Made by a program: the position numbers and the translations under genes
Shown here: positions 1-64,000 of the stretch, in pieces
Numbering within the stretch: position 1 is the stretch's first letter
How the letters are laid out: each line of letters starts with the position of its first letter
Assembly (NCBI GenBank): GCA_017390475.1
Contig: JAFPBO010000008.1
Coordinates: forward strand, 186,001 to 250,000
Length of the DNA stretch: 64,000 bases
From: Loktanella sp.
Lineage (GTDB): Bacteria > Pseudomonadota > Alphaproteobacteria > Rhodobacterales > Rhodobacteraceae
Reading direction: 5' to 3'
The notes under the pieces: model-generated
Seen by the model: only the letters and a program-made list of their open reading frames with translations
Database searches by the model: none
Told to the model about the DNA's origin: nothing

Positions 1-221
1 GCATTGGGCTGGCTCATGCTGCCGGCCGCCAGCACCGCCCGGTCTGCCGTGTTCTGCAAGGAAACCCGTTTGTATTCATAGCGCATGACATCAACGGCAA
101 TGCCGCCGACAGTCAGGATGATCACAAAGATGATGACGCCAAAGATCGTCATCGACCCGGCCTGATCCCGCAGGAAGCCCCAGCGTGATAACCGGCAATC
201 AAGGGAAAGCGGACGTTTCAC
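1..221 (-). CDS. TadE/TadG-like pilus assembly protein, 5' part only
   Basis: Partial gene running off the left edge; only the first 73 residues are visible. Reading from a GTG, a short basic leader containing RDQAGSMTIF is followed by one hydrophobic segment (about residues 22-41) and then DVMRYEYKRVSLQNTADRAVLAA. This is the classic N-terminus of TadE/TadG-like Flp (tight adherence) pilus proteins, which sit in the inner membrane with a periplasmic C-terminal part. The GTG at 221 is preferred because AGGGG lies 9 bases upstream; an in-frame GTG at 239 is possible. The family call rests on the N-terminal signature only, so the rest of the protein cannot be judged. Confidence 0.7.
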   Translation of the reverse strand, partial: MKRPLSLDCRLSRWGFLRDQAGSMTIFGVIIFVIILTVGGIAVDVMRYEYKRVSLQNTADRAVLAAGSMSQPN

Positions 222-405
222 GACCGTCCACCCCTGCACAATGATATCAATACAGAACGTTTCATCGGGCGTGCAGCAGCCTCGCCAACAGGTTACTCAG
301 AAACTAACTTACCCTGCGTCCATGGCACAAAGTCGCAAATCTGGCAATAGTTTCGTAACTTTGTCGGATACAGCCGAAGGTCGGACAACATACAGCGACG
401 CCGGT

Positions 406-432
406 CCCATCAGGGCGCTGCGCCCTGACGGG
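406..432 (-). terminator. Hairpin downstream of the lytic transglycosylase gene
   Basis: Two 12-base arms (406-417 and 421-432) pair with one mismatch around a 3-base loop, just past the stop codon of the minus-strand gene ending at 440. No clear T-run follows, so it may be a Rho-independent-like terminator or an mRNA-end stabilising hairpin. The rest of 222-439 shows no gene and presumably holds the promoter of the pilus gene. Confidence 0.4.
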
Positions 433-439
433 TCGTCTC

Positions 440-1573
440 CTACAACACCATGCGCAACAAAGCCGGAGAGGGATCTCCGGTCACCGGCAGGCCCTGACGG
501 CGCTGAAACGCTTCGATCGCTGAGGTCGTATTGGCACCGATCACACCATCCGCGCCCTGCGTGTCGAAACCGCGCCGGGTCAGCCCGTTCTGCAAGGCGA
601 CACGGTCCTGTTTGGTCAGCCCGAACCGGTCCGGCGGGAATGGCATCTGCAACGGCCCGCCACCGGCGATCCGGTCAGCCAGATGACCGACGCCAATCGC
701 ATAGGCATCGGAATTGTTATAGCGTTTGATCGCCCGGAAATTGGCGGTGGTGGTAAAACGAGGCCCACCTGGTTGCGGTTCCAGCGCGCCATTCGGGTCT
801 TCGCGGCCCCAACTGGTACCGGTCTGCCAGCCGCTGCGGGCCAGATAATTGGCGGCACTGGCCAAAGCATCAGAGGGATCATCAGCCCAGATATCACGTC
901 GCCCGTCACCGGTGAAATCGACAGCGAATTGCGCGAAAGTCGTCGGGATGAACTGGGTATGCCCCATCGCCCCGGCCCAGGACCCGGTCATCCGCGCCGG
1001 TGTGATATCGCCTGCCTGAAGGATGCGCAGCGCGGCCAATGCCTGGGCCTCGAAAAACGCGCCGCGCCGCCCGTCAAAGGCCAGCGTCGATGTGGCGGCG
1101 ATCACCGGAATGTCGCCTTGGCGTTCGCCGTAGAAGCTTTCCAGCCCCCAGATTGCCGTGACGATGTAGCGGCTGACCCCATAACGCGCCTCGATCGCGT
1201 TGAGCACCTGTGCATGTCGGGCATAGGCAGCGCGGCCCTTGCTGATCCGTTCATCTGAAGTGGCGATGGCCAGATAATCCTCCAGCGTGCGACGAAATTC
1301 TGTCTGATTGCGGTCGCGACTGACGACGCCGGGCAGAAAACCGGCATTGCGGAAGGCTGCATCGAAAGTCGTGGGCGTGATCCCTTGCCCGGTGGCCCGG
1401 CCCCGGAACCCGGCAACCCAGGCATCATAGCCCGCATTGCGTTGCGGTAACAGATCGCTGGGGGTCTGGCTGGCGCTACGCGGCGTACTGGCCACGGCGC
1501 GCGGATTGCTGGCGCATCCTGCCAGCCAAGTCGCCCCAAGGCCCGCGATGATGAAACGTCGGTTGATGGTCAT
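440..1573 (-). CDS. Lytic murein transglycosylase, MltB-like lipoprotein with peptidoglycan-binding domain
   Basis: 377 aa. It would cleave the MurNAc-GlcNAc bond of peptidoglycan, forming 1,6-anhydro ends, while anchored as a periplasm-facing lipoprotein. The lipobox LAGC ends at Cys20. The catalytic SLT_2/MltB-type domain covers roughly residues 45-300, with GLESFYG placing the presumed catalytic Glu at 145, and PGGPRFTTTANFRAIKRYNNS near its end. Residues about 315-377 (LQNGLTRRGFDTQGADGVIG, then AIEAFQRRQGLPVTG) form a PG_binding_1 domain. This MltB plus PGB1 layout is common in alphaproteobacteria. The gene stands alone and is divergent from the phosphodiesterase-fold gene at 1753. Start ATG 1573 gives an ordinary lipoprotein leader. 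Confidence 0.9.
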   Translation of the reverse strand: MTINRRFIIAGLGATWLAGCASNPRAVASTPRSASQTPSDLLPQRNAGYDAWVAGFRGRATGQGITPTTFDAAFRNAGFLPGVVSRDRNQTEFRRTLEDYLAIATSDERISKGRAAYARHAQVLNAIEARYGVSRYIVTAIWGLESFYGERQGDIPVIAATSTLAFDGRRGAFFEAQALAALRILQAGDITPARMTGSWAGAMGHTQFIPTTFAQFAVDFTGDGRRDIWADDPSDALASAANYLARSGWQTGTSWGREDPNGALEPQPGGPRFTTTANFRAIKRYNNSDAYAIGVGHLADRIAGGGPLQMPFPPDRFGLTKQDRVALQNGLTRRGFDTQGADGVIGANTTSAIEAFQRRQGLPVTGDPSPALLRMVL

Positions 1574-1752
1574 GTGCTGCTCTGGCCTTTTATGATTTTG
1601 GCAGGACTCTATCAGTTATCCCTCGCGGCACAATCCCGCGCCGCTTTGCCCGGCAGGGCTTTGCTGGCGATGACACAAAGTTTTGCATTCCGCTGGCCGC
1701 CGCCGGATGGCATCACGGCATGACATTTTGTGGAAAGGGCTGCCATTTGCCT

Positions 1753-2484
1753 ATGATCACTTGCGCGACCTGGAACATCCACCGTGCCCGCGGCCGTGAT
1801 GGTCGTGTGGACCCCGACCGCGTGGTCGCGACCATTGCCCGCGATATCAGCCCGGCAGGCCGCCATCAGGTGCTGGCTCTGCAAGAGGCTGACGGGGAAT
1901 GTCCGCCCCATGCGGGCCTGCTGGATATCGCCCGGGTCGAGGCCGTGACTGGTTTGCGCTATGTCCAACAGGATGCCGCCCTGCGCTGGGGCCCGCAAAG
2001 CCATGGGTTTCTGGGCGCGATTCTGTTTGTGGACCCCGGCTTTGAGCTGCTTGCTAGTGCCGTGATCGATCTGCCCGGCCATTGCCACCGTGGTGCCGTG
2101 GTGGTGGAGGCTGTCTGCGAAGGCGTCGCGCTGCGGATCATCACCGCGCATCTGTCGCTGTCGCAGCCCTTGCGCGCGGTGCAGATGCGCATCATCGGTC
2201 AGTTTCTGCGCCGCCGCCCGGTGATGCAGACGATCCTGTTGGGCGACCTGAATGAATGGCGGCCCTGGTCCGGTCTGGCCTTTTCTTCGCGGTTGTTGGG
2301 GCGGCAGTTTGATGGCGGCGTGCGGCGGACCTTCCCGGCGCAATTGCCCGTCCTGCCGCTGGACCGGATATTATCTGATCGCAAAGGCGCTGTGCAGGAT
2401 CTGCGCGCGCTGGATACGCCGGCGATCCGGGCAAGTTCGGATCACCTGCCGCTGTCGGCCAAAGTGCAGGTTGCAGCGGTGTAG
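1753..2484 (+). CDS. Endonuclease/exonuclease/phosphatase family protein
   Basis: 243 aa from ATG 1753. A longer reading from ATG 1720 adds eleven residues with no family character, and AAAGGG lies about 12 bases before 1753. The EEP (DNase I-like) fold signatures are in order: TWNIHRARG (metal-binding Asn near residue 8), ALQEAD (catalytic Glu near 45), a central GDLNEW and a C-terminal SDHLPL with the His. Members hydrolyse phosphodiester or phosphomonoester bonds in DNA, RNA, phospholipids or inositol phosphates. The substrate cannot be read from the sequence. It is a single gene followed by GC-rich hairpins at 2484-2517, then the mobile element. Confidence 0.8.
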   Translation: MITCATWNIHRARGRDGRVDPDRVVATIARDISPAGRHQVLALQEADGECPPHAGLLDIARVEAVTGLRYVQQDAALRWGPQSHGFLGAILFVDPGFELLASAVIDLPGHCHRGAVVVEAVCEGVALRIITAHLSLSQPLRAVQMRIIGQFLRRRPVMQTILLGDLNEWRPWSGLAFSSRLLGRQFDGGVRRTFPAQLPVLPLDRILSDRKGAVQDLRALDTPAIRASSDHLPLSAKVQVAAV

Positions 2485-2551
2485 GGGGCGCTGACCCGCC
2501 CCCGGATCAGGTCCGGGGTCTCCCCCGAGTATTTGTAGAAATAAGAAGCGC
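2484..2551. repeat. Intergenic hairpin repeat, copy 1 (interrupted by the element)
   Basis: Directly after the stop codon region lies hairpin GGGGGCG-6-CGCCCCC (2484-2503). A second CCGGA...TCCGG hairpin follows (2503-2517), then CTCCCCCGAGTATTTGTAGA and a purine tract to 2551. The same modular layout recurs at 51809-51870, and related tails lie at 35805-35852 and 62375-62411. The hairpins probably end or protect the upstream transcript. The Mu-like element begins at the end of this repeat's purine tract. Confidence 0.6.
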
Positions 2552-2560
2552 TGACGCGCG

Positions 2561-2668
2561 ACTAATTAATTTGCACTGACACGGCGCGGATGCAGAAACT
2601 CCGAATGAGCGTTCTTTTTATATTTTTCAAGGTAATGGCAAACAACCAGTGCAGAATAATTGGTATCA
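2561..2668. promoter_or_regulatory. Left-end transposase binding sites (L1, possible L2, L3)
   Basis: The sequence TGCAGAATAATTGGTATCA occurs at 2650-2668 and exactly again at the right end (10596-10614). An inverted, diverged copy reads out of 2561-2575 (12 of 15 matches), close to the TG end, and a partial direct copy TGCAGAA lies at 2591-2597. In Mu, MuA binds three sites at each end in mixed orientation. By analogy these are MuA sites L1, L2 (weak) and L3. The spacing and orientation are seen; the binding role is inferred. Confidence 0.65.
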
Positions 2669-2737
2669 AAGCGCCATTACATAAGCCATTGATTTTATTT
2701 GAGTAGTATTTTTTGGCGAAGTAATTGGCGAAGCCCA

Positions 2738-3175
2738 CTATGCCGGAAAGAGCTCGTCATAAACGATCAGGTTCAAGCACTGCTTCACGTCCATATCTTC
2801 AGCCTCGGACAATTTAGCAGTGATGTCCAAGTATGCTTTCTCGACGCCGACTGCCATTTGAGCACGCAGAAAACCGCCTTTCGCGAGGTAAGATCGATAG
2901 TCGGTGATTTCGGCACCAAACACTCGGATAAGACGCATTAATGCAAGGGTCATCGCAGCGTTATCCAATTCTGTGAGACCTTCATCCAGAAAGTCTGGCA
3001 AGAAAGTCACTTGTCCATCGGCCATTGCGACATAGCGATCCGGAATAGCGCCTCGGCGTCGCCAACTGGTCACGGTGCTGCGTCCAAGATGAAGCCTCTC
3101 GGCCAGACCTTGATCTGTGGATACGCGAAACCGCCGCTTCAGCAGTTCAATTTTTTCATCAACGTCTTCAGTCAT
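2738..3175 (-). CDS. Phage repressor-like protein with N-terminal HTH
   Basis: 145 aa, transcribed toward the left end, divergent from the early operon, as the Mu repressor c is. Residues 1-45 (EKIELLKRRF, then GLAERLHLGRSTVTSWRRRGAIPDRY) form a CI-repressor-type helix-turn-helix. The C-terminal part is alpha-helical and unassigned and would be the oligomerisation region. It most likely silences the transposition operon through the TTGCA-type palindromes at 3191-3258. No Ser-Lys autoprotease motif is visible, so classical RecA-triggered self-cleavage is not evident. The HTH type is fairly clear; the repressor role comes from position. Confidence 0.7.
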   Translation of the reverse strand: MTEDVDEKIELLKRRFRVSTDQGLAERLHLGRSTVTSWRRRGAIPDRYVAMADGQVTFLPDFLDEGLTELDNAAMTLALMRLIRVFGAEITDYRSYLAKGGFLRAQMAVGVEKAYLDITAKLSEAEDMDVKQCLNLIVYDELFPA

Positions 3176-3258
3176 GAACCCACCTTGACTTGTTGCATTG
3201 CAACATGCAATGTTGCAATGCGCCCAAAACTGGCGCTTGAGGTCTCGCCATGTTGCAT
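3176..3258. promoter_or_regulatory. Early operator region with TGTTGCA palindromes
   Basis: Between the divergent repressor and Ner-like genes. 3191-3205 is a perfect palindrome TGTTGCA-T-TGCAACA. It overlaps a second arm pair, CATTGCAACA at 3196-3205 and TGTTGCAATG at 3211-3220. A third TGTTGCAT half-site lies over the Ner-like start codon (3251-3258). This is the expected place for repressor/Ner operators controlling lysis-lysogeny style switching. No -10/-35 can be named with confidence. Confidence 0.6.
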
Positions 3259-3456
3259 CTTGATACGCCGTCCGAAGAACTTATGAAAGCTGTTCGTGCC
3301 CACTTTGTTCAGCGAGGCACTTCATTCTCCGCGTTTTGCGCTGACCATGGCTACGTTCGCCAGTCTGTCGCTTTGGCTGTTTCCGGAAAGCGGAACGGTG
3401 CAAAAGCGACGGCGCTTTTCAAAGAATTCATGGCGACGGTGAGAGTCAAATCATGA
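3250..3456 (+). CDS. Ner-like small DNA-binding protein
   Basis: 68 aa. FSAFCADHGYVRQSVALAVSGKRNGAKA looks like a compact helix-turn-helix of the Ner/lambda-repressor-like class that pairs a helix with a recognition helix before KRNG. It is the first gene of the rightward early operon, and its stop overlaps the MuA start (ATGA), which is the Mu ner position. In Mu, Ner turns down early and repressor promoters. The role here is inferred from size, HTH appearance and place. A GAGG about 8 bases before the ATG supports the start. Confidence 0.6.
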   Translation: MLHLDTPSEELMKAVRAHFVQRGTSFSAFCADHGYVRQSVALAVSGKRNGAKATALFKEFMATVRVKS

Positions 3457-5543
3457 CAGCGGCGGCAGCAATCTCAATTATCTCTTGTGCTGATTTTGCA
3501 GCGCGGGCGAATATTGGACTTCGTGCCGCACAACTGGCCTTAACTAACGCTTGTTCAGGCAAATCTTGGCGAGGCTTCGACCTTCCGGTGCTGCAGTCGA
3601 TTGAGCAGCGCGGCGGAGCGGGCGGAAAGACACTTTCTTTGAATGTTCAGCTCTGCTCACCGGAACTGCGCGCGTTTCTTGACCTGCCGACAAATATCAC
3701 CAAACACCCCTTTCATTCCCCTCTTAAACGCCGTGTTGATGACCAGCGTATTGCCATCGCGCAGGACAAGCAGCGGATCATAGCCCCGGCACTGGCGCAT
3801 CCGCAGGGTTCGCCAGAACGGGTAAACGCCATCGAGGCACTGACAGGTGTCCAGCACCAGATCGGTGGAAAGTGGAAGATGGTGTCGAGGCGCACCATCT
3901 ACGATTGGATCAAGGCGGCGGAAACAAACACGGTCGATCTGCTGCCAAAGCCGCGCAGTGATAAGGATCAGCATCGGGTGCTGATCAGCGCAGCGTGGGA
4001 TAGCGGCTGCGGTCTGCCTCACGATGTGCAGCTTCAGATCGCGTCCGAGATAGCACGGACAGCCCGTGGGCTGTTAGCCAAAGGACGATCAGCGGCCAGT
4101 GTCAGGCGGCTTTGCGAACCCCGACTGCAACGCCTGACTGTCGAGGCGGGTGCCAATCTGACCCCTGCGGCGCTCAAGAAAGCCTGTAAAATCACGCAAA
4201 AGTGGACTGATCGCTTTACTGAAATGAAAGCCGTCAATGCCTTTATGGTCGACCACAAGGTCTACGCCGACAAGCATGAATTCCACGTCAAACGCAGCCT
4301 GACAGCGCGACCGATGGAAGCTCTGATGGGCGATGTGCATACAGTGGACATCTCAGTGCCCGAGGCGATGTCATCGGCCTTCAAAGCGGTCCGCACGATG
4401 GGCTTTGCAGCCGCGATGGCGGGCAAGGTTTCGGTCAAGGTGTGGTTCATCGCGTGGATGGATGCAGCCAGCGGTTACATGTGGGCCACTCCCGTAATCA
4501 CCGGCCCCGGTCAAGGCATCTCACAGCGCGATGTGGCGTGGTCGCTCTACAGCGTCCTGACCTGCCCTTGGGGTGGCATGCCGGACACGTTCATTCTCGA
4601 TAACGGCAGTGAATACGCCTTTCTTGTTGATGCCGTTACGCGGTTCGCTGCCATGGCAGAGCTATACGGGCCAAAGGTGATCAAGTGCCGCCCCTACCAT
4701 CCCGAAGGCAAAGCACGGATTGAGGGCGCGTTCCAAGTAATTGAGAAAGGCTTCATCAGCGCCTTGCCCGGATACAACGGCGGCAACTTCCTCAAGCCGC
4801 GTTTGACAGGGCGGGGCAAGTTGGTTGCGCCCTATGATCGCGGGCCGGAGCGCCTGATGGAAGACCTTCACCTTGCAATCGCGCAATACAACGGCACCCC
4901 GCAAAATGGGGATTTGGAGGGCCTGTCTCCAAAGGCGATGCTGGAAGCAAAAGCAGAAGCGACTGGTTGGCAGGCGCAGCGGATCGACCCGAAAGACGAC
5001 ACGATGTTTGATCTGGTGTTCAGCAAAGAAGAACGCCGCGACGTGCGGCAAGGCACGGTCACAATAGGCAAGCGTCGTTACTCCACATCTGTTCTTGCGG
5101 AGATGATCGGTGAGAAGCAGGTGCCGATCCTTGTGCCTTATCGAAACCCAGATGGCCCCGCGCTTTTGCTGAGGGACGGCGTTATCCACAAGCTGACCCA
5201 CGAGACGTTTGGCGTGACCGATCTGGAAGGGTCCAAGCGCAAATCAGAAATGGTCAGTCTCCAGAGGGCCGAAATGCACCGCCGGAAAGCGACCGCTGAT
5301 ATGGACGTCGATGTCCAACAAATGCTTTCTGACGACGCTGATCTTTCGCCCGTGCAGCACAACGGACCAGTCACATGGACTGTCGACGCTATCGACAAAG
5401 GCGGGTTCCTGTCCGCGCCGATCAGCGCCGAGGAAGCGCGGCGTCAGCAGGAGGATCAGGTTCGGGCTGATATGGAAGAGTTTCTGGCCGAAAGACGGCC
5501 AAGAAAGCGAGAGGCCAGCGGCGGCAACCGCCAGCCTCTCTGA
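3453..5543 (+). CDS. MuA-type DDE transposase
   Basis: 696 aa, close to Mu A (663 aa). It would assemble on the element ends, nick at the 3' CA and join them to target DNA in replicative transposition. The N-terminal region (about 10-75) resembles the MuA winged-helix end-binding part. Residues about 85-280 form the further DNA-binding region. The catalytic core spans about 285-450, with likely metal ligands Asp294 (MGDVHTVD), Asp383 (FILDNGSEY) and Glu424 (GKARIEGAF). Residues 500-590 fit the C-terminal Mu beta-barrel (Mu_transpos_C). All three acidic residues are present and no frameshift is seen, so the enzyme may be active. ATGA overlap with the Ner-like gene. Confidence 0.92.
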   Translation: MTAAAAISIISCADFAARANIGLRAAQLALTNACSGKSWRGFDLPVLQSIEQRGGAGGKTLSLNVQLCSPELRAFLDLPTNITKHPFHSPLKRRVDDQRIAIAQDKQRIIAPALAHPQGSPERVNAIEALTGVQHQIGGKWKMVSRRTIYDWIKAAETNTVDLLPKPRSDKDQHRVLISAAWDSGCGLPHDVQLQIASEIARTARGLLAKGRSAASVRRLCEPRLQRLTVEAGANLTPAALKKACKITQKWTDRFTEMKAVNAFMVDHKVYADKHEFHVKRSLTARPMEALMGDVHTVDISVPEAMSSAFKAVRTMGFAAAMAGKVSVKVWFIAWMDAASGYMWATPVITGPGQGISQRDVAWSLYSVLTCPWGGMPDTFILDNGSEYAFLVDAVTRFAAMAELYGPKVIKCRPYHPEGKARIEGAFQVIEKGFISALPGYNGGNFLKPRLTGRGKLVAPYDRGPERLMEDLHLAIAQYNGTPQNGDLEGLSPKAMLEAKAEATGWQAQRIDPKDDTMFDLVFSKEERRDVRQGTVTIGKRRYSTSVLAEMIGEKQVPILVPYRNPDGPALLLRDGVIHKLTHETFGVTDLEGSKRKSEMVSLQRAEMHRRKATADMDVDVQQMLSDDADLSPVQHNGPVTWTVDAIDKGGFLSAPISAEEARRQQEDQVRADMEEFLAERRPRKREASGGNRQPL

Positions 5544-5576
5544 ATGCAACGTGACCTATAGCAAAGGAAGTTACAC

Positions 5577-6338
5577 ATGGAACAAAAACATAACATTGAA
5601 ACGGGCGTGGCGGCAATGCTGCTCAACGTCTGCACCGATGTCGCTGACGGTGCCGGGCTTGCCGTTCTGCGCGGCCCGGTTGGTATCGGCAAAAGCTACG
5701 CTCTTGCCCGTATTGCCGAAGAACTTGAGAGTGACGGTGTCACGGTCGTTCTGGTGACCGCGACCGAAACTATCGCGGGCCAGATCAATGCCTTTTTGCG
5801 GGAAATTCTGTCGCATTATCATACTGATACATCGTCAAGCGCTGATGCCGAGGAAGCAGTTTGGCAGCAGCTGATTGGACGGCCTTTTGCACCGGGCGGA
5901 AGAAAGGTTGTGTTGATCATTGACGAGGCGAACAAGTTGGCAGGCCGTGTGCTGGAGACGATCCGGGGCCTCTATGATCGCGGTGACGCAGCACGGCTCG
6001 GAGATCGGAACGCGCCCGCATTTGGCTGTGTCATGGTAGGCAACCCGACATTCTTGGGCAAAGGCGGTGCGCAGCGGGTCGCATCCTTCGAGCCGCTGCT
6101 GGATCGCCTCACGCACAACATCCGGTTGCCCGGTCCAAACAGGGCTGAATGCACCAGCTTTGCCACCAGTCTGTTTGATGATGCCGAACTTGCGAGTGAA
6201 CTTGTGGCCTTTGGCCTCGCAAAGGGAAACCTGCGCAGTATGTCCATCGCCGCGCGGAGTGCGAAACAGCATGCAGGTGATGTGCCTGTTACGCTTCCCC
6301 TGTTGCGCAAAACCATCAAGATGATGGGAGGCCGGTAA
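5577..6338 (+). CDS. MuB-type AAA+ ATPase, target-capture protein
   Basis: 253 aa. In Mu, MuB binds DNA in an ATP-dependent way, delivers target DNA to MuA and gives target immunity. Walker A GPVGIGKS is at residues 33-40 and Walker B VVLIIDEANK at 111-120. A sensor-like VMVGNPTF lies near 150, and a basic helical C-terminal tail follows. The short N-terminus (about 25 residues before the ATPase) lacks the HTH of Mu B, as in many alphaproteobacterial Mu-like phages. The gene follows MuA by 33 bases and overlaps the next gene at TAATG. Confidence 0.9.
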   Translation: MEQKHNIETGVAAMLLNVCTDVADGAGLAVLRGPVGIGKSYALARIAEELESDGVTVVLVTATETIAGQINAFLREILSHYHTDTSSSADAEEAVWQQLIGRPFAPGGRKVVLIIDEANKLAGRVLETIRGLYDRGDAARLGDRNAPAFGCVMVGNPTFLGKGGAQRVASFEPLLDRLTHNIRLPGPNRAECTSFATSLFDDAELASELVAFGLAKGNLRSMSIAARSAKQHAGDVPVTLPLLRKTIKMMGGR

Positions 6339-6676
6339 TGCCAACGATCACCATCACACTCGAAATCACCGACGAACAGGTCACGCTATTTGAAGATTGC
6401 AAATTCTTGGTTGTGCCGCTGCACGATGCAGAAATGGTGGAATTGGCCAAGGCACTGGCAGGTATCCATGATGCCTTGCGGTTCAACCGCAAGGCATTGG
6501 TGACGTTGAACGATCTGCTGGAAAGCAAGGATGCAACCCCAAAGCAGATCGCTGAGACGTTGGCCAAGCTGGCTGAGCCAAACATCGGCGCGCTGACGCT
6601 GATCGACACTGTGCGGACTTACTTGGGGCGGGCAACGCCGGTTGGGCAGACGAAGGATAGGGGGACGATGCAATGA
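6338..6676 (+). CDS. Unknown early-region protein
   Basis: 112 aa, not recognised. The start ATG overlaps the MuB stop, giving tight translational coupling. The protein begins with a beta-like stretch (TITITLEITDEQVTLFEDCKF) and continues as amphipathic helices, with no catalytic motif, membrane segment or signal peptide. The position between MuB and GemA is where Mu-like phages keep small host-modulating or transposition-modulating genes. The function is unknown. Confidence 0.6.
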   Translation: MPTITITLEITDEQVTLFEDCKFLVVPLHDAEMVELAKALAGIHDALRFNRKALVTLNDLLESKDATPKQIAETLAKLAEPNIGALTLIDTVRTYLGRATPVGQTKDRGTMQ

Positions 6677-7062
6677 GCAATGCGAAACGTAAAAGCGGCA
6701 TTGACATGAGCGAATTCGCCGTGCCGCGCAATCTGGATGACCCAAAGGTCTATGCCGAAGCTGAAAAGCACTTTGGCTGCATGATCATGTCATCGGAGCA
6801 TGATCTGAGCGAACAGAAAGACCGTCTCGAAGAGATACAATACGCCATGTATCACGCGTCTCAATTGTTTGGCGATATCGCAAACGAGAGCATCGCAAAG
6901 GAAGCTGTCGTATCTGTGGCCTACTTTGCACGGTCTTCGCTGGCGCAGATGGCAGATGGTATCGTCGATCAGTCGTTCAAGCATGCATCGGAACTGAATG
7001 GACAGATCATCGACGCCCGCCGGGCGATGGCAGAAAGGAAGAACTCCAATGGCAATGAGTAA
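6673..7062 (+). CDS. Unknown early-region protein
   Basis: 129 aa, not recognised. The start overlaps the preceding stop by 4 bases and the end overlaps the GemA start by 14. Mostly helical, with a possible coiled-coil stretch (SEHDLSEQKDRLEEIQYAMYHA, about residues 37-58). It has no obvious enzyme motif. By place it is an early Mu-like accessory protein. The reading frame is supported by coupling to both neighbours and by the lack of a sensible alternative frame. Confidence 0.6.
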   Translation: MSNAKRKSGIDMSEFAVPRNLDDPKVYAEAEKHFGCMIMSSEHDLSEQKDRLEEIQYAMYHASQLFGDIANESIAKEAVVSVAYFARSSLAQMADGIVDQSFKHASELNGQIIDARRAMAERKNSNGNE

Positions 7063-7456
7063 GAAACAACTGGCGATCCTGCATGTCGCCAAAGGCAAGC
7101 TGGCTCTGTCTGAGGCCCAATACCGGACAGCCTTGGTGCAGATCGCTGGCGTCACCAGCTCGACCGAACTTGACCAGGGCGGATTTGAGGCGATGATGGG
7201 CTTCTTCGAATACTTGGGCTTCAAGCCGCTGTCCGCCAGCGGGCCAGACTATGGCGAACGCCCCGGCATGGCCAGCTTTGCCCAGATCGAGCTGATCCGG
7301 ACCATTTGGTCGGAATACACCAATCAGGGCGGTGAAGACGCCCTGAACAAGTGGCTTACGCGGACGTTCAAGGTTTCCAGCCTGCGTTTTCTGACGATGA
7401 CCAAGGCGCGGAATGCGATTGCCGCCCTGAAGCACATGAAGAGCCGCGCGGCGTAA
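7049..7456 (+). CDS. gemA: GemA/Gp16-type regulatory protein
   Basis: 135 aa from ATG 7049 (AAAGGAAG 8 bases upstream); a longer reading from 6998 has no such site. The text MSKKQLAILHVAKGKLALSEAQYRTAL, followed by GFEAMMGFFEYLGFKP and later a C-terminal LRFLTMTKARNAIAALK helix, matches the GemA family (DUF1018) of Mu-like phages. In Mu, GemA alters host gene expression and DNA topology, and the gene closes the early/middle region upstream of mor. Here it is followed by two terminator-like hairpins instead of mor and lysis genes. Confidence 0.85.
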   Translation: MAMSKKQLAILHVAKGKLALSEAQYRTALVQIAGVTSSTELDQGGFEAMMGFFEYLGFKPLSASGPDYGERPGMASFAQIELIRTIWSEYTNQGGEDALNKWLTRTFKVSSLRFLTMTKARNAIAALKHMKSRAA

Positions 7457-7484
7457 CGGCTCACTTCCGGATCGAACAGAGAGA

Positions 7485-7513
7485 AGGGCAGCGTGAAAGC
7501 GTTGCCCTCTTTG
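7485..7513 (+). terminator. Terminator-like hairpin after gemA
   Basis: AGGGCAGCG (7485-7493) pairs with CGTTGCCCT (7500-7508) through nine pairs, one of them G-T, around a 6-base loop, followed by CTTTG. It sits 28 bases past the gemA stop. The T-run is short, so termination may be partial. Confidence 0.5.
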
Positions 7514-7601
7514 CATTTCAGAACCCCCTCTAAATTGACCACAGAGCGCGCCAAGGGCATTTCAGCGCCCCTCACCCGCGCCGATGGCCCAGACCCGTTT
7601 A

Positions 7602-7627
7602 AAACGGCTAAAATCCGTTTAATTTTT
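7602..7627 (+). terminator. Rho-independent-type terminator of the early operon
   Basis: AAACGG (7602-7607), 7-base loop, CCGTTT (7615-7620), then AATTTTT. A further CCGTTT at 7595-7600 could compete for the first arm, giving two alternative pairings. The hairpin is short, so strength is uncertain. Confidence 0.5.
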
Positions 7628-7805
7628 GAAGCTGGGCTGCCAGTGTCCAGCGAAGTGTGATGAGCCTTGCGCGACCGGCTTTTCTGGATATGGTTGCTGC
7701 ATGAGATTGCGACACGGTCCAGCCGCGCCAGATCCCGCGACTTACCCCCACAAACCCTTGCGGCATTACACCGCAAAAGCGCGTCTATAGCTTGCCCTTG
7801 AACGG

Positions 7806-7821
7806 CCCGGATCGATCCGGG
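7806..7821. promoter_or_regulatory. 16-base perfect palindrome before the head genes
   Basis: CCCGGATCGATCCGGG, a perfect dyad, lies 24 bases ahead of the gpT start codon and just before AAGGAC, the ribosome-binding site. Possible uses are a regulator site for the late genes (the Mor-like protein at 9815 is a candidate binder) or a 5' UTR hairpin. Seen directly; the role is inferred. Confidence 0.45.
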
Positions 7822-7845
7822 TTAAGCCAAACAAGGACAAGCAAA

Positions 7846-8748
7846 ATGATCATCAACCAGCAGTCGCTGCAATTGGTATTCGACGGGTTCAAAGCCACCT
7901 ACACAGACGCCTATCTGGCAGCGACCAGCCACCTTGATAAGGTGGCAATGCGCGTTCCCAGCGCGTCACGTCAGGAAACCTATGGTTGGCTTGGCCAGTT
8001 TCCCGGCATGAAAGAATGGATCGGGCAGCGGACTGTCTACGGCCTTGAAGCCTACGATTTCACGATCAAGAATTTGGATTTCGAGTCCACCGTTGAGGTG
8101 GATCGCAATGATATTGCCGATGATCGCATTGGAATCTTCAAGCCCGCTCTTTCCGAAATGGGCTTTCTTGCGCGTCAGCATCCCGATGAGATGATCTTCG
8201 GCCTTTTGTCGAAAGGCTTCGAGACCACCTGTTATGATGGCCAGAACTTCTTTGATACAGAACACCCGGTCAAGAAGGACGGCGACGGCCCTGCATCCGT
8301 CGTCAGCAACATGCAGGCGGGGTCCGGTCCGGGATGGTATCTGATGGACACGTCCCGCGCCGTGCGGCCGCTGATTTGGCAGGAACGGCAGCCTTACAAC
8401 TTCGTGGCCATGGACAAGGCGACCGATCAGAATGTGTTCATGAACCGCAAGTATCTTTACGGTGTGGATGCGCGGGTCAATGCCGGGTTTGGCTTGTGGC
8501 AGTTGGCCTTTGGCAGCAAAGCAGAACTCACACCCGAAAACTACGCCTTGGCACGTGCGGCGATGATGAATTACCGGGCTGATGGTGGCCGCATTTTGGG
8601 CATCAACCCCGTGACCTTGGTTGTTCCCCCGTCGCTGGAAAGTGCCGCGCTACATGTGGTTAACACTGAGCTGACCACCACGGGCGGTTCAAACCCGTGG
8701 AAGGGGACGGCTGAACTGATCGTGACGCCATTCGCAGCAGGGTCCTAA
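7846..8748 (+). CDS. Mu gpT-like major head subunit
   Basis: 300 aa from ATG 7846, with AAGGAC 8 bases before it; Mu T is about 305 aa, so this is full length. Clear family text: MIINQQSLQLVFDGFK at the start, YGWLGQFPGMKEWIGQR, EAYDFTIKNLDFESTVEVDR, DDRIGIFKPALSEMGFLARQHPDE and CYDGQNFFDTEHPV. Near the end is the GGSNPWKGTAELIV tail. It would fold as an HK97-type capsid protein and assemble a phage head. It lies 4 bases before the gpI-like gene, so the two are co-translated, but in Mu the protease/scaffold gene comes before T, not after. No frameshift is seen. Confidence 0.9.
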   Translation: MIINQQSLQLVFDGFKATYTDAYLAATSHLDKVAMRVPSASRQETYGWLGQFPGMKEWIGQRTVYGLEAYDFTIKNLDFESTVEVDRNDIADDRIGIFKPALSEMGFLARQHPDEMIFGLLSKGFETTCYDGQNFFDTEHPVKKDGDGPASVVSNMQAGSGPGWYLMDTSRAVRPLIWQERQPYNFVAMDKATDQNVFMNRKYLYGVDARVNAGFGLWQLAFGSKAELTPENYALARAAMMNYRADGGRILGINPVTLVVPPSLESAALHVVNTELTTTGGSNPWKGTAELIVTPFAAGS

Positions 8749-8752
8749 GACC

Positions 8753-9671
8753 ATGACAAGGCTTCAAGCAGTTATCTGTGAACGCGCTTTGGACAGCGAA
8801 GTGCCCGAATGGGTGCATTTACTACCAGCCGGGCAGATCGAAGCGCGCGACGGGCGGACGTTCAACTTTTCAAACCCTGATGTCGTCTTGGCGGCATTCC
8901 ACGCGGGTGACATCGATCTGCCGATTGACTATCAGCACCAGAACCAAAAAGCCGGTTGGCAACGGTCCGGTGCCTGCTGCCGGGTGGATCAAGGAACTGC
9001 GCGTCAGCGATGACGGCCTTTGGGGGCGCGTGGACTGGACGGATACCGCTCGCGATTTGATTGCGACGAAGGCCTATCGCTACATCAGCCCGACCCTCAT
9101 CTACGAAAAAGACAGCAAGGCTGTTTGTTCGCTGACTGGGGCGGCACTTGTCCATACCCCAGCGCTTCGCCTTACCGCCCTTGCCAGCCAAGAGGACACG
9201 ATGGACGAAGATATGACCCTTTCCGACCGGCTCGCCCAGATGCTGGGACTTGATCCCGGAGCGGCTGATGAGGATATCATTGCCGCCGTCCAGATGCAGA
9301 TGGACAAATCCGAAAGCCCCGATCCGGCAAAGTTTGTCCCGATCCAAGCGATGCAGGATGCCTTGCGGGATCGAAACGTAAAATCGGCAACAATGTCTGA
9401 GACCAAAGCGAAAGCGAAGGTCAAAGATGCCATGGATAAAGGTTTTATCAGCCCCGGCATGCGTGATTGGGCGACGGCCTTGTGCCAGCAGGATGAGACC
9501 AGTTTTGACACCTTTATCGCCGGTGCGGTTCCACAATTTGCTCACTTGATGAAGCCGTCCCACATGAGCGGACCACCGCCCTTTGTCTCGGAGGCAAAAG
9601 CCGATCAGTCCGACCTTGCGGCGGCGGTTTGCCAACAGTTGGGCCTTAAGCCCGGAACGCTCAATTCATGA
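8753..9671 (+). pseudogene. Mu gpI-like head protease/scaffold, one-base frameshift
   Basis: Two frames make one Mu I-like protein of about 305 aa. Frame 1 (8753 to about 8950) gives ERALDSEVPEWVHLLPAGQI, then RDGRTFNF and DLPIDYQHQNQKA. The next frame continues with GNGPVPAAGWIKELRVSDDG, then AYRYISPTLIY and TGAALVHTPALRLTALA, and ends in a helical scaffold-like part (about 9200-9671). The switch is at an AAAAA run (8946-8950) and fits one extra base. In Mu, gpI cuts the scaffold and itself during head maturation. It may be a broken gene, a sequencing error or a rare frameshift; the sequence alone cannot separate these. Confidence 0.75.
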
Positions 9672-9814
9672 CATTTGGCGCGGTGCGGGACCTGTCCTGA
9701 CCAATCCGCGCCAAATCTGCCCTGCCGCCATGCGCGGCGTGCAGTGTGCGGCACATCCCTCTGCTGCCCCAGTTGGATGTGCCGCCTCAAATCAGGCCAG
9801 CTTGAGGAAACGAC
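9672..9814. other. Intergenic region with two perfect 11-bp hairpins
   Basis: The 143-base gap between the gpI-like and Mor-like genes carries two consecutive perfect inverted repeats. ATTTGGCGCGG (9673-9683) pairs with 9706-9716, loop 22; GCGGCACATCC (9748-9758) pairs with 9775-9785, loop 16. Neither has a T-run after it. They could be a structured RNA, terminators with Rho help, or protein-binding or packaging sites. The GAGG at 9804-9807 is the ribosome-binding site of the next gene. Confidence 0.6.
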
Positions 9815-10201
9815 ATGACAGACACGACGCCCAATTATCCGCTGCCAACGGCACAAGTGCAGGTCTATGTGGATGTGTTCGGGATCGAACTGACGGTTGA
9901 ATTCCTTTTGGCCTTTGGCGGTGCAGAACTTCAGATGGGCAATGGCAACCGGGTCCATGGCCAACTTGCAAAGCTAGTCGGCGTTGATCGCGCACTGGCA
10001 CTCTACGAAAAGTCCCAAGAGTCAAATCGGATGCAGACCCGCGTGCCTTTGGCAAAGCCATGGGTTGCAAAGTGCCTGTATGCCCAAGGCGCTTCCTTAG
10101 CGGCTATCGCGCGAAAGCTGCACGTCAGCGACGTGTCCGTGCGCAAGTGGCTTGCGGGCCTCAATTCGCACAAAACGGATCAGGTAAAGCGCGATGTCTG
10201 A
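9815..10201 (+). CDS. Mor-like helix-turn-helix transcription regulator
   Basis: 128 aa, close to Mu Mor (129 aa). A first half with YVDVFGIELTVEFLLAFGGAEL resembles the Mor/C dimerisation part (helix then GG and a strand). The second half, VAKCLYAQGASLAAIARKLHVSDVSVRKWL (about residues 88-117), is a clear HTH. In Mu, Mor activates the middle promoter with host sigma70 RNA polymerase. Here the gene lies near the right end instead of after gemA. It could instead be another small phage HTH protein; the HTH is certain, the Mor label moderate. Overlaps the next gene by 8 bases. Confidence 0.55.
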   Translation: MTDTTPNYPLPTAQVQVYVDVFGIELTVEFLLAFGGAELQMGNGNRVHGQLAKLVGVDRALALYEKSQESNRMQTRVPLAKPWVAKCLYAQGASLAAIARKLHVSDVSVRKWLAGLNSHKTDQVKRDV

Positions 10202-10571
10202 CATAGATATTGATCACACGGCTGACCGCGCATCTGCTCAAGCAAGACTTCAGACCGCACGCAAGACATACGACGCCGCACTGCACGATTATCTTGCCGC
10301 TTTGCAGGCCTTTGAAAGTGTGTTTGAACACCCATTTAAACCCACCGACAAACGAACGCTGCGTCTCTCCAAAATCGAGATGGACAGTGAACTCCGCGCC
10401 TTTATCGAAGCTCGGATTGACAGCTTGACGTTGCAACAGATCGTGTCTGATATCGCCGACGCATTCAAGCCAGACCGACACGTCAGCGTCAGCACCCTCA
10501 ACCGCTGGGATTTGAAGAGGCGGTCAATTCGATCCGCCCGTCGCGCGCCAAGTTCAATCGAGTCATCCTAG
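10194..10571 (+). CDS. Small helical protein, possible terminase-small-subunit-like (Gp27) HTH
   Basis: 125 aa, last gene before the right end, overlapping the Mor-like gene by 8 bases. The N-terminal half is helical (ASAQARLQTARKTYDAALHD, coiled-coil-like). The C-terminal part LRAFIEARIDSLTLQQIVSD, then ADAFKPDRHVSVSTLNRWDLKRR, looks like a helix-turn-helix of the kind in Mu gp27/DUF3486 small-terminase-like proteins. That similarity is weak and made by eye, so the function is open. The C-terminal tail is basic and Ser-rich. Confidence 0.5.
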   Translation: MSDIDIDHTADRASAQARLQTARKTYDAALHDYLAALQAFESVFEHPFKPTDKRTLRLSKIEMDSELRAFIEARIDSLTLQQIVSDIADAFKPDRHVSVSTLNRWDLKRRSIRSARRAPSSIESS

Positions 10572-10595
10572 AAGATATCACATCTTCCCGGTGAA

Positions 10596-10639
10596 TGCAG
10601 AATAATTGGTATCAGTGCAGAATAATATGTTTAGGCACA
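10596..10639. promoter_or_regulatory. Right-end transposase binding sites (R1, R2) and terminus
   Basis: TGCAGAATAATTGGTATCA (10596-10614) and, one base later, TGCAGAATAAT (10616-10626) form tandem direct sites facing the end, as R1/R2 do in Mu. The terminal 20 bases beyond the outer TGCA run to CA at 10638-10639, exactly the spacing found at the left end. Confidence 0.65.
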
Positions 10640-10647
10640 GCGCGGAG

Positions 10648-11187
10648 CTAAGCGCGCCAGAACGGCCAGATCCGCCCGAAGACGCCATCGCGCAGGATCA
10701 GCGCATGGTGCAAAGCTGCCGCGATATGCAGTGCCAGCACCGCGATCAATACGAAACGGCCATAGAAATGCAGGGTTTTGGCAATTTCCGCCACTGCCTC
10801 GTTTCTTGGCAATAAAGGGTGCAGGCCGATGGCGCCCAACCCTTCGATCGGGAAACCGCCCATGGTGACGCGGATATAGCCGGTGATCGCCATGAAGAAC
10901 ACCATGACATAAAGCAGGATATGTGTGACCCCGGCCGCCTGTTTTTGCCAGCCGGGCATGCTGTTGGGCAGAGGGGCGGGCGGGTTCATTGCGCGATAGG
11001 CCAGCCGCACCAGCATCAGCACAAGGATCACCACGCCGGTATTCTTGTGCAGGATGAACAACAGGTTCTGCGTCGCGCGGTCCAGCCCTTCGGTCACCAT
11101 GATCCCGCCAACCGGCAGCATTGCAATGATGATCACGGCCAGCAGCCAATGCAGGATCCGGGCGGGGCGTCGGTAACCTGTCTGCAT
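10648..11187 (-). CDS. Cytochrome b561-type membrane protein
   Basis: 179 aa from ATG 11187, chosen because GGAG stands 7 bases before it but directly abuts the in-frame ATG at 11193. Four membrane helices carry the usual haem-ligand histidines: ILHWLLAV (first helix), FILHKNTGV (second), THILLYVM (third) and HFYGRFVLIAVLALHIAAALHH (fourth). This matches the bacterial cytochrome b561 (CybB/YodB) family, which binds two b haems and passes electrons between quinol and periplasmic or superoxide partners. The gene is single and divergent from 11283. The Mu-like element inserted 8 bases past its stop codon and left it intact. Confidence 0.88.
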   Translation of the reverse strand: MQTGYRRPARILHWLLAVIIIAMLPVGGIMVTEGLDRATQNLLFILHKNTGVVILVLMLVRLAYRAMNPPAPLPNSMPGWQKQAAGVTHILLYVMVFFMAITGYIRVTMGGFPIEGLGAIGLHPLLPRNEAVAEIAKTLHFYGRFVLIAVLALHIAAALHHALILRDGVFGRIWPFWRA

Positions 11188-11282
11188 CGTCATCTCCTGT
11201 TGCCGTTGTAGCCAGCAAAGGCGGATCAAGCACTTGTGTCAACCGGACAGATGATCGCCGTTGACACTTCTGCTGCAAAGCT

Positions 11283-12083
11283 ATGTTTGGTCACATGGTT
11301 GTTACAGTTGTCCAGGCCCCGGCGGTCAAAGATCATCGCAAATTGCCTGACCCGCTGTTGGCGGGGCTGCTGGTGCGCTTTGCACTGCTGGTGGCGGTCA
11401 ATCTGGGGCTGCTGAGCCTGCTGGTCTTTGGGCTCATGGGGATCAGCGGCGCTGCGGTCTGGCAGGGCGCGCTGTTGTCTTTTGGGCTGTATCTGCTGAT
11501 CAATGCATTATTGTTGCGGGGGCTGACCCGCGATTATCCGCATGCGCGGCTGGGCCTGTGCAATATCGTGACCCATTTCCGCGCGACGCTGACCGCCGGG
11601 TTGGCGGCAATTGTGCCCGGGGCCGCTGCCTTGACCAATGACTTTGTGCTTGCATGGTCGGTCGTCTGCATTGCCACAATCGCGCTGGCCTGTGACGGGA
11701 TCGACGGCTGGGCTGCGCGCCGGTCGGGCCTGTCGAGCCGCTTTGGCGCCCGGTTCGATATGGAGGTCGATTCGATGCTGGCCTTGCTGCTGGCACTGAT
11801 CGTGTGGCAAACCGGCCAGGTCGGGGATTGGGTGCTTTTGCTTGGGCTGATGCGCTATCTGTTCGTCGCTGCGATGTGGGCCTTTCCATGGATCAACCGG
11901 CCCACGCCACCACGGTTCAGCGGTAAGATCATCTGTGTGATCCAGATTGCGGCGCTGATTGCACTGATCTCACCCGTGGTGACAGGCGGGTTGGCTGTGC
12001 TGATCGCGGCGACAGCATTGGCGGCGGTTGTCTGGTCCTTCGGCGTTGATCTGCGCTATCTTTGGCAGACCCGCGCAGCATGA
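11283..12083 (+). CDS. CDP-alcohol phosphatidyltransferase family membrane protein
   Basis: 266 aa with about six membrane helices. The family signature is complete: DGIDGWAARRSGLSSRFGA, then RFDMEVDS, giving D-x2-DG-x2-AR-x8-G-x3-D-x3-D. These enzymes move a phosphoalcohol from a CDP-alcohol onto another alcohol in phospholipid or polar-lipid synthesis, with the four Asp holding the metal and substrate. The acceptor cannot be told. The stop overlaps the start of the sulfatase-fold membrane protein (ATGA), so the pair probably builds or modifies an envelope lipid or glycan together. A second ATG at 11295 is possible as start. Confidence 0.85.
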   Translation: MFGHMVVTVVQAPAVKDHRKLPDPLLAGLLVRFALLVAVNLGLLSLLVFGLMGISGAAVWQGALLSFGLYLLINALLLRGLTRDYPHARLGLCNIVTHFRATLTAGLAAIVPGAAALTNDFVLAWSVVCIATIALACDGIDGWAARRSGLSSRFGARFDMEVDSMLALLLALIVWQTGQVGDWVLLLGLMRYLFVAAMWAFPWINRPTPPRFSGKIICVIQIAALIALISPVVTGGLAVLIAATALAAVVWSFGVDLRYLWQTRAA

Positions 12084-13702
12084 GTATTGATGTGCGCCGC
12101 ATTGCTGGCTTGGCCTTTGCGGCGCTGATGCTGCATCTGGTACTGATCCTGCCAAATCATCCCAATGCAATGACATGGGGCGCTTTGCGGCCGTTCCCGC
12201 TGGAACTGCCGGTGATCATCGCCTTGCTGCTGGCGTGGCCGGGGCGCGCGCGGGTTCTGCGCGCTGTGCTGGTGACAGTGTTGACCTTGGTCTGCCTGAT
12301 CAAACTCGCTGATTATGCCAATTTCATCGCTTATAACCGGGTTTTCAATCCCGCCACTGATATGGGGCTGATCCGGGCGGGGTTTGAATTGGGGATCGGC
12401 TCTCTGGGGCCGGTGCTGGGCTGGCTGGCCGCGATTGCGGCTGTATTGCTGCCGTTTGGGATTACTGCCGCTTTGTGGTGGGCGACGGGGCGCTGGATGC
12501 GGGTTGAATTGCCGCCTTTGTGGCGCGGCGGTTTTGCGGTGCTGGCACTTGCCGCAGCCGCCCTGATGGTCGGTCAGGTCGGCGCAGCGAAACGGCTGTG
12601 GGAATTGCCGTTCTCCTCGCCAGGTGCCGCCTTTACCGCGCGGCTGGCCTATGACCGTGTTGATCTTTACCGTATCACAAGAGCCGAGGTGGTGAACTTT
12701 GTCGAGGCCGCCGAAAGCGACCCTTTTGCGGCGGCAAGCCCGCTGTTTGACCGGCTGAATGGCCGCGATGTGGTGCTGATTTTCATCGAAAGCTATGGGC
12801 GTGCGAGTTTCGACAACCCGCTTTACATCGACACCCATCGCGCAACCCTGCAGGCCGCGCAGGCGGAATTGGGTGAGATTGACGGCGTGTCGATCCGCTC
12901 TGGCTGGATGACAGCGCCGATGATCGGCGGGCAAAGCTGGCTGGCGCATGCCTCGATCGCCTCGGGTTTGTGGATCAGCAACCAGATACGGTACCGCGCG
13001 CTGCTGGCCAGCCCGCGCAAGACCTTGTTTGATCTGGCGCGAGAGGCGGGCTATCACACCGCCACCGTGGTCCCAGCCATCACTCGCGACTGGCCCGAAG
13101 GTCCGCGGATCGGGTTCGAGACGATCCTGGCAAAGGATGATCTGGGTTATGAAGGTCTGCCGTTCAACTGGGTCACGATGCCCGATCAGTTCACCCTGAC
13201 CGCCTATGACCGGCTACTGGCGCAGGCACCGCGCGATGGGCGGCCCTTGTTTGCGGAAATCTCGCTGATCTCATCGCATGCGCCTTGGGTGCCGGTCCCG
13301 CAGATGATCAATTGGGATGATGTCGGCGATGGCACCGTCTTTAATGAAATGGCGCAATCGGATGATCCGCCCAATGTGGTCTGGCGTGACCATGACCGGG
13401 TGCGGGATCAATATCGACAGGCAGTGGATTACGCTTTGCAGGCCAGCTTTTCCTATGTTGCGCGGCAAGGTGCGGATATGCCGCTGTTTATCATTCTGGG
13501 CGATCATCAGCCGGCTGAATTCGTTTCTGGCGGGCCAAGCTTCGACGTGCCGGTGCATGTGATCGGGCCGGACCATCTGGTTGCGATGGTTGGGCAATGG
13601 GGCTGGACGCCGGGGCTTTTGCCGGATGAGGATTTACCGGCCTGGTCGATGGACCTGTTCCGGGACCGGTTTTTGCGGGCGTTTTCGACCGGGGTGCCCT
13701 AA
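12080..13702 (+). CDS. Membrane-anchored sulfatase-fold hydrolase/transferase
   Basis: 540 aa. An N-terminal block of about five membrane helices (residues 5-180) is followed by a periplasmic alkaline-phosphatase/sulfatase-fold domain. DVVLIFIESYGRASFDN gives the metal-binding and nucleophile region. GGQSWLAHASIASGL and LGDHQPAEF (late metal site) follow. The layout resembles LtaS/OpgB-like phosphoglycerol transferases. It probably moves or cleaves a phospho- or sulfo-group on an envelope molecule. ATG 12080 overlaps the stop of the CDP-alcohol gene, so the two are coupled; an upstream in-frame start at 12062 would lie inside that gene. Confidence 0.8.
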   Translation: MSIDVRRIAGLAFAALMLHLVLILPNHPNAMTWGALRPFPLELPVIIALLLAWPGRARVLRAVLVTVLTLVCLIKLADYANFIAYNRVFNPATDMGLIRAGFELGIGSLGPVLGWLAAIAAVLLPFGITAALWWATGRWMRVELPPLWRGGFAVLALAAAALMVGQVGAAKRLWELPFSSPGAAFTARLAYDRVDLYRITRAEVVNFVEAAESDPFAAASPLFDRLNGRDVVLIFIESYGRASFDNPLYIDTHRATLQAAQAELGEIDGVSIRSGWMTAPMIGGQSWLAHASIASGLWISNQIRYRALLASPRKTLFDLAREAGYHTATVVPAITRDWPEGPRIGFETILAKDDLGYEGLPFNWVTMPDQFTLTAYDRLLAQAPRDGRPLFAEISLISSHAPWVPVPQMINWDDVGDGTVFNEMAQSDDPPNVVWRDHDRVRDQYRQAVDYALQASFSYVARQGADMPLFIILGDHQPAEFVSGGPSFDVPVHVIGPDHLVAMVGQWGWTPGLLPDEDLPAWSMDLFRDRFLRAFSTGVP

Positions 13703-14529
13703 CCCTTCACCGCGCCTGCCATGATCGCCCGCACGATCAGCCTTTGCAGCGCAAGGAATGCGGCGAGCGCCGGGACCACCGCCACGAGACAGGCCGCTGC
13801 CAATAGCTGGGTGGTCGAGGCAGAACTCGATCCTGCGAAATTATAGATTGCAACAGCAATCGGCAATTGCCCGTCGCGGGTCAGCAGGATGAAGGGCACC
13901 AGAAACTGTGACCAGCCCATGATCATGTTGAGGATAAAGGCAGATGCCAACGCCGGGGCAGCCAAGGGCAGGGTGATCCGCCAGAGGATTTCGAACTGTG
14001 TGCAGCCGTCAATCGCGGCGGCTTCTTCCAGCGCTTTCGGAATGGTGTCGAACCCGACCTTGATCAGCCAGACAGACAGCGGCACGCCAATCGCCATATA
14101 GACAGCGATCACCGACAGGTGGCTTTCCAGCATGCCCAGCCGGTCGAGGTAGCGGTAAAGCGGGATGATCACGACAAGAGGTGAGATCATCTGCACCATC
14201 AGGATGCCCACCATCACGGGGCCTTTGCCGCGAAAGCTGAACCGTGATGCGGCATAGGCGGCGGGGGTCGCGACGATCACCGCGCCCAAGGCCCCCAGCG
14301 CGCAAAGCTTGACCGCGTTCCACAGATAGGTGCCAAAGGCCCGGTCAGTCAGGATCAGGCGGAAATTATCCAGCGTCGGTGCCTCGGGGATGAACCGGGC
14401 GGCGCCCAGATAAACCTCCGCCGGGGTGCGCAGTGACAGCGACACCAGCCAGAGCAACGGCATCAGGAACAAGGCCGCCAGGATGATCCCTGCCACATAG
14501 GTCAGCCTGTCGCCCATGCGGGGGGTCAT
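13699..14529 (-). CDS. Carbohydrate-type ABC transporter permease (MalG-like)
   Basis: 276 aa, six membrane helices. The permease EAA loop EEAAAIDGCTQFEILWRITLP (about residues 165-185) binds the ATPase. Family CUT1, second permease (MalG/UgpE-like), acting in the inner membrane with its partner at 14526. The start ATG overlaps the partner's stop by 4 bases. It is the last gene of the four-gene transporter operon; its 3' end overlaps the convergent sulfatase-fold gene by 4 bases. Confidence 0.9.
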   Translation of the reverse strand: MTPRMGDRLTYVAGIILAALFLMPLLWLVSLSLRTPAEVYLGAARFIPEAPTLDNFRLILTDRAFGTYLWNAVKLCALGALGAVIVATPAAYAASRFSFRGKGPVMVGILMVQMISPLVVIIPLYRYLDRLGMLESHLSVIAVYMAIGVPLSVWLIKVGFDTIPKALEEAAAIDGCTQFEILWRITLPLAAPALASAFILNMIMGWSQFLVPFILLTRDGQLPIAVAIYNFAGSSSASTTQLLAAACLVAVVPALAAFLALQRLIVRAIMAGAVKG

Positions 14530-15401
14530 CGCGCGCCCTTTCGCATCAGCACCAGCAGGTAGATCACCGTCAGCGCCATGCTGATCGCCAGCAACAGGAC
14601 GGCAAGCGCAGAGCCACCGCCCAGATCGTAGCTGTAAAACACCCGATTGAAGATATTGAGCGACAGTACCTCTGTCGCGCGCCCCGGTCCGCCGCCTGTC
14701 AGCGCCAGGATCGTGTCGAATGTGTTCAGCGTCTGGATGGTGACCAGGATGGAATTGACCAACAGGGCCCCCCGCATCTGTGGAATGGTGATGAAGATGA
14801 ACTGCGCCACCGGGCTGGCCCCATCGACGGAGGCGGCCTCATACAGCACCGGGTCCACCGCGCGGCGGGCGGCATAGAAGACGATCATCGAAAAGGCCGA
14901 GCCTTGCCAGACATTGGCGATCACCGCCGATATCATCGCATTGCCCGGGTCCGACAGCCACGCCACCGGGGCCAGCCCGATCAGGCGCAAGGTGGAATTG
15001 ATCGCGCCAAAGGGTGCTTCGGAAAACAGCATCTGCCAGATCAGGCCATTGGCGATACCGGGGATCACCCATGCCGCCAGCACGATCGTGCGCAAAGCCC
15101 CCATCCCGTACAGCCTGCGCCGGTCGCCGCGCACCAGCAGCAAGGCAATCGCCAAGCCCATGGCTTGCAGGCTGATGACGGACAACAGTGTAAAAAGACC
15201 GGTATTGCGCAGCACCACCCCAAGGCTGTCGTCATTATAGGCCGCACGATAGCCGTCCAGCCCGTAACCCGTGACAGGCCGCAGCAAGGTTGCATCGCTG
15301 AAACTGAACCGGATCACATCGGCGACAGGGACAAGGTAAACTCCGCCCAGCACCAGCATGACAGGCGCGAACCACAGCCAGACACGCCTGTCCCTGATCA
15401 T
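14526..15401 (-). CDS. Carbohydrate-type ABC transporter permease (MalF-like)
   Basis: 291 aa with six membrane helices. The EAA loop YEAASVDGASPVAQFIFITIP is present, and GGGPGRATEVLSLNIF is typical of MalF/UgpA-type CUT1 permeases. It forms the heterodimeric channel with the MalG-like protein. Three bases separate it from the binding-protein stop and it overlaps the next permease, so translation is coupled. Sugar, sugar alcohol or glycerol phosphate could be the cargo; the sequence does not decide. Confidence 0.9.
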   Translation of the reverse strand: MIRDRRVWLWFAPVMLVLGGVYLVPVADVIRFSFSDATLLRPVTGYGLDGYRAAYNDDSLGVVLRNTGLFTLLSVISLQAMGLAIALLLVRGDRRRLYGMGALRTIVLAAWVIPGIANGLIWQMLFSEAPFGAINSTLRLIGLAPVAWLSDPGNAMISAVIANVWQGSAFSMIVFYAARRAVDPVLYEAASVDGASPVAQFIFITIPQMRGALLVNSILVTIQTLNTFDTILALTGGGPGRATEVLSLNIFNRVFYSYDLGGGSALAVLLLAISMALTVIYLLVLMRKGAR

Positions 15402-15404
15402 CGC

Positions 15405-16700
15405 TTAGAGCCGTTCAAATGCGGCATCGACCGCTGCGGCGGCAGCGTCCAGCGCATCCTCGGGCGTGGCAGAGCCTGACAGCACGTCACCCAGCAGGAC
15501 CTGTAACTGATTGCTGATCTCGGGGTAGATCGCGACCCCGGGGCGGGCGACGCCGTTGACCAATGCTTCGGCAAAGGCGTCATATTCTGGCCCGTCAAAA
15601 GCATCATAGGCGTCATACAGGCTGGCCGAGGTCGGCAGCAGGCCCTGATAGGCATTGCCTTCGGTTGCGTAGATTTCATAGGCTATCCGGGCGCAGATCT
15701 CGACCGCCGTGGCATCGTCGCTGAAAGCACCGATGGTCCAGCCACCCGTGCCGGTCGCGCGCTGATCAGCGGAGGGACCGGGCAGTTCAGAGAGTTCCCA
15801 ATTGGCGAAGTCCTCTTCCGACAAGGTCCCGCGCAACTGGCCGTATTGCCAATTGCCGCCCATGAACAGGCCTGCCGTACCAGCGGCAGCGGCGGCGTTG
15901 AATTCGTCGTAATTGATGATCGTCGTTACGCGTGATGGCGCGGCACCGCTGTCGACAAGATCCTTGTAAAAATTGATCGCGGCCAGCATCTTGTCGCGGT
16001 TGTCGCCTTCGTTGAATACGGGGCGACCATCGGCATCGACCAATTCGCCGCCCTGCGCCCAGAAATTCGGCAGCCAGTCAAAGGCCGTGCCTTCCCAGCG
16101 TCCGCCGTTGAACAACACGCCTTCACGGCCCGCCTCGACCGTGGTCAGGGCGGCGGCTTGCAGGTCTTCCCATGTCGCAGGCGCATCGGGTACCAAGGAT
16201 GTGTCGCGATACAGAACCTGCAGGCTGGTGAACCACCACCATGCGAGGATATTGCCATCGGCATCGCTGACGCCGTCACGCACGAAGGGGAACAGGTCGT
16301 CGATCTGATCCTGCGTAAAATGTGCGTTCATCGGGGACAGCACACCCGCCGATTTGAACAGACCCAGTTGAGAGCTGTCGATCATCGCGCAATCAGGGCC
16401 CCGGCCCGCGCGCACTTGTTCCAGCATCCGCGCCTGCTCCTGCCCGATATTGTCGGTCTGCAACTGCGTCTCAATCCGCCAATCGGGGTATTCGGCCATC
16501 AGCGCGAGGAACCGTTCTTCGAAAAATTCCCGTGTCGCATCATCGGATGAATAAAGATCAAAGGCCGTCAGCCGGAAGGTCATCACATTTGGCGCATCCG
16601 CAGGACCGACACGGTCGCGGGTGATCAGATCCTGCGGCAAGGCGGCGGTGGCCGTCAGGGCAAGGGCTGCGGTCAAAGGATAGGCAAAGGCAAAACGCAT
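15405..16700 (-). CDS. ABC transporter extracellular solute-binding protein (CUT1 type)
   Basis: 431 aa from ATG 16700 (GGAGAT 7 bases before). Signal peptide MRFAFAYPLTAALALTATA, likely cut near ALPQ (about residue 23). The mature protein has the family-1 binding fold, with VRAGRGPDCAMIDSSQLG, AWWWFTSLQVLYRD, an acid/aromatic-rich hinge and GGWTIGAFSDDATA. It binds a carbohydrate-like solute in the periplasm and hands it to the permeases encoded downstream. Many aromatic residues suit sugar stacking. The longer in-frame reading to 16727 lacks a signal-peptide start. Confidence 0.88.
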   Translation of the reverse strand: MRFAFAYPLTAALALTATAALPQDLITRDRVGPADAPNVMTFRLTAFDLYSSDDATREFFEERFLALMAEYPDWRIETQLQTDNIGQEQARMLEQVRAGRGPDCAMIDSSQLGLFKSAGVLSPMNAHFTQDQIDDLFPFVRDGVSDADGNILAWWWFTSLQVLYRDTSLVPDAPATWEDLQAAALTTVEAGREGVLFNGGRWEGTAFDWLPNFWAQGGELVDADGRPVFNEGDNRDKMLAAINFYKDLVDSGAAPSRVTTIINYDEFNAAAAAGTAGLFMGGNWQYGQLRGTLSEEDFANWELSELPGPSADQRATGTGGWTIGAFSDDATAVEICARIAYEIYATEGNAYQGLLPTSASLYDAYDAFDGPEYDAFAEALVNGVARPGVAIYPEISNQLQVLLGDVLSGSATPEDALDAAAAAVDAAFERL

Positions 16701-16723
16701 GGGAAATCTCCTGTTGGTCAAAT

Positions 16724-17824
16724 TCAAGTCACACGACGCCCTGTGACAGGGTCGAATAAATGCGCGCGGGTCATGTCGGGCTGCAGATGCGCTGTCGCAC
16801 CGGGGCGCAGGGTGGGGTCAGGGGGCATGCGGACCCAGACCGCGCCCAAGGCCTCTGTCTGCCAGAGGGCCAGTGTTTCAGCCCCCAAAGGTTCAAGCAT
16901 ATCCAGTTTGGCAGCCATGCCGCTATCGCCCAACGTCAGCGCTTCTGGTCGCAGACCCAGCGTGACCGGGCCGCGATGCTGCGCTGTGCAGGACAGATGC
17001 AGCCCGGTGTTCAGCGTCAGGCCCTGATCATCCAGCATGCCATCGGCAAAGGTCATCGCCGGCGCACCCACGAAACCGGCAACGAAACGCGACACGGGCG
17101 CGTCGTAAATTTCCATCGGCGTGCCGATCTGTTCGATCTTGCCTGCATTCATCACGACAACACGGTCGGCCATGGTCATCGCCTCGGTCTGGTCATGGGT
17201 GACATAGATGGTGGTGGTCGGTACACGGGCATGCAGGCGCTTGATCTCGGTCCGCATCGTCAGGCGCAGGCGGGCATCCAGGTTCGACAACGGCTCGTCA
17301 AACAGAAACAGCCGCGGATTGCGCACGATAGCGCGGCCCATTGCGACGCGCTGTTTCTGGCCGCCGGACAGATCACCCGGCAGGCGGTGCATCAATTCCG
17401 TCAATTCCAGGATTTCGGCAGCTTCCGCCACGGCCTTTTTCGCCTCGGCCCGCGACGCACCGCGCCTGCGCAGGCCAAATCCGATATTCTGCGCGACATT
17501 CATATGCGGATAAAGCGCGTAATTCTGGAACACCATTGCCACATCGCGGGCCGCAGCGCCCAGATGATTGACCTGATCGCCCGCAATTGCGATGACGCCA
17601 TCCGTGACCTCTTCCAGCCCTGCAATCAGGCGCAAGGTCGTGGATTTACCGCAACCCGAGGGGCCGACCAGCACCACGAATTCATTGGCCGCGACATCCA
17701 GATTGATCCCGTCGACTGCCGCAGGGCCGGGACCATAGCGTTTGACCAGATCTCGTAGCTGCAATGTGGCACCAAGCGGCACAGCTTGGCCGGAAGGATC
17801 AGGTCTGGCAGTTGTCATATTCAT
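16724..17824 (-). CDS. ABC transporter ATP-binding protein (MalK/UgpC-like)
   Basis: 366 aa. Walker A GPSGCGKST, Q-loop FQNYALYPHM, signature LSGGQKQRVAMGRA, Walker B LFLFDEP with SNLDARLR, and H-loop YVTHDQTEAMTMADR are all present. The C-terminal MOBP/TOBE regulatory domain (about 255-366) is of MalK/UgpC type. Unusually for the group, the ATPase gene is first in the operon. The start is chosen at ATG 17824 because the reading further upstream is not family-like; ATG 17818 is an alternative and neither has a strong ribosome site. Confidence 0.9.
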   Translation of the reverse strand: MNMTTARPDPSGQAVPLGATLQLRDLVKRYGPGPAAVDGINLDVAANEFVVLVGPSGCGKSTTLRLIAGLEEVTDGVIAIAGDQVNHLGAAARDVAMVFQNYALYPHMNVAQNIGFGLRRRGASRAEAKKAVAEAAEILELTELMHRLPGDLSGGQKQRVAMGRAIVRNPRLFLFDEPLSNLDARLRLTMRTEIKRLHARVPTTTIYVTHDQTEAMTMADRVVVMNAGKIEQIGTPMEIYDAPVSRFVAGFVGAPAMTFADGMLDDQGLTLNTGLHLSCTAQHRGPVTLGLRPEALTLGDSGMAAKLDMLEPLGAETLALWQTEALGAVWVRMPPDPTLRPGATAHLQPDMTRAHLFDPVTGRRVT

Positions 17825-17922
17825 CAATCGAACATAGAAGGAACCACGCCAAGGTCCAGAAATTCCGGCCAATTTGGCTTCGGGCGCTTGTCATCGGGGT
17901 AAAGCGGTAGATATCTCAACAA

Positions 17923-18885
17923 ATGACTAACGCAAACTCTGACGCAAAGTTCCCGGCCCGCAAAATAACGAGTGCCGCGGTGCGGGTCGCTGTGACCATC
18001 GCTTTGCTGGCGCTGCTCTGGCGATTGACTGACGGACAGCAGGTGCTGTCACTGTTGCGGCACACAGAATGGCCATGGTTGCTTGCTGCTTTGGTTGCTG
18101 CACACGGGCAGGTTCTGCTGTCGGCCTTGCGCTGGCGGCTGACCGCGGCACAGTTGGATCAGCCGATGCGCAGGCGTGATGCGATCAACGAATATTACCT
18201 GTCGCAATTCGTCAATCTGGCGGTACCGGGCGGTGTGCTGGGCGATGCCGGACGGGCAGTGCGCCAACGCCATCAGGCAGGCATGCTGCGCGCGGCACAG
18301 GCGGTGGTGCTGGAACGGCTGGTCGGGCAGGTGGCGCTTTTTGCGGTGCTGTTCTGCGGTGTCTTTGTCGTCGTTATCCGGCCCGGCGGGATGACCCTGC
18401 CGGAATGGCTGTCCGATATCGTTGGCTGGATCGCGCTGGGCCTGCTGGGGGTCGTGATCCTTGGTGCTGTTCTTCTGGCCGTGCCGGGGCGGCTCGCGCA
18501 GATGACGGCGGGGTTTCTGGCGGCCCTGCGGCTGGGGCTGCTGGCCCCGCGCGTCTGGCCGCGGCAAGTGGGGCTGAGCCTGCTGATCGTCGCCTGCAAT
18601 CTGGGCAGTTTCGCGCTCAGCGCGCGGGCCACCGGCACTGTCTTGTCCTTTGCCGAAATCGTGACGATCCTGCCGCTGATCCTGACCGCGATGATGATCC
18701 CTTTATCCGTCGGTGGCTGGGGGCTGCGCGAAGGGGCCGCCGCCGCGATCTGGCCGGTCATCGGCGCGCAGGCCGAAGCGGGGATCGCCGCCAGCATCGC
18801 CTTTGGGCTGGTCATTCTGGCGGCCAGCCTGCCGGGGGTCTGGACGCTTTTGATGCGACGGCAGGTGGTCAGCGGGTCTGGATAA
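17923..18885 (+). CDS. Flippase-like membrane protein (LPG synthase TM / UPF0104 family)
   Basis: 320 aa with about eight membrane helices. The family pattern is visible: LRHTEWPWLLAALVAAHGQ, RRRDAINEYYLSQFVNLAVPGGVLGDAGRAVRQRH, ERLVGQVALFAVL and PLSVGGWGLREGAAAAIWP. This is the integral-membrane (flippase) half of MprF/AglD-type proteins without the synthetase domain. Such proteins are thought to flip lipids or lipid-linked molecules. It is divergent from the sugar-transport operon and upstream of a BrkB-family gene; whether they share a promoter is not clear. Confidence 0.8.
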   Translation: MTNANSDAKFPARKITSAAVRVAVTIALLALLWRLTDGQQVLSLLRHTEWPWLLAALVAAHGQVLLSALRWRLTAAQLDQPMRRRDAINEYYLSQFVNLAVPGGVLGDAGRAVRQRHQAGMLRAAQAVVLERLVGQVALFAVLFCGVFVVVIRPGGMTLPEWLSDIVGWIALGLLGVVILGAVLLAVPGRLAQMTAGFLAALRLGLLAPRVWPRQVGLSLLIVACNLGSFALSARATGTVLSFAEIVTILPLILTAMMIPLSVGGWGLREGAAAAIWPVIGAQAEAGIAASIAFGLVILAASLPGVWTLLMRRQVVSGSG

Positions 18886-18998
18886 CGTCGAGGCGGCACC
18901 TTTGCCTTTGTCAGCCGCTATGCTAGCTTTGTTATCTATTGAACGGTATCGCACATCCTGCGGTTGCGCCATTGCTAGCCGAAAGGGTCAAGAAACGC

Positions 18999-19865
18999 AT
19001 GAAGAAACTCATGAAAATCTGGCAGGTCGGCGTGGCTGTCTTTGCCACCGCCGGGGAAAAACATCTGGGCCTGATCGCCGCCGGGGTGGCATTTTTCGGG
19101 ATGTTCGGGATTTTTCCCGGGCTGGCCGCCATTATCGCGATTTTCGGGCTGGTTGCCGACCCCGTGGTGATTTCCGAACAGCTGACATTGATGGAGGATA
19201 TCATCCCAGATGACGCCTACCGCTTGCTGGATGCGCAGATCAGCGGGCTGGTGAGGGCCCCGGCGCAGACTTTGGGTTGGGCTACGGTGCTGTCGATCCT
19301 GCTGGCGCTTTGGTCGTGCCGGGCGGCTGTCGGGGCCTTGATCGGCGGGCTGAACGCGATTGCGGGCCAGCGTCAGCGCAATACCTTTATACAGCTTGTT
19401 GTAGCATTGCTTTTGACCTTTGCGTTGGTATTTCTGGCGATTGTCGCGGTGAATGTCGTGATCGTCCTGCCGATCATCATGGCCTTCCTGCCTTTGCCCA
19501 CTGGCACCGCCTGGCTGCTGGAGGGGTTGCGCTGGGTGGTCGCGCTTTGCGTCCTGCTTGCAGGGCTTGGCCTGCTGTATCGCTTTGGCCCGGTGCGGAT
19601 TGAACGGCGCGGGCGCTGGCTGACGGTGGGGGCGCTTGTCGTCGTGGTCGTCTGGGTGGCGGCATCGGCAGGGCTGTCGTTCTACCTGACGAATTTCGCG
19701 AGTTATAACGAGGTGTATGGCTCCATCGGGGCGGTGATCGGCATGATGCTGTGGCTTTATGTCAGCGCCTATCTGATCCTGCTGGGGGCGGCGCTGAATA
19801 TGCATGTCCATGGCCAAAGCCACAAGGCTGATGTCAAAACTGACGCAGTGTTGGAAGGCACGTAA
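18999..19865 (+). CDS. YihY/virulence factor BrkB family membrane protein
   Basis: 288 aa from ATG 18999 (GAAAGGG about 11 bases upstream); the in-frame TTG at 18939 is less likely. Six or so membrane helices, with family text HLGLIAAGVAFFGMFGIFPGLAAIIAIFGL early, LWSCRAAVGALIGGLNAI in the middle, and SYNEVYGSIGAVIGMMLWLYVSAYLILLGA near the end. The family was once mis-named RNase BN; its biochemical role remains uncertain. Convergent with kynureninase, with a GCCCC-TGAC-GGGGC stem (19873-19885) between them. Confidence 0.88.
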   Translation: MKKLMKIWQVGVAVFATAGEKHLGLIAAGVAFFGMFGIFPGLAAIIAIFGLVADPVVISEQLTLMEDIIPDDAYRLLDAQISGLVRAPAQTLGWATVLSILLALWSCRAAVGALIGGLNAIAGQRQRNTFIQLVVALLLTFALVFLAIVAVNVVIVLPIIMAFLPLPTGTAWLLEGLRWVVALCVLLAGLGLLYRFGPVRIERRGRWLTVGALVVVVVWVAASAGLSFYLTNFASYNEVYGSIGAVIGMMLWLYVSAYLILLGAALNMHVHGQSHKADVKTDAVLEGT

Positions 19866-19950
19866 TTGACCGGCCCCTGACGGGGCGCGGTAGATACATG
19901 GGTCAAATCGCGCTTTGCGCGAATTGACTGGCTCGGAAAATGGCGGCGCT

Positions 19951-21147
19951 TTACGTGACGGCGGCCTTTTGCCGGAAGGCGGGCGCGTCCCAGAGCCTGT
20001 CATTCATCACTTTGGCGATGATCTCGACCGCCCTGCTGACATCACTTTGGTCGATGAACAGCGGCGTGAAGCCAAAGCGCATGATGTCGGGGGCACGGAA
20101 ATCGCCGACCACGCCCTGCGCGATACAGGCCTGCATCGCGGCATAGCCATGATCGAAGCGGAAGGACACCTGGCTTCCGCGCTGTGCCGGATCACGCGGG
20201 CTTGCCAGCGTCAGCATCGGGCAGGTGGCTTCGACCCCTTTGATGAATTGTTCGGTCAATGTGATGGAAGCGGCGCGGATGTCATGCAGGTCGATCTGAT
20301 CCCAGATATCCAGCGATGAATCGAGCGCTGCCAGTTGCAGCACCGGCGGCGTGCCGACCCGCATCCGTTCGATCCCGGTGCCGGGGCGATAGCCTGGTTC
20401 AAAGGCGAAAGGCGCGGCATGGCCCAGCCAGCCGGACAGGGCAGGCTGGCAGTTTTCGATATGGCGCGGGGCGACATAGATGAAGGCTGGCGCGCCCGGC
20501 CCGCCGTTGAGGTATTTATAGGTACATCCCACCGCGAAATCGGCCCCGCCGCCTGCGACATCCACCGCCATTGCCCCCGCCGAATGCGCCAGATCCCAGA
20601 TCGCCAAGGCCCCGGCACCATGGGCGGCTTTCGTCAGCGCCGGCATGTCGTGCAGACGCCCGGTACGGTAATCGACCTGGGTCAGCATCAGAACCGCCAG
20701 TTCGTCGTTGATATGATTGGCGACATCCTCTGGCGCGACCACGCGCAGTTCATAGCCGCGATCCAGCGATTTGATCAGCCCTTCGGCCATATAGATATCA
20801 GATGGGAAATTGCCACTATCGGTCAGGATCACCCGGCGGTCAGGCACCAGTTCAAGTGCCGCCGCCAGCGCCTGATAGACCTTGACCGACAATGTATCAC
20901 CCAGCACGCAATGCCCCGGTTCCGCGCCAATCAACCGCCCGATCCGGTCGGCATAGGCAGTGGGCTGCGCCATCCATCCGGCGCGGTTCCAGCCGGTGAT
21001 CACCATCTCGCCCCATTCGCGGGTGATGCAATCCTGCATCCTGGCGGCGGTGGCGCGTGGCAGGGGGCCCAGCGAATTGCCGTCAAGATAGATCATATCG
21101 GCGGGCATCTGGAACATCGCCTTGGTCTGGGAAAAATCGCGGATCAT
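19951..21147 (-). CDS. kynU: Kynureninase
   Basis: 398 aa PLP enzyme that cleaves L-kynurenine (or 3-hydroxykynurenine) to anthranilate (or its 3-hydroxy form) and alanine, in the cytoplasm, in tryptophan degradation. Characteristic stretches: MIYLDGNSLGPLP at the start, ILTDSGNFPSDIYMAEGL, WDLAHSAGAMAVDVAGGGADFAVGCTYKYLNGGPGAPAF carrying the PLP Lys, and RFGFTPLF near the end. Full length for the family. Its ATG overlaps the stop of the upstream SDR gene by 4 bases, so they form a short operon. No kynA or kynB is seen nearby in the window. Confidence 0.92.
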   Translation of the reverse strand: MIRDFSQTKAMFQMPADMIYLDGNSLGPLPRATAARMQDCITREWGEMVITGWNRAGWMAQPTAYADRIGRLIGAEPGHCVLGDTLSVKVYQALAAALELVPDRRVILTDSGNFPSDIYMAEGLIKSLDRGYELRVVAPEDVANHINDELAVLMLTQVDYRTGRLHDMPALTKAAHGAGALAIWDLAHSAGAMAVDVAGGGADFAVGCTYKYLNGGPGAPAFIYVAPRHIENCQPALSGWLGHAAPFAFEPGYRPGTGIERMRVGTPPVLQLAALDSSLDIWDQIDLHDIRAASITLTEQFIKGVEATCPMLTLASPRDPAQRGSQVSFRFDHGYAAMQACIAQGVVGDFRAPDIMRFGFTPLFIDQSDVSRAVEIIAKVMNDRLWDAPAFRQKAAVT

Positions 21148-21902
21148 ATCTGTCCTCCTGAAATCTGGATCGTCTGGCCGTTCACGCTGCGCGCACCATC
21201 AGAACAGAGCCACATGGCGGCGGCGGTGGTTTCATCGACCTCCAGCAGGCGGCGGTGCCGGTTGCCCTTGGCGATCATGTCGATGGCGCCCGCCTCATCG
21301 ACGCCAAAGCGGTTCATCAGGCCGGGGAGTTGGTTCTGCACGATTGCCGTATCCACGTAGCCGGGGCAGAGCGCGTTGAAGGTGATCGGGCGGCGCATAT
21401 ATTCCTCTGACAAACCCCGGATCAGGCCGATCACACCGTGTTTGCTGACCGTATAGGGGACGGCATTCTTTAAGCCACGCACACCGGCGATGGAACTGAC
21501 CACGATCATCCGCGCCGGTGTGTCATCGGCCAGCGTGGCCAGTGCGGCCTGAAAGGTCAGGAACACACCGTCCAGATTGGTCGCCATCGTCTGCCGCCAT
21601 GCGGCCAGCGAGGTTTTGGCAAAAGGCCCGCCCTCGGCGATCCCGGCGTTGGCAATGCAGATCTGCACCGGGCCGCGGGCATCGGCTGCGGTGGCGATGC
21701 CGTCGCGGACAGATGTTTCATCATCCACATTCATCACCAACGCATGCAGGCGCGGATGGGTCGCGGACAGCGCATTCAGCCTGTCTGCACTGCGCCCGGT
21801 GATCGTGACCTCGGCCCCTGCATCGGCCAAAGCCAGCGCGATGCCCTTGCCGATCCCTGTACCACCGCCCGTGACCAGCGCATGTTTGCCTGCATGTTCC
21901 AT
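21144..21902 (-). CDS. Short-chain dehydrogenase/reductase
   Basis: 252 aa from ATG 21902, preceded by AGGGGGG at a good distance; the longer reading to 21953 is not family-like. Classical SDR: cofactor motif TGGGTGIGKG near residue 10, NAG (IANAGIAEGG) near 85, catalytic Ser (VVSSIAG), and YTVSKHG with Tyr and Lys. The C-terminus ends NGQTIQISGGQI, as in 3-oxoacyl-ACP reductase or 3-hydroxybutyrate dehydrogenase relatives. The substrate is unknown. Coupled to kynU, so a role in kynurenine or aromatic turnover is possible but only inferred. Confidence 0.85.
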   Translation of the reverse strand: MEHAGKHALVTGGGTGIGKGIALALADAGAEVTITGRSADRLNALSATHPRLHALVMNVDDETSVRDGIATAADARGPVQICIANAGIAEGGPFAKTSLAAWRQTMATNLDGVFLTFQAALATLADDTPARMIVVSSIAGVRGLKNAVPYTVSKHGVIGLIRGLSEEYMRRPITFNALCPGYVDTAIVQNQLPGLMNRFGVDEAGAIDMIAKGNRHRRLLEVDETTAAAMWLCSDGARSVNGQTIQISGGQI

Positions 21903-22115
21903 TGTCGCCCCCCTGTGTTGCGGCCATGCTACCGGTCGCAGGGACGGCGACAAGCCAAAAGCGGTGTCTCATCACCCACATCGTCGGTGGGCGGAAGTGA
22001 CACAGGTTGTGGCTGCGACCTCACGACAGGAAAGGACTTTACACCCCCGCCTTGCGAAATAATCTTACGCACGGTAAGTCACGTCGACTGCTGACACAAA
22101 TATGGGGGATGGTCC

Positions 22116-23690
22116 GTGAAAATCGGCACACCAAAAGAGATATTTGCTGGCGAAAACCGGGTTGCGATGACACCCGCTTCGGCCAAAGACCTGCAAAAAC
22201 TGGGCTATGATTGCGTGATCGAAACCGGGGCAGGCGTGCCTGCGGGCTTTACCGATCAGGCTTACCTCGATGCCGGGGTCGAGGTGGTGAAAACCGCCGC
22301 AGCACTTTACAAAGCCGCCGATATCATCGCCAAGGTCCGCCCCGCCGAAGATGTCGAGATCAAGCACCTGCGCGAGGGGCAGACGCTGATATCCTTCTTT
22401 TACCCCGGGCAGAACAAAGATCTGATGGAAGCCGCCAACGCCAAGGGTGCGACGGTGATCGCCATGGACATGGTGCCGCGGATTTCCCGCGCGCAAAAGA
22501 TGGATGCTTTGTCCTCCATGGCCAATATCGCGGGCTATCGCGCGGTGATCGAGGCGGGCAATAACTTTGGCCGTTTCTTCACCGGCCAGATCACAGCTGC
22601 GGGCAAGGTGCCCCCGGCCAAGGTGCTGGTGGTCGGTGCCGGTGTTGCGGGTCTTGCCGCGATCGGCACGGCGACATCGCTGGGCGCGATCACCTATGCT
22701 TTTGATGTGCGGCCCGAAGTGGCCGAACAGGTGGAATCGATGGGCGCGCAGTTTGTCTTTCTTGATTTCAAGGAAGAACAGCAGGACGGCGCGAAAACCG
22801 GCGGCTATGCCGCAGTATCCAGCCCTGAATTTGCCGCCGCCCAACTGGCGAAATTCCGCGAGATCGCGCCCGATATGGATATCGTGATCACCACCGCGCT
22901 GATCCCGGGCCGCGAAGCGCCCGAACTCTGGACAGAAGATATGGTGAAAGCCATGAAACCCGGTTCGGTGATCATCGACCTTGCCGCCGAACGCGGCGGG
23001 AATTGCAAACTGACAGTCAAGGACGAAAAGATCGTCACCGAAAACGGTGTGACGATTGTCGGCTACACCGATTTTCCCAGCCGGATGGCGGCGCAGGCCT
23101 CGACGCTTTATGCCACCAATATCCGCCATATGATGACCGATCTGACACCGGGCAAGGACGGCGTGCCGGTTCATAACATGGAAGATGACGTGATCCGTGG
23201 GGCGACCGCGACGCATCAGGGCGCGATCACCTTCCCGCCGCCGCCGCCCAAGATCAACGCCATTGCAGCGGCCCCCAAAAAGGAAAAGCCCAAAGAACTG
23301 ACGCATGAGGAGAAGCGCGCAAAAGAAACCGCCGCTTTCAAAGAACAGACCCGCAATCAGGTGACCTTGCTGGCTGTCGGTGCGGTGCTGTTGCTGGGTG
23401 TCGGTCTGGTCGCACCGGCCAGTTTCATGCAGCATTTCATCGTCTTCGTGCTGGCGGTCTTTGTTGGCTTTCAGGTTATCTGGGGTGTGGCACACAGCCT
23501 GCACACACCGCTGATGGCCATCACCAATGCGATCTCTTCGATCATCATTCTGGGCGCGCTGACGCAGATCGGGTCCGGGCCCTATCTGGTGATCCTGCTG
23601 GCGGCTTTGGCGGTGTTCATGACCGGCATCAATATTTTCGGCGGTTTTCTGGTCACACGGCGCATGCTCGCCATGTTCCAGAAATCGTAA
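22116..23690 (+). CDS. pntA: NAD(P) transhydrogenase subunit alpha
   Basis: 524 aa from GTG 22116 (GGGGGAT just upstream). It couples proton entry to hydride transfer from NADH to NADP+ together with PntB in the inner membrane. The alanine-dehydrogenase-like NAD-binding dI domain spans residues about 1-370: KIGTPKEIFAGENRVAMTP, the Rossmann motif VLVVGAGVAGLAAIGTA and RGGNCKLTV. A charged linker (about 385-415) follows, then four membrane helices to the end, as in the E. coli-type fused alpha subunit. PntB follows 14 bases later. Confidence 0.95.
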   Translation: MKIGTPKEIFAGENRVAMTPASAKDLQKLGYDCVIETGAGVPAGFTDQAYLDAGVEVVKTAAALYKAADIIAKVRPAEDVEIKHLREGQTLISFFYPGQNKDLMEAANAKGATVIAMDMVPRISRAQKMDALSSMANIAGYRAVIEAGNNFGRFFTGQITAAGKVPPAKVLVVGAGVAGLAAIGTATSLGAITYAFDVRPEVAEQVESMGAQFVFLDFKEEQQDGAKTGGYAAVSSPEFAAAQLAKFREIAPDMDIVITTALIPGREAPELWTEDMVKAMKPGSVIIDLAAERGGNCKLTVKDEKIVTENGVTIVGYTDFPSRMAAQASTLYATNIRHMMTDLTPGKDGVPVHNMEDDVIRGATATHQGAITFPPPPPKINAIAAAPKKEKPKELTHEEKRAKETAAFKEQTRNQVTLLAVGAVLLLGVGLVAPASFMQHFIVFVLAVFVGFQVIWGVAHSLHTPLMAITNAISSIIILGALTQIGSGPYLVILLAALAVFMTGINIFGGFLVTRRMLAMFQKS

Positions 23691-23704
23691 AGGGGTAAAG
23701 AGCA

Positions 23705-25138
23705 ATGGAATACGGTTTTACAACAGCGGCCTATGTCGTCGCGGCAATTCTCTTTATCCTCGCGCTTGGCGGTTTGTCAGGACAGGAAAGCGCGAAACGC
23801 GCGGTCTGGTACGGCATGGCAGGGATGGCGCTGGCGGTCTCGGCCACGCTGTTCGGCCCGGGTGCGGGGCTTTGGTTCCTGTCGCTGATCCTGATCGCAG
23901 GTGGTGGTGTCATCGGCTATCAACTGGCGACCAAGGTGCAGATGACGCAGATGCCCGAGCTGGTCGCGGCGATGCACAGTCTCGTCGGTCTGGCCGCTGT
24001 GTTGGTCGGCTTTATCGCGCATTTCGAGATTGTCCGCGTGTCGGGGATGGACCCGGTGGAGCGCGGCACGCTGGAAGGTTTTGCCGCCTTGCTGGCCTAT
24101 AAAACCCCGGTCGAGATCAATATTCTGCGGGTAGAGCTGTTTTTGGGGATCTTCATCGGTGCGATCACCTTTACCGGGTCGGTCATTGCCTATGGCAAGC
24201 TGGCGGGCAAGGTGAATACAGCCGCCGCCAAACTGCCCGGCGGGCATATGCTGAACGCCTCGGCGGCGGCGATCTCTGTCCTGTCGCTGATCTGGTATTT
24301 CAACACCGGTGGTTTCTTCCCGCTGTTCATCATGACGCTGGCCGCCTTGTTCATTGGTTATCACCTGATCATGGGCATCGGCGGCGCGGATATGCCGGTC
24401 GTTGTGTCGATGCTGAACTCCTATTCCGGCTGGGCGGCAGCGGCGATTGGTTTCAGCCTTGGCAACGATCTGCTGATCGTGGTCGGTGCCTTGGTCGGCT
24501 CTTCGGGTGCGATCCTGTCCTATATCATGTGCAAGGCGATGAACCGCAGTTTCATCAGCGTCATTCTGGGTGGTTTCGGCGGCCCTGCTGGCGAACAGAT
24601 GGCGGTCGAGGGCGAACAGATTGCAATCGATAGCGACGGTGTTGCGACAGCGCTGAACGAGGCGGACAGCATCATCATCATCCCCGGCTACGGGATGGCC
24701 GTGGCGCAGGCGCAATCGGCGGTCGCTGAACTGACCCGCAAGCTGCGCGCCAAGGGCAAGAACGTGCGTTTTGCAATCCACCCCGTCGCGGGGCGACTGC
24801 CCGGCCACATGAACGTGCTGCTGGCAGAGGCCAAGGTGCCCTATGACATCGTGATGGAAATGGACGAGATCAACGAGGATTTCCCAACCACAGACGTGGC
24901 CATCGTGATCGGGTCCAATGATATCGTGAACCCGGCGGCGCAGGATGACCCCAACAGCCCCATCGCCGGGATGCCGGTGCTGGAATGCTGGAAGGCGAAA
25001 CAGGTGTTTGTGTCCAAACGCGGCCAGGGCACCGGTTATTCCGGGATCGAAAACCCGCTGTTCTACAAGGAAAACACGCGGATGTTCTATGGCGATGCGA
25101 AAAAGTCGCTGGATGAATTGCTGCCCAAGATCGAATGA
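23705..25138 (+). CDS. pntB: NAD(P) transhydrogenase subunit beta
   Basis: 477 aa. About nine membrane helices (residues 5-265) form the proton path. The NADP-binding dIII domain (about 290-477) shows [53 protein letters not shown] and the C-terminal [16 protein letters not shown]. All are invariant features of PntB. Downstream of pntA in the same operon, closed by a strong terminator at 25156. The pair would supply NADPH. Confidence 0.96.
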
Positions 25139-25155
25139 TCGAGAGCGCGTGAACG

Positions 25156-25184
25156 AAAAGGCCCGCCGTCACGGCGGGCCTTTT
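25156..25184. terminator. Strong bidirectional Rho-independent terminator
   Basis: AAAAGGCCCGCCGT (25156-25169) and ACGGCGGGCCTTTT (25171-25184) are exactly complementary around a central C. A-run and T-run flank the stem, so it can end both pntB (plus strand) and the dienelactone hydrolase gene (minus strand, stop at 25190). Confidence 0.92.
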
Positions 25185-25189
25185 GCGTT

Positions 25190-26077
25190 TCAGGTCAGAT
25201 GCGTGTTGAACCAGTCAACCGTGCGCGTCCACGCCAGTTCTGCCGCCGCCTCGTCATAGCGCGGGGTGCTGTCATTGTGGAAACCGTGGTTGGTGTCGGG
25301 GTAGATATGCGCCTCGAACACTTTGTCATTGGCTATCAGGGCTTCTTCATAGGCGGGCCAGCCGGCGTTCACCCGTTCATCCAGTTCGGCATATTGCAGT
25401 AGCAGCGGTGCCTCGATCCGGGGTACATCGCTGGCCGCGGCTTGCATCCCATAGAACGGCACCCCGGCGCGCATCTCAGGGTAAGCCACCGCCAATGCGT
25501 TCACCACGCCGCCGCCATAGCAGAACCCGACCGCACCCACAGCGCCGGTGCTGTCGTCGCGGGCCATCAGATGTTCAAACCCGGCAAAGAAATCATTCAT
25601 CAGCAATTCCGGATCCACGCTGCTTTGCAGATCGCGCCCTTCGGTATCATTGCCGGGATAGCCGCCGACAGAGGTCAGCCCATCGGGTGCCAGCGCCATG
25701 AAACCGGCCTTGGCCAGACGGCGCGCGACATCCTCGATATAGGGGTTCAGACCGCGATTTTCGTGGATCACCAGCACAGCGGGCAGGGGGCCTGTCGCCT
25801 CGGCGGGTTTGACCAGATAGCCGCGCACCTCGCCATGGCCGTTGGGGGAGGGGTACATGATATATTCGGGCAGAATGTCAGGGTCATTGAAACTGACCTG
25901 TTCGGCCAGCGCGTAATTCGGGCTCAGCATCTGCAACAGCGCCATGGCGGTCATGCCACCGACGGCGAAACGCCCTGCCTTGTCCAGAAATTCGCGTTTG
26001 CTGATTTTGCCATGGGCGTAGAAATCATAAAGTTCCAACAGATCCTGATCGAAATCCTTGGCGGTCATGCGGTTCAT
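25190..26077 (-). CDS. Dienelactone hydrolase family protein (YghX-like)
   Basis: 295 aa from ATG 26077, with AAGGAGG 7 bases before it. The N-terminal 60 residues ([20 protein letters not shown], then a hydrophobic [15 protein letters not shown] and ALAEQ) are typical of YghX-type members. They may act as an export signal, though no perfect twin-arginine is present. The alpha/beta hydrolase follows: [21 protein letters not shown], nucleophile Cys in GFCYGGG, an acidic residue near LQYAELD and His in DTNHGFHND, the DLH triad. It hydrolyses lactone or ester bonds, natural substrate unknown. Single gene, convergent with pntB. Confidence 0.88.
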
Positions 26078-26230
26078 TGGAATGCCTCCTTGCAAAATGG
26101 CCGACCACGCGCCGACCTGACGCAGAGTTAGGTCACGCCCGCGTGACCGCCAATCACAAGCACGTTGACGGGTTTTTCTTGCCTTGCAGCAGTTAGCTTA
26201 CTATATTTGTCAGGAATAGGAGCCTGACCC

Positions 26231-26575
26231 ATGTCCCAAGCCATAGCCCGCCGTTTGCCCGATGTTCAACCCGACCAACGCCTGCGCGATGCCGGACGCA
26301 AGGCACGGCTGACAGGCGTGACCACGGGTGATCCGATGCAGGCGCTGCTGGCGGCGCTGCCAGCGGCTTTGGGGCGGCGGATGCGGTTTCACGAGCTGAA
26401 CGCAGCGGAAAAATCCTTTGATGAATTGTGGCTGGAAAACCTGCTCGACGCAGTCCGGCAGGGGGATGAGGCGCGCTATCGCTTTGCCTTGCTCAGCCGG
26501 ATGTCGCGTGAACAGGCGTCGCGGCTGCATTTTCTGGTTTGCAAAGCGGCACATGATACGGGACATGTCGGTTGA
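26231..26575 (+). CDS. Unknown small protein
   Basis: 114 aa, not recognised. Rich in Arg, Ala and Leu and mainly helical; no signal peptide, membrane helix or enzyme motif. It ends with SREQASRLHFLVCKAAHDTG. It lies 46 bases ahead of the Dps-like gene in the same direction and could share its transcript, so a stress-related role is possible but unsupported. The frame shows sensible codon use. AATAGGAG about 7 bases upstream supports the start. Confidence 0.5.
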   Translation: MSQAIARRLPDVQPDQRLRDAGRKARLTGVTTGDPMQALLAALPAALGRRMRFHELNAAEKSFDELWLENLLDAVRQGDEARYRFALLSRMSREQASRLHFLVCKAAHDTGHVG

Positions 26576-26621
26576 AATCAGTTGCTGACGTCCTTACCTA
26601 TCAACCCAAAGGAGATTACAC

Positions 26622-27092
26622 ATGACACAGACCGCCACAGACCTGAGCCCCACCGCCCAATCCGCCATCGCCGAGGCATTGAACCAATGCGTCGCGGAAA
26701 CCGCTGTCACCACCATGCTGGCGCAGAATTTCCATTGGAACGTTACCGGCATGTCCTTTGGACCGCTGCACGCCCTGTTCCAGACGATCTATGAGGATCA
26801 CTTTGTCGCGCAGGACGATCTGGCCGAACGGATCAAGGCATTGGATGCCCATGCCGAAGGCACATTGGCCGGGATGATCAAACGGTCGAAAGTCGCCGAA
26901 CATGAAGGCGATGCCGATGACAAGACCATGATCAAGACCATGCAGGATGCGCAGGAAACCCTGGCTGCCACGCTGGCTGCCGCCGGTGAACTGGCTGCTG
27001 AACATGGCGATACCCTGACCGAGGATCTGTGCATCGCACGCGGTCAGACCCATGAAAAATTCGCCTGGATGCTGCGGTCGCATCTGGCCTGA
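26622..27092 (+). CDS. dps: Dps/ferritin-like DNA-protection protein
   Basis: 156 aa. The Dps ferroxidase text is clear: LAQNFHWNVTGMSFGPLHALFQTIYEDHFVAQDDLAERI, giving the His, His/Asp and Glu ligands that sit at the subunit interface. The protein would form a 12-subunit shell that oxidises and stores iron with peroxide and shields DNA. AAAGGAG lies about 7 bases before the ATG. The gene ends with a good terminator at 27131-27157 that overlaps the next gene on the other strand. Confidence 0.9.
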   Translation: MTQTATDLSPTAQSAIAEALNQCVAETAVTTMLAQNFHWNVTGMSFGPLHALFQTIYEDHFVAQDDLAERIKALDAHAEGTLAGMIKRSKVAEHEGDADDKTMIKTMQDAQETLAATLAAAGELAAEHGDTLTEDLCIARGQTHEKFAWMLRSHLA

Positions 27093-27110
27093 TCAGGCAG
27101 CTTTGCTGTC

Positions 27111-27356
27111 TTACAATTCAGTCGGAAAAGATGCGCCTTTCTTGGCGCATTTTTTTTCATATGCGATCCGCCAATGGGTATATTTCCCCAACAGCTTTTG
27201 CTGCGCCATCAGCATGGTGACGAAGGCAGATTGATAGGCGGGCTTTTTCAATGATTTGAACATTGATTTCTGCGCCTTGGTCATCGAACAGCCGATGCAA
27301 TGACCTTCGCGGCGGAATTTGCAGACGTCGATACAGGGGGATGGTGTTTTGGGCAT
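27111..27356 (-). CDS. DUF1289 cysteine-motif protein
   Basis: 81 aa. The N-terminal PSPCIDVCKFRREGHCIGCSM (four Cys, C-x3-C-x8-C-x2-C) is the DUF1289 signature, whose role is unproven, perhaps metal binding. The C-terminal half (KKPAYQSAFVTMLMAQQKLLGKYTHWRIAYEKKCAKKG) is basic and helical. The last codons are the complement of the dps terminator, so the gene's 3' end and the terminator share the same DNA. No clear ribosome-binding site precedes the ATG; a hairpin ends 3 bases upstream. Confidence 0.75.
   Translation of the reverse strand: MPKTPSPCIDVCKFRREGHCIGCSMTKAQKSMFKSLKKPAYQSAFVTMLMAQQKLLGKYTHWRIAYEKKCAKKGASFPTEL
27131..27157 (+). terminator. Rho-independent terminator of dps
   Basis: ATGCGCC (27131-27137), loop TTTCTT, GGCGCAT (27144-27150), then seven more T's. 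It lies inside the last codons of the convergent DUF1289 gene. Confidence 0.85.
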
Positions 27357-27359
27357 GAC

Positions 27360-27387
27360 AGATACTCGCTGGCTACGGCGAGTATCT
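27360..27387 (-). terminator. Perfect 10-bp hairpin between the peptide-transport operon and the DUF1289 gene
   Basis: AGATACTCGC (27360-27369) and GCGAGTATCT (27378-27387) pair perfectly around an 8-base loop. On the minus strand it lies 36 bases past the last transporter stop codon and 3 bases before the DUF1289 ATG. It may end the transporter mRNA or fold in the leader of the next gene and limit its translation. No T-run follows. Confidence 0.5.
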
Positions 27388-27422
27388 GATTATTATTGTC
27401 GGTTATGTCAATCGTGACTGGA

Positions 27423-28385
27423 TCACAAACCGCGTATCTTGGGGTCCAGCGCGTCGCGCAGCCCGTCGCCGATGTAATTCACTGCCAGCACGGTCAAGGA
27501 AATCGCCAGCCCCGGCCAGATCACCCGTTCCGGAAAGGCGGTCATCCGGTCTACGGAATCAAACAGGATCTTGCCCCAGGTCGGGAAATCCGATGGAAAG
27601 CCCAGCCCAAGGAACGACAGCGCCGATTCCGTGATGATCGCCGTCGCCAGCCCCAGCGTGGCGGAAACCATGATCGGTGACAGCACATTGGGCAGCAGGT
27701 GCCGTGTGATGATCCGCCGCGACGGTGTGCCGATGGACCGCGCCGCCAGCACGAATTCGCGTTCTTTCAGCGCCATGACATCGCCACGTACGATCCGTGC
27801 GGTCTGCATCCAGCTGGTGATACCGATGCCGACGACGATCAGGATGAAAATCCCGTTTTCGGGGCCGAAGGACGCACGCAATGGATCGCGGAACAGCAGC
27901 ATCATCACCAGCAGGAGCGGCAGCAAAGGCAGGGCCAGCACCAGATCGGTAAAGCGCATCAGCAACCCGTCCGCTTTGCGGAAGTAGCCTGCGAGCACGC
28001 CAACCAATGTGCCGATGAAGACCGCCAGCACCATCGCGGTCCAGCCGACTGCCAGCGATATCCGTCCGCCCTGCATGATATTGGCCATGATATCGCGGCC
28101 CAGATTGTCAGTGCCCATCGGATGGTTCCAGCTGACATTGGCATTGCTGTCGAACAGCACCTGATAGATCGGGCGCACATCCTTGTTGCGGATATCCAGC
28201 TTGCCGGGCTCGACCGTCCAGAGCCATGGTCCGATGGTCACGAACAGCGTGATGAAGATCAGAAAGCCCAGTCCGAAAACCGCGCCTTTATGGCTGCGGA
28301 ACTGTGCCCAGACATCCCACCATTGGTTGCGCACCTTGGCAGGCACCGGCACCACGGCGACAGCGGGTTGTGGCAGATCAGTCAT
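27423..28385 (-). CDS. Peptide ABC transporter permease (OppC/DppC-like)
   Basis: 320 aa. A cytoplasmic N-terminus with one helix is followed by an extracytoplasmic stretch, then five further helices with the loop REREFVLAARSIGTPSRRIITRHLLPN (EAA-like). SALSFLGLGFPSDFPTWG is the OppC hallmark. It pairs with the OppB-like permease to import di- or oligopeptides. Start overlaps the OppB-like stop by 8 bases; last gene of the operon. Confidence 0.92.
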   Translation of the reverse strand: MTDLPQPAVAVVPVPAKVRNQWWDVWAQFRSHKGAVFGLGFLIFITLFVTIGPWLWTVEPGKLDIRNKDVRPIYQVLFDSNANVSWNHPMGTDNLGRDIMANIMQGGRISLAVGWTAMVLAVFIGTLVGVLAGYFRKADGLLMRFTDLVLALPLLPLLLVMMLLFRDPLRASFGPENGIFILIVVGIGITSWMQTARIVRGDVMALKEREFVLAARSIGTPSRRIITRHLLPNVLSPIMVSATLGLATAIITESALSFLGLGFPSDFPTWGKILFDSVDRMTAFPERVIWPGLAISLTVLAVNYIGDGLRDALDPKIRGL

Positions 28386-29385
28386 AGCGAATCCTCGGGT
28401 CCAGAATGCCGTAAAGCACGTCAGCGATCAGGTTCATCACCACGATCAGCACGGCCAGCAGAAAGGTGATCGTCATGACCATCGGAATGTCAGAGCCTTG
28501 CAAGGCGAGGATCAGCAATTGGCCCAGACCATTCACCTTGAAAATCTGTTCGGTGATGATCGCACCGCCAAAGATCGCAGGGATTCCCAACGCGATGACG
28601 GTCACCACGGGGATCATGGAATTGCGCAGCACATGTTTCAGCACCACCACGCTTTCGGTCATACCTTTGGCGCGGGCGGTGCGGACGTAGTCCTGGCTCA
28701 GATTATCCAGCATCGAGGCGCGCATATAGCGGCTGACCGTGGCGGTCGTCTGCAAGGCCAGCACCATGACCGGCATCACCATCTGCAGCATTTGCTGCTT
28801 GAATGTCGCCCAGTCGCGCACCACCAGCGTGGTGTCATAGATCGACGGCAACCAGCCCAGCTGGACCGAGAAGATCACGATGAGCAGCACACCGGAAAAG
28901 AACGGCGGCACGGAAAAACCGATCATCGACACGAATGTACCGGCCTGATCAAACACCGAATATTGCCGGTAGGCGCTGATGATCCCGATCGGCAGCGCGA
29001 TCAGGACTCCGACGACATAGGACATGCCGACAACCCACAGGGTCTGTGGCAGCCGCTGGGCAATGGTGTCAAACACCGGGCTGCGTGACTGAAAACTGAT
29101 GATCCGCTGCTTGCCATCGGCGAAATTGGTACCGAATGTGCTGTCGATCCAATATTGTGGCTCGACGATGAAAAACTGTTTGAGCCAGAGGGGAAACCGC
29201 ACATACCACGGCTCTCCCAGTCCCAGCGCGATGCGCATCTTCTCTTTGACCTCGGGCGGGATGGTCAGGGGCATCTGCGCCATCGGGTCACCGGGGGCGA
29301 GTTCAAGCAGCATGAAGATCACGAAAGCAATGAACAAAAGCGTCGGGATCGAGATCAGCAATCTGCGAAAGGTGTAAATCAGCAT
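28378..29385 (-). CDS. Peptide ABC transporter permease (OppB/DppB-like)
   Basis: 335 aa with six helices. The start MLIYTFRRLLISIPTLLFIAFVIF is typical for OppB/DppB. The membrane loop QDYVRTARAKGMTESVVVLKHVLRN is the ATPase contact and GGAIITEQIF lies close behind. It forms the channel with the OppC-like partner. A 78-base gap carrying a perfect 26-base palindrome separates it from the binding-protein gene, the usual point where the more abundant binding-protein mRNA is set apart. Confidence 0.92.
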   Translation of the reverse strand: MLIYTFRRLLISIPTLLFIAFVIFMLLELAPGDPMAQMPLTIPPEVKEKMRIALGLGEPWYVRFPLWLKQFFIVEPQYWIDSTFGTNFADGKQRIISFQSRSPVFDTIAQRLPQTLWVVGMSYVVGVLIALPIGIISAYRQYSVFDQAGTFVSMIGFSVPPFFSGVLLIVIFSVQLGWLPSIYDTTLVVRDWATFKQQMLQMVMPVMVLALQTTATVSRYMRASMLDNLSQDYVRTARAKGMTESVVVLKHVLRNSMIPVVTVIALGIPAIFGGAIITEQIFKVNGLGQLLILALQGSDIPMVMTITFLLAVLIVVMNLIADVLYGILDPRIRYD

Positions 29386-29430
29386 TGCAACGCCTCAGGT
29401 CAGGGCTTTGGGTTTGACAGGAGTAAGCGG

Positions 29431-29456
29431 GTAGGCCGGGGTTAACCCCGGCCTAC
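29431..29456. repeat. Perfect 26-base palindrome between binding-protein and permease genes
   Basis: The arms GTAGGCCGGGGTT (29431-29443) and AACCCCGGCCTAC (29444-29456) are exact complements with no spacer, centred on GTTAAC. In RNA it gives a very stable stem just after the solute-binding-protein stop codon at 29464. Such a stem typically blocks 3' exonucleases and makes the upstream gene more abundant than the permeases. Confidence 0.8.
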
Positions 29457-29463
29457 GGGGCGC

Positions 29464-31188
29464 TTATTCGCTGATGCGATACCAGTCAGCGACGTTCCAC
29501 AATTCGCTGTCCCATGTGTTCAGGACAACACCGCCAAGGCTGTTGGCATGGGCCGACACACGGCCACGGTCCACCAGCGGCACGATGGTCATCGTGTCCT
29601 TGGTCAGCATATCGTTCAGCGCACGGGCAATCCGGCTGCGCTCAGCGATATCGGCGGTCTGCTGCAATTCGGCAACCAAGGCGTCATATTCCGGATCACA
29701 GAACCGGTTGATGTTTTCACCCTGCCACTGCGTTGCAGGCCGCGGGGCCTTGTCGCAGGTATAGGCCGCCAGATAGGATTGCGGATCAGTGCCGTCAAAG
29801 TTGTTGGCATACATTTCCACATCGGCATAGAATTTTTCGAACGTGTCGGGAGAGCCGGGATCACCGCCAAAGAACACCGAAGCATCGACGTTGCGCAATT
29901 CGGTTTCGACACCGATCTGGTCCCACATATCCTTGATCAGCGCCTGAAAATCCTGACGCACGGCGTTGGTGGATGTCTGGAACAGCAGGCGCAGTTCCAT
30001 CCCGTCCTTGTCGCGGATACCGTTGCCATTGGTGTCGGTCCAACCGGCCTCTTCCAACAAGGCAATCGCGCCTTCTATATCCTGCAACAGACAATCGGTG
30101 TTATCGACCGAGGCATAAATTTCTGGGCCGGGGACAAGGTTACAGGTTGCACGACCGGCCTGACCATAGCCCACTTCGACCAGCAATTCGCGGTCAATGG
30201 CCATGGACAATGCCCGGCGCACAGCCTCATCCGACAGGATCGGGTGCGGATGCATCGCGGTGGATCGCTCGCCTTCGGGCAGGGATGGCGATGGATCGGT
30301 CAGGTTCATCTCGATCCGCTCGACCAGCGTGCCGAACGCCGATACAGGTGTGCCGACGCCAGCCGCTGCCATGCTGTCGATCACATCGGGGGCCAGTTGC
30401 AGGTTCCAGGCATAGTCGAATTCGCCCGTTTCCAGCACCGCGCGGCCTGCTGCTGTCGCATCGCCGCCACCTTTGAAGGTCACGGTCGCAAAGGCAGGCT
30501 TGCTGGCATCGCGGTAATTCGGATTGGCTTCGAGCTGGATCACGTCATTGGTGCGGAAATCGGTCACAACAAAGGGGCCGGTGCCGATCGGGCCAAAGTT
30601 CGCCTCGGTGCATTCAGGGGCACGTGCGCCAAGGCAATCGGCAAATTGCGCTGCCTGGATCATTGGCGACTGGCCGCCGACCAATGGGCCATAGGGGTTC
30701 GGCTGCGGCGTGGCGAAATTGATCTGGATCGTCAGATCATCGACCGCTTCGACCGAGGTGACGCCGTTGTATTTCGACAGCTGCGCGCAGCCGCCTTCGG
30801 GGTGCATGCAATATTCAGCGGTAAAGACAGCATCAGCCGAGGTCACAGGCGTGCCATCGGACCACAGCAGCCCTTCTTTCAGCTTCCAGGTGATGCTGGT
30901 GAGGTCTTCGGCGACACCGCCGTTTTCTACGGTGGGGATTTCTTCAGCCAGAAACGGGATCAGCGCGCCGGTTTCATCATAGCGTGCCAAGGGTTCCAGA
31001 ATGATGGAAGAGGCTTCTACATCCTTGGTTCCGCCCGACAGGAACGGGTTCAGGATCGATGGCGCCTGCCAATAAATGATGTTGAGGTGGCCAGAGCTGC
31101 CACGGACGCCATCATGCTCTTGGGCATAGGCCAAGGGCGTGAATGCGACCGCTGCTGCGGCACCCATCAGGGCTGTTTTGAGTTTCAT
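29464..31188 (-). CDS. Peptide ABC transporter substrate-binding protein (family 5)
   Basis: 574 aa from ATG 31188, where the signal peptide MKLKTALMGAAAAVAFTPLA starts; cut expected after AYA (near residue 22). SBP_bac_5 features are LNIIYWQAPSILNPFLSGGTKD, EPLARYDETGALIPFLAEEIP and SITWKLKEGLLWSDGTPVTSADAVFT. DEAVRRALSMAIDRELLVE follows, a hallmark region. It binds peptides or related solutes in the periplasm. Cys pairs in YCMHPEGGCAQL and elsewhere suggest disulphides. Middle gene of the operon: ATPases upstream, permeases downstream. Confidence 0.9.
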   Translation of the reverse strand: MKLKTALMGAAAAVAFTPLAYAQEHDGVRGSSGHLNIIYWQAPSILNPFLSGGTKDVEASSIILEPLARYDETGALIPFLAEEIPTVENGGVAEDLTSITWKLKEGLLWSDGTPVTSADAVFTAEYCMHPEGGCAQLSKYNGVTSVEAVDDLTIQINFATPQPNPYGPLVGGQSPMIQAAQFADCLGARAPECTEANFGPIGTGPFVVTDFRTNDVIQLEANPNYRDASKPAFATVTFKGGGDATAAGRAVLETGEFDYAWNLQLAPDVIDSMAAAGVGTPVSAFGTLVERIEMNLTDPSPSLPEGERSTAMHPHPILSDEAVRRALSMAIDRELLVEVGYGQAGRATCNLVPGPEIYASVDNTDCLLQDIEGAIALLEEAGWTDTNGNGIRDKDGMELRLLFQTSTNAVRQDFQALIKDMWDQIGVETELRNVDASVFFGGDPGSPDTFEKFYADVEMYANNFDGTDPQSYLAAYTCDKAPRPATQWQGENINRFCDPEYDALVAELQQTADIAERSRIARALNDMLTKDTMTIVPLVDRGRVSAHANSLGGVVLNTWDSELWNVADWYRISE

Positions 31189-31234
31189 GTTCGTCTTCTC
31201 CTTGTTGACGCTCTTACGCCTCGGTCCCTGCCGT

Positions 31235-32242
31235 TTATCCGGCAGTGGTCGTGGTCTCGTTAAACAGATGGCAGGCCACAAAGCGGCCCGGCTGCACCTG
31301 CCGGTATTCAGGGTCGATCTGTTTGCAGATATCCATCACTGCCGGGCAACGGGTGCAGAAATTGCAGCCCTTGGGCGGGTTGGATGGCGATGGCACATCG
31401 CCTTTCAGGATCACCCGTTCGGTGCTGCGCGCCAGGTCTGGGTCCGGTTCGGGCACGGCGGACAGCAGGGCCTTGGTATAGGGATGCAGCGGGTCACGAT
31501 ACAAAGCTTCGCGCGGGGCGAGTTCGGCGATCTTGCCCAGATACATCACCGCCACCCGCGTCGCGATATGGCGCACCATCGACAGATCATGGCTGATGAA
31601 CAGGTAAGTCAGGCCGAATTGTTCCTGCAGATCTTCCAACAGGTTCACCACCTGCGCCTGAATAGACACATCAAGGGCGGCAATCGGTTCATCACAGACG
31701 ATGAATTTCGGGTTCAGCGCAAGCGCGCGGGCAATCCCGATCCGTTGCCGCTGGCCACCGGAAAAGGCATGCGGATAGCGTTTCGCGAATTTGCGGTTCA
31801 GCCCGACAGCATCCATCAGTGCGGCCACCTTGTCGCGCTTTTCCTCGGCGCTCAGGCTGGTATGTTCGTCCAGAGGTTCGCGAATGATCGCCTCGACCGT
31901 CATGCGCGGATTGAGAGAGGCTTGCGGGTCCTGAAACACCATCTGCATTGTCGGGCGCAGTGGGCGCAATTTGTTCTGCGACATGGTGGCGATGTTATGG
32001 CCATCAATCGTGATATCACCCGACGTGATATCGTAAAGCCGCAACAAGGCCCGTCCGCAGGTTGATTTGCCGCAACCGGATTCCCCGACAAGGCCGAGGG
32101 TTTCGCCTTCCATCACGTCGAAACTGACGCCATCGACGGCTTTCACTTCACCCACGCGGCGGCGCAACAGGCCGGCATGGATCGGGAAATGCATTTTCAG
32201 GTCACGGACACGGACCAGGGGTTTGACAGTCTGGTCAAGCAT
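31235..32242 (-). CDS. Peptide ABC transporter ATPase (OppF/DppF-like)
   Basis: 335 aa from ATG 32242, which overlaps the OppD-like stop by 8 bases; the longer reading is not family-like. Walker [10 protein letters not shown], signature [15 protein letters not shown], Walker B FIVCDEP, H-loop ISHDLSM. The C-terminal oligopeptide extension has the [16 protein letters not shown] cysteines that in OppD/F-type ATPases bind an iron-sulphur cluster. It powers peptide import with the OppD-like subunit. Confidence 0.93.
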
Positions 32243-33239
32243 CGCGGGGACCCTTCGTACGGGCATTGTAAAAACAGGCGGCATCATGGCCCGGACCGAC
32301 CGGATAGCGCGGCGGATTTTCGACGGCACAGCGGTCAAAGGCGACATCGCAGCGCGCCCGGAACGGACAGGCATTGGGCGCCTCGGTCATCAGCGGTGGC
32401 TGGCCTTCGATCACGGTCAGGCGCTTGGCGCGTTCGCCACTGATCGTGGGAATGGTTTTCAGCAAGGCGCGGGTATAGGGATGCTGCGGGTCGCGGAACA
32501 GATCACCGACCGGCGCATGTTCGACGATCTGGCCACCATACATCACCAGCACGCGGTCCGCGATGCCTGCGATCACGCCCAGATCATGGGTGATCCAGAT
32601 CACCGCCATACCCAGCTTTTCACGCAGTCCCAGCATCAGATCCAGAATTTGCGCCTGAATAGTCACATCCAAGGCCGTCGTCGGTTCATCGGCGATCAGC
32701 ACCTTGGGATCACAGGCCAATGCGATGGCGATCATCACGCGTTGCCGCATCCCGCCGGAAAATTGATGCGGATAATCATCCAGCCGTCGCTGCGCATCGG
32801 GAATGCCCACCAGTTCCAGCAATTCGCGCGCCCGGGTCGCGGCGGCGCGTTTGCTTAGCCCCATATGTTTGCGCAGCGGTTCCATGATCTGCATGCCGAC
32901 GGTGTAGACCGGGTTCAGCGATGTCATCGGGTCCTGAAAGACAAAGCCGATCTCGCCACCGCGGACGGCGCGCAGGGTCCGGGGTTTGACCTGCAACAGA
33001 TCCTTGCCATCGAACATCACGCAACCATGCCGGATTTCGGCGGGGGGCGAGGGCAGCAAGCCCAGCAGCGACATCATCGTGACGGATTTGCCTGATCCGC
33101 TTTCACCGACGACGCCCAGCAATTCGCCGGGGCGCAGCGAGAAGCTGACATCATTGACAGCATGGACTTCGCCGCCACGCGTTTTGAAAACAGTTTTCAG
33201 TCCCTGTACATCAAGCACAGGTGCGGCCGCTTCGGGCAT
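32235..33239 (-). CDS. Peptide ABC transporter ATPase (OppD/DppD-like)
   Basis: 334 aa from ATG 33239 (GGGAGG 6 bases before). Walker [10 protein letters not shown]-loop [11 protein letters not shown], signature [15 protein letters not shown], Walker [14 protein letters not shown]-loop WITHDLGV. The C-terminal [14 protein letters not shown] cluster motif is also present. First gene of the five-gene minus-strand operon and divergent from the M20 hydrolase pair, so both probably share the 33240-33448 control region. Confidence 0.93.
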
Positions 33240-33448
33240 CCAGAACCTCCCCAGAGGGTTCGATATTGTTTTTTGGCGCGGGATCATTTGTTGCCCCACG
33301 ATTGCCAGACGCTAACATTAAATCCGGCCCTCGCAAGATGAAAATCTGTTTGCCGCTGGACGCCAGCCGCGCAACACTGCGGCTGCTGGCAGTTTCCGCG
33401 CTGTTGCGTCAGGATGGTGGAATTATCAGCACGAAAGGAAGGTTTCAC
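33240..33448. promoter_or_regulatory. Divergent promoter region between peptide transport and M20 hydrolases
   Basis: 209 bases between the OppD-like start and the ArgE-like start. AT-richer patches (TATTGTTTTTTGG near 33262, ACATTAAATCC near 33313) suit promoters in both directions. No definite operator was recognised. An in-frame reading from 33221 runs through it but is not family-like. Confidence 0.4.
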
Positions 33449-34609
33449 ATGATATTGACGGCACGGGAATTGATGGACAGGCTGGTGGCCTTCCCCACGG
33501 TCAGCCGCGACAGCAATCTAGAACTTGTTGATTTTGCACAGCAATATCTTGCCGGTTTTGGTATCGACAGTACCATCGTGCCCAATGAAGACGGCACCAA
33601 AGCCGCGCTTTACGCCCATACCGGCCCTGCGGTGGATGGCGGCGTGGTTCTGTCCGGTCACACCGATGTGGTGCCAGTGGACGGGCAGGCATGGGACAGC
33701 GATCCCTTTGTCGTGACCGAACGCGACGGGCGGCTTTACGGGCGCGGCACCTGCGATATGAAAGGCTTTGATGCGCTGGCATTATGGGCGATGGGGCAGG
33801 CGGCGACACGCGGCATCAAGCGCCCGCTGCAGATCGCACTCAGCTATGATGAAGAGGTCGGCTGCACCGGCGCACCGCCGATGATTGACCACATGGTCAG
33901 CCATGGCTTGCCGCGCGCCGATACTGTTCTGGTCGGCGAACCTTCGATGATGAAAATCGTCACCAGCCACAAGGGCAGCATCGGCTACCGCATCCATGTG
34001 CGGGGATTCGAGGTGCATTCATCGCTGGCACCTACCGGCGTTTCGGCGATCATGATGGCGGCGCGGCTGATCGACTGGGCGAATCAGGTGAATGCTGAAA
34101 ACGCCGCCGCCACCCCGACCGAGATCGCCGCGCAGTTTTTTCCGCCTTACACGACCTTGCATGTCGGCACGATATCGGGCGGCACCGCCAATAACATCAC
34201 CGCCAAGGATTGCCGTTTCGTGATGGATTTCCGGCTGGTTCCGGGCGAGGATATCGACGCTTGGGATGCCCAGCTGCGCGCCAAGATCGCCGAGATCGAG
34301 GCCGATATGCAGGCGATCCGCCCCGAAACCGGGATCAGCGCCGAGAAATTCTTTCACGTTCCCAGCCTTGCGCCGGAAAAAGATGGCAGCGCCGAAAATC
34401 TTGTGCGTCGGCTGACCGGTGAAAATGCCAGCAGCGTCGTCAGCTACGGCACAGAAGCCGGGCAGTTTCAGGACCGGGGCTATTCCGCCGTGATCTGCGG
34501 CCCCGGCGACATTGCACAAGCCCATCAACCCAATGAATATGTCAGCGTCGATCAGTTCCAACAGGGTGAGGCATTCATGTCCCGCCTCGTCGATCTGTTG
34601 GCCGAATAA
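33449..34609 (+). CDS. argE: Acetylornithine deacetylase-like M20 peptidase
   Basis: 386 aa from ATG 33449 (AAAGGAAGG upstream). M20 metal-site motifs: SGHTDVVPVDG (His, Asp), GRGTCDMKGFDA (bridging Asp), YDEEVGCTGAPPM (Glu-Glu), EPSMMKIVTSHKG, and a C-terminal GPGDIAQAHQPNE His. The closest family by pattern is ArgE (N2-acetyl-L-ornithine to ornithine plus acetate). Its place next to peptide import and a second M20 enzyme suggests it may instead act in peptide or N-acyl amino-acid use. Seventeen bases separate it from the next gene. Confidence 0.82.
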   Translation: MILTARELMDRLVAFPTVSRDSNLELVDFAQQYLAGFGIDSTIVPNEDGTKAALYAHTGPAVDGGVVLSGHTDVVPVDGQAWDSDPFVVTERDGRLYGRGTCDMKGFDALALWAMGQAATRGIKRPLQIALSYDEEVGCTGAPPMIDHMVSHGLPRADTVLVGEPSMMKIVTSHKGSIGYRIHVRGFEVHSSLAPTGVSAIMMAARLIDWANQVNAENAAATPTEIAAQFFPPYTTLHVGTISGGTANNITAKDCRFVMDFRLVPGEDIDAWDAQLRAKIAEIEADMQAIRPETGISAEKFFHVPSLAPEKDGSAENLVRRLTGENASSVVSYGTEAGQFQDRGYSAVICGPGDIAQAHQPNEYVSVDQFQQGEAFMSRLVDLLAE

Positions 34610-34625
34610 ATCCTAGGAGAAAAGA

Positions 34626-35789
34626 ATGCCCGTCAAGAACCGCTTTGCCGAATTGCTGCCCGAAATCACCGCATGGCGACGTGATCTGCACGAAAACCCT
34701 GAAATCCTGTTTGAAACGCACCGGACCTCGGCGCTGGTTGCCGAAAAACTACGCGCATTCGGCTGTGATGAGGTTGTCACCGGCATCGGCCGCACCGGCG
34801 TCGTCGGCGTGATCAAAGGCAAGACCGACACATCGGGCAAGGTGATCGGGTTGCGCGCGGATATGGATGCGCTGCCGATCAACGAACAGACCGGGCTGGA
34901 ATATGCCTCGAAGACGCCCAATGCGATGCATGCCTGCGGCCACGATGGCCATACTGCAATGTTGCTGGGGGCGGCGAAATATCTGGCCGAAACCCGTAAC
35001 TTTGACGGCTCTGTCGTCGTGATCTTTCAACCTGCCGAAGAAGGCGGCGGCGGTGGCCGTGAAATGTGTGAAGACGGGATGATGGACCGCTGGAACATTC
35101 AGGAAGTCTACGGCATGCACAACTGGCCCGGCCGCCCGGTCGGCAGTTTCGCGATCCGCCCCGGTGCGTTCTTTGCCGCGACCGACCAGTTTGATATCGT
35201 GATCGAAGGCAAGGGCGGCCATGCCGCCAAACCGCAGGAAACCGTTGATAGCACTTTGGTCGCGGCGCATGTGATCACCGCGCTGCAATCCATCGCCAGC
35301 CGCAATGCCGACCCGGTAGATCAGATCGTGGTTTCTGTCACGGCGATCGAATCTTCGTCCAAGGCGTTCAATGTCATCGCGCAGCGGGTACATATGAAAG
35401 GCACGGTGCGCACAATGTCGAAGGAAATGCGCGATCTGGCCGAAACCCGGTTGAAGGCGATCTGCGAAGGCACCGCCGGAACCTTTGGTGCCAAGGCCGA
35501 TGTGAAATATCACCGTGGCTATCCCTGCATGGTCAATCACGAGGATCAGACTGCCTTTGCCGCCGATGTGGCGCGGTCCGTCGCGGGCGATTGCGCGGAT
35601 GCGCCGCTGGTCATGGGCGGCGAGGATTTCGCCTTCATGCTCGAAGAACGGCCCGGTGCCTATATTCTGGTCGGCAACGGCGATGGCGCGTCGGTCCATC
35701 ACCCGGAATATAATTTCAACGATGATGCGATCCCTGCCGGATGTTCCTGGTGGGCCGGGATCGTTGAACAACGGATGCCTGCCGCCTGA
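34626..35789 (+). CDS. M20 family amidohydrolase (hippurate hydrolase/aminoacylase type)
   Basis: 387 aa. Motifs of the M20D aminoacylase/IAA-amidohydrolase group are present: WRRDLHENPEILFETHRTS, LRADMDALPINEQTGL, NAMHACGHDGHTAMLLGAAKYL (metal Cys/His), QPAEEGGGGGREMCEDGMM, GMHNWPGRPVG and the late MGGEDFAFMLEERPGAY. It would split N-acyl amino acids or small peptides to free amino acids in the cytoplasm. Co-directional with the ArgE-like gene, fitting a peptide or conjugate catabolic unit with the divergent transporter. Confidence 0.88.
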   Translation: MPVKNRFAELLPEITAWRRDLHENPEILFETHRTSALVAEKLRAFGCDEVVTGIGRTGVVGVIKGKTDTSGKVIGLRADMDALPINEQTGLEYASKTPNAMHACGHDGHTAMLLGAAKYLAETRNFDGSVVVIFQPAEEGGGGGREMCEDGMMDRWNIQEVYGMHNWPGRPVGSFAIRPGAFFAATDQFDIVIEGKGGHAAKPQETVDSTLVAAHVITALQSIASRNADPVDQIVVSVTAIESSSKAFNVIAQRVHMKGTVRTMSKEMRDLAETRLKAICEGTAGTFGAKADVKYHRGYPCMVNHEDQTAFAADVARSVAGDCADAPLVMGGEDFAFMLEERPGAYILVGNGDGASVHHPEYNFNDDAIPAGCSWWAGIVEQRMPAA

Positions 35790-35804
35790 ACGGACTGGGT
35801 GCGG

Positions 35805-35852
35805 CCCTTTGGGCCGGCCTCCGGCGGGAGTATTTTTGGAAAAAAGAAGCGG
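35805..35852. repeat. Intergenic hairpin repeat, copy 2
   Basis: GGCCC-TTT-GGGCC stem (about 35811-35823), then CCTCCGGCGGGAGTATTTTTGG with purine tract AAAAAAGAAGCG. The tail matches the one at 2520-2550 (GAGTATTT then a few bases and a AAGAAGCG run). It lies after the M20 gene and is probably transcript-end structure. Confidence 0.5.
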
Positions 35853-35956
35853 GGGCCGGGGCTGTTGACGGTTTCGTGGCCTTCGCCGTGGTTGATGTGG
35901 CTTTTGGTGGCGCGCGCTTGCTGTTATCGTTACCAGAATTCTGACCGGAAACCCCA

Positions 35957-37186
35957 ATGCGCATCCTGCCCGCCCTGTTGACGACATTCGCACTGCTGCC
36001 GATGGCTGGCCTGGCGCAGGACCCGCGCCCGGTCACCGGGCAGGTCAGCTATCTTGACCGCATGGCCTTGCCCGATGACGCGGTGCTGCTGGTCGAGGTG
36101 ACGGATCTGGACGGGCATCTGCTGTCCGAGACCCGGTTGCCGACCGCTGGTGCGCAGGTGCCGGTGTCGTTTAGCGTTGATGTTGCCACGCCGGATGATG
36201 TGATGCTGCGTGCCGGGATCACCTTGGGTGCCGATCTGGTCTGGCTGGGCGATCCGGTGCGCGTGGCGGATGATGCGCCGCTGGATCTGCTGCTGCAGCG
36301 CTATCAGCCGATCGGGTTCAACGCGACCTTTCGCTGTGGCGACCGGATCGTGCAGACCGGTTTTGCCGATGATGCGCTGGTGCTGGATACCGGCACGGCG
36401 CGGGTAACCTTGCAGGCCGTCGCGACGGCATCGGGCGCGCGCTATGATGCGGCCGACGATCCGGGCACGTTTTTCTGGAACCGGGGCGGCAGCGCGCTGG
36501 TCTCTGTCGATGATGTCGAATTGCCGGAATGTCAGATTACCCTGCCGCCGGTCACAGGGGCCTATGTCGCCCGCGGGAACGAGCCGTTCTGGACCGCTGC
36601 CGTGGCCAATGGCGTGCTGACCATCAGCCGCCCAGAGATGGCGGAACTGGCCTTGCCGGTCAATGATGCCGGATTTCAGATGGACGGTGCGATCTTTGTT
36701 ACCGCCAATGGCAGCGCTGGTCTGTTGCGCGAAAACCGTCTTTGTCATGACGATATGTCCGGCATGCCCTATCCCGAAACCGTCACGCTGACGCTGGGGT
36801 CTGATACATTCACCGGCTGCGGCGGTGACAGCCGTGATCTGCTGATCGGCCGCAATTGGCTGGTACGCGAGATTGCGGGCGAAAACCTGGCGGAAGATAT
36901 CCGCATCACGCTGGCTTTTGACCGCGCCGGGCGCGTTGCTGGCGCAGGCGGCTGCAACCGCTGGTTTGCGGGCTATGCCTTGACCGGCGAGGGTCTGTCC
37001 TTCAGCCATCAAGGTGCGACGATGATGGCCTGTGCCGATGATCAGATGCTGCAGGAACGCCGGTTTTTCGACGCGCTGGATCAGGTCAGCGGGTTTGAGA
37101 TTGACGCCGATGGCGCGCTGGTCCTGTTTGGAATGGCGGGCCGGATGATCATGGCAGAGGCGGCAACGGACGGCAGCGCGCCTTAA
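35957..37186 (+). CDS. Exported four-module envelope protein (YbaY / MliC-like / COG3650-like / META)
   Basis: 409 aa with signal peptide [20 protein letters not shown]. Modules by eye: a YbaY-like beta domain (about 25-115, [25 protein letters not shown]); a MliC lysozyme-inhibitor-like domain (about 120-200, [15 protein letters not shown], then a tail Cys); a YARGNEPFW-type domain like COG3650 (about 205-290); and a C-terminal META/HslJ domain (about 295-400, [34 protein letters not shown]). It is probably periplasmic and protective. Its 3' end overlaps moaA by 4 bases in convergent order. No database check was possible on module limits. Confidence 0.75.
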
Positions 37187-38187
37187 CCGCCGGTATGGCT
37201 CATGTGGCGGCTGACCTGTCCGTCGACTTTTTGCCGGGAATAATCGAAATCATGCCCTTTGGGTTTGCGCGCAATCGCGGCGCGGATCGCCTGTTCAAGA
37301 TCGTGATCTGCCTCTGACGCGCGCAAGGGGCCGCGCAGGTCGGAATGTCCTTCTTGCCCCAGACAGGTGTAAATCTCGCCGGTGCAGGTGATCCGGACCC
37401 GGTTGCAGCTTTCGCAGAAATTATGGCTCAGCGGCGTGATAAAACCGATCTTTTGCCCGGTTGCCGCCACCCGGACATAGCGCGCAGGCCCGCCGCTGTT
37501 GTCGGGCAGATCGGTGAGCGCGCTGCGTTCGGCCAAGCGCGCGCGCAAATCCCTGAGCGACCAGAACTGGCCGATCCGGTCTTCGTTGCCGATATCGCCC
37601 ATCGGCATCACCTCGATAAAGGTAATGTCCATATCGCGGTCAGCGCACCAATCGGTCAGAGTGAATAATTCATCTTCGTTGAAACCCTGCAAAGCCACCG
37701 TATTGATCTTGACCCGCAGCCCGGCCGCCTGCGCTGCATCGATGCCGCGCAGCACCTGTGGCAGACGCCCCCAGCGGGTGATCTGCGCGAATTTCGCCTC
37801 GTCCAGCGTATCGAGCGAGATATTCACCCGCCGCACCCCTGCCGCATAAAGGTCAGCCGCATATTTTTCCAGCTGACTGCCGTTGGTGGTGATCGTCAGT
37901 TCCTGCAAGTCACCTTTGTCCAGATGCCGCCCCATGGCGTTGAAAAACGTCATGATATCGCGCCGTACCAAAGGTTCGCCACCGGTGATGCGCAGTTTCT
38001 TGACGCCCAGCCGGACAAAGGCGGAACAAAGCCTGTCCAGTTCTTCCAGCGTCAGCAATTCCTTCTTGGGCAGAAAGGTCATGTTTTCCGACATGCAATA
38101 GACGCAACGAAAATCACAGCGGTCGGTGACAGAGACCCGCAGATAAGAAATGGCGCGCGCGAAAGGGTCGATCAATGGCATATTCAT
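37183..38187 (-). CDS. moaA: GTP 3',8-cyclase, molybdenum cofactor synthesis
   Basis: 334 aa radical-SAM enzyme, first step of molybdopterin synthesis (GTP to 3',8-cH2GTP, then cPMP with MoaC). The N-terminal [4Fe-4S]/SAM motif CDFRCVYC places Cys24, Cys28 and Cys31; [10 protein letters not shown] follows. The second cluster near the C-terminus is [18 protein letters not shown]. The required C-terminal Gly-Gly tail (SHTGG) is present. Full length. The rest of the pathway is not in the window. Confidence 0.96.
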
Positions 38188-38273
38188 GTCTGCAGGCTAA
38201 GGACCGGCGCGGTTCTGCGCAAGGCCGATAAGGCCCGTTGCGCAGGCTGCGGGCGCACAATACCGTGGCCGTC

Positions 38274-38720
38274 ATGAAACGTATGATAATCCTGCCATTG
38301 ATGGCCCTTGCCGCTTGTGAAATGCCCGTCATCGACGCGCCTGCCACGGATGAAACTGTCACCACGATCCCGGCGATGACCTTGCCGCCGCCGCCGCCGA
38401 CCAGCGCGCGGACCGTGGATCAGTTTGACACCACCTCTGCTGCTGAAAGGCAGGCGGCGACACGGGTCTCTGCGGGTGGTGCGGAACTGGGGCGCACGAC
38501 GGCCACCTTGGGATCCCCGACAGAGCCGGGGATCTGGCTGAAAACACCGTTGGTGACCGAAGTGACCCAAGGCCGCATCCGCTATCAAAGCAGCACGATC
38601 AATGTCGAACTGCGCCCGTCCGGCGGGTCGGCGGGATCGGGCAGCCAGATCAGCCTGGCGGCGATGCGGCTGATCGAGGCACCCTTGACTGGCATCATCG
38701 ACCTCACCGTGCTGCGCTAG
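38274..38720 (+). CDS. Small lipoprotein of unknown function
   Basis: 148 aa from ATG 38274. Signal MKRMIILPLMALAAC gives a lipobox LAAC at Cys15, then a Thr/Pro-rich linker with PPPPP, a region around TTATLGSPTEPGIWLKTPLV, and a Ser/Gly stretch before a conserved-looking end, AAMRLIEAPLTGIIDLTVL. Similar alphaproteobacterial lipoproteins occur next to moaA-type genes; no function is known to me. Divergent from moaA, and its stop overlaps the AlkD-like stop by 4 bases. Confidence 0.7.
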   Translation: MKRMIILPLMALAACEMPVIDAPATDETVTTIPAMTLPPPPPTSARTVDQFDTTSAAERQAATRVSAGGAELGRTTATLGSPTEPGIWLKTPLVTEVTQGRIRYQSSTINVELRPSGGSAGSGSQISLAAMRLIEAPLTGIIDLTVLR

Positions 38721-39397
38721 GGCAGTTTGCGCGCTGCCTCTTTCGCGGCAAAGGGTTTCATCTGGTCGCCATAGGTGGCCAGAAAAGCCCGCACCCTTTC
38801 GGGATCATGTTTGGACAATTCGCGCAGCCACCAGGCGATGGCTTTCTGGATGAACCAGTCACGGTCCGGCACATAGGCCGCCGCCCAGCCCAGCACCCTG
38901 TCGCGGATCGCCAGATCGGCGGCTTTGGGGTGGTTCTGTTTGGTCCAGGGCAGGGTCATCACCAATGCGGCGCGCCTTGTCCACATGTGATCTGACGTGG
39001 TCCAGTCTGCCACGGTCTCAAGCCGGTCAGGATCGGCGACTAGCCGCTTTTGCCCTGCGATACTGACGGTATCGGCAATGTCCCAGGCGTCAAACTGCGG
39101 CACCCAGGATGTGATCAGATCCCAGGCTGCGCGGTCATCCGGGCGGATACGGGCCTGTGTCAGCAATTTCGCGGCGGCGATGCGGGCCTCGTGAATGTTG
39201 CTGTCCCACAGACCTGCGGCCAGCACCAGCCTGCCGTCCAGATCGACGGTATTGCGCCAATCGGCGACAAAGCCATCCAGGACCGGGTTTGGCACGCCCA
39301 GATAGGGGCGGTCGATCTTGTGATAGCGCGCCATGTCGGCGGCTTTCGTCGGATCGCCTGCCGCCTGCAAAAGACCCAGCGCGTCCTGCGGAATCAT
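38717..39397 (-). CDS. AlkC/AlkD-like DNA alkylation repair protein (HEAT-like)
   Basis: 226 aa from ATG 39397, overlapping the preceding stop (ATGA). KAADMARYHKIDRPYLGVPNPVLD at the start, the aromatic/acid pattern LWDSNIHEARIAAAKLLTQARI, WDLITSWVPQFDAWDIADTV, TTSDHMWTRRAALVMTLPW and DRDWFIQKAIAWWLRELSKHD are the helical-repeat features of the DNA alkylation repair family. It would cut alkylated bases. Last gene of a minus-strand run starting at glmU; any functional link with the others is not obvious. Confidence 0.85.
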   Translation of the reverse strand: MIPQDALGLLQAAGDPTKAADMARYHKIDRPYLGVPNPVLDGFVADWRNTVDLDGRLVLAAGLWDSNIHEARIAAAKLLTQARIRPDDRAAWDLITSWVPQFDAWDIADTVSIAGQKRLVADPDRLETVADWTTSDHMWTRRAALVMTLPWTKQNHPKAADLAIRDRVLGWAAAYVPDRDWFIQKAIAWWLRELSKHDPERVRAFLATYGDQMKPFAAKEAARKLP

Positions 39398-39936
39398 TCC
39401 AGTACTTTCGTCGGCATACCGTCCAGCGTGGTCTGGTTGCGGTCTTTCCAATAGGTCGCGACACCTTCGGGCCCTTTGTCGGCGGTCCAATGGCGCAGCG
39501 TGTCGCGTTCGCCGGCCATCTCCATGAAGGGCACGGCATAGCCGCAGGAGGTTTGCACCATTTCGATGCTTTGCACGTAAATCTGCCGTGCGCCGGGCAC
39601 ATCGGGCAGGCGGGCAGCAAGATCGGCCCATTCCGCGTCACGAGGATGAATCGTGCGCGCTGTGCCATAGGTGCGCAGGATCTGCGGGCGTTTGTCGAAA
39701 CTGCACCACATCAGCGTCATGCGCGGATGATCCAGCAGATGACCTGCTGTCTCATTCCCGCTGCCCGTGGCGTTGACATAGGCGATTGTTGTCGCGTCCA
39801 GCACGCGCAGGCTGTCCATCCCCTTGGGTGAGATATTGACCTTGCCATCGCGCGCCGCCGTGCCGGTGAAAAACAGCGGCTGGGCGGCGATGAACGCCTG
39901 ATGCGCCTCTGACAATTCCGCGAATTGCTTGCCCAT
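39394..39936 (-). CDS. Pyridoxamine 5'-phosphate oxidase-like flavin-binding protein
   Basis: 180 aa. Split-barrel fold features: FFTGTAARDGKVNISPKGMDSLRVLDATTIAYVNATGSGNETAGHLLDHPRMTLMWCSFDK, typical of the PNPOx-like/general stress FMN-binding group rather than true PdxH. Likely binds FMN, F420 or haem; substrate unknown. Its start overlaps the glmS stop by one base (TAATG) and its stop overlaps the AlkD-like start, so it sits tightly within this operon. Confidence 0.85.
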   Translation of the reverse strand: MGKQFAELSEAHQAFIAAQPLFFTGTAARDGKVNISPKGMDSLRVLDATTIAYVNATGSGNETAGHLLDHPRMTLMWCSFDKRPQILRTYGTARTIHPRDAEWADLAARLPDVPGARQIYVQSIEMVQTSCGYAVPFMEMAGERDTLRHWTADKGPEGVATYWKDRNQTTLDGMPTKVLE

Positions 39937-41756
39937 TACTCCACCGTCACCGATTTCGCGAGGTTGCGTGGCTGGTCCACATCAGTGCCCTTTGCAATGG
40001 CGGTGTGATAGGCAAGAAGCTGTGCAGGCAAGGCGTAAAGGATCGGCGCAAGGAACGGGTCAACGGCGGGCATCAGTAGCGTCTGCCAGACGCCATCGCC
40101 TGCCTCGTTTGCACCTTGCTGGTCAGTGATCAACAGCACCTTGCCGCCGCGCGCCATGACTTCCTGCATGTTCGACACGGTCTTTTCGAACAATGCATCG
40201 CGCGGGGCCATGACGATCACCGGCACATTCTTGTCAACCAAGGCAATGGGTCCATGCTTCAGTTCTCCTGATGCATAAGCTTCGGCATGTATGTAGCTGA
40301 TTTCTTTTAGTTTAAGCGCGCCTTCCATGGCGAGAGGATACATTGCCCCACGCCCCAGAAACAGGATATCGCGCGCTTCGGCCAGCTTGCGTGACAGGGT
40401 GACAGAACGGTCCTCGATCCCCAGCGCGGTATTCATCAACCCCGGCAGACCGCGCAGGCCCGCCAGTTTCTCGGCCAGTTCCGTGTCCCCGATCCGGCCG
40501 CGCTGATACGCGGCTTGCAACACCAGCACCGCCAGTGTGGTCAGCTGACAGGTGAACGCCTTGGTCGAGGCCACCCCGATTTCGACACCGGCCATGATTG
40601 GCAGCACGATATCGCTTTCGCGGGCGATGCTGCTTTCGGGCACATTGACCACCGCGACAATCTGCGCTGCCTTGTCCTGCATATACCGCAGCGCGGCCAG
40701 CGTATCCGCTGTCTCGCCGGACTGGCTGACAAAGACCGCGATGGTGCCGTCCGTGACGGGCGGTTCGCGATAGCGGAATTCCGAGGCAACATCGACCTCG
40801 ACCGGCAATCCGGCGATCTGTTCAAACCAGTATTTCGCCACCATACAGGCGTAATACGCGGTGCCGCAGGCGACCATCGTCAGGCGCTGCACCTTCGTGA
40901 AATCCAACCCATCCGGCATGGTGATCTCGGTCGCATCGGCGTTGATGTAATGGCTCAAAGCACCTTGCAGGACCTGCGGCTGTTCGGCGATTTCCTTGGC
41001 CATGAAATGTTTGTAGCCCGCCTTATCGACCTGTGCGCTGTCAATCTGGATGATCCGCATCTCACGATTGGCCAGATTGCCGTGCTGATCGCGGATTTCC
41101 AGCGAATTGCGGGTGATCACTGCCCAGTCGCCTTCATCCAGATAGGTAATCTGGTCGGTCATTGGTGCCAGCGCAATCGCGTCAGAGCCGACAAACATCT
41201 CGCCCTGACCATGCCCGATCGCCAGCGGCGAACCTTTGCGCGCGGCGATCAGCAGATCATCATAGCCGTCGAACAGGAAACACAGCGCATAGGCACCATG
41301 CAGCCGGGCGATGGTTGCCTCTGCCGCGTCGCGGGGGGACATGCCTTGGGCGATGTAGTGATTGGCCAGCAAGGCCACGGTTTCGGTGTCGGTATCGGTT
41401 TCATGCGCGATGCCGTGGCTGGCGAGTTCGGCGCGCAATTCGCGGAAATTCTCGATGATGCCGTTATGCACCACGGCGACGGCACCCGATTGATGCGGAT
41501 GCGCATTGCCCGCATTCGGCGCGCCATGCGTGGCCCAGCGGGTATGACCGATTCCGGCCTTGCCCGCCAACGGCTCATGCACCAGCAGATCCTGCAGATT
41601 GACCAGCTTGCCCACCGCACGACGCCGTTCCAGCGTGGTGCCGTTGATCGTGGCGATCCCGGCGCTGTCATAGCCGCGATATTCAAGCCTTTTCAACGCC
41701 TCGACCAAGATCGGGGCGGCTTCGTGATTGCCCAATACGCCTACAATACCGCACAT
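39936..41756 (-). CDS. glmS: Glutamine-fructose-6-phosphate aminotransferase
   Basis: 606 aa from ATG 41756, so the catalytic Cys follows Met (MCGIVGVLGN) as in all active GlmS; the longer reading hides this. It makes glucosamine-6-phosphate for peptidoglycan and lipid A. The N-terminal glutamine amidotransferase (residues 2-240: CGIVGVLG, YRGYDSAG, HTRWATHG, HNGIIENF) and two SIS domains (LTMVACGTAYYACMVAKYW, SQSGETADTL, RGAMYPLAMEGALKLKE) are complete, ending KSVTVE. One base separates it from glmU upstream. No glmS ribozyme was found, as expected outside Firmicutes. Confidence 0.97.
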   Translation of the reverse strand: MCGIVGVLGNHEAAPILVEALKRLEYRGYDSAGIATINGTTLERRRAVGKLVNLQDLLVHEPLAGKAGIGHTRWATHGAPNAGNAHPHQSGAVAVVHNGIIENFRELRAELASHGIAHETDTDTETVALLANHYIAQGMSPRDAAEATIARLHGAYALCFLFDGYDDLLIAARKGSPLAIGHGQGEMFVGSDAIALAPMTDQITYLDEGDWAVITRNSLEIRDQHGNLANREMRIIQIDSAQVDKAGYKHFMAKEIAEQPQVLQGALSHYINADATEITMPDGLDFTKVQRLTMVACGTAYYACMVAKYWFEQIAGLPVEVDVASEFRYREPPVTDGTIAVFVSQSGETADTLAALRYMQDKAAQIVAVVNVPESSIARESDIVLPIMAGVEIGVASTKAFTCQLTTLAVLVLQAAYQRGRIGDTELAEKLAGLRGLPGLMNTALGIEDRSVTLSRKLAEARDILFLGRGAMYPLAMEGALKLKEISYIHAEAYASGELKHGPIALVDKNVPVIVMAPRDALFEKTVSNMQEVMARGGKVLLITDQQGANEAGDGVWQTLLMPAVDPFLAPILYALPAQLLAYHTAIAKGTDVDQPRNLAKSVTVE

Positions 41757-41757
41757 C

Positions 41758-43101
41758 TTAGTGACCTTTCGCTTTTTGTGCCCGCAGCTTTTCAAACAGC
41801 CGCACGGCAAATCCTGCCTTGTTTTCCTGTCGTGCCCGCGCGACCGCCAGTGCGCCGCCGGGCACATCGCCGGTGATCACCGATCCGCTGGCAGTCATCG
41901 CCTGATCGCCGACGCTGACCGGGGCGACCAGCATCGTATTGGACCCGATGAACACATCTGCGCCGATGCTGGTGTGATGTTTGAACACACCGTCATAATT
42001 GCAGGTCACCGTGCCCGCGCCGATATTGCTGCGCGGCCCGATATCGGCATCCCCGATATAGGACAGGTGGTTGACCTTGGCGCCTTCGGCGATCACGGCA
42101 TTCTTGACCTCGACAAAATTGCCGATGCGGGTGTTTTCCGCCAGTTCCGCACCGGGGCGCAGGCGGGCATAGGGGCCGACGATGGCACCGCGCGACACAT
42201 GGCAGCCTTCCAGATGTGAAAAGGCGCGGATCTTGGCACCGGATTCGACCGTGACACCGGGGCCGAAGACCACATTGGGTTCCACGACCGCATCGCGCCC
42301 GATCACCGTGTCATAGGCGAAATAGACGGTTTCGGGCGCGGTCAGGGTTACGCCATCTTCGAGCGCTGTCATCCGGGCGGCGTTCTGGAACACCGCTTCT
42401 GCCTGCGCCAGTTCAAAGCGCGAATTGATGCCCAGAGTTTCGGCCTCGGCACATTCCACCACGGTGGCGGTCAATCCGCGCGCCCGGGCGATGCCGACGA
42501 TATCGGTCAGGTAATATTCGCCAGCGGCGTTGTCGTTGCCGACCGCATCGATCAGGCTGAACAAAGTGGCGCTGTTCGCCGCGATCACACCGCTGTTGCA
42601 CAAAGTGACAGCGCGTTCATCCTCTGACGCATCCTTGAATTCAACGATCCGGTCCAGCGCGTCATTCTGTACGATCAACCGGCCATAGCGGCCCGGGTCC
42701 TCTGCCTCGAACCCCAGCACGACGATATCATGGGTCTGCCGCGCCTCGATCATCGCTGCCAGCGTATCGGGACGGATAAAGGGCGTATCACCATAAAGTA
42801 CCAGCGCGTCACCGTCGAAATCTGCCAGCGCCGCTTTCGCCTGTGCGACAGCATGGGCCGTGCCAAGCTGTTCGTCCTGCACGACAACGCTGACATCGGG
42901 GTCATGGGCGAGGGCGGCTTTTTCGACCTGAGCCGCCTCATAGCCCGCCACGATGACGCAACGCGCTGGGTCCAGCGACTGCCCGGCCTGCATCGCATGC
43001 ACCAGCATCGGTGCACCGGCGATCTGGTGCAACACTTTTGGCAGGTCGGAATTCATGCGGGTGCCCAGCCCGGCACCAAGGATAATCAATGCGGTTGTCA
43101 T
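41758..43101 (-). CDS. glmU: Bifunctional UDP-N-acetylglucosamine pyrophosphorylase/glucosamine-1-phosphate acetyltransferase
   Basis: 447 aa. N-terminal nucleotidyltransferase: LGAGLGTRMNSDLPKVLH, QLGTAHAV, YGDTPFI, EFKDASEDE, NSGVIAA. C-terminal left-handed beta-helix acetyltransferase: VSRGAIVGPYARLRPGAELAENTRIGNFVEVKNAVI, SYIGDADIGPRSNIGAGTVTCNYDG, and a Lys/Arg-rich end. It makes UDP-GlcNAc in two steps. First gene of the cell-wall amino-sugar operon; a divergent promoter region (43102-43224) faces gph. Confidence 0.97.
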   Translation of the reverse strand: MTTALIILGAGLGTRMNSDLPKVLHQIAGAPMLVHAMQAGQSLDPARCVIVAGYEAAQVEKAALAHDPDVSVVVQDEQLGTAHAVAQAKAALADFDGDALVLYGDTPFIRPDTLAAMIEARQTHDIVVLGFEAEDPGRYGRLIVQNDALDRIVEFKDASEDERAVTLCNSGVIAANSATLFSLIDAVGNDNAAGEYYLTDIVGIARARGLTATVVECAEAETLGINSRFELAQAEAVFQNAARMTALEDGVTLTAPETVYFAYDTVIGRDAVVEPNVVFGPGVTVESGAKIRAFSHLEGCHVSRGAIVGPYARLRPGAELAENTRIGNFVEVKNAVIAEGAKVNHLSYIGDADIGPRSNIGAGTVTCNYDGVFKHHTSIGADVFIGSNTMLVAPVSVGDQAMTASGSVITGDVPGGALAVARARQENKAGFAVRLFEKLRAQKAKGH

Positions 43102-43224
43102 ATCTGTCCCAATATTATTTTAAACGACTTCTACCGGCCTTTTGAATTATCACAAGGGCAGGGGCTTCACTTCAGTTTACAGCGCGTTACAGATGCGCGG
43201 TAACACATCCATGAAAGGCCGCCG

Positions 43225-43887
43225 ATGCGCACAGTGATTTTTGACCTCGACGGCACGCTTGCCGATACCAGCGGCGATCTGATCGCCGCCGCCAACCATT
43301 GTTTTCGCGGTCTGGGCCATGGCGATCTGCTGACGCTGGATCAGGACGCCGCCATCGCCCTGACCGGCGCACGGGCGATGCTGCGGCTGGGGTTCTCGCG
43401 GCTGGATCTGGTGGATGAAGCTTTGGTCGATGCGCAATATCCCGTGCTGCTGGCCGCCTATGGCGAGGCGATTGCCACCCATACCACGCTCTACCCCGGC
43501 GCGATGGAGGCGGTGGAGACCCTGAAATCCACCGGCTATGCCGTTGGCATTGCCACCAACAAACCCGAGGCTTTGGCCGAGGCCCTGCTGCGCAGCCTTG
43601 GGATACGCGATCAATTCGCGTCAATGATCGGGGCTGATACTTTGCCGGTGCGCAAACCCGATGCCAACCACCATTTCGAGGCGGTCCGCCGCGCCGGGGG
43701 CGACCCTGCGCGATCCTTGCTGGTGGGCGACACGGTGACCGACCGGGATACCGCGCGCAATGCGGGGGTGCCATCGGTGCTGGTGACCTTCGGGCCGGGG
43801 CGTGATGCGGTGCTTGAATTGCAGGCCGATGCCACGATCGCAAGTTTCGGCGAATTGCCGGACGTGGTGACGCGTCTGATCGGATAG
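43225..43887 (+). CDS. gph: Phosphoglycolate phosphatase-type HAD hydrolase
   Basis: 220 aa HAD phosphatase: nucleophile Asp in VIFDLDGTLADTSGD, motif II-like IATNKPEALAEALL, and motif III/IV RKPDANHHFE with VGDTVTDRDTARNAGVPS. The helical cap (about 15-90) is of the Gph type. It probably hydrolyses 2-phosphoglycolate; another small phosphate ester is possible because HAD substrate range is wide. A TGACCC-4-GGGTCA stem follows (43892-43907) before the next gene. Confidence 0.85.
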   Translation: MRTVIFDLDGTLADTSGDLIAAANHCFRGLGHGDLLTLDQDAAIALTGARAMLRLGFSRLDLVDEALVDAQYPVLLAAYGEAIATHTTLYPGAMEAVETLKSTGYAVGIATNKPEALAEALLRSLGIRDQFASMIGADTLPVRKPDANHHFEAVRRAGGDPARSLLVGDTVTDRDTARNAGVPSVLVTFGPGRDAVLELQADATIASFGELPDVVTRLIG

Positions 43888-43925
43888 GCATTGACCCTGC
43901 CGGGTCAGCCACCGACTATCGCGCC

Positions 43926-45122
43926 ATGACAGAGGTTTTCACCGGCAGTTTCACCCAGCAAGAGCCGATTCCCCCCGCCGGGATCGCCGCCGCCACTGCG
44001 GTGATGCAGCATGGGCGCTTGCACCGTTACAATACCGTGGCGGGGGAAGTGGCCGAGGCTGTGCTGCTGGAACAGGAATTCGCCGCTTCTGTCGGGGCGC
44101 GTTATTGTTTGGCGGTGGCCTCTGGTGGGTCGGCGATGACCACCGCCCTGCGCGCCTGTGGCGTCAAACATGGCGACAAAGTGCTGACCAATGCCTTCAC
44201 GCTGGCCCCGGTGCCGGGGGCGATTGCGGCCGTGGGCGGCGTGCCGGTGTTTGTTGGTACGACCGAGGACCTCGTGATTGATCTGGATGATCTGGCCGCG
44301 AAACTGGATCAGGCGCAGGTCCTGCTATTGTCGCATATGCGCGGCCATATCTGCGACATGGCAAAGCTGCGGGCGCTATGTGATCCCGCAAATGTCACGA
44401 TTATCGAGGATTGTGCCCATACAATGGGTGCCTCTTGGGATAATATCCCAAGCGGGCGCTGGGGGCGGTTCGGCTGTTTCTCCACCCAGACCTATAAACA
44501 CATCAATTCGGGCGAAGGCGGGTTGCTGATCAGCGACGATGCCGTGGCGATGGCGCGCGCGATCATGCTGTCGGGCAGTTATATGCTCTATCACACCCAT
44601 CGCGCCGCACCCCCGCCGGAGGTTTTTGCGCAGATCAGGTACGAGACGCCCAATATCTCTGCCCGGATGGATAACCTGCGCGCGGCGATCCTGCGTCCGC
44701 AACTGGCCGATCTGCCCGCGCAGGCCGTGCGTTGGAACACACGCTACGAGGTGTTGCAGGATGGGCTGGCCGATACGCCCGGCCTGCAACTGGTGGCGCG
44801 GGATGCGAGGGAAGGCTTTGTCGCGTCATCCTTTCAGTTCCTGCTGCTGGATTGGGACACTGACGCCATCGAGCAGGTGCTGTCCCGCTGTGCCGCGCGC
44901 GGGGTCGAACTGAAGTGGTTCGGTCGCAAGGACCCTGTCGGCTTCACCTCGCGCTATGACAGCTGGCATTACGCCCCCAGCGCGCCCATGCCCGCGACTG
45001 ACCGCGTGCTGGCCGGGATCATCGACATGCGGCTGCCGCTGACCTTTTCGCTGGAGGATTGCGCCCTGATCGCCCGGATCATCCGGGCCGAGGTCAGCGC
45101 GGTTTATCAGGCGCAGAAATGA
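43926..45122 (+). CDS. DegT/DnrJ/EryC1/StrS family aminotransferase
   Basis: 398 aa PLP enzyme of the sugar-aminotransferase clan. Family text: GARYCLAVASGGSAMTTALRACGVKHGDKVLTNAFTLAPVPGAI, IIEDCAHTMGAS (PLP Asp) and CFSTQTYKHINSGEGGLLI carrying the PLP Lys. NISARMDNLRAAILRPQLADLPA follows. It would move an amino group to a keto-sugar or related compound. No other sugar-nucleotide genes lie close by, so the substrate is open. Single gene, followed by the liu control region. Confidence 0.85.
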   Translation: MTEVFTGSFTQQEPIPPAGIAAATAVMQHGRLHRYNTVAGEVAEAVLLEQEFAASVGARYCLAVASGGSAMTTALRACGVKHGDKVLTNAFTLAPVPGAIAAVGGVPVFVGTTEDLVIDLDDLAAKLDQAQVLLLSHMRGHICDMAKLRALCDPANVTIIEDCAHTMGASWDNIPSGRWGRFGCFSTQTYKHINSGEGGLLISDDAVAMARAIMLSGSYMLYHTHRAAPPPEVFAQIRYETPNISARMDNLRAAILRPQLADLPAQAVRWNTRYEVLQDGLADTPGLQLVARDAREGFVASSFQFLLLDWDTDAIEQVLSRCAARGVELKWFGRKDPVGFTSRYDSWHYAPSAPMPATDRVLAGIIDMRLPLTFSLEDCALIARIIRAEVSAVYQAQK

Positions 45123-45153
45123 CTCGACAGGATGGCACCGCCATGACTACAAC

Positions 45154-45167
45154 TGAACAAGCGTTCA
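45154..45167. promoter_or_regulatory. Inverted repeat before the leucine-degradation operon
   Basis: TGAAC-AAGC-GTTCA dyad (arms 45154-45158 and 45163-45167), 22 bases ahead of the first operon gene and close to its GGGGGGAG ribosome site. Palindromes of this kind suit a TetR-family or similar repressor of branched-chain catabolism. The factor is not encoded in the window. Confidence 0.4.
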
Positions 45168-45189
45168 ATTAAGCTGGGGGGAGACAGCC

Positions 45190-46353
45190 ATGTTCCACGC
45201 ATCAATGACATTTGATCTGGGCGAGGATGTGAACGCGCTACGCGAGATGGTGCATGATTGGGCGCAGTCCCGGGTCAAACCGATGGCCGCCGCGATTGAC
45301 CGCGACAATTTCTTTCCTGCCCAACTCTGGCGTGAAATGGGTGATCTGGGGTTGCTGGGTGTGACCGTGGACGAAGCCTATGGCGGCGCAGGCATGACCT
45401 ATCTCGCCCATACCGTCGCGATCGAGGAAATCGCCCGCGCCTCTGCCTCGGTCAGCCTGTCCTATGGCGCGCATTCCAACCTTTGCGTCAATCAGATCAA
45501 GCTGAACGGGAGCGAAGCGCAAAAGGCGAAATACCTGCCCGGCCTGATCTCGGGCGCGCATGTGGGGGCCTTGGCGATGTCCGAAGCCGGGGCCGGGTCT
45601 GATGTGGTGTCGATGTCCCTGCGCGCGGAAAAACGGAACGATCATTACCGTCTGAACGGCCATAAATACTGGATCACCAATGGGCCGGATGCGGATACGC
45701 TGGTGGTTTATGCCAAGACGGACCCCGATGCCGGATCGAAAGGCATCACCGCCTTTCTGGTGGAAAAAACCATGACAGGGTTCAGCACATCCCCCCATTT
45801 CGACAAGCTCGGCATGCGGGGATCGAACACGGCAGAACTGATTTTTGATGATGTCGCCGTGCCGTTCGAAAATGTGCTGGGCGAGGAAGGCCGCGGTGTC
45901 CGCGTGTTGATGTCGGGGCTGGATTACGAACGTGTCGTGCTGGCGGGCATAGGGCTCGGGATCATGGCCGCCTGTCTGGATGAGATCATGCCCTATCTGG
46001 CGTCACGTAAACAATTCGGCCAGCCCATCGGCAATTTCCAACTGATGCAGGGCAAGATCGCCGATATGTATACGGCGATGAATTCCGCCCGCGCCTATGT
46101 CTATGCCGTGGCTCAGGCCTGCGACAATGGCACTGTCACAAGGCAGGACGCCGCCGCCTGCTGTCTGTATGCATCAGAAGAGGCGATGAAACAGGCGCAT
46201 CAGGCTGTGCAGGCCATGGGCGGTGCCGGGTTCCTGACTGACGCTCCCGTCGCGCGGCTGTTTCGCGACGCCAAGCTGATGGAGATCGGCGCAGGCACAT
46301 CGGAAATCCGCCGCATGCTGGTGGGCCGCGAAATGATGGGGGCGATGGGGTGA
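45190..46353 (+). CDS. liuA: Isovaleryl-CoA dehydrogenase
   Basis: 387 aa flavoprotein; isovaleryl-CoA to 3-methylcrotonyl-CoA with electrons to ETF, in leucine degradation. ACAD features: [37 protein letters not shown] (typical of IVD), [70 protein letters not shown]. The catalytic Glu in SGLDYERV is residue 247, the IVD position. The operon context (MCC, HMG-CoA lyase) makes the IVD label strong. Stop overlaps the next GTG start. Confidence 0.94.
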
Positions 46354-46835
46354 AGATTGCCGCGCTCGCCCTGCTGATGCTGCCCGCTGCCGCGCTGGCG
46401 CAGGACGACTGGCTTTACACGCCGATGGTGGAGGCTTGCCTTGCCAGTGGCGACAGGCTCTGTATCGGCGATGCCGCCACGATCTGCATGGCAGATGAAG
46501 ATGACGGCGAAACCACCTTTGGCATGATGACCTGCCTGTCGGCAGAGGCGCAGGTCTGGGATGACCTGCTGAACGCCGCATATGCCAAGGCCCGCGATTT
46601 CGCCCGCGAGATGGACGCAGGCGAGGCAGAGTTTTTCCCGGAATTCGCGATCCGCGCAGATCAGGTGCAGGCGGCGCAACGGGCCTGGATCGGCTTTCGC
46701 GATGCCAATTGCGCGATGCAATACGGGCTGTGGGGCGCGGGCTCCATGCGCCAGATTGCGGGGGCGGATTGCCGGCTGCGGATGACTGCGGATCGCACGT
46801 TCGATCTGCGTGACTACTACAGCAGCGTACCATGA
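46350..46835 (+). CDS. LprI-like lysozyme-inhibitor family protein (DUF1311)
   Basis: 161 aa from GTG 46350, overlapping the liuA stop (GTGA). Signal peptide (V/M)[16 protein letters not shown], then [42 protein letters not shown] and [19 protein letters not shown] with [15 protein letters not shown]. The Cys pattern and W-x-x-F/Y-RD-x-x-C are LprI (PF07007) features. It would be periplasmic. Why it sits in a leucine operon is unclear; it is coupled to both neighbours. Confidence 0.8.
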
Positions 46836-47125
46836 GACGCTGGATATTCTTCATCCCCGTCGCAGGGCTGGTCGTAGTGGCGGGCATTGTCGGCTATCGC
46901 ATGGGGCAGGTGCCGGGCGAGACCGAGATTATAACCCGCTATGCCGCTACATATGTCGCGATGGAGGGCGATGATGCCGCGCTGACCGATTGCGCCGCGA
47001 CCACTCATCCAGACCCCGGCGTGCGTCTGGTCATCAATTGCGCCAATCCCAACGGGCTGACCACGACATTCTATGTCGGCCCCAGGGGCGAGGCTTTGCC
47101 CGAACCACAAGGACCCGCGACATGA
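46832..47125 (+). CDS. Small single-pass membrane or exported protein, unknown
   Basis: 97 aa. One N-terminal hydrophobic helix ([20 protein letters not shown], about residues 6-25) followed by an extracytoplasmic domain with two Cys ([17 protein letters not shown]), likely a disulphide. No known family. ATGA overlaps at both ends tie it into the liu operon between the LprI-like gene and the MCC beta gene. Confidence 0.65.
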
Positions 47126-48684
47126 GCGACCGCGCTTTGCATGAGGCCGCCCTGGCGCAGGTGGCCGCAGCCGCCGCCACCGCAGCGCTTGGCGGCGGGC
47201 AGGTCGCGCGCGACCGCCATATCAGCCGTGGCAAGATGCTGCCGCGCGATAGGGTGGCCGGATTGCTAGACCCCGGCAGTGCGTTTCTGGAAATAGGCGC
47301 GACGGCGGCACATGGTCTATATGACGGGGCGGCCCCCTGTGCTGGCGTGATCGCGGGTATCGGGCAGGTCAATGGTGTGCAGGTCATGGTCATCTGCAAC
47401 GACGCCACCGTGAAGGGCGGCACCTATTACCCGATGAGCGTCAAGAAACACCTGCGCGCGCAAGAGATCGCGCAGGCTTGCCATCTGCCTTGCGTCTATC
47501 TTGTCGACAGCGGCGGCGCGAACCTGCCCAATCAGGACGAAGTTTTCCCCGACCGCGACCATTTCGGGCGCATTTTCTATAATCAGGCGCAGATGTCCGC
47601 ACTGGGTATCCCCCAGATCGCCGTGGTGATGGGGTCCTGCACGGCTGGCGGGGCATACGTTCCCGCAATGGCCGATGTGTCGATCATCGTCCGCGACCAA
47701 GGCACGATCTTTCTGGCCGGGCCACCCTTGGTCAAGGCCGCGACGGGCGAGGTGGTCAGTGCCGAAGCCCTTGGCGGCGGTGATGTCCACACCCGCCTGT
47801 CCGGCGTGGCCGATTATCTGGCCGAGGATGATGCCCATGCGCTTGCGCTAGCGCGGCAGGCGGTCGCGTCATGTTCAGCACAAAATGCGAACAATGTCAG
47901 ACGCTTGCCCTCCGAACCTCCCGCACTTGATCCGGCGAGCATCTTCGATGCGATCCCCGCCGATCTGCGCACGCCTTACGACATCCGCGAGGTGATCCGG
48001 CGGATCGTGGACGGGTCCCACTTTGACGAATTCAAGGCGCGGTTTGGTGAGACTTTGGTCACCGGCTTCGCCCATATCGACGGCTGGCCCTGCGGGATCG
48101 TGTCGAATAACGGCGTGCTGTTTTCCGAGAGCGCCCAGAAAGGCGCGCATTTCGTGGAACTCTGCAGCCAGCGCAAGATTCCGCTGATCTTTCTGCAGAA
48201 TATCACCGGTTTCATGGTCGGCCAGAAATACGAAAACGAAGGCATCGCACGACATGGGGCTAAGATGGTGACCGCCGTGGCGACAACGAAAGTGCCGAAA
48301 ATCACGATGGTCGTGGGAGGGTCCTTTGGTGCCGGCAATTACGGCATGGCAGGCCGCGCCTATAGCCCGCATTTCATGTGGTCATGGCCGACCAGCCGGA
48401 TCAGCGTCATGGGCGGCGAACAGGCGGCAGGCGTGCTGGCCTCGGTGAAACGCGACGCGATTGAGCGCAAGGGTGGCGCATGGTCGGCAGAGGAAGAGGC
48501 CGCCTTCAAACAGCCGACGATTGATATGTTCACCGAACAGTCCCACCCGCTCTATGCTGCGGCCCGGCTCTGGGACGACGGCGTGATCGACCCGCGCAAA
48601 AGCCGCGAGGTCTTGGCCCTGTCACTGGCGGCCGCCTGTAATGCGCCCATAGAGGAGACACGCTTTGGCGTGTTCCGGATGTGA
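47122..48684 (+). CDS. liuB: Methylcrotonyl-CoA carboxylase beta (carboxyltransferase) subunit
   Basis: 520 aa from ATG 47122 (ATGA overlap); a longer in-frame reading is not family-like. It transfers CO2 from carboxybiotin to 3-methylcrotonyl-CoA. Carboxyltransferase features: [61 protein letters not shown] (MCC-type), [62 protein letters not shown] and [11 protein letters not shown]. The normal end FGVFRM is intact, so the following insertion did not truncate it. Stop TGA overlaps the next ATG (TGATG). Confidence 0.95.
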
Positions 48685-49904
48685 TGGGGAATTTGCTTGC
48701 CGATGACTATCTTTTCGGGACGTGTGATTTCTTCTGTGACGACACTCTGGTAGGGCGTCGTCCATGTTACTTTGACCTTGTCCAATCTCGGTTCGTGCTT
48801 GGGTGTGAGCAGCTTGACATGCTGCGCCAATATCTCCGACCCGCCAACATGGTTGTTTATTTTGAAAACATCACGTTTTTTTCGGTTGATCAGCGACTAA
48901 GCACAGCGAAGATTATTCCCAGCTTTTTCACCGACGATGAATTGCATCCGCGACGATTTCCTGAGGATTTTCAGATTGATGTTGACCCAGCCCGTTTCAC
49001 GTATTGGGCAAAGTTCATCTGCAACGGCACCATCGAAATTTTTTCTGACAGACAGGATGCCCCGCCAGTCAAACAGGTGCTGTTGGTTCCCGGCGTAAAA
49101 CAAATGAGATCTGTGAAGGCAATTGACCTTACCGACGACGTGAAGCTTTCTTCCAAAGACGGCCATCTTGTTATTGATGGACGCGCCGACTTATCCCTTG
49201 AAGAGATTTTCGCACTGGGTTTGGCGGTGGGTGGGCCGCTCAAACTTCATGCAAACATCGACGGAGACAAAATCAGCCTTGTCCTAAATCATGGACGAGA
49301 GGCTGGACGCTATCGTCCTTTTTTCCATCGTGCGACACCTGACGGAGTGGTTGATCCTCTGGCAATTGCGAATTCCGTGCCGCTGGTTTTCGGTGCGGCA
49401 TGCCGTTTTCAGGACGATGGCCGCTCTGACCTGAGAATAATTTCCGAAGCATTTCTGGAGGTTTGGTCTGGCAGGCACGGGTACAATCTTAAAGCTCTTG
49501 CCGCATCACAAATCATAGACGGGCTGGTGAAGGTTGGAACAGGAAACACGAATAAGCAGGCGGATGTGCCACAACTGAAAGCCCTGGGGCTTACGCACGA
49601 CGAGGCTGAATTTGTGAGAGCTTTCAGAAACTGGATCGTGCATGGAAACCTTGATCTTTTAGGCTTTCTTGCTTCTGGTAAGCAGAATGGCTCCCAGATT
49701 ATTGGGAAATCCGAGCAAGAGTTGTTTGCGCGCTTTGGCATAGGTGGAACGGGCGATGCGACCCTGAACTTTTTGCTTTCATTCGCTGCCAAAACTCTTC
49801 TTCAAAGAATGGGCCTCGATGTACCGACCAGCCTTAACTGGCCTGTGAATGGCGAATTTTCGTTTGATCGGTTAAGGCATGATGGAGCATCAAGTGATGT
49901 TTGA
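48684..49904 (+). CDS. Unknown protein with C-terminal Rx4H (HEPN-like) motif inserted between MCC subunits
   Basis: 406 aa from ATG 48684 (or GTG 48681). Not recognised as a known family. Residues 1-220 look beta-rich; residues about 245-385 are helical and hold FVRAFRNWIVHGN, with R315-N316 and H320 giving the Rx4H core of HEPN ribonuclease domains. This beta-rich N-terminus plus HEPN tail resembles the layout of ApeA-type defence proteins, by eye only. Base use is clearly AT-richer than in neighbours. The start overlaps the liuB stop and the end overlaps the liuD start by 8 bases. GTGATG stands at both junctions (48681-48686, 49894-49899). HEPN function is a hypothesis. Confidence 0.7.
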   Translation: MGNLLADDYLFGTCDFFCDDTLVGRRPCYFDLVQSRFVLGCEQLDMLRQYLRPANMVVYFENITFFSVDQRLSTAKIIPSFFTDDELHPRRFPEDFQIDVDPARFTYWAKFICNGTIEIFSDRQDAPPVKQVLLVPGVKQMRSVKAIDLTDDVKLSSKDGHLVIDGRADLSLEEIFALGLAVGGPLKLHANIDGDKISLVLNHGREAGRYRPFFHRATPDGVVDPLAIANSVPLVFGAACRFQDDGRSDLRIISEAFLEVWSGRHGYNLKALAASQIIDGLVKVGTGNTNKQADVPQLKALGLTHDEAEFVRAFRNWIVHGNLDLLGFLASGKQNGSQIIGKSEQELFARFGIGGTGDATLNFLLSFAAKTLLQRMGLDVPTSLNWPVNGEFSFDRLRHDGASSDV

Positions 49905-51804
49905 TAAAATCCTCATCGCCAACCGGGGCGAGATTGCTTGCCGGATCATCCGCACCGCCCGCGCGATGGGGGTGCGGACGGTGGCCGTTTATTCCGATGC
50001 TGATGCAGGCGCGCTGCATGTGCAACAGGCGGATCAGGCGGTCAGGCTAGGCCCTGCGCCCGTCGCCGACAGCTATCTGCGTGGCGATCTGATCATTCAG
50101 GCAGCGTTGGAGACCGGCGCGCAGGCCATTCATCCGGGCTATGGGTTTCTGTCGGAAAACCCCGATTTTGTCGATCAGGTGACGCAGGCGGGGCTGGTGT
50201 TCATCGGCCCGGCGGCGGAGGCGATCCGCGCAATGGGGCTGAAAGATGCCGCCAAGGCGCTGATGATCAAGGCCGGTGTCCCGGTGGTGCCGGGGTATCA
50301 TGGCGACAATCAGGACACGGCCTATCTGGCGCAGCAGGCGCAGGACATCGGCTATCCGGTGCTGATCAAGGCCGTCGCGGGCGGTGGCGGCAAGGGGATG
50401 CGCCTGGTCGAGGACCCGCGCGATTTTGCCGAACATCTGGCCTCGGCGCAGGCAGAGGCGCGGAATGCTTTTGGCAATCCGGCTGTGTTGATCGAGAAAT
50501 ATATCACCACGCCGCGCCATATCGAAGTGCAGGTTTTTGGTGATGGCAAGGACGCCGTGCATCTGTTCGAGCGCGATTGTTCGCTGCAACGCCGCCACCA
50601 GAAAGTGATCGAAGAAGCGCCAGCCCCCGGCATGACCGCCGAACTCCGCGCCGCCATGGGGCAGGCGGCAGTGACGGCGGCACGGGCGATCGGCTATGCG
50701 GGGGCCGGGACGATCGAATTCATCGTCGATAGCGCGGGCGGGCTGCGCCTGGATGGGTTCTGGTTCATGGAAATGAACACAAGGTTGCAGGTCGAACATC
50801 CGGTGACCGAAGCCATCACCGGCGTCGATCTGGTAGAGTGGCAGTTGCGTGTGGCTGCGGGTGAGGCTTTGCCTTTGCGGCAAGAGGACTTGTCGATCAA
50901 TGGTCACGCTTTCGAGGCACGGCTTTATGCCGAGGATGTGCCAGCCGGGTTCCTGCCTGCGACCGGGGTGCTGGACCATCTGAAATTCCCCGCTGATGCG
51001 CGGATCGACAGCGGCGTCGTGCCGGGGTCGGAGATTTCGTCCTGGTATGATCCGATGATCGCAAAGATCACTGTGCATGGCCCGGACCGGGCCTGCGCTT
51101 TGCGCAGGTTACGGGCGGCGCTTGATGGGGCAGAGGTTGCCGGGACGGTGACCAATCTGGGGTTCCTGCGGCTGCTGGCGCGGGATCCGGATTTCAGCGC
51201 GGGCGATGTCGATACCGGGCTGATTGCGCGCGGGCAGGACAGTTTATGTCAGCCGGTGGTGCCGCAGCCGCGCGATTGGGCTGTTGCTGCGGTGGTCGCT
51301 GCGGATCTGCCGGACGGGCCGCTGACGGGGTTTACCCTATGGGCGCCATTGAACCGGGTGATCACGCTGGCATTGGGTGATGACCTACGGGATGTGACCT
51401 TGCAGCTGCATGGGCCGGATCATGTCAGCGTGGATATTGCCGGAGAGCGGGTCGACCTGCGCCGTCACGGGCCGGGCTGGGGCCAGCGCGCCTTGCGGCA
51501 CGGCGGGCGTGTCACTGTGTTTGGATCGCAGGATGTCACCTTTCGTATTGTCGATCCTTTGGACCGGGCGTCCGATATCGCAGGTGGCGATGTGGTGCTG
51601 GCCCCGATGCCGGGGCTGGTGCGCGACGTGGCTGTCCGCGTCGGCGATGAGGTGGTGCAGGGCTGTCGGATGATCGTGCTGGAGGCGATGAAGATGGAAC
51701 ATGTGCTGCGCGCACCCCGCGATGGGGTGGTCGCCAGTGTGGCTGTGGCAGCGGGGGATCAGGTCCGGGCAGGGGATCTGATCGTGGCCCTTGTCCCGGA
51801 CTGA
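49897..51804 (+). CDS. liuD: Methylcrotonyl-CoA carboxylase alpha (biotin carboxylase/BCCP) subunit
   Basis: 635 aa from ATG 49897, the normal MFDKILIANRGEIACRI start, with GGAG (49884-49887) inside the end of the inserted gene. Biotin carboxylase (1-450): NPDFVDQ, AVAGGGGKGMRLV, EKYITTPRHIEVQVFGD, RDCSLQRRHQKVIEEAPAP, FMEMNTRLQVEHPVTE. The BCCP domain at the C-terminus has VLEAMKMEHVL with the biotin Lys. It makes carboxybiotin with ATP and bicarbonate for the beta subunit. The context fixes it as MCC rather than propionyl-CoA carboxylase. Confidence 0.95.
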   Translation: MFDKILIANRGEIACRIIRTARAMGVRTVAVYSDADAGALHVQQADQAVRLGPAPVADSYLRGDLIIQAALETGAQAIHPGYGFLSENPDFVDQVTQAGLVFIGPAAEAIRAMGLKDAAKALMIKAGVPVVPGYHGDNQDTAYLAQQAQDIGYPVLIKAVAGGGGKGMRLVEDPRDFAEHLASAQAEARNAFGNPAVLIEKYITTPRHIEVQVFGDGKDAVHLFERDCSLQRRHQKVIEEAPAPGMTAELRAAMGQAAVTAARAIGYAGAGTIEFIVDSAGGLRLDGFWFMEMNTRLQVEHPVTEAITGVDLVEWQLRVAAGEALPLRQEDLSINGHAFEARLYAEDVPAGFLPATGVLDHLKFPADARIDSGVVPGSEISSWYDPMIAKITVHGPDRACALRRLRAALDGAEVAGTVTNLGFLRLLARDPDFSAGDVDTGLIARGQDSLCQPVVPQPRDWAVAAVVAADLPDGPLTGFTLWAPLNRVITLALGDDLRDVTLQLHGPDHVSVDIAGERVDLRRHGPGWGQRALRHGGRVTVFGSQDVTFRIVDPLDRASDIAGGDVVLAPMPGLVRDVAVRVGDEVVQGCRMIVLEAMKMEHVLRAPRDGVVASVAVAAGDQVRAGDLIVALVPD

Positions 51805-51808
51805 GGCA

Positions 51809-51870
51809 GGGGGCGCTGCCCCCGCCCCGGATTTCATCCGGGACTCCCCCGGGATATTTGGGCTCGGAAG
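51809..51870. repeat. Intergenic hairpin repeat, copy 3
   Basis: GGGGGC-3-GCCCCC stem (51809-51823), CCGGAT-TTC-ATCCGG stem (51827-51841), then CTCCCCCGGGATATTTGGG and CTCGGAAGATG. Same module order as 2484-2551; its tail (GGATATTTGGGCTCGGAAGA) is identical to 62390-62409. It lies between liuD and liuE and probably shapes the operon mRNA. Confidence 0.6.
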
Positions 51871-51882
51871 ATGGGGGGTGCG

Positions 51883-52740
51883 ATGGATTTTGTGAGGTTG
51901 CATGAGGTTGGCCCGCGCGATGGGTTGCAGAATGAGAAGCGTGTTATTCCGGTGGCGGAAAAAGTCGCGCTGATCGATCTGCTCGGCCGGTCCGGGCTGC
52001 GCGATATCGAGATCGGCAGTTTCGTCAGCCCGAAATGGGTGCCGCAGATGGCCGATACGCCGGATGTTCTAGCGCAGATCATGCCGGTGCCGGGGGTCCG
52101 CTATGCGGTGTTGGTGCCCAATATGCGCGGCTGGGACGGATTCATGACCGCCCGTGTGCCGGGGGTCACCTATGAGGTCGCGGTGTTCGTTGCGGCATCA
52201 GAGGGTTTTTCACAGGCCAATTTGAATTGTTCGGTGAAGGACTCCGTGGACAGGCTGGTGCCCGTTGTCACGGCGGCGCGGGCGGCGGGCATTGGGTTGC
52301 GCGGTTATATCTCTTGTGTCACCGATTGCCCCTTTGACGGGCCGGTCAAACCCGCGGCTGTGGCGCAGGTGGCACAAATGTTGCGCGCGCTGGCCCCGAT
52401 GCCATTGTCCTTGGGTGATACCATCGGCGCGGGCAGGCCCGCCACGGTAGCAGCAATGCTGGATGCAGTGCTGGATGTTGCGCCTGCCGCCGATCTGGCC
52501 GGGCATTTTCATGATACCGGTGGACATGCGCTGGCCAATATCGCGGTGGCACTGGACAAGGGGTTGCGAGCCTTTGACAGCGCCGTGGGCGGTTTGGGCG
52601 GTTGCCCCTATGCGCCAGGTGCGCCCGGCAATGTCGCGACGGAACGGGTGCTGGCCATGTTGCAGGCAGAGGGCTTCACCACCGGGGTTGATCCTGCGAT
52701 CATTGCGCAGGCCGCCGAAATGGCAAAGGAGATGCGATGA
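51883..52740 (+). CDS. liuE: Hydroxymethylglutaryl-CoA lyase
   Basis: 285 aa from ATG 51883 (GGGGGG 4-5 bases before; the ATG at 51871 is possible). It splits HMG-CoA into acetyl-CoA and acetoacetate, the last step of leucine degradation. Family text: RLHEVGPRDGLQNEKRVI, EIGSFVSPKWVPQMADTPDV, ASEGFSQANLNCSVKDSVDR, YISCVTDCPFDG, LGDTIGAGRPA, HFHDTGGHALAN and the catalytic-Cys GGLGGCPYAPGAPGNVATE. Stop overlaps the next start (ATGA). Confidence 0.95.
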   Translation: MDFVRLHEVGPRDGLQNEKRVIPVAEKVALIDLLGRSGLRDIEIGSFVSPKWVPQMADTPDVLAQIMPVPGVRYAVLVPNMRGWDGFMTARVPGVTYEVAVFVAASEGFSQANLNCSVKDSVDRLVPVVTAARAAGIGLRGYISCVTDCPFDGPVKPAAVAQVAQMLRALAPMPLSLGDTIGAGRPATVAAMLDAVLDVAPAADLAGHFHDTGGHALANIAVALDKGLRAFDSAVGGLGGCPYAPGAPGNVATERVLAMLQAEGFTTGVDPAIIAQAAEMAKEMR

Positions 52741-53516
52741 TCAATCTGGATGTCGATGCGCGCGGGGTGGCGACACTGACCCTTTCGCGGCCGGAAAAGC
52801 ATAATGCGCTGTCACAGGCGATGATTGATGATCTGACAGCGATGGCCGCGCGGATTGCGGCGGATTCTGTGATCCGGGTGGTGGTGCTGACCGCTGATGG
52901 CCCGACATTCTGCGCCGGTGGCGATCTGGGCTGGATGCGCGACCAAATGGCGGGTGATACCGCGCAAAAGCGGGCGGCGGCGCAGTCTCTGGCCGGGATG
53001 CTGGGGGCGCTGAACAGGCTGCCGCAGCCGTTGATCGGGCGGATTGCAGGCAATGCTTTTGGCGGGGGCGTCGGGCTGGCCTGTGTCTGCGACGTGCCGA
53101 TTGCGGTGGAACATGCGCGCTTTGGCCTGACCGAAACGAAGCTGGGCCTGATTCCTGCCACGATCGGGCCCTATGTCATCGCCCGGATGGGCGAGGCCAA
53201 GGCGCGCCGCGTGTTCATGTCATCGCGGATTTTTGAGGCGGAGGAGGCGGCGCAGCTGGATATTCTGGCCCGTGTCGTCCCGGCAGAGGCGCTTGATGCG
53301 GCCGTCGCGGCAGAGGTGGAACCGTATCTTTCATGCGGGCCACAGGCGGTTGCAGCGGCAAAACGCTTTGCCCGGTCGCTGGGGCCGGTCATCGACGACG
53401 AAACAATTGCGCGGTCCATCGATGCGCTGATCGCCTGTTGGGACGGGGCCGAGGCGCGCGCGGGGATTGCGGCCTTTTTCGACAAACGCGCACCCGATTG
53501 GCGCGACGACAGGTAA
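52737..53516 (+). CDS. liuC: Enoyl-CoA hydratase/isomerase, likely methylglutaconyl-CoA hydratase
   Basis: 259 aa crotonase-fold enzyme: LSRPEKHNALSQAMIDDL, oxyanion-hole ADGPTFCAGGDLGWMRDQ, IGRIAGNAFGGGVGLACVCD and IAVEHARFGLTETKLGLIPATIGPYVI with the catalytic Glu region. The operon place directly after HMG-CoA lyase points to hydration of 3-methylglutaconyl-CoA to HMG-CoA. Other crotonase activities cannot be excluded from sequence alone. Ends the liu operon; 119 bases separate it from nuoA. Confidence 0.88.
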   Translation: MINLDVDARGVATLTLSRPEKHNALSQAMIDDLTAMAARIAADSVIRVVVLTADGPTFCAGGDLGWMRDQMAGDTAQKRAAAQSLAGMLGALNRLPQPLIGRIAGNAFGGGVGLACVCDVPIAVEHARFGLTETKLGLIPATIGPYVIARMGEAKARRVFMSSRIFEAEEAAQLDILARVVPAEALDAAVAAEVEPYLSCGPQAVAAAKRFARSLGPVIDDETIARSIDALIACWDGAEARAGIAAFFDKRAPDWRDDR

Positions 53517-53635
53517 GGGGGTAAAATGCGGCGCTGCGACAGCGCTGTTGGTTGACCCTTCCCGGGTGCAGGGGTATGGATCAGCCAATCAGTGAAGGGC
53601 GCGCTGCGGCTGCGCCTTTGTGAAAGGAACGCATC

Positions 53636-54001
53636 TTGCCTGATCTTGTGTCCAATTACCTGCCGATCCTGATTTTTCTGGGGCTTGCCATCGCGCTGGG
53701 CCTGATCCTGATCCTGGCGGCGGCGATTGTTGCCGTGCGCAACCCTGACCCGGAAAAAGTCTCGGCCTATGAATGCGGGTTCAACGCGTTTGACGATGCG
53801 CGGATGAAATTCGACGTGCGGTTCTATCTGGTGTCGATCCTGTTTATCATCTTTGACCTCGAGGTGGCATTCCTGTTCCCTTGGGCCGTCGCCTTTGGCG
53901 AGATCAGCATGGTCGCTTTCTGGTCAATGATGGTATTTCTGGGCGTGCTGACCATCGGCTTCGCTTATGAATGGAAGAAAGGGGCGCTCGAATGGGAGTG
54001 A
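53636..54001 (+). CDS. nuoA: NADH-quinone oxidoreductase subunit A
   Basis: 121 aa from TTG 53636 (AGGA 7 bases before); a GTG at 53648 is the alternative. Three membrane helices and the conserved [40 protein letters not shown] loop that lies at the quinone site of complex I. First gene of the nuo operon. Stop overlaps nuoB. Confidence 0.95.
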
Positions 54002-54522
54002 TGACCGGAACTGCTGTGGGTGCCGACAAGGAACATGGCGCGCAAGTGCTGAATGCGGAATTGCAGGACAAGGGTTTCCTTGTCACCTCCACCGCCGACA
54101 TTATCAACTGGGCGCGCACCGGGTCCTTGCATTGGATGACCTTTGGTCTGGCCTGTTGTGCGGTCGAGATGATGCATACCTCGATGCCGCGCTATGATCT
54201 GGAACGGTTCGGCACCGCGCCGCGCGCCAGCCCGCGCCAGTCTGATCTGATGATCGTCGCCGGCACGCTGACCAACAAGATGGCACCGGCCCTGCGCAAG
54301 GTCTATGACCAGATGCCCGAACCACGCTATGTGATCTCGATGGGGTCCTGCGCCAATGGCGGCGGCTATTACCATTACAGCTATTCCGTCGTGCGCGGCT
54401 GTGACCGGATCGTGCCAGTGGATATCTATGTGCCCGGTTGCCCGCCCACGGCAGAGGCTTTGCTTTACGGCATCCTGCAATTGCAGCGTAAAATGCGCCG
54501 CACCGGCACTATCACGCGCTGA
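53992..54522 (+). CDS. nuoB: NADH-quinone oxidoreductase subunit B
   Basis: 176 aa from ATG 53992 (AAGGGG about 8 bases upstream; 54001 possible). It carries the N2 [4Fe-4S] cluster: [11 protein letters not shown] (tandem Cys), [11 protein letters not shown] and [19 protein letters not shown]. Cytoplasmic connecting arm of complex I next to the quinone site. Overlaps nuoA by 10 bases. Confidence 0.97.
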
Positions 54523-54533
54523 AGGAACAGATT

Positions 54534-55151
54534 ATGACCGAAGCCTTGCAAGAACTTGGCCTGCATCTGGAAATGAAGCGCACCGATTGCGTTCAATCAT
54601 GGGACATCGCGCATGGTGAACTGAACGTCACGGTCGCGCCATCCTCGCTGGTCAGCTTTGTGGAATTTCTCAAGACTGATTCTGTCTGCCGGTTTTCATC
54701 CTTGGTGGACATTACGGCGGTCGATTACCCCAGCCGGGTGAAACGGTTCGACGTCGTCTATCATTTCCTCAGCATGTATCAGAACCAGCGTATCCGTCTG
54801 CGCTGCCAGATCCGCGAAGAAGACATGATGCCCTCGATCATCGGGGTGCATCCTGCGGCCAATTGGTTTGAACGGGAAGTGTTCGATATGTTCGGCATCC
54901 TTTTTTCGGGTCATCCTGATCTGCGTCGTATCCTGACGGATTACGGTTTTCGCGGTCATCCCTTGCGCAAGGACTTTCCGACGACAGGCTATACCGAGGT
55001 CCGCTATGACGAGGTGCAGAAACGTGTCGTTTATGAACCTGTCAGCCTTGTGCAGGAATACCGGCAGTTTGATTTCATGTCGCCATGGGAAGGCGCGCAA
55101 TATGTGCTGCCCGGCGACGAAAAAACCACGTCAGAGGCAAAGCCGAAGTGA
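54534..55151 (+). CDS. nuoC: NADH-quinone oxidoreductase subunit C
   Basis: 205 aa. [36 protein letters not shown] and the signature [39 protein letters not shown] are diagnostic for the 30-kDa subunit. It is a separate gene, not fused to nuoD. Stop overlaps the GTG start of a sulfotransferase gene that separates it from nuoD. Confidence 0.97.
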
Positions 55152-56047
55152 CAGATGTGTCCGTGCTCTTCTGCGTTGGCGCGACCAAGGCCGGGACCAC
55201 ATGGTTTTACCGGCTGCTGCATGATCACCCGGATTGTGCCCTGCCTGCGGTGAAAGAAGCGCATTATTGGGATACGTTCGACGCTGAGGATCGCGAGAAA
55301 CAGATTGCGGCCTTTCGTATCCGGCTGCGCGAGATGCGTGAACAAAAGGCCGCAGCACAGGCCGAAGGGCGGGGCTGGCAGGTCGATAACCTGACCCGCC
55401 GGATCGACGACATGAAGGCGTTGATCGCCGTGATCGAGGCTGGTCGCGCCGATGACCGCGCATATCTGTGCTGGTTGACGCAGGGGCGCGGTCAGGCCCG
55501 GCTTTACGCGGATATGACCCCGAATTATGCCACTTTGCCTGATGCACTGTTGGACCGGATGGTCAATGCCACGCCCACTGCCAAGGTGGCCTATCTGATG
55601 CGCGACCCGCTGGACCGGCTGTGGTCGCATATCCGCATGCAGGCGCGCCGCCAGCGACAAAGCCACGAGATTTACGAAAAGAAAGCCAACAACATCCTGC
55701 ACCGGATTCTGAACAAGGCGCAGGAGACTCATATTCTCGAACGTGGCGATTATGCTGGTGTGATCCGCAAATTGCGCCGCGTTGTGCCTGCCGAAAGGCT
55801 CATGGTGGCCTTTTCCGAAACCTTGATGACACCGCAGGGCTGCGCGCAGCTTTGCGCCTTTCTGGGCATCACGCCGGTTGCGGACCTGCCGCAAGAGGCG
55901 GTGCATGAAGGCCCGCCGGTGGTGATGCTTGATAAATTGCGCCCACGGGCGCAAAAGCTACTTTATGAACAATACGACTGGGTGGCCCGCAATGTCGGGC
56001 CCTTGCCTCAGAACTGGCAGGACAATTGTGTAAGGATGACAGCATGA
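55148..56047 (+). CDS. Sulfotransferase family protein inside the nuo operon
   Basis: 299 aa from GTG 55148, overlapping the nuoC stop. 5'-phosphosulfate loop [21 protein letters not shown] (PAPS binding) and 3'-phosphate motif [18 protein letters not shown] are intact, with a helical insertion (about residues 50-95) that includes [15 protein letters not shown]. It would transfer sulfate from PAPS to an unknown acceptor, probably cytoplasmic because no signal or membrane helix is seen. It is not a complex I subunit. Its stop overlaps the nuoD start. TGACAG occurs at both junctions (55149-55154, 56037-56042). Confidence 0.85.
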
Positions 56048-57282
56048 TGGACGGTGATATCCGGGTGAATACCTATGACGACGGGTCCACTGACGCTGTG
56101 ACAGGCGAACAGAAAATCCGCAATTTCAACATCAACTTTGGCCCGCAACACCCTGCGGCGCATGGTGTTTTGCGGCTGGTGCTGGAACTGGACGGCGAAA
56201 TCGTCGAACGCTGCGATCCGCATATCGGCCTGTTGCACCGTGGCACCGAAAAGCTGATGGAAAGCCGCACCTATCTGCAGAACCTGCCCTATTTCGACCG
56301 GCTGGATTACGTCGCCCCGATGAATCAGGAACATGCCTGGTGTCTGGCCATCGAACGGCTGACCGGCACGATTGTGCCGCGCCGCGCCAGCCTGATCCGG
56401 GTGCTGTATTCTGAAATTGGCCGCATCCTGAACCATCTGATGAACGTCACGACGCAGGCGATGGATGTCGGCGCGCTGACCCCGCCGCTCTGGGGGTTCG
56501 AGGAACGCGAAAAGCTGATGATTTTCTACGAACGGGCCTGCGGGGCGCGGTTGCATGCCGCCTATTTCCGCCCCGGCGGCGTGCATCAGGACCTGCCCGA
56601 CCAATTGGTCGAGGATATCGACGCCTGGGCCGAAAAATTCCCGGCATTTCTGGACGATGTGAATGGCTTGTTGACCGAAAACCGGATTTTCAAACAGCGC
56701 AATTGCGATATCGGGATCGTCACCGAACAGGATATTCAGGATTGGGGCTTTTCCGGCGTCATGGTGCGCGGCTCTGGGCTGGCATGGGATCTGCGCCGGT
56801 CGCAGCCTTACGAATGCTACGACGAATTCGAATTTCAGATCCCTGTCGGCAAGAACGGCGATTGTTACGACCGCTATCTTTGCCGGATGGAGGAAATGCG
56901 CCAATCCACCCATATCATCCGTCAGGCCTGCGAAAAGCTGCGCCATGAAAAGGGCGATGTCATGGCGCGCGGCAAGATGACGCCGCCGACCCGGGGTGAG
57001 ATGAAAACCTCGATGGAGGCGCTGATCCACCATTTCAAACTCTACACCGAAGGGTTCCATGTCCCTGCGGGCGAGGTTTACGCCTGCGTCGAGGCCCCCA
57101 AGGGCGAATTCGGCGTCTATCTGGTCGCTGACGGCACCAACAAACCATACCGCGCGAAACTGCGCGCGCCGGGCTATCTGCACCTGCAGGCGATGGATTA
57201 CATCGCCTCCGGCCACCAACTGGCCGATGTGGCGGCGATTATCGGGACGATGGATGTCGTGTTCGGGGAAATCGACAGATGA
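56044..57282 (+). CDS. nuoD: NADH-quinone oxidoreductase subunit D
   Basis: 412 aa from ATG 56044 (AAGGA 7 bases before). The 49-kDa subunit forming the quinone pocket: [53 protein letters not shown] and the late [36 protein letters not shown]. Complete. Followed by an ATGA overlap with a small membrane protein. Confidence 0.98.
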
Positions 57283-57476
57283 CCATGGAACAGATCGTTC
57301 TGGGTGCGGTCATCGCCTCTGGCTTTTTCCTGTCGGCCTTTGTGTCACGGATGTTTCGGCGTTCTGTCGCCGGTGTGGTTTTTGGTGGCGTGGCGGGGAT
57401 TGCATTATCCGTCGCAGTGTTAAGCTATGGCCTGACCCAGATCGCTGACCAGAACGCTGTCGCCGTCGCAGAATGA
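57279..57476 (+). CDS. Small membrane protein in the nuo operon
   Basis: 65 aa with two hydrophobic helices (about residues 5-22 and 28-50) and a short polar loop [10 protein letters not shown]. No known family. The start overlaps the nuoD stop (ATGA). It may be an accessory or assembly factor for complex I, only by position; R. capsulatus-type nuo clusters are known to hold unassigned frames. Confidence 0.6.
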
Positions 57477-57523
57477 TCCTGCGGCCTGCTGCGGTCGCAA
57501 CCTTGAATATGAAAGTGAAAACC

Positions 57524-57859
57524 ATGATCCGCATTCTTCCTCTTGCTGCTTTCGTCGCCTTGTCCGCCTGCGCCTATCCGATCGGGATGCAGACACCGCC
57601 GCCGACAACCGCTGTCGTCGTCACACCGCCGCCACCGGCGCCGTCGATCAACCCAGGTTCGTCCAAGGACCGCTTTATCGCCGCTGTCACCGCCAATGGC
57701 TGTGAACTGACGCCTGCCAATACCTCTGCCGTGCTGGCCAGCGCGACCCTGTCGCAGCAGGACCTTGCACGGATCATGACCGAATTGCGCACCGAAGGCC
57801 GGGGCGAGATTGCGCCTGATGGCCGGTCCTTCCGCGTGACCACGGGGGCCTGCGTGTAA
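57524..57859 (+). CDS. Small putative lipoprotein in the nuo operon
   Basis: 111 aa from ATG 57524; an in-frame ATG at 57509 would add five residues. Signal MIRILPLAAFVALSACAYP with a lipobox near Cys14. A Pro/Thr/Val linker is followed by a folded part FIAAVTANGCELTPANTSAVLASATLSQQDLARIMTELRTEGRGEI ending TTGACV, with two Cys. No family recognised, though similar 'NADH dehydrogenase operon' lipoproteins occur in the group. Function unknown. Confidence 0.6.
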   Translation: MIRILPLAAFVALSACAYPIGMQTPPPTTAVVVTPPPPAPSINPGSSKDRFIAAVTANGCELTPANTSAVLASATLSQQDLARIMTELRTEGRGEIAPDGRSFRVTTGACV

Positions 57860-57976
57860 TGTGAAACGGCTTGCCCACCTGCCGCTTTGTGATAGTGGGT
57901 GGGCAGAAATCCGGCGGGGGGTGCCCGCCGCAACGTCGCGCTGATCCAGCGCTGTCCAGATGACCGGGATGATAAG

Positions 57977-59086
57977 ATGCTTCGCCGCCTATACCATGAC
58001 CAGCCCGCAACTTTCGCCTTTACCGATGCCAATCTGGCCTGGGCCGAAGGGCAGATCAAGAAATTCCCCGAAGGACGGCAAGCCTCGGCGATCATTCCGC
58101 TGCTGTGGCGTGCGCAGGAACAGGAAGGCTGGCTGACACGCCCTGCCATCGAATATGTCGCGCAAATGCTGGATATGGCCTATATGCGCGCGCTGGAAGT
58201 GGCGTCATTCTATTTCATGTTTCAGTTGCAGCCCGTCGGGTCCATCGCCCATGTGCAGGTCTGCGGCACGCTGTCCTGCATGATCTGCGGCGCAGAGGAT
58301 CTGATCGGTGTTTGTAAGGACAAGATCGCCGATAAGGCCCATGCCCTGTCCGCCGATGGCAAATTTTCCTGGGAAGAGGTCGAATGCCTCGGGTCCTGCG
58401 CCAATGCGCCGATGGCGCTGATCGGCAAGGATTACTACGAAGACCTGACCGCCGAAAGACTGGCCGAAATCATCGACGAGCTGGCCGCAGGCAAGGTGCC
58501 GGTGCCCGGCCCGCAAAATGGCCGTTTCGCGGCAGAGCCGAAAAAGGGCCTGACGACGCTGAAAGAATTCGCCACTGGCGATGCGAAATACAACGCCAGC
58601 GCACAGGCTGCGGTCGATATCGGCGATACCGTGAAACGGATCGACGGCACCGAAGTGCCGTTGCTGACGCCATGGGTCAAGGCAGCAAAGAAACCAGCCG
58701 CCCCGAAAGCCAGCAAACCACCCAAGGAACCGAAACCATCCGCCGATGCGCCAGCCGATGAATCCGGCGTGACCAAGCAAGAGGCACAAGCAGCCTCCAA
58801 GGCTAAGCCGGTGTCGAAATCCAACCCTGAACCGGCAGAAACCGTGGCGCAGACTACATTGACAGCACCAGAGGGTGGCAAGGGCGATGACCTCAAACAG
58901 ATCACCGGGGTCGGGCCAAAGATGGAAGGGCAGTTGAACGCCCTGGGCATCTGGCATTATGATCAGATCGCGCAATGGACCGCTGCCGACATCGCCGAGG
59001 TTGACGCAGAGATCAAGGCGCGCGGTCGCATCACCCGCGACGATTGGGTCGGGCAGGCTGCGGCTTTGGCGAAAAAATCATCCTGA
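57977..59086 (+). CDS. nuoE: NADH-quinone oxidoreductase subunit E with C-terminal HHH extension
   Basis: 369 aa from ATG 57977 (GGGAT just upstream). The 24-kDa part (1-170) holds the N1a [2Fe-2S] ligands Cys96, Cys101, Cys137 and Cys141 (CGTLSC, CLGSC). Then follow a conserved patch to about 232, an Ala/Pro/Lys-rich linker (235-300) and a helix-hairpin-helix-like domain (303-365: [43 protein letters not shown]). E. coli NuoE has 166 aa, so half of this protein is extension. The same C-terminal module recurs in the next gene. Confidence 0.93.
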
Positions 59087-59262
59087 TGCGGGATTTGCGC
59101 GCGTAAGTGATGTGCAGAGCCGGGGTCCCGCCACGATTTGCACAAAACATTTACCCGAGAGCGGCATTTTTGCTAAAGGTGGCATGGTCCCGGCGACAAT
59201 ACCGCGCCGGACCGGCACAATGCCAAGGCCAGGAACAGGCCACCTGAGGGGAGAGATGAAGA

Positions 59263-59889
59263 ATGAATAACACGGCACCAATCTGGATGGGGATCGCGGC
59301 GATTGCCGGACTTGTCTTTGTCGTCGGCACGGGCGTGGCCCTTGTGATGTTTGATTTTCCGCTGGTCAGCGCGGTTTTTGTCGGCGCGGTTGTCGCCGGA
59401 ATTGCCGTTGTCGCGCTGGCAGTCGGCTGGGCTCCGCCTCGGGATGATGCGGCGGTGACCAAAGCCGCAACCCCCGCTGAAACGCCAAGTCCCGCCGCTG
59501 TCACCACCCCCGATCCGGTGGCCGAACCGACACCAGCCCCGACCCCCGTGGCGGAACCTGCTCAGGCAGCGCTGGCCGACCCGACCCCGGTCGCAACCCC
59601 CGATCCTGTTGCGGCAGCACCGGCGAAACCTGCGGCATCGGGCAAGCCTGCAGTGCTGGTCGCGCCGCGCGATGGTGGGGCGGATGACCTCAAATTGCTG
59701 AAAGGTGTGGGGCCAAAAATGGAAATGGCCCTGAATGGCCACGGCATTTACCATTTTGACCAGATCGCTGCCTGGACCCCGGCAGAACAGGCCTGGGTCG
59801 ACGAAAATGTCGATGGTGTGAAAGGCCGCGCCACCCGTGACGATTGGGTCGCACAGGCCAAGGCCCTGATCGCTGGTGTTGCAAATTAA
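59263..59889 (+). CDS. Membrane-anchored protein sharing the NuoE HHH module
   Basis: 208 aa. Two membrane helices (about 8-29 and 35-56), then a Pro/Ala/Thr-rich linker (60-135), and a C-terminal module (140-204: DDLKLLKGVGPKMEMALNGHGIYHFDQIAAW, TRDDWVAQAKALIAG). The module matches the NuoE tail almost residue for residue over its core. Likely born by duplication of the nuoE 3' end onto a membrane anchor. It may dock complex I parts to the membrane or to each other; this is inference. Confidence 0.75.
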   Translation: MNNTAPIWMGIAAIAGLVFVVGTGVALVMFDFPLVSAVFVGAVVAGIAVVALAVGWAPPRDDAAVTKAATPAETPSPAAVTTPDPVAEPTPAPTPVAEPAQAALADPTPVATPDPVAAAPAKPAASGKPAVLVAPRDGGADDLKLLKGVGPKMEMALNGHGIYHFDQIAAWTPAEQAWVDENVDGVKGRATRDDWVAQAKALIAGVAN

Positions 59890-59904
59890 CTGGTGAGAGA
59901 CGAT

Positions 59905-60135
59905 ATGGCACAGCACGGAAACACCGCACAGGCCAAGGCCGGACAACGCGTCGCGTTGACCGTCGCGGCGGTCGGTGTTCTGTGGGTGCTTGTCACCATC
60001 ATCGGCAGGGATTACGGCTGGTCCAACCGCACAAGGGCGTTATTTGACCTTGCAGCGCTCGGCGGTTTCAGCTTTGCGCTGTGGCAGACATTTCAACTCT
60101 GGCGCGCGCGCCGGAACGACAAGGGCGAGACCTGA
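59905..60135 (+). CDS. Small two-helix membrane protein (DUF5337-like)
   Basis: 76 aa from ATG 59905; an in-frame start four codons earlier is possible. Two membrane helices ([19 protein letters not shown] and [21 protein letters not shown]) and a basic, polar C-terminus. Resembles the DUF5337 proteins seen in Rhodobacteraceae nuo clusters, from memory. Stop overlaps the nuoF start (TGATG). Confidence 0.65.
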
Positions 60136-61421
60136 TGCTCAAGGATAAAGACCGGATTTTCACCAATCTTTACGGCATGCATGACCGCAGCCTCAAAGGC
60201 GCGCAGGCGCGTGGCCATTGGGATAGCACGGCGGATATCATCGGCAAAGGCCGGGACTGGATCATCAATGAGATGAAAGCCTCTGGCCTGCGCGGGCGCG
60301 GCGGTGCGGGTTTCCCGACCGGTCTGAAATGGTCTTTCATGCCGAAAGAAAGCGATGGTCGCCCGGCCTATCTGGTGGTCAATGCCGACGAATCCGAACC
60401 CGGCACGTGCAAAGACCGCGAAATCATGCGCCACGACCCGCATACTTTGGTCGAAGGTTGCCTGATCGCGTCTTTCGCGATGAATGCCCATGCCTGCTAT
60501 ATCTACATTCGCGGTGAATATATCCGCGAGCGTGAGGCGCTGCAGGCCGCGATTGATGAGGCGTATGAGGCCGGTCTGGTCGGCCCCAATGCCTGCAAAT
60601 CGGGCTGGGATTTCGATATCTACCTGACCCATGGTGCCGGTGCCTATATCTGTGGTGAAGAAACTGCCTTGCTGGAAAGCCTTGAAGGCAAAAAGGGCAT
60701 GCCACGGATGAAACCGCCGTTTCCGGCGGGCGCAGGCCTTTATGGCTGCCCGACAACCGTGAACAATGTCGAATCGATCGCCGTTGTCCCGACGATCCTG
60801 CGTCGTGGCGGTGGCTGGTTCGCGGGCATGGGCCGTCCGAACAATGCAGGCACGAAGCTTTTTGCGATTTCCGGCCACGTCAACAACCCTTGTGTCGTTG
60901 AAGAGGAAATGTCGATTTCCTTCGAAGAACTGATCGAAAAACATTGCGGCGGCATCCGTGGCGGCTGGAACAACCTCAAGGCCGTGATCCCCGGCGGGTC
61001 ATCCGTCCCATGTGTGCGCGGTGAAAACATGCGCGATGCGGTGATGGATTTCGATGCGCTGAAGGAAAAAGGATCCTCGCTGGGGACCGCCGCCGTGATC
61101 GTGATGGATAATTCCACCGATATGATCAAGGCGATCTGGCGGCTGTCGAAATTCTACAAACATGAAAGCTGCGGCCAATGCACGCCCTGCCGCGAAGGCA
61201 CCGGGTGGATGATGCGCGTCATGGCGCGTCTGGTGCAGGGTAATGCCTCGGTCGAGGAAATCGACATGCTGCTGGACGTGACCAAACAGGTCGAAGGGCA
61301 TACGATTTGCGCGCTGGGTGATGCGGCGGCCTGGCCGATCCAGGGCCTGATCAAGAATTTCCGCGACGAAATCGAAGACCGGATCAAGCATAAACGCATT
61401 CCCGGCATCGCGGCAGAGTGA
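60135..61421 (+). CDS. nuoF: NADH-quinone oxidoreductase subunit F
   Basis: 428 aa from ATG 60135, overlapping the preceding stop. The NADH/FMN subunit: [16 protein letters not shown] (NADH), [26 protein letters not shown] (FMN), [29 protein letters not shown]. The N3 [4Fe-4S] ligands are in [12 protein letters not shown], plus the later Cys in [16 protein letters not shown]. Complete; catalyses NADH oxidation at the tip of the peripheral arm. Confidence 0.98.
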
Positions 61422-61828
61422 TGCGCCGCGCGGCAGGGGTGACCGCCATGCTGGTGCTGGCCGCCTGCGCGACAGGGTCGGGACCCCAAAGGGCGCTGGA
61501 TGATCCTGCCGTGCAACGGCTGCTGGCGCTGCCGGTGCCCGAATATTTCGCCACGCTGGATATTGCGGCGGATGTCGCGCGGAACTGTACGCGCTACCGC
61601 TATGATGCCGAACTGGAATCGGTGCTGAACAGTTTACGCAACGCCAATGATGCCGGGTCATTGGTGGCCACATCCCAACGCGACGTCATCACGCTTGAAA
61701 CCGATGTCCGCCAGCGTAGTTTTCTTGCCAGACATGCGCTGACCGGGTTCAACGCCGATCTTTGCCCCGCTGCCGATGCCGAAGCATTGCAAGGCTCTGC
61801 CATCAGCGCCTTGCTGGTCCCGGTCTAG
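61421..61828 (+). CDS. Small putative lipoprotein in the nuo operon
   Basis: 135 aa from ATG 61421 (TGATG with the nuoF stop). Signal [19 protein letters not shown], lipobox LAAC at Cys16. The mature part is helical with YFATLDIAADVARNCTRYRYDAELESVLNSLRNAND and a late ADLCPAADAEALQG, two Cys. No known family. A possible relation to the next small exported gene (both have a Cys near the start and end of a helical domain) is weak. Confidence 0.6.
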   Translation: MRRAAGVTAMLVLAACATGSGPQRALDDPAVQRLLALPVPEYFATLDIAADVARNCTRYRYDAELESVLNSLRNANDAGSLVATSQRDVITLETDVRQRSFLARHALTGFNADLCPAADAEALQGSAISALLVPV

Positions 61829-61955
61829 GCGGATTATCGCGATAGGCGGCCCGAAACGGGGCGGTCAACGAAGCGTGATATTGAATAACCACTGATCCGG
61901 CGCAATCTGTTGCCCAAGGGAGCCATTCCGAGCCCCCATGCAAAAGGCAAGCAGA

Positions 61956-62360
61956 ATGAAAAAGACAATCGCAGCCATGATGGTGATGCTGGCAGCCGTC
62001 GGCGTCGCCGGGAACCTGTCGGCGCAATCATCGCTGAAAAACGAACCCGCCGTGCGTGACGGCATCATCCATGTCGGCATGGCTTATGAGATAGCGGAAC
62101 AATGCGGCGATATCCGCGCCCGCACCCTGCGTGGCATCGGCTATCTGCAATCTTTGCGGACCACGGCGCGCGATCTGGGCTATAGCGATGCCGAGATCGA
62201 CGCCTATATCGATGACCGGGACGAGAAACGCCGCCTTGAAGCTATGGCGCGCGAACAACTGGCCGTGCTGGGCGCGGTCGAGGGGCAGTCGGACACCTAT
62301 TGCGCCATCGGCAATGCGCAGATCGCGGCCAATACGCGGATCGGCTGGCTGTTGCGCTGA
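61956..62360 (+). CDS. Exported DUF5333-like protein in the nuo operon
   Basis: 134 aa from ATG 61956 (AAGG about 8 bases upstream; ATG 61938 is less likely). Signal peptide MKKTIAAMMVMLAAVGVAG NLSA, then a helical domain with MAYEIAEQCGDIRARTLRGIGYLQSLRTTARDLGYSDAEIDAYIDDRDEK and a late DTYCAIGNAQIAANTRIGWLLR. The two Cys may pair. It resembles DUF5333 proteins found with nuo genes in Rhodobacteraceae, from memory. Function unknown. Confidence 0.65.
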   Translation: MKKTIAAMMVMLAAVGVAGNLSAQSSLKNEPAVRDGIIHVGMAYEIAEQCGDIRARTLRGIGYLQSLRTTARDLGYSDAEIDAYIDDRDEKRRLEAMAREQLAVLGAVEGQSDTYCAIGNAQIAANTRIGWLLR

Positions 62361-62374
62361 CAACCGCGCTGCGC

Positions 62375-62411
62375 GCGGTGCCTCCGGCGGGGATATTTGG
62401 GCTCGGAAGAT
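62375..62411. repeat. Intergenic hairpin repeat, copy 4
   Basis: CGCGC-TGC-GCGCG type stem at the start (about 62365-62378), then CCTCCGGCGGGGATATTTGGGCTCGGAAGATG. The GGATATTTGGGCTCGGAAGA part is identical to that at 51851-51870. Rest of the 218-base gap before nuoG shows no gene. Confidence 0.55.
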
Positions 62412-62578
62412 GCTGTTTGCATGGCATTTCAGCAGCTCGCCCCGCGCGTGACAGCGACACGGACGTCACTTTGGTTTTTTTGCGGATCGGACTGGTATCG
62501 CATTCACTTGCGCGCTAGAACGCGACCAACGCGCCTGACCCATGCGGATCGCGGCGCGACGGGAACGAAAGGCACGCC

Positions 62579-64000
62579 ATGTCTGATCTGCGCAAAGTCA
62601 TCATCGATGGGACCGAGGTCGAAGTGAACGGGGCGATGACCCTGATTCAGGCCTGTGAAGTCGCTGGCATCGAAATCCCCCGCTTTTGCTATCACGAACG
62701 TCTGACCATCGCCGGCAATTGCCGCATGTGTCTGGTCGAGGTAGTCGGCGGCCCGCCGAAACCCGCAGCAAGCTGCGCGATGCAGGTCAAGGATCTGCGC
62801 CCCGGTCCCGAAGGCCAGCCGCCGGTGGTGAAAACCAACAGCCCGATGGTCAAAAAGGCCCGTGAAGGCGTGATGGAATTTCTGCTGATCAACCATCCGC
62901 TGGATTGCCCGATCTGCGATCAGGGCGGCGAATGCGATCTGCAGGATCAGGCGATGGCCTACGGCGTCGATTTTTCGCGCTACCGCGAACCCAAGCGCGC
63001 GACCGAGGATCTGAACCTTGGGCCGCTGGTCGAAACCCATATGACGCGCTGCATTTCCTGCACCCGCTGCGTGCGGTTCACGACTGAAGTTGCTGGCATT
63101 TCCCAGATGGGCCAGACGGGCCGGGGTGAAGATGCCGAAATAACCAGTTATTTGGGTGAAACGCTCGACAGCAATTTGCAGGGCAATATCATTGACCTGT
63201 GCCCGGTTGGTGCGCTGGTGTCGAAACCCTATGCCTTTACCGCCCGCCCATGGGAATTGACCAAGACGGAATCCATCGACGTGATGGATGCGCTGGGGTC
63301 GAACATCCGCGTGGATACGAAGGGCCGCGAAGTCATGCGCTTTCTGCCGCGCAACCATGACGGCGTGAACGAGGAATGGATTTCCGACAAGACCCGTTTC
63401 GTCTGGGACGGTCTGCGCAAGCAGCGTCTGGATACACCTTATATCCGCGAAAACGGCAAGCTGCGCAAAGCGACCTGGCCAGAGGCGCTGGAAGCTGCCG
63501 TGACTGCAATGAAGGGCAAGAAAATCGCCGGTCTGGTCGGTGATCTGGCCCCGGTAGAGGCTGCTTTTGCGCTGAAACAGTTGATCGAAGGGCAGGGCGG
63601 CAATGTCGAATGCCGCACCGATGGGGCAAAACTGCCCATTGGGAACCGGTCTGCCTATGTCGGGACAGCGGCAATTGAAGACATCGATACAGCACAGATG
63701 ATCCAGTTGATCGGCACCAACCCCCGCGTTGAGGCACCCGTGCTGAATGCGCGCATCCGCAAGGCCTGGGGGCGCGGCGCGACTGTTGGGCTGATCGGTG
63801 AAAATGCCGATCTGACCTATGATGTGGTCCATGTCGGCACAGACCGTCAGGCGCTGGTTGATACCGCGGCCAAAGATATGGGCAAAGTGACCGAGATGGA
63901 TAGCGTCGTCATCATCGGCATGGGCGCTTTGTGCGAGGCGGATGGCGAGGCGGTTCTGAGCCAGGCGATGACCCTGGCGGGTAAAACCAAATCCAAATTC
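62579..64000 (+). CDS. nuoG: NADH-quinone oxidoreductase subunit G, 5' part
   Basis: 474 codons, open to the right edge. ATG 62579 with AAAGG six bases before. N-terminal [2Fe-2S] ferredoxin-like domain: Cys37, Cys48, Cys51 and Cys66 ([20 protein letters not shown], then a further Cys). The His/Cys and four-Cys clusters follow ([41 protein letters not shown]). The molybdopterin-oxidoreductase-like region begins after about residue 230 and is cut by the window. Carries electrons from NuoF/E to NuoI/B. Confidence 0.97.

Follow-up and report, generated by a model that had tools for sequence, protein, structure and literature searches.

Closest described systems

Insertion of ORFans and other passenger genes into operons is a known general process. 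The fold of the HEPN superfamily is a bundle of four helices, helix 3 ending in the motif. HEPN ribonucleases act as homodimers, often on tRNA, and ApeA is listed among them (excerpt of PMC13405049). The HEPN motif is Rx4-6H with a polar residue after the arginine, and an acidic residue of helix 2, often in the form Ex3[KR], is present in many but not all of the families (excerpt of PMC3710099). ApeA consists of a mostly beta N-terminal domain of about 300 aa fused to a HEPN domain (same excerpt), and some ApeA neighbourhoods are described as holding restriction-modification or other defence genes. A lead concerning the trigger is provided by a title in the reference list of PMC13405049, according to which deoxydinucleotides activate ApeA. 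The HEPN proteins of the MtlR family are discussed as possible RNA-level repressors of their own operon (excerpt of PMC3710099).

The gene described here, X, encodes a protein of 406 aa and separates liuB from liuD in the window (the whole stretch of 64,000 nucleotides of Loktanella sp. DNA that was analysed). It resembles ApeA in its length, compared with 445-517 aa for the ApeA-like proteins L106, L118, L119 and L120, in an N-terminal region with more predicted strand than helix followed by a C-terminal region predicted as more helical (crude plot), and in the RNxxVHG towards the C-terminus, which is found in the same four proteins. It differs in that neither ApeA_NTD1 (PF18862) nor HEPN_Apea (PF18739) matches X at E ≤ 10, whereas L118 and L119 match both models over the cut-offs and L120 matches PF18862 over its cut-off, and in that X has no similarity to ApeA beyond the motif. 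Tests with small profiles gave no support for membership of X in ApeA beyond the motif. L118 (CP140937.1 413970-415484) is a "hypothetical protein" of the S. meliloti pSymB that is ApeA-like in both Pfam domains, and L119 (NZ_CP049160.1 81293-82645), from a plasmid of Caballeronia, is a HEPN gene of the ApeA-like kind flanked by IS630 transposase genes.

With the HEPN superfamily as a whole X shares an Rx4H with an asparagine after the arginine, but it lacks Ex3[KR] ahead of the motif and is known as a single sequence. Like MtlR, which belongs to mannitol operons, X may be a HEPN protein encoded within an operon for catabolism, but it has a foreign composition, is known from one genome and is not an old part of its operon. 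As an operon passenger X is of the usual kind, a single gene gained at a junction in the direction of the operon. It departs from the general case in that the sister clade displays the exact empty stop/start overlap and in that three of the four junctions of this operon are variable.

Gene X and its junctions

The features needed for the description of the locus are the following.

47122..48684, forward strand: liuB, methylcrotonyl-CoA carboxylase carboxyltransferase subunit; exact start uncertain, stop codon TGA at 48682-48684
48681..48686, forward strand: GTGATG, left junction
48684..49904, forward strand: orphan gene X, 406 aa, whose likely start codon ATG shares a TGATG with the stop of liuB
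49626..49646, forward strand: codons of RNWIVHG (residues 315-321), candidate Rx4H motif
49884..49887, forward strand: GGAG within the frame of X, resembling a ribosome-binding site for liuD, read from the sequence
49894..49899, forward strand: GTGATG, right junction; includes the start codon of liuD (ATG, 49897)
49897..51804, forward strand: liuD, methylcrotonyl-CoA carboxylase biotin-carboxylase subunit, overlapping X by 8 nt

The names liuB and liuD follow an earlier note on this DNA and what is known of the families. That note, made from the letters of the sequence, had proposed that a 406-aa gene of different base composition lies between the normal end of liuB (...FGVFRM) and the normal start of liuD, and the gene was indeed found there. 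It had let the gene begin at 48681. The open frame does run from the GTG at 48681 to 49904, but the likely start is the ATG at 48684, one codon downstream, which forms a TGATG with the liuB stop; from there X comprises 406 codons and ends with a TGA at 49902-49904, 8 nt inside liuD. The GGAG that X brings for liuD was confirmed and lies 9 nt before the liuD ATG, and alternative in-frame starts of liuD are possible at the ATGs of 49879 or 49882.

The composition of X is foreign to the operon: its GC content and its GC3 are both 0.49, compared with 0.60-0.65 and 0.71-0.76 in six other liu-operon genes. The GTGATG was found at both ends of X, as had been noted, and possibly represents a short target duplication or microhomology. 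It is weak evidence, because it consists of six bases only, three of which (ATG) a start codon requires in any case. The idea of a transposon with terminal inverted repeats was rejected, since a repeat search of positions 48640-49940 listed no pair, inverted or otherwise, that would connect one end of the insert with the other.

The genes read around X are metabolic, liu on both sides and then nuo, most of them being named by eye, and nothing among these mostly eye-named neighbours was identified as an antitoxin or as a gene for defence. In particular, the neighbours read include no restriction-modification or other defence gene of the kind described near some ApeA genes, and an adjacent nucleotidyltransferase antitoxin, as in MNT-HEPN toxin-antitoxin pairs, is absent, the direct neighbours of X being liuB and liuD. 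When the liuB-liuD stretch was compared with plasmids, the ten matches listed were all from alphaproteobacterial genera, Paracoccus first. A RidA/L-PSP gene occupies the liuB-liuD junction on a Sinorhizobium plasmid.

The liuB-liuD junction in the genus

The genus sample comprised 56 genomes, of which 44, the own genome included, have this kind of liuD beside liuB; the other 12 congeners, which have no liuD of this kind, fall outside the census. A bare TGATG overlap was found in 5 of the 44, a 5-bp spacer in 14, and a 10-bp spacer in 1. A further 6 have 48-177 bp in which no gene is clear. The remaining 18 contain coding inserts. On the basis of blastp these could be sub-divided into a family of 225 aa (11 genomes), an SNase-like group (6), a 97-aa frame (1) and X itself (1, the own genome), with genome G020 carrying both the 225-aa gene and the SNase-like gene. 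Pfam identified one SNase-like insert (PF00565, E 5.5e-10); it gave no match for one representative of the 225-aa family and nothing over its cut-off for the 97-aa frame. The proteins of the 225-aa family (L067, L070, L086 and others) contain 'DYFFIFDFEQFVERS' and have, by eye, a possible membrane stretch. Directly before liuD in G1139 (L079) and G022 (L091) stands a 146-aa WapI-like passenger of an immunity family; one of the pair matches PF24716 (E 1.1e-20) and the other is 91% identical to it.

X was found at this junction in none of the 43 other congeners examined. Four genomes, G029, G1140, G1131 and G016, have an empty site that reads CG(G/C)ATGTGATGTT(C/T), which is the liuB-liuD overlap that the earlier note had predicted for a junction without the gene. 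In a tree of liuA, liuB and liuD, made by a quick method from 41 genomes, the own genome (G000) groups with these four; SH-aLRT support is 100 for the five and 95 for the four. Three of the 44 genomes (G1132, G020 and G021) were left out of the tree, of the liu junction-span measurements and of the clustering of junction frames. Because the four nearest relatives have the bare TGATG and form the sister clade, we are highly confident that X was gained on the branch of its own species, exactly into the liuB-liuD stop/start overlap. The recent gain proposed earlier is supported by the foreign composition, by the bare overlap of the four closest genomes and by the fact that the genome samples yielded no homologue at E ≤ 1e-3.

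Some of the other inserts at this junction look old, with losses: on the tree the 225-aa family needs four changes (several gains or losses) and the SNase-like group two. An ancestral X that was lost from all the relatives could draw on these old-looking inserts and on G020 with its two genes, but it is scarcely credible in view of the 43 congeners that lack X at the junction, the four bare sisters and the absence of homologues at E ≤ 1e-3 from the wider genome samples.

Passengers at other junctions

Inserted genes were also found elsewhere in the liu operon and in the nuo operon, which is the next operon in the window.

46350..46835, forward strand: passenger gene of the LprI family (PF07007, E 1.3e-21), flanked by liuA and liuB
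55151..56047: gene of the sulfotransferase family (PF13469, E 1e-15), flanked by nuoC (named by eye) and nuoD (PF00346)

Across the 41 genomes measured, the gap between liuA and liuB ranges from 16 to 2741 bp, and one large cluster of related frames occurs at this junction in the relatives (L122-L162). In the 40 genomes where they could be measured, the gap between liuD and liuE amounts to 628-738 bp (29 genomes) or to no more than 103 bp (11 genomes), and that between liuE and liuC ranges from -4 to 34 bp. The liuD-liuE insert is a GST-like gene, as judged from 29 frames in one cluster of which one representative was scanned (e.g. L127-L129). This gene is absent from the window, where the gap is 66 bp, and from the four sister genomes (47-89 bp).

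Junctions of both liu and nuo thus hold inserted genes, and X is one passenger among several in these metabolic operons. The liuB-liuD place is therefore less special than it first appeared: unrelated inserts are common there, and other junctions vary as well. The passengers that were checked are of mixed kinds (LprI, SNase, WapI-like, GST and RidA/L-PSP).

Searches for homologues of X

No model of Pfam or PADLOC matches X, as a whole or in pieces, at E ≤ 10, and the matches in NCBIfam (E 0.19) and PHROGs (E 0.043) are at chance level; in this sense the earlier suggestion of an undescribed family is supported. The silence of PADLOC says little, because PADLOC also misses two of the four ApeA-like proteins (L119 and L121). 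PDB returned nothing at E ≤ 10 for X or for its C-terminal part, and nothing for the ApeA-like L119. Plasmids and phages gave no homologues by tblastn. Apart from X itself, there was no homologue at E ≤ 1e-3 in 60 relatives and in the order (390 genomes), class (385), phylum (398) and family (218) samples, which overlap. At loose E-values, and with the own genome included, matches occur in 46 of 385, 45 of 398 and 3 of 218 genomes. The best genome match, in G060 (L002; E 0.0015), covers a stretch that contains stop codons and was set aside as chance, and the viral "relatives" L058 and L059, with matches of 11-12 residues, were likewise taken as chance. Pattern scans of genome and viral contigs, in which 8 residues have to match exactly so that distant relatives would be overlooked, gave no accepted homologue. 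In a profile search with PF18739, 10 of 249 genomes matched at E ≤ 0.01, the own genome not being among them. Within the databases and genomes sampled, the predicted X protein is an orphan known from one genome.

The candidate HEPN motif

The sequence RNWIVHG at residues 315-321 of X contains R315, N316 and H320 and agrees with Rx4-6H having a polar residue after the arginine; R315 and H320 had been numbered correctly for a protein that starts at the ATG. As a yardstick for the motif, 532 frames of at least 300 codons were collected from the fetched loci and the window, many of which are not real genes (L001, L028, L060 and L122, duplicates from the own genome, were excluded). RNxxxHG occurs in five of them, X and the ApeA-like L106, L118, L119 and L120, the latter four having been fetched as HEPN proteins, and in none of the 527 others. 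The looser R[NDH]xxxH is common, being present in 92 of the 532.

The earlier note had suggested a HEPN-type gene. The motif stands, but comparison with profiles finds nothing beyond it. The best local match of X falls on the HEPN motif in two of eight ApeA-like proteins (L119, E 0.4; L120, E 3.6) and off the motif in the other six, L106 giving only a lesser match at the motif; all of these matches are at chance level. With hhalign, X scored a probability of 0.1 against a profile of the eight ApeA-like sequences, and eight shuffled copies and the reversed copy scored 0.0-0.3. Against a profile of four ApeA-like HEPN regions, the score of X was reached by 13 of 1000 full shuffles, by 333 that keep the motif and by 543 windowed shuffles that keep the motif. 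For three other profiles the corresponding numbers per 1000 were 29, 293 and 508; 29, 368 and 497; and 105, 98 and 131. Depending on the profile, then, the score of X is equalled by 98-368 of 1000 shuffles that keep the motif. No similarity beyond the motif is thus shown to these profiles, which are small (2-8 sequences) and ApeA-like only. L104 and L107 entered them as partial sequences, and L108-L113 (weak PF18739 matches) and L114-L117 (PF18862 matches from the same four genomes) were kept out. The motif-keeping shuffles and the hhalign controls equal X, so that the motif, although unusual, is isolated.

According to a crude propensity plot, residues 1-225 are predicted with 0.39 strand and 0.20 helix and residues 240-385 with 0.38 helix and 0.25 strand; the stretch that leads into the motif and holds it goes from helix to strand. 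Aromatic residues, some of which are conserved in the N-terminal domain of ApeA, make up 11% of positions 1-225 of X and 9% thereafter. Ex3[KR] occurs in X at residues 86 and 346 only, and not ahead of the motif. The chances that X encodes a HEPN RNase are about even. If it does, a role as a defence effector is fairly probable; overall, such a role is less likely than HEPN itself.

Interpretation

Taken as a whole, the reading that we favour is that X is a foreign passenger, gained on its own branch, and that its product is an effector RNase of a divergent HEPN type whose sensor is rich in beta structure; it is tentative, and we rate it a little below an even chance. A single foreign gene would have landed exactly at the liuB-liuD TGATG, where it probably shares the liu transcript and has its translation coupled to that of both neighbours, so that the promoter of the operon and the overlaps may provide a steady and coupled expression. 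The overlaps also suggest that the insertion is harmless to the operon. On the plan of ApeA, the beta-rich N-terminal region would act as the sensor of a trigger and keep X inactive. Upon that trigger, for instance phage infection, the C-terminal HEPN region (R315/H320) would dimerise, cut tRNA or mRNA and stop growth. X itself would play no part in leucine breakdown, the operon only supplying its expression.

It is also quite possible, at slightly less than an even chance, that X is a lineage-specific passenger with another or no selected function, such as the cargo of an element or a decaying ORFan, and that RNWIVHG is a chance likeness. The readiness with which the junction takes in unrelated genes (18 of 44, besides the six with 48-177 bp) agrees with this, as do the wide liuA-liuB span in 41 genomes, the filled liuD-liuE gap in 29 of 40, the mixed kinds of the passengers, and the lack of any likeness to the HEPN profiles used once the motif is set aside. 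The full 406-codon frame with its tight overlaps at both ends speaks against decay, and the absence of RNxxxHG from the 527 other yardstick frames against a chance motif. A third possibility is that X is a HEPN-type protein that binds or cuts the liu transcript and regulates it, tuning the ratio of the carboxylase subunits as has been proposed for MtlR as a regulator at the RNA level (excerpt of PMC3710099). The overlaps with, and the separation of, two subunits of one enzyme would fit such a regulator, yet it is very improbable, given that the four nearest relatives have no gene at this place, that other congeners have unrelated genes there, and that the composition of X is foreign.

If X is a HEPN effector, as in the favoured reading, defence-like genes would hide in metabolic operons, beyond the reach of defence-island searches; co-localisation cannot find systems that lie outside islands (excerpt of PMC13092281). 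It is conceivable, but rather unlikely, that X founds an undescribed HEPN family with an N-terminal sensor of its own, and that in this genus the liu operon is a standing entry site for single effector or immunity genes (HEPN-like, SNase and WapI-like), which would be constitutively expressed via stop/start overlaps outside defence islands. The junction census is a firmer result than the HEPN or the defence reading. It provides a clean natural series at one junction in one genus, from the bare overlap via the 5-bp spacer and short filler to one passenger and two passengers, and this series can be used for studying how operons take in and lose genes.
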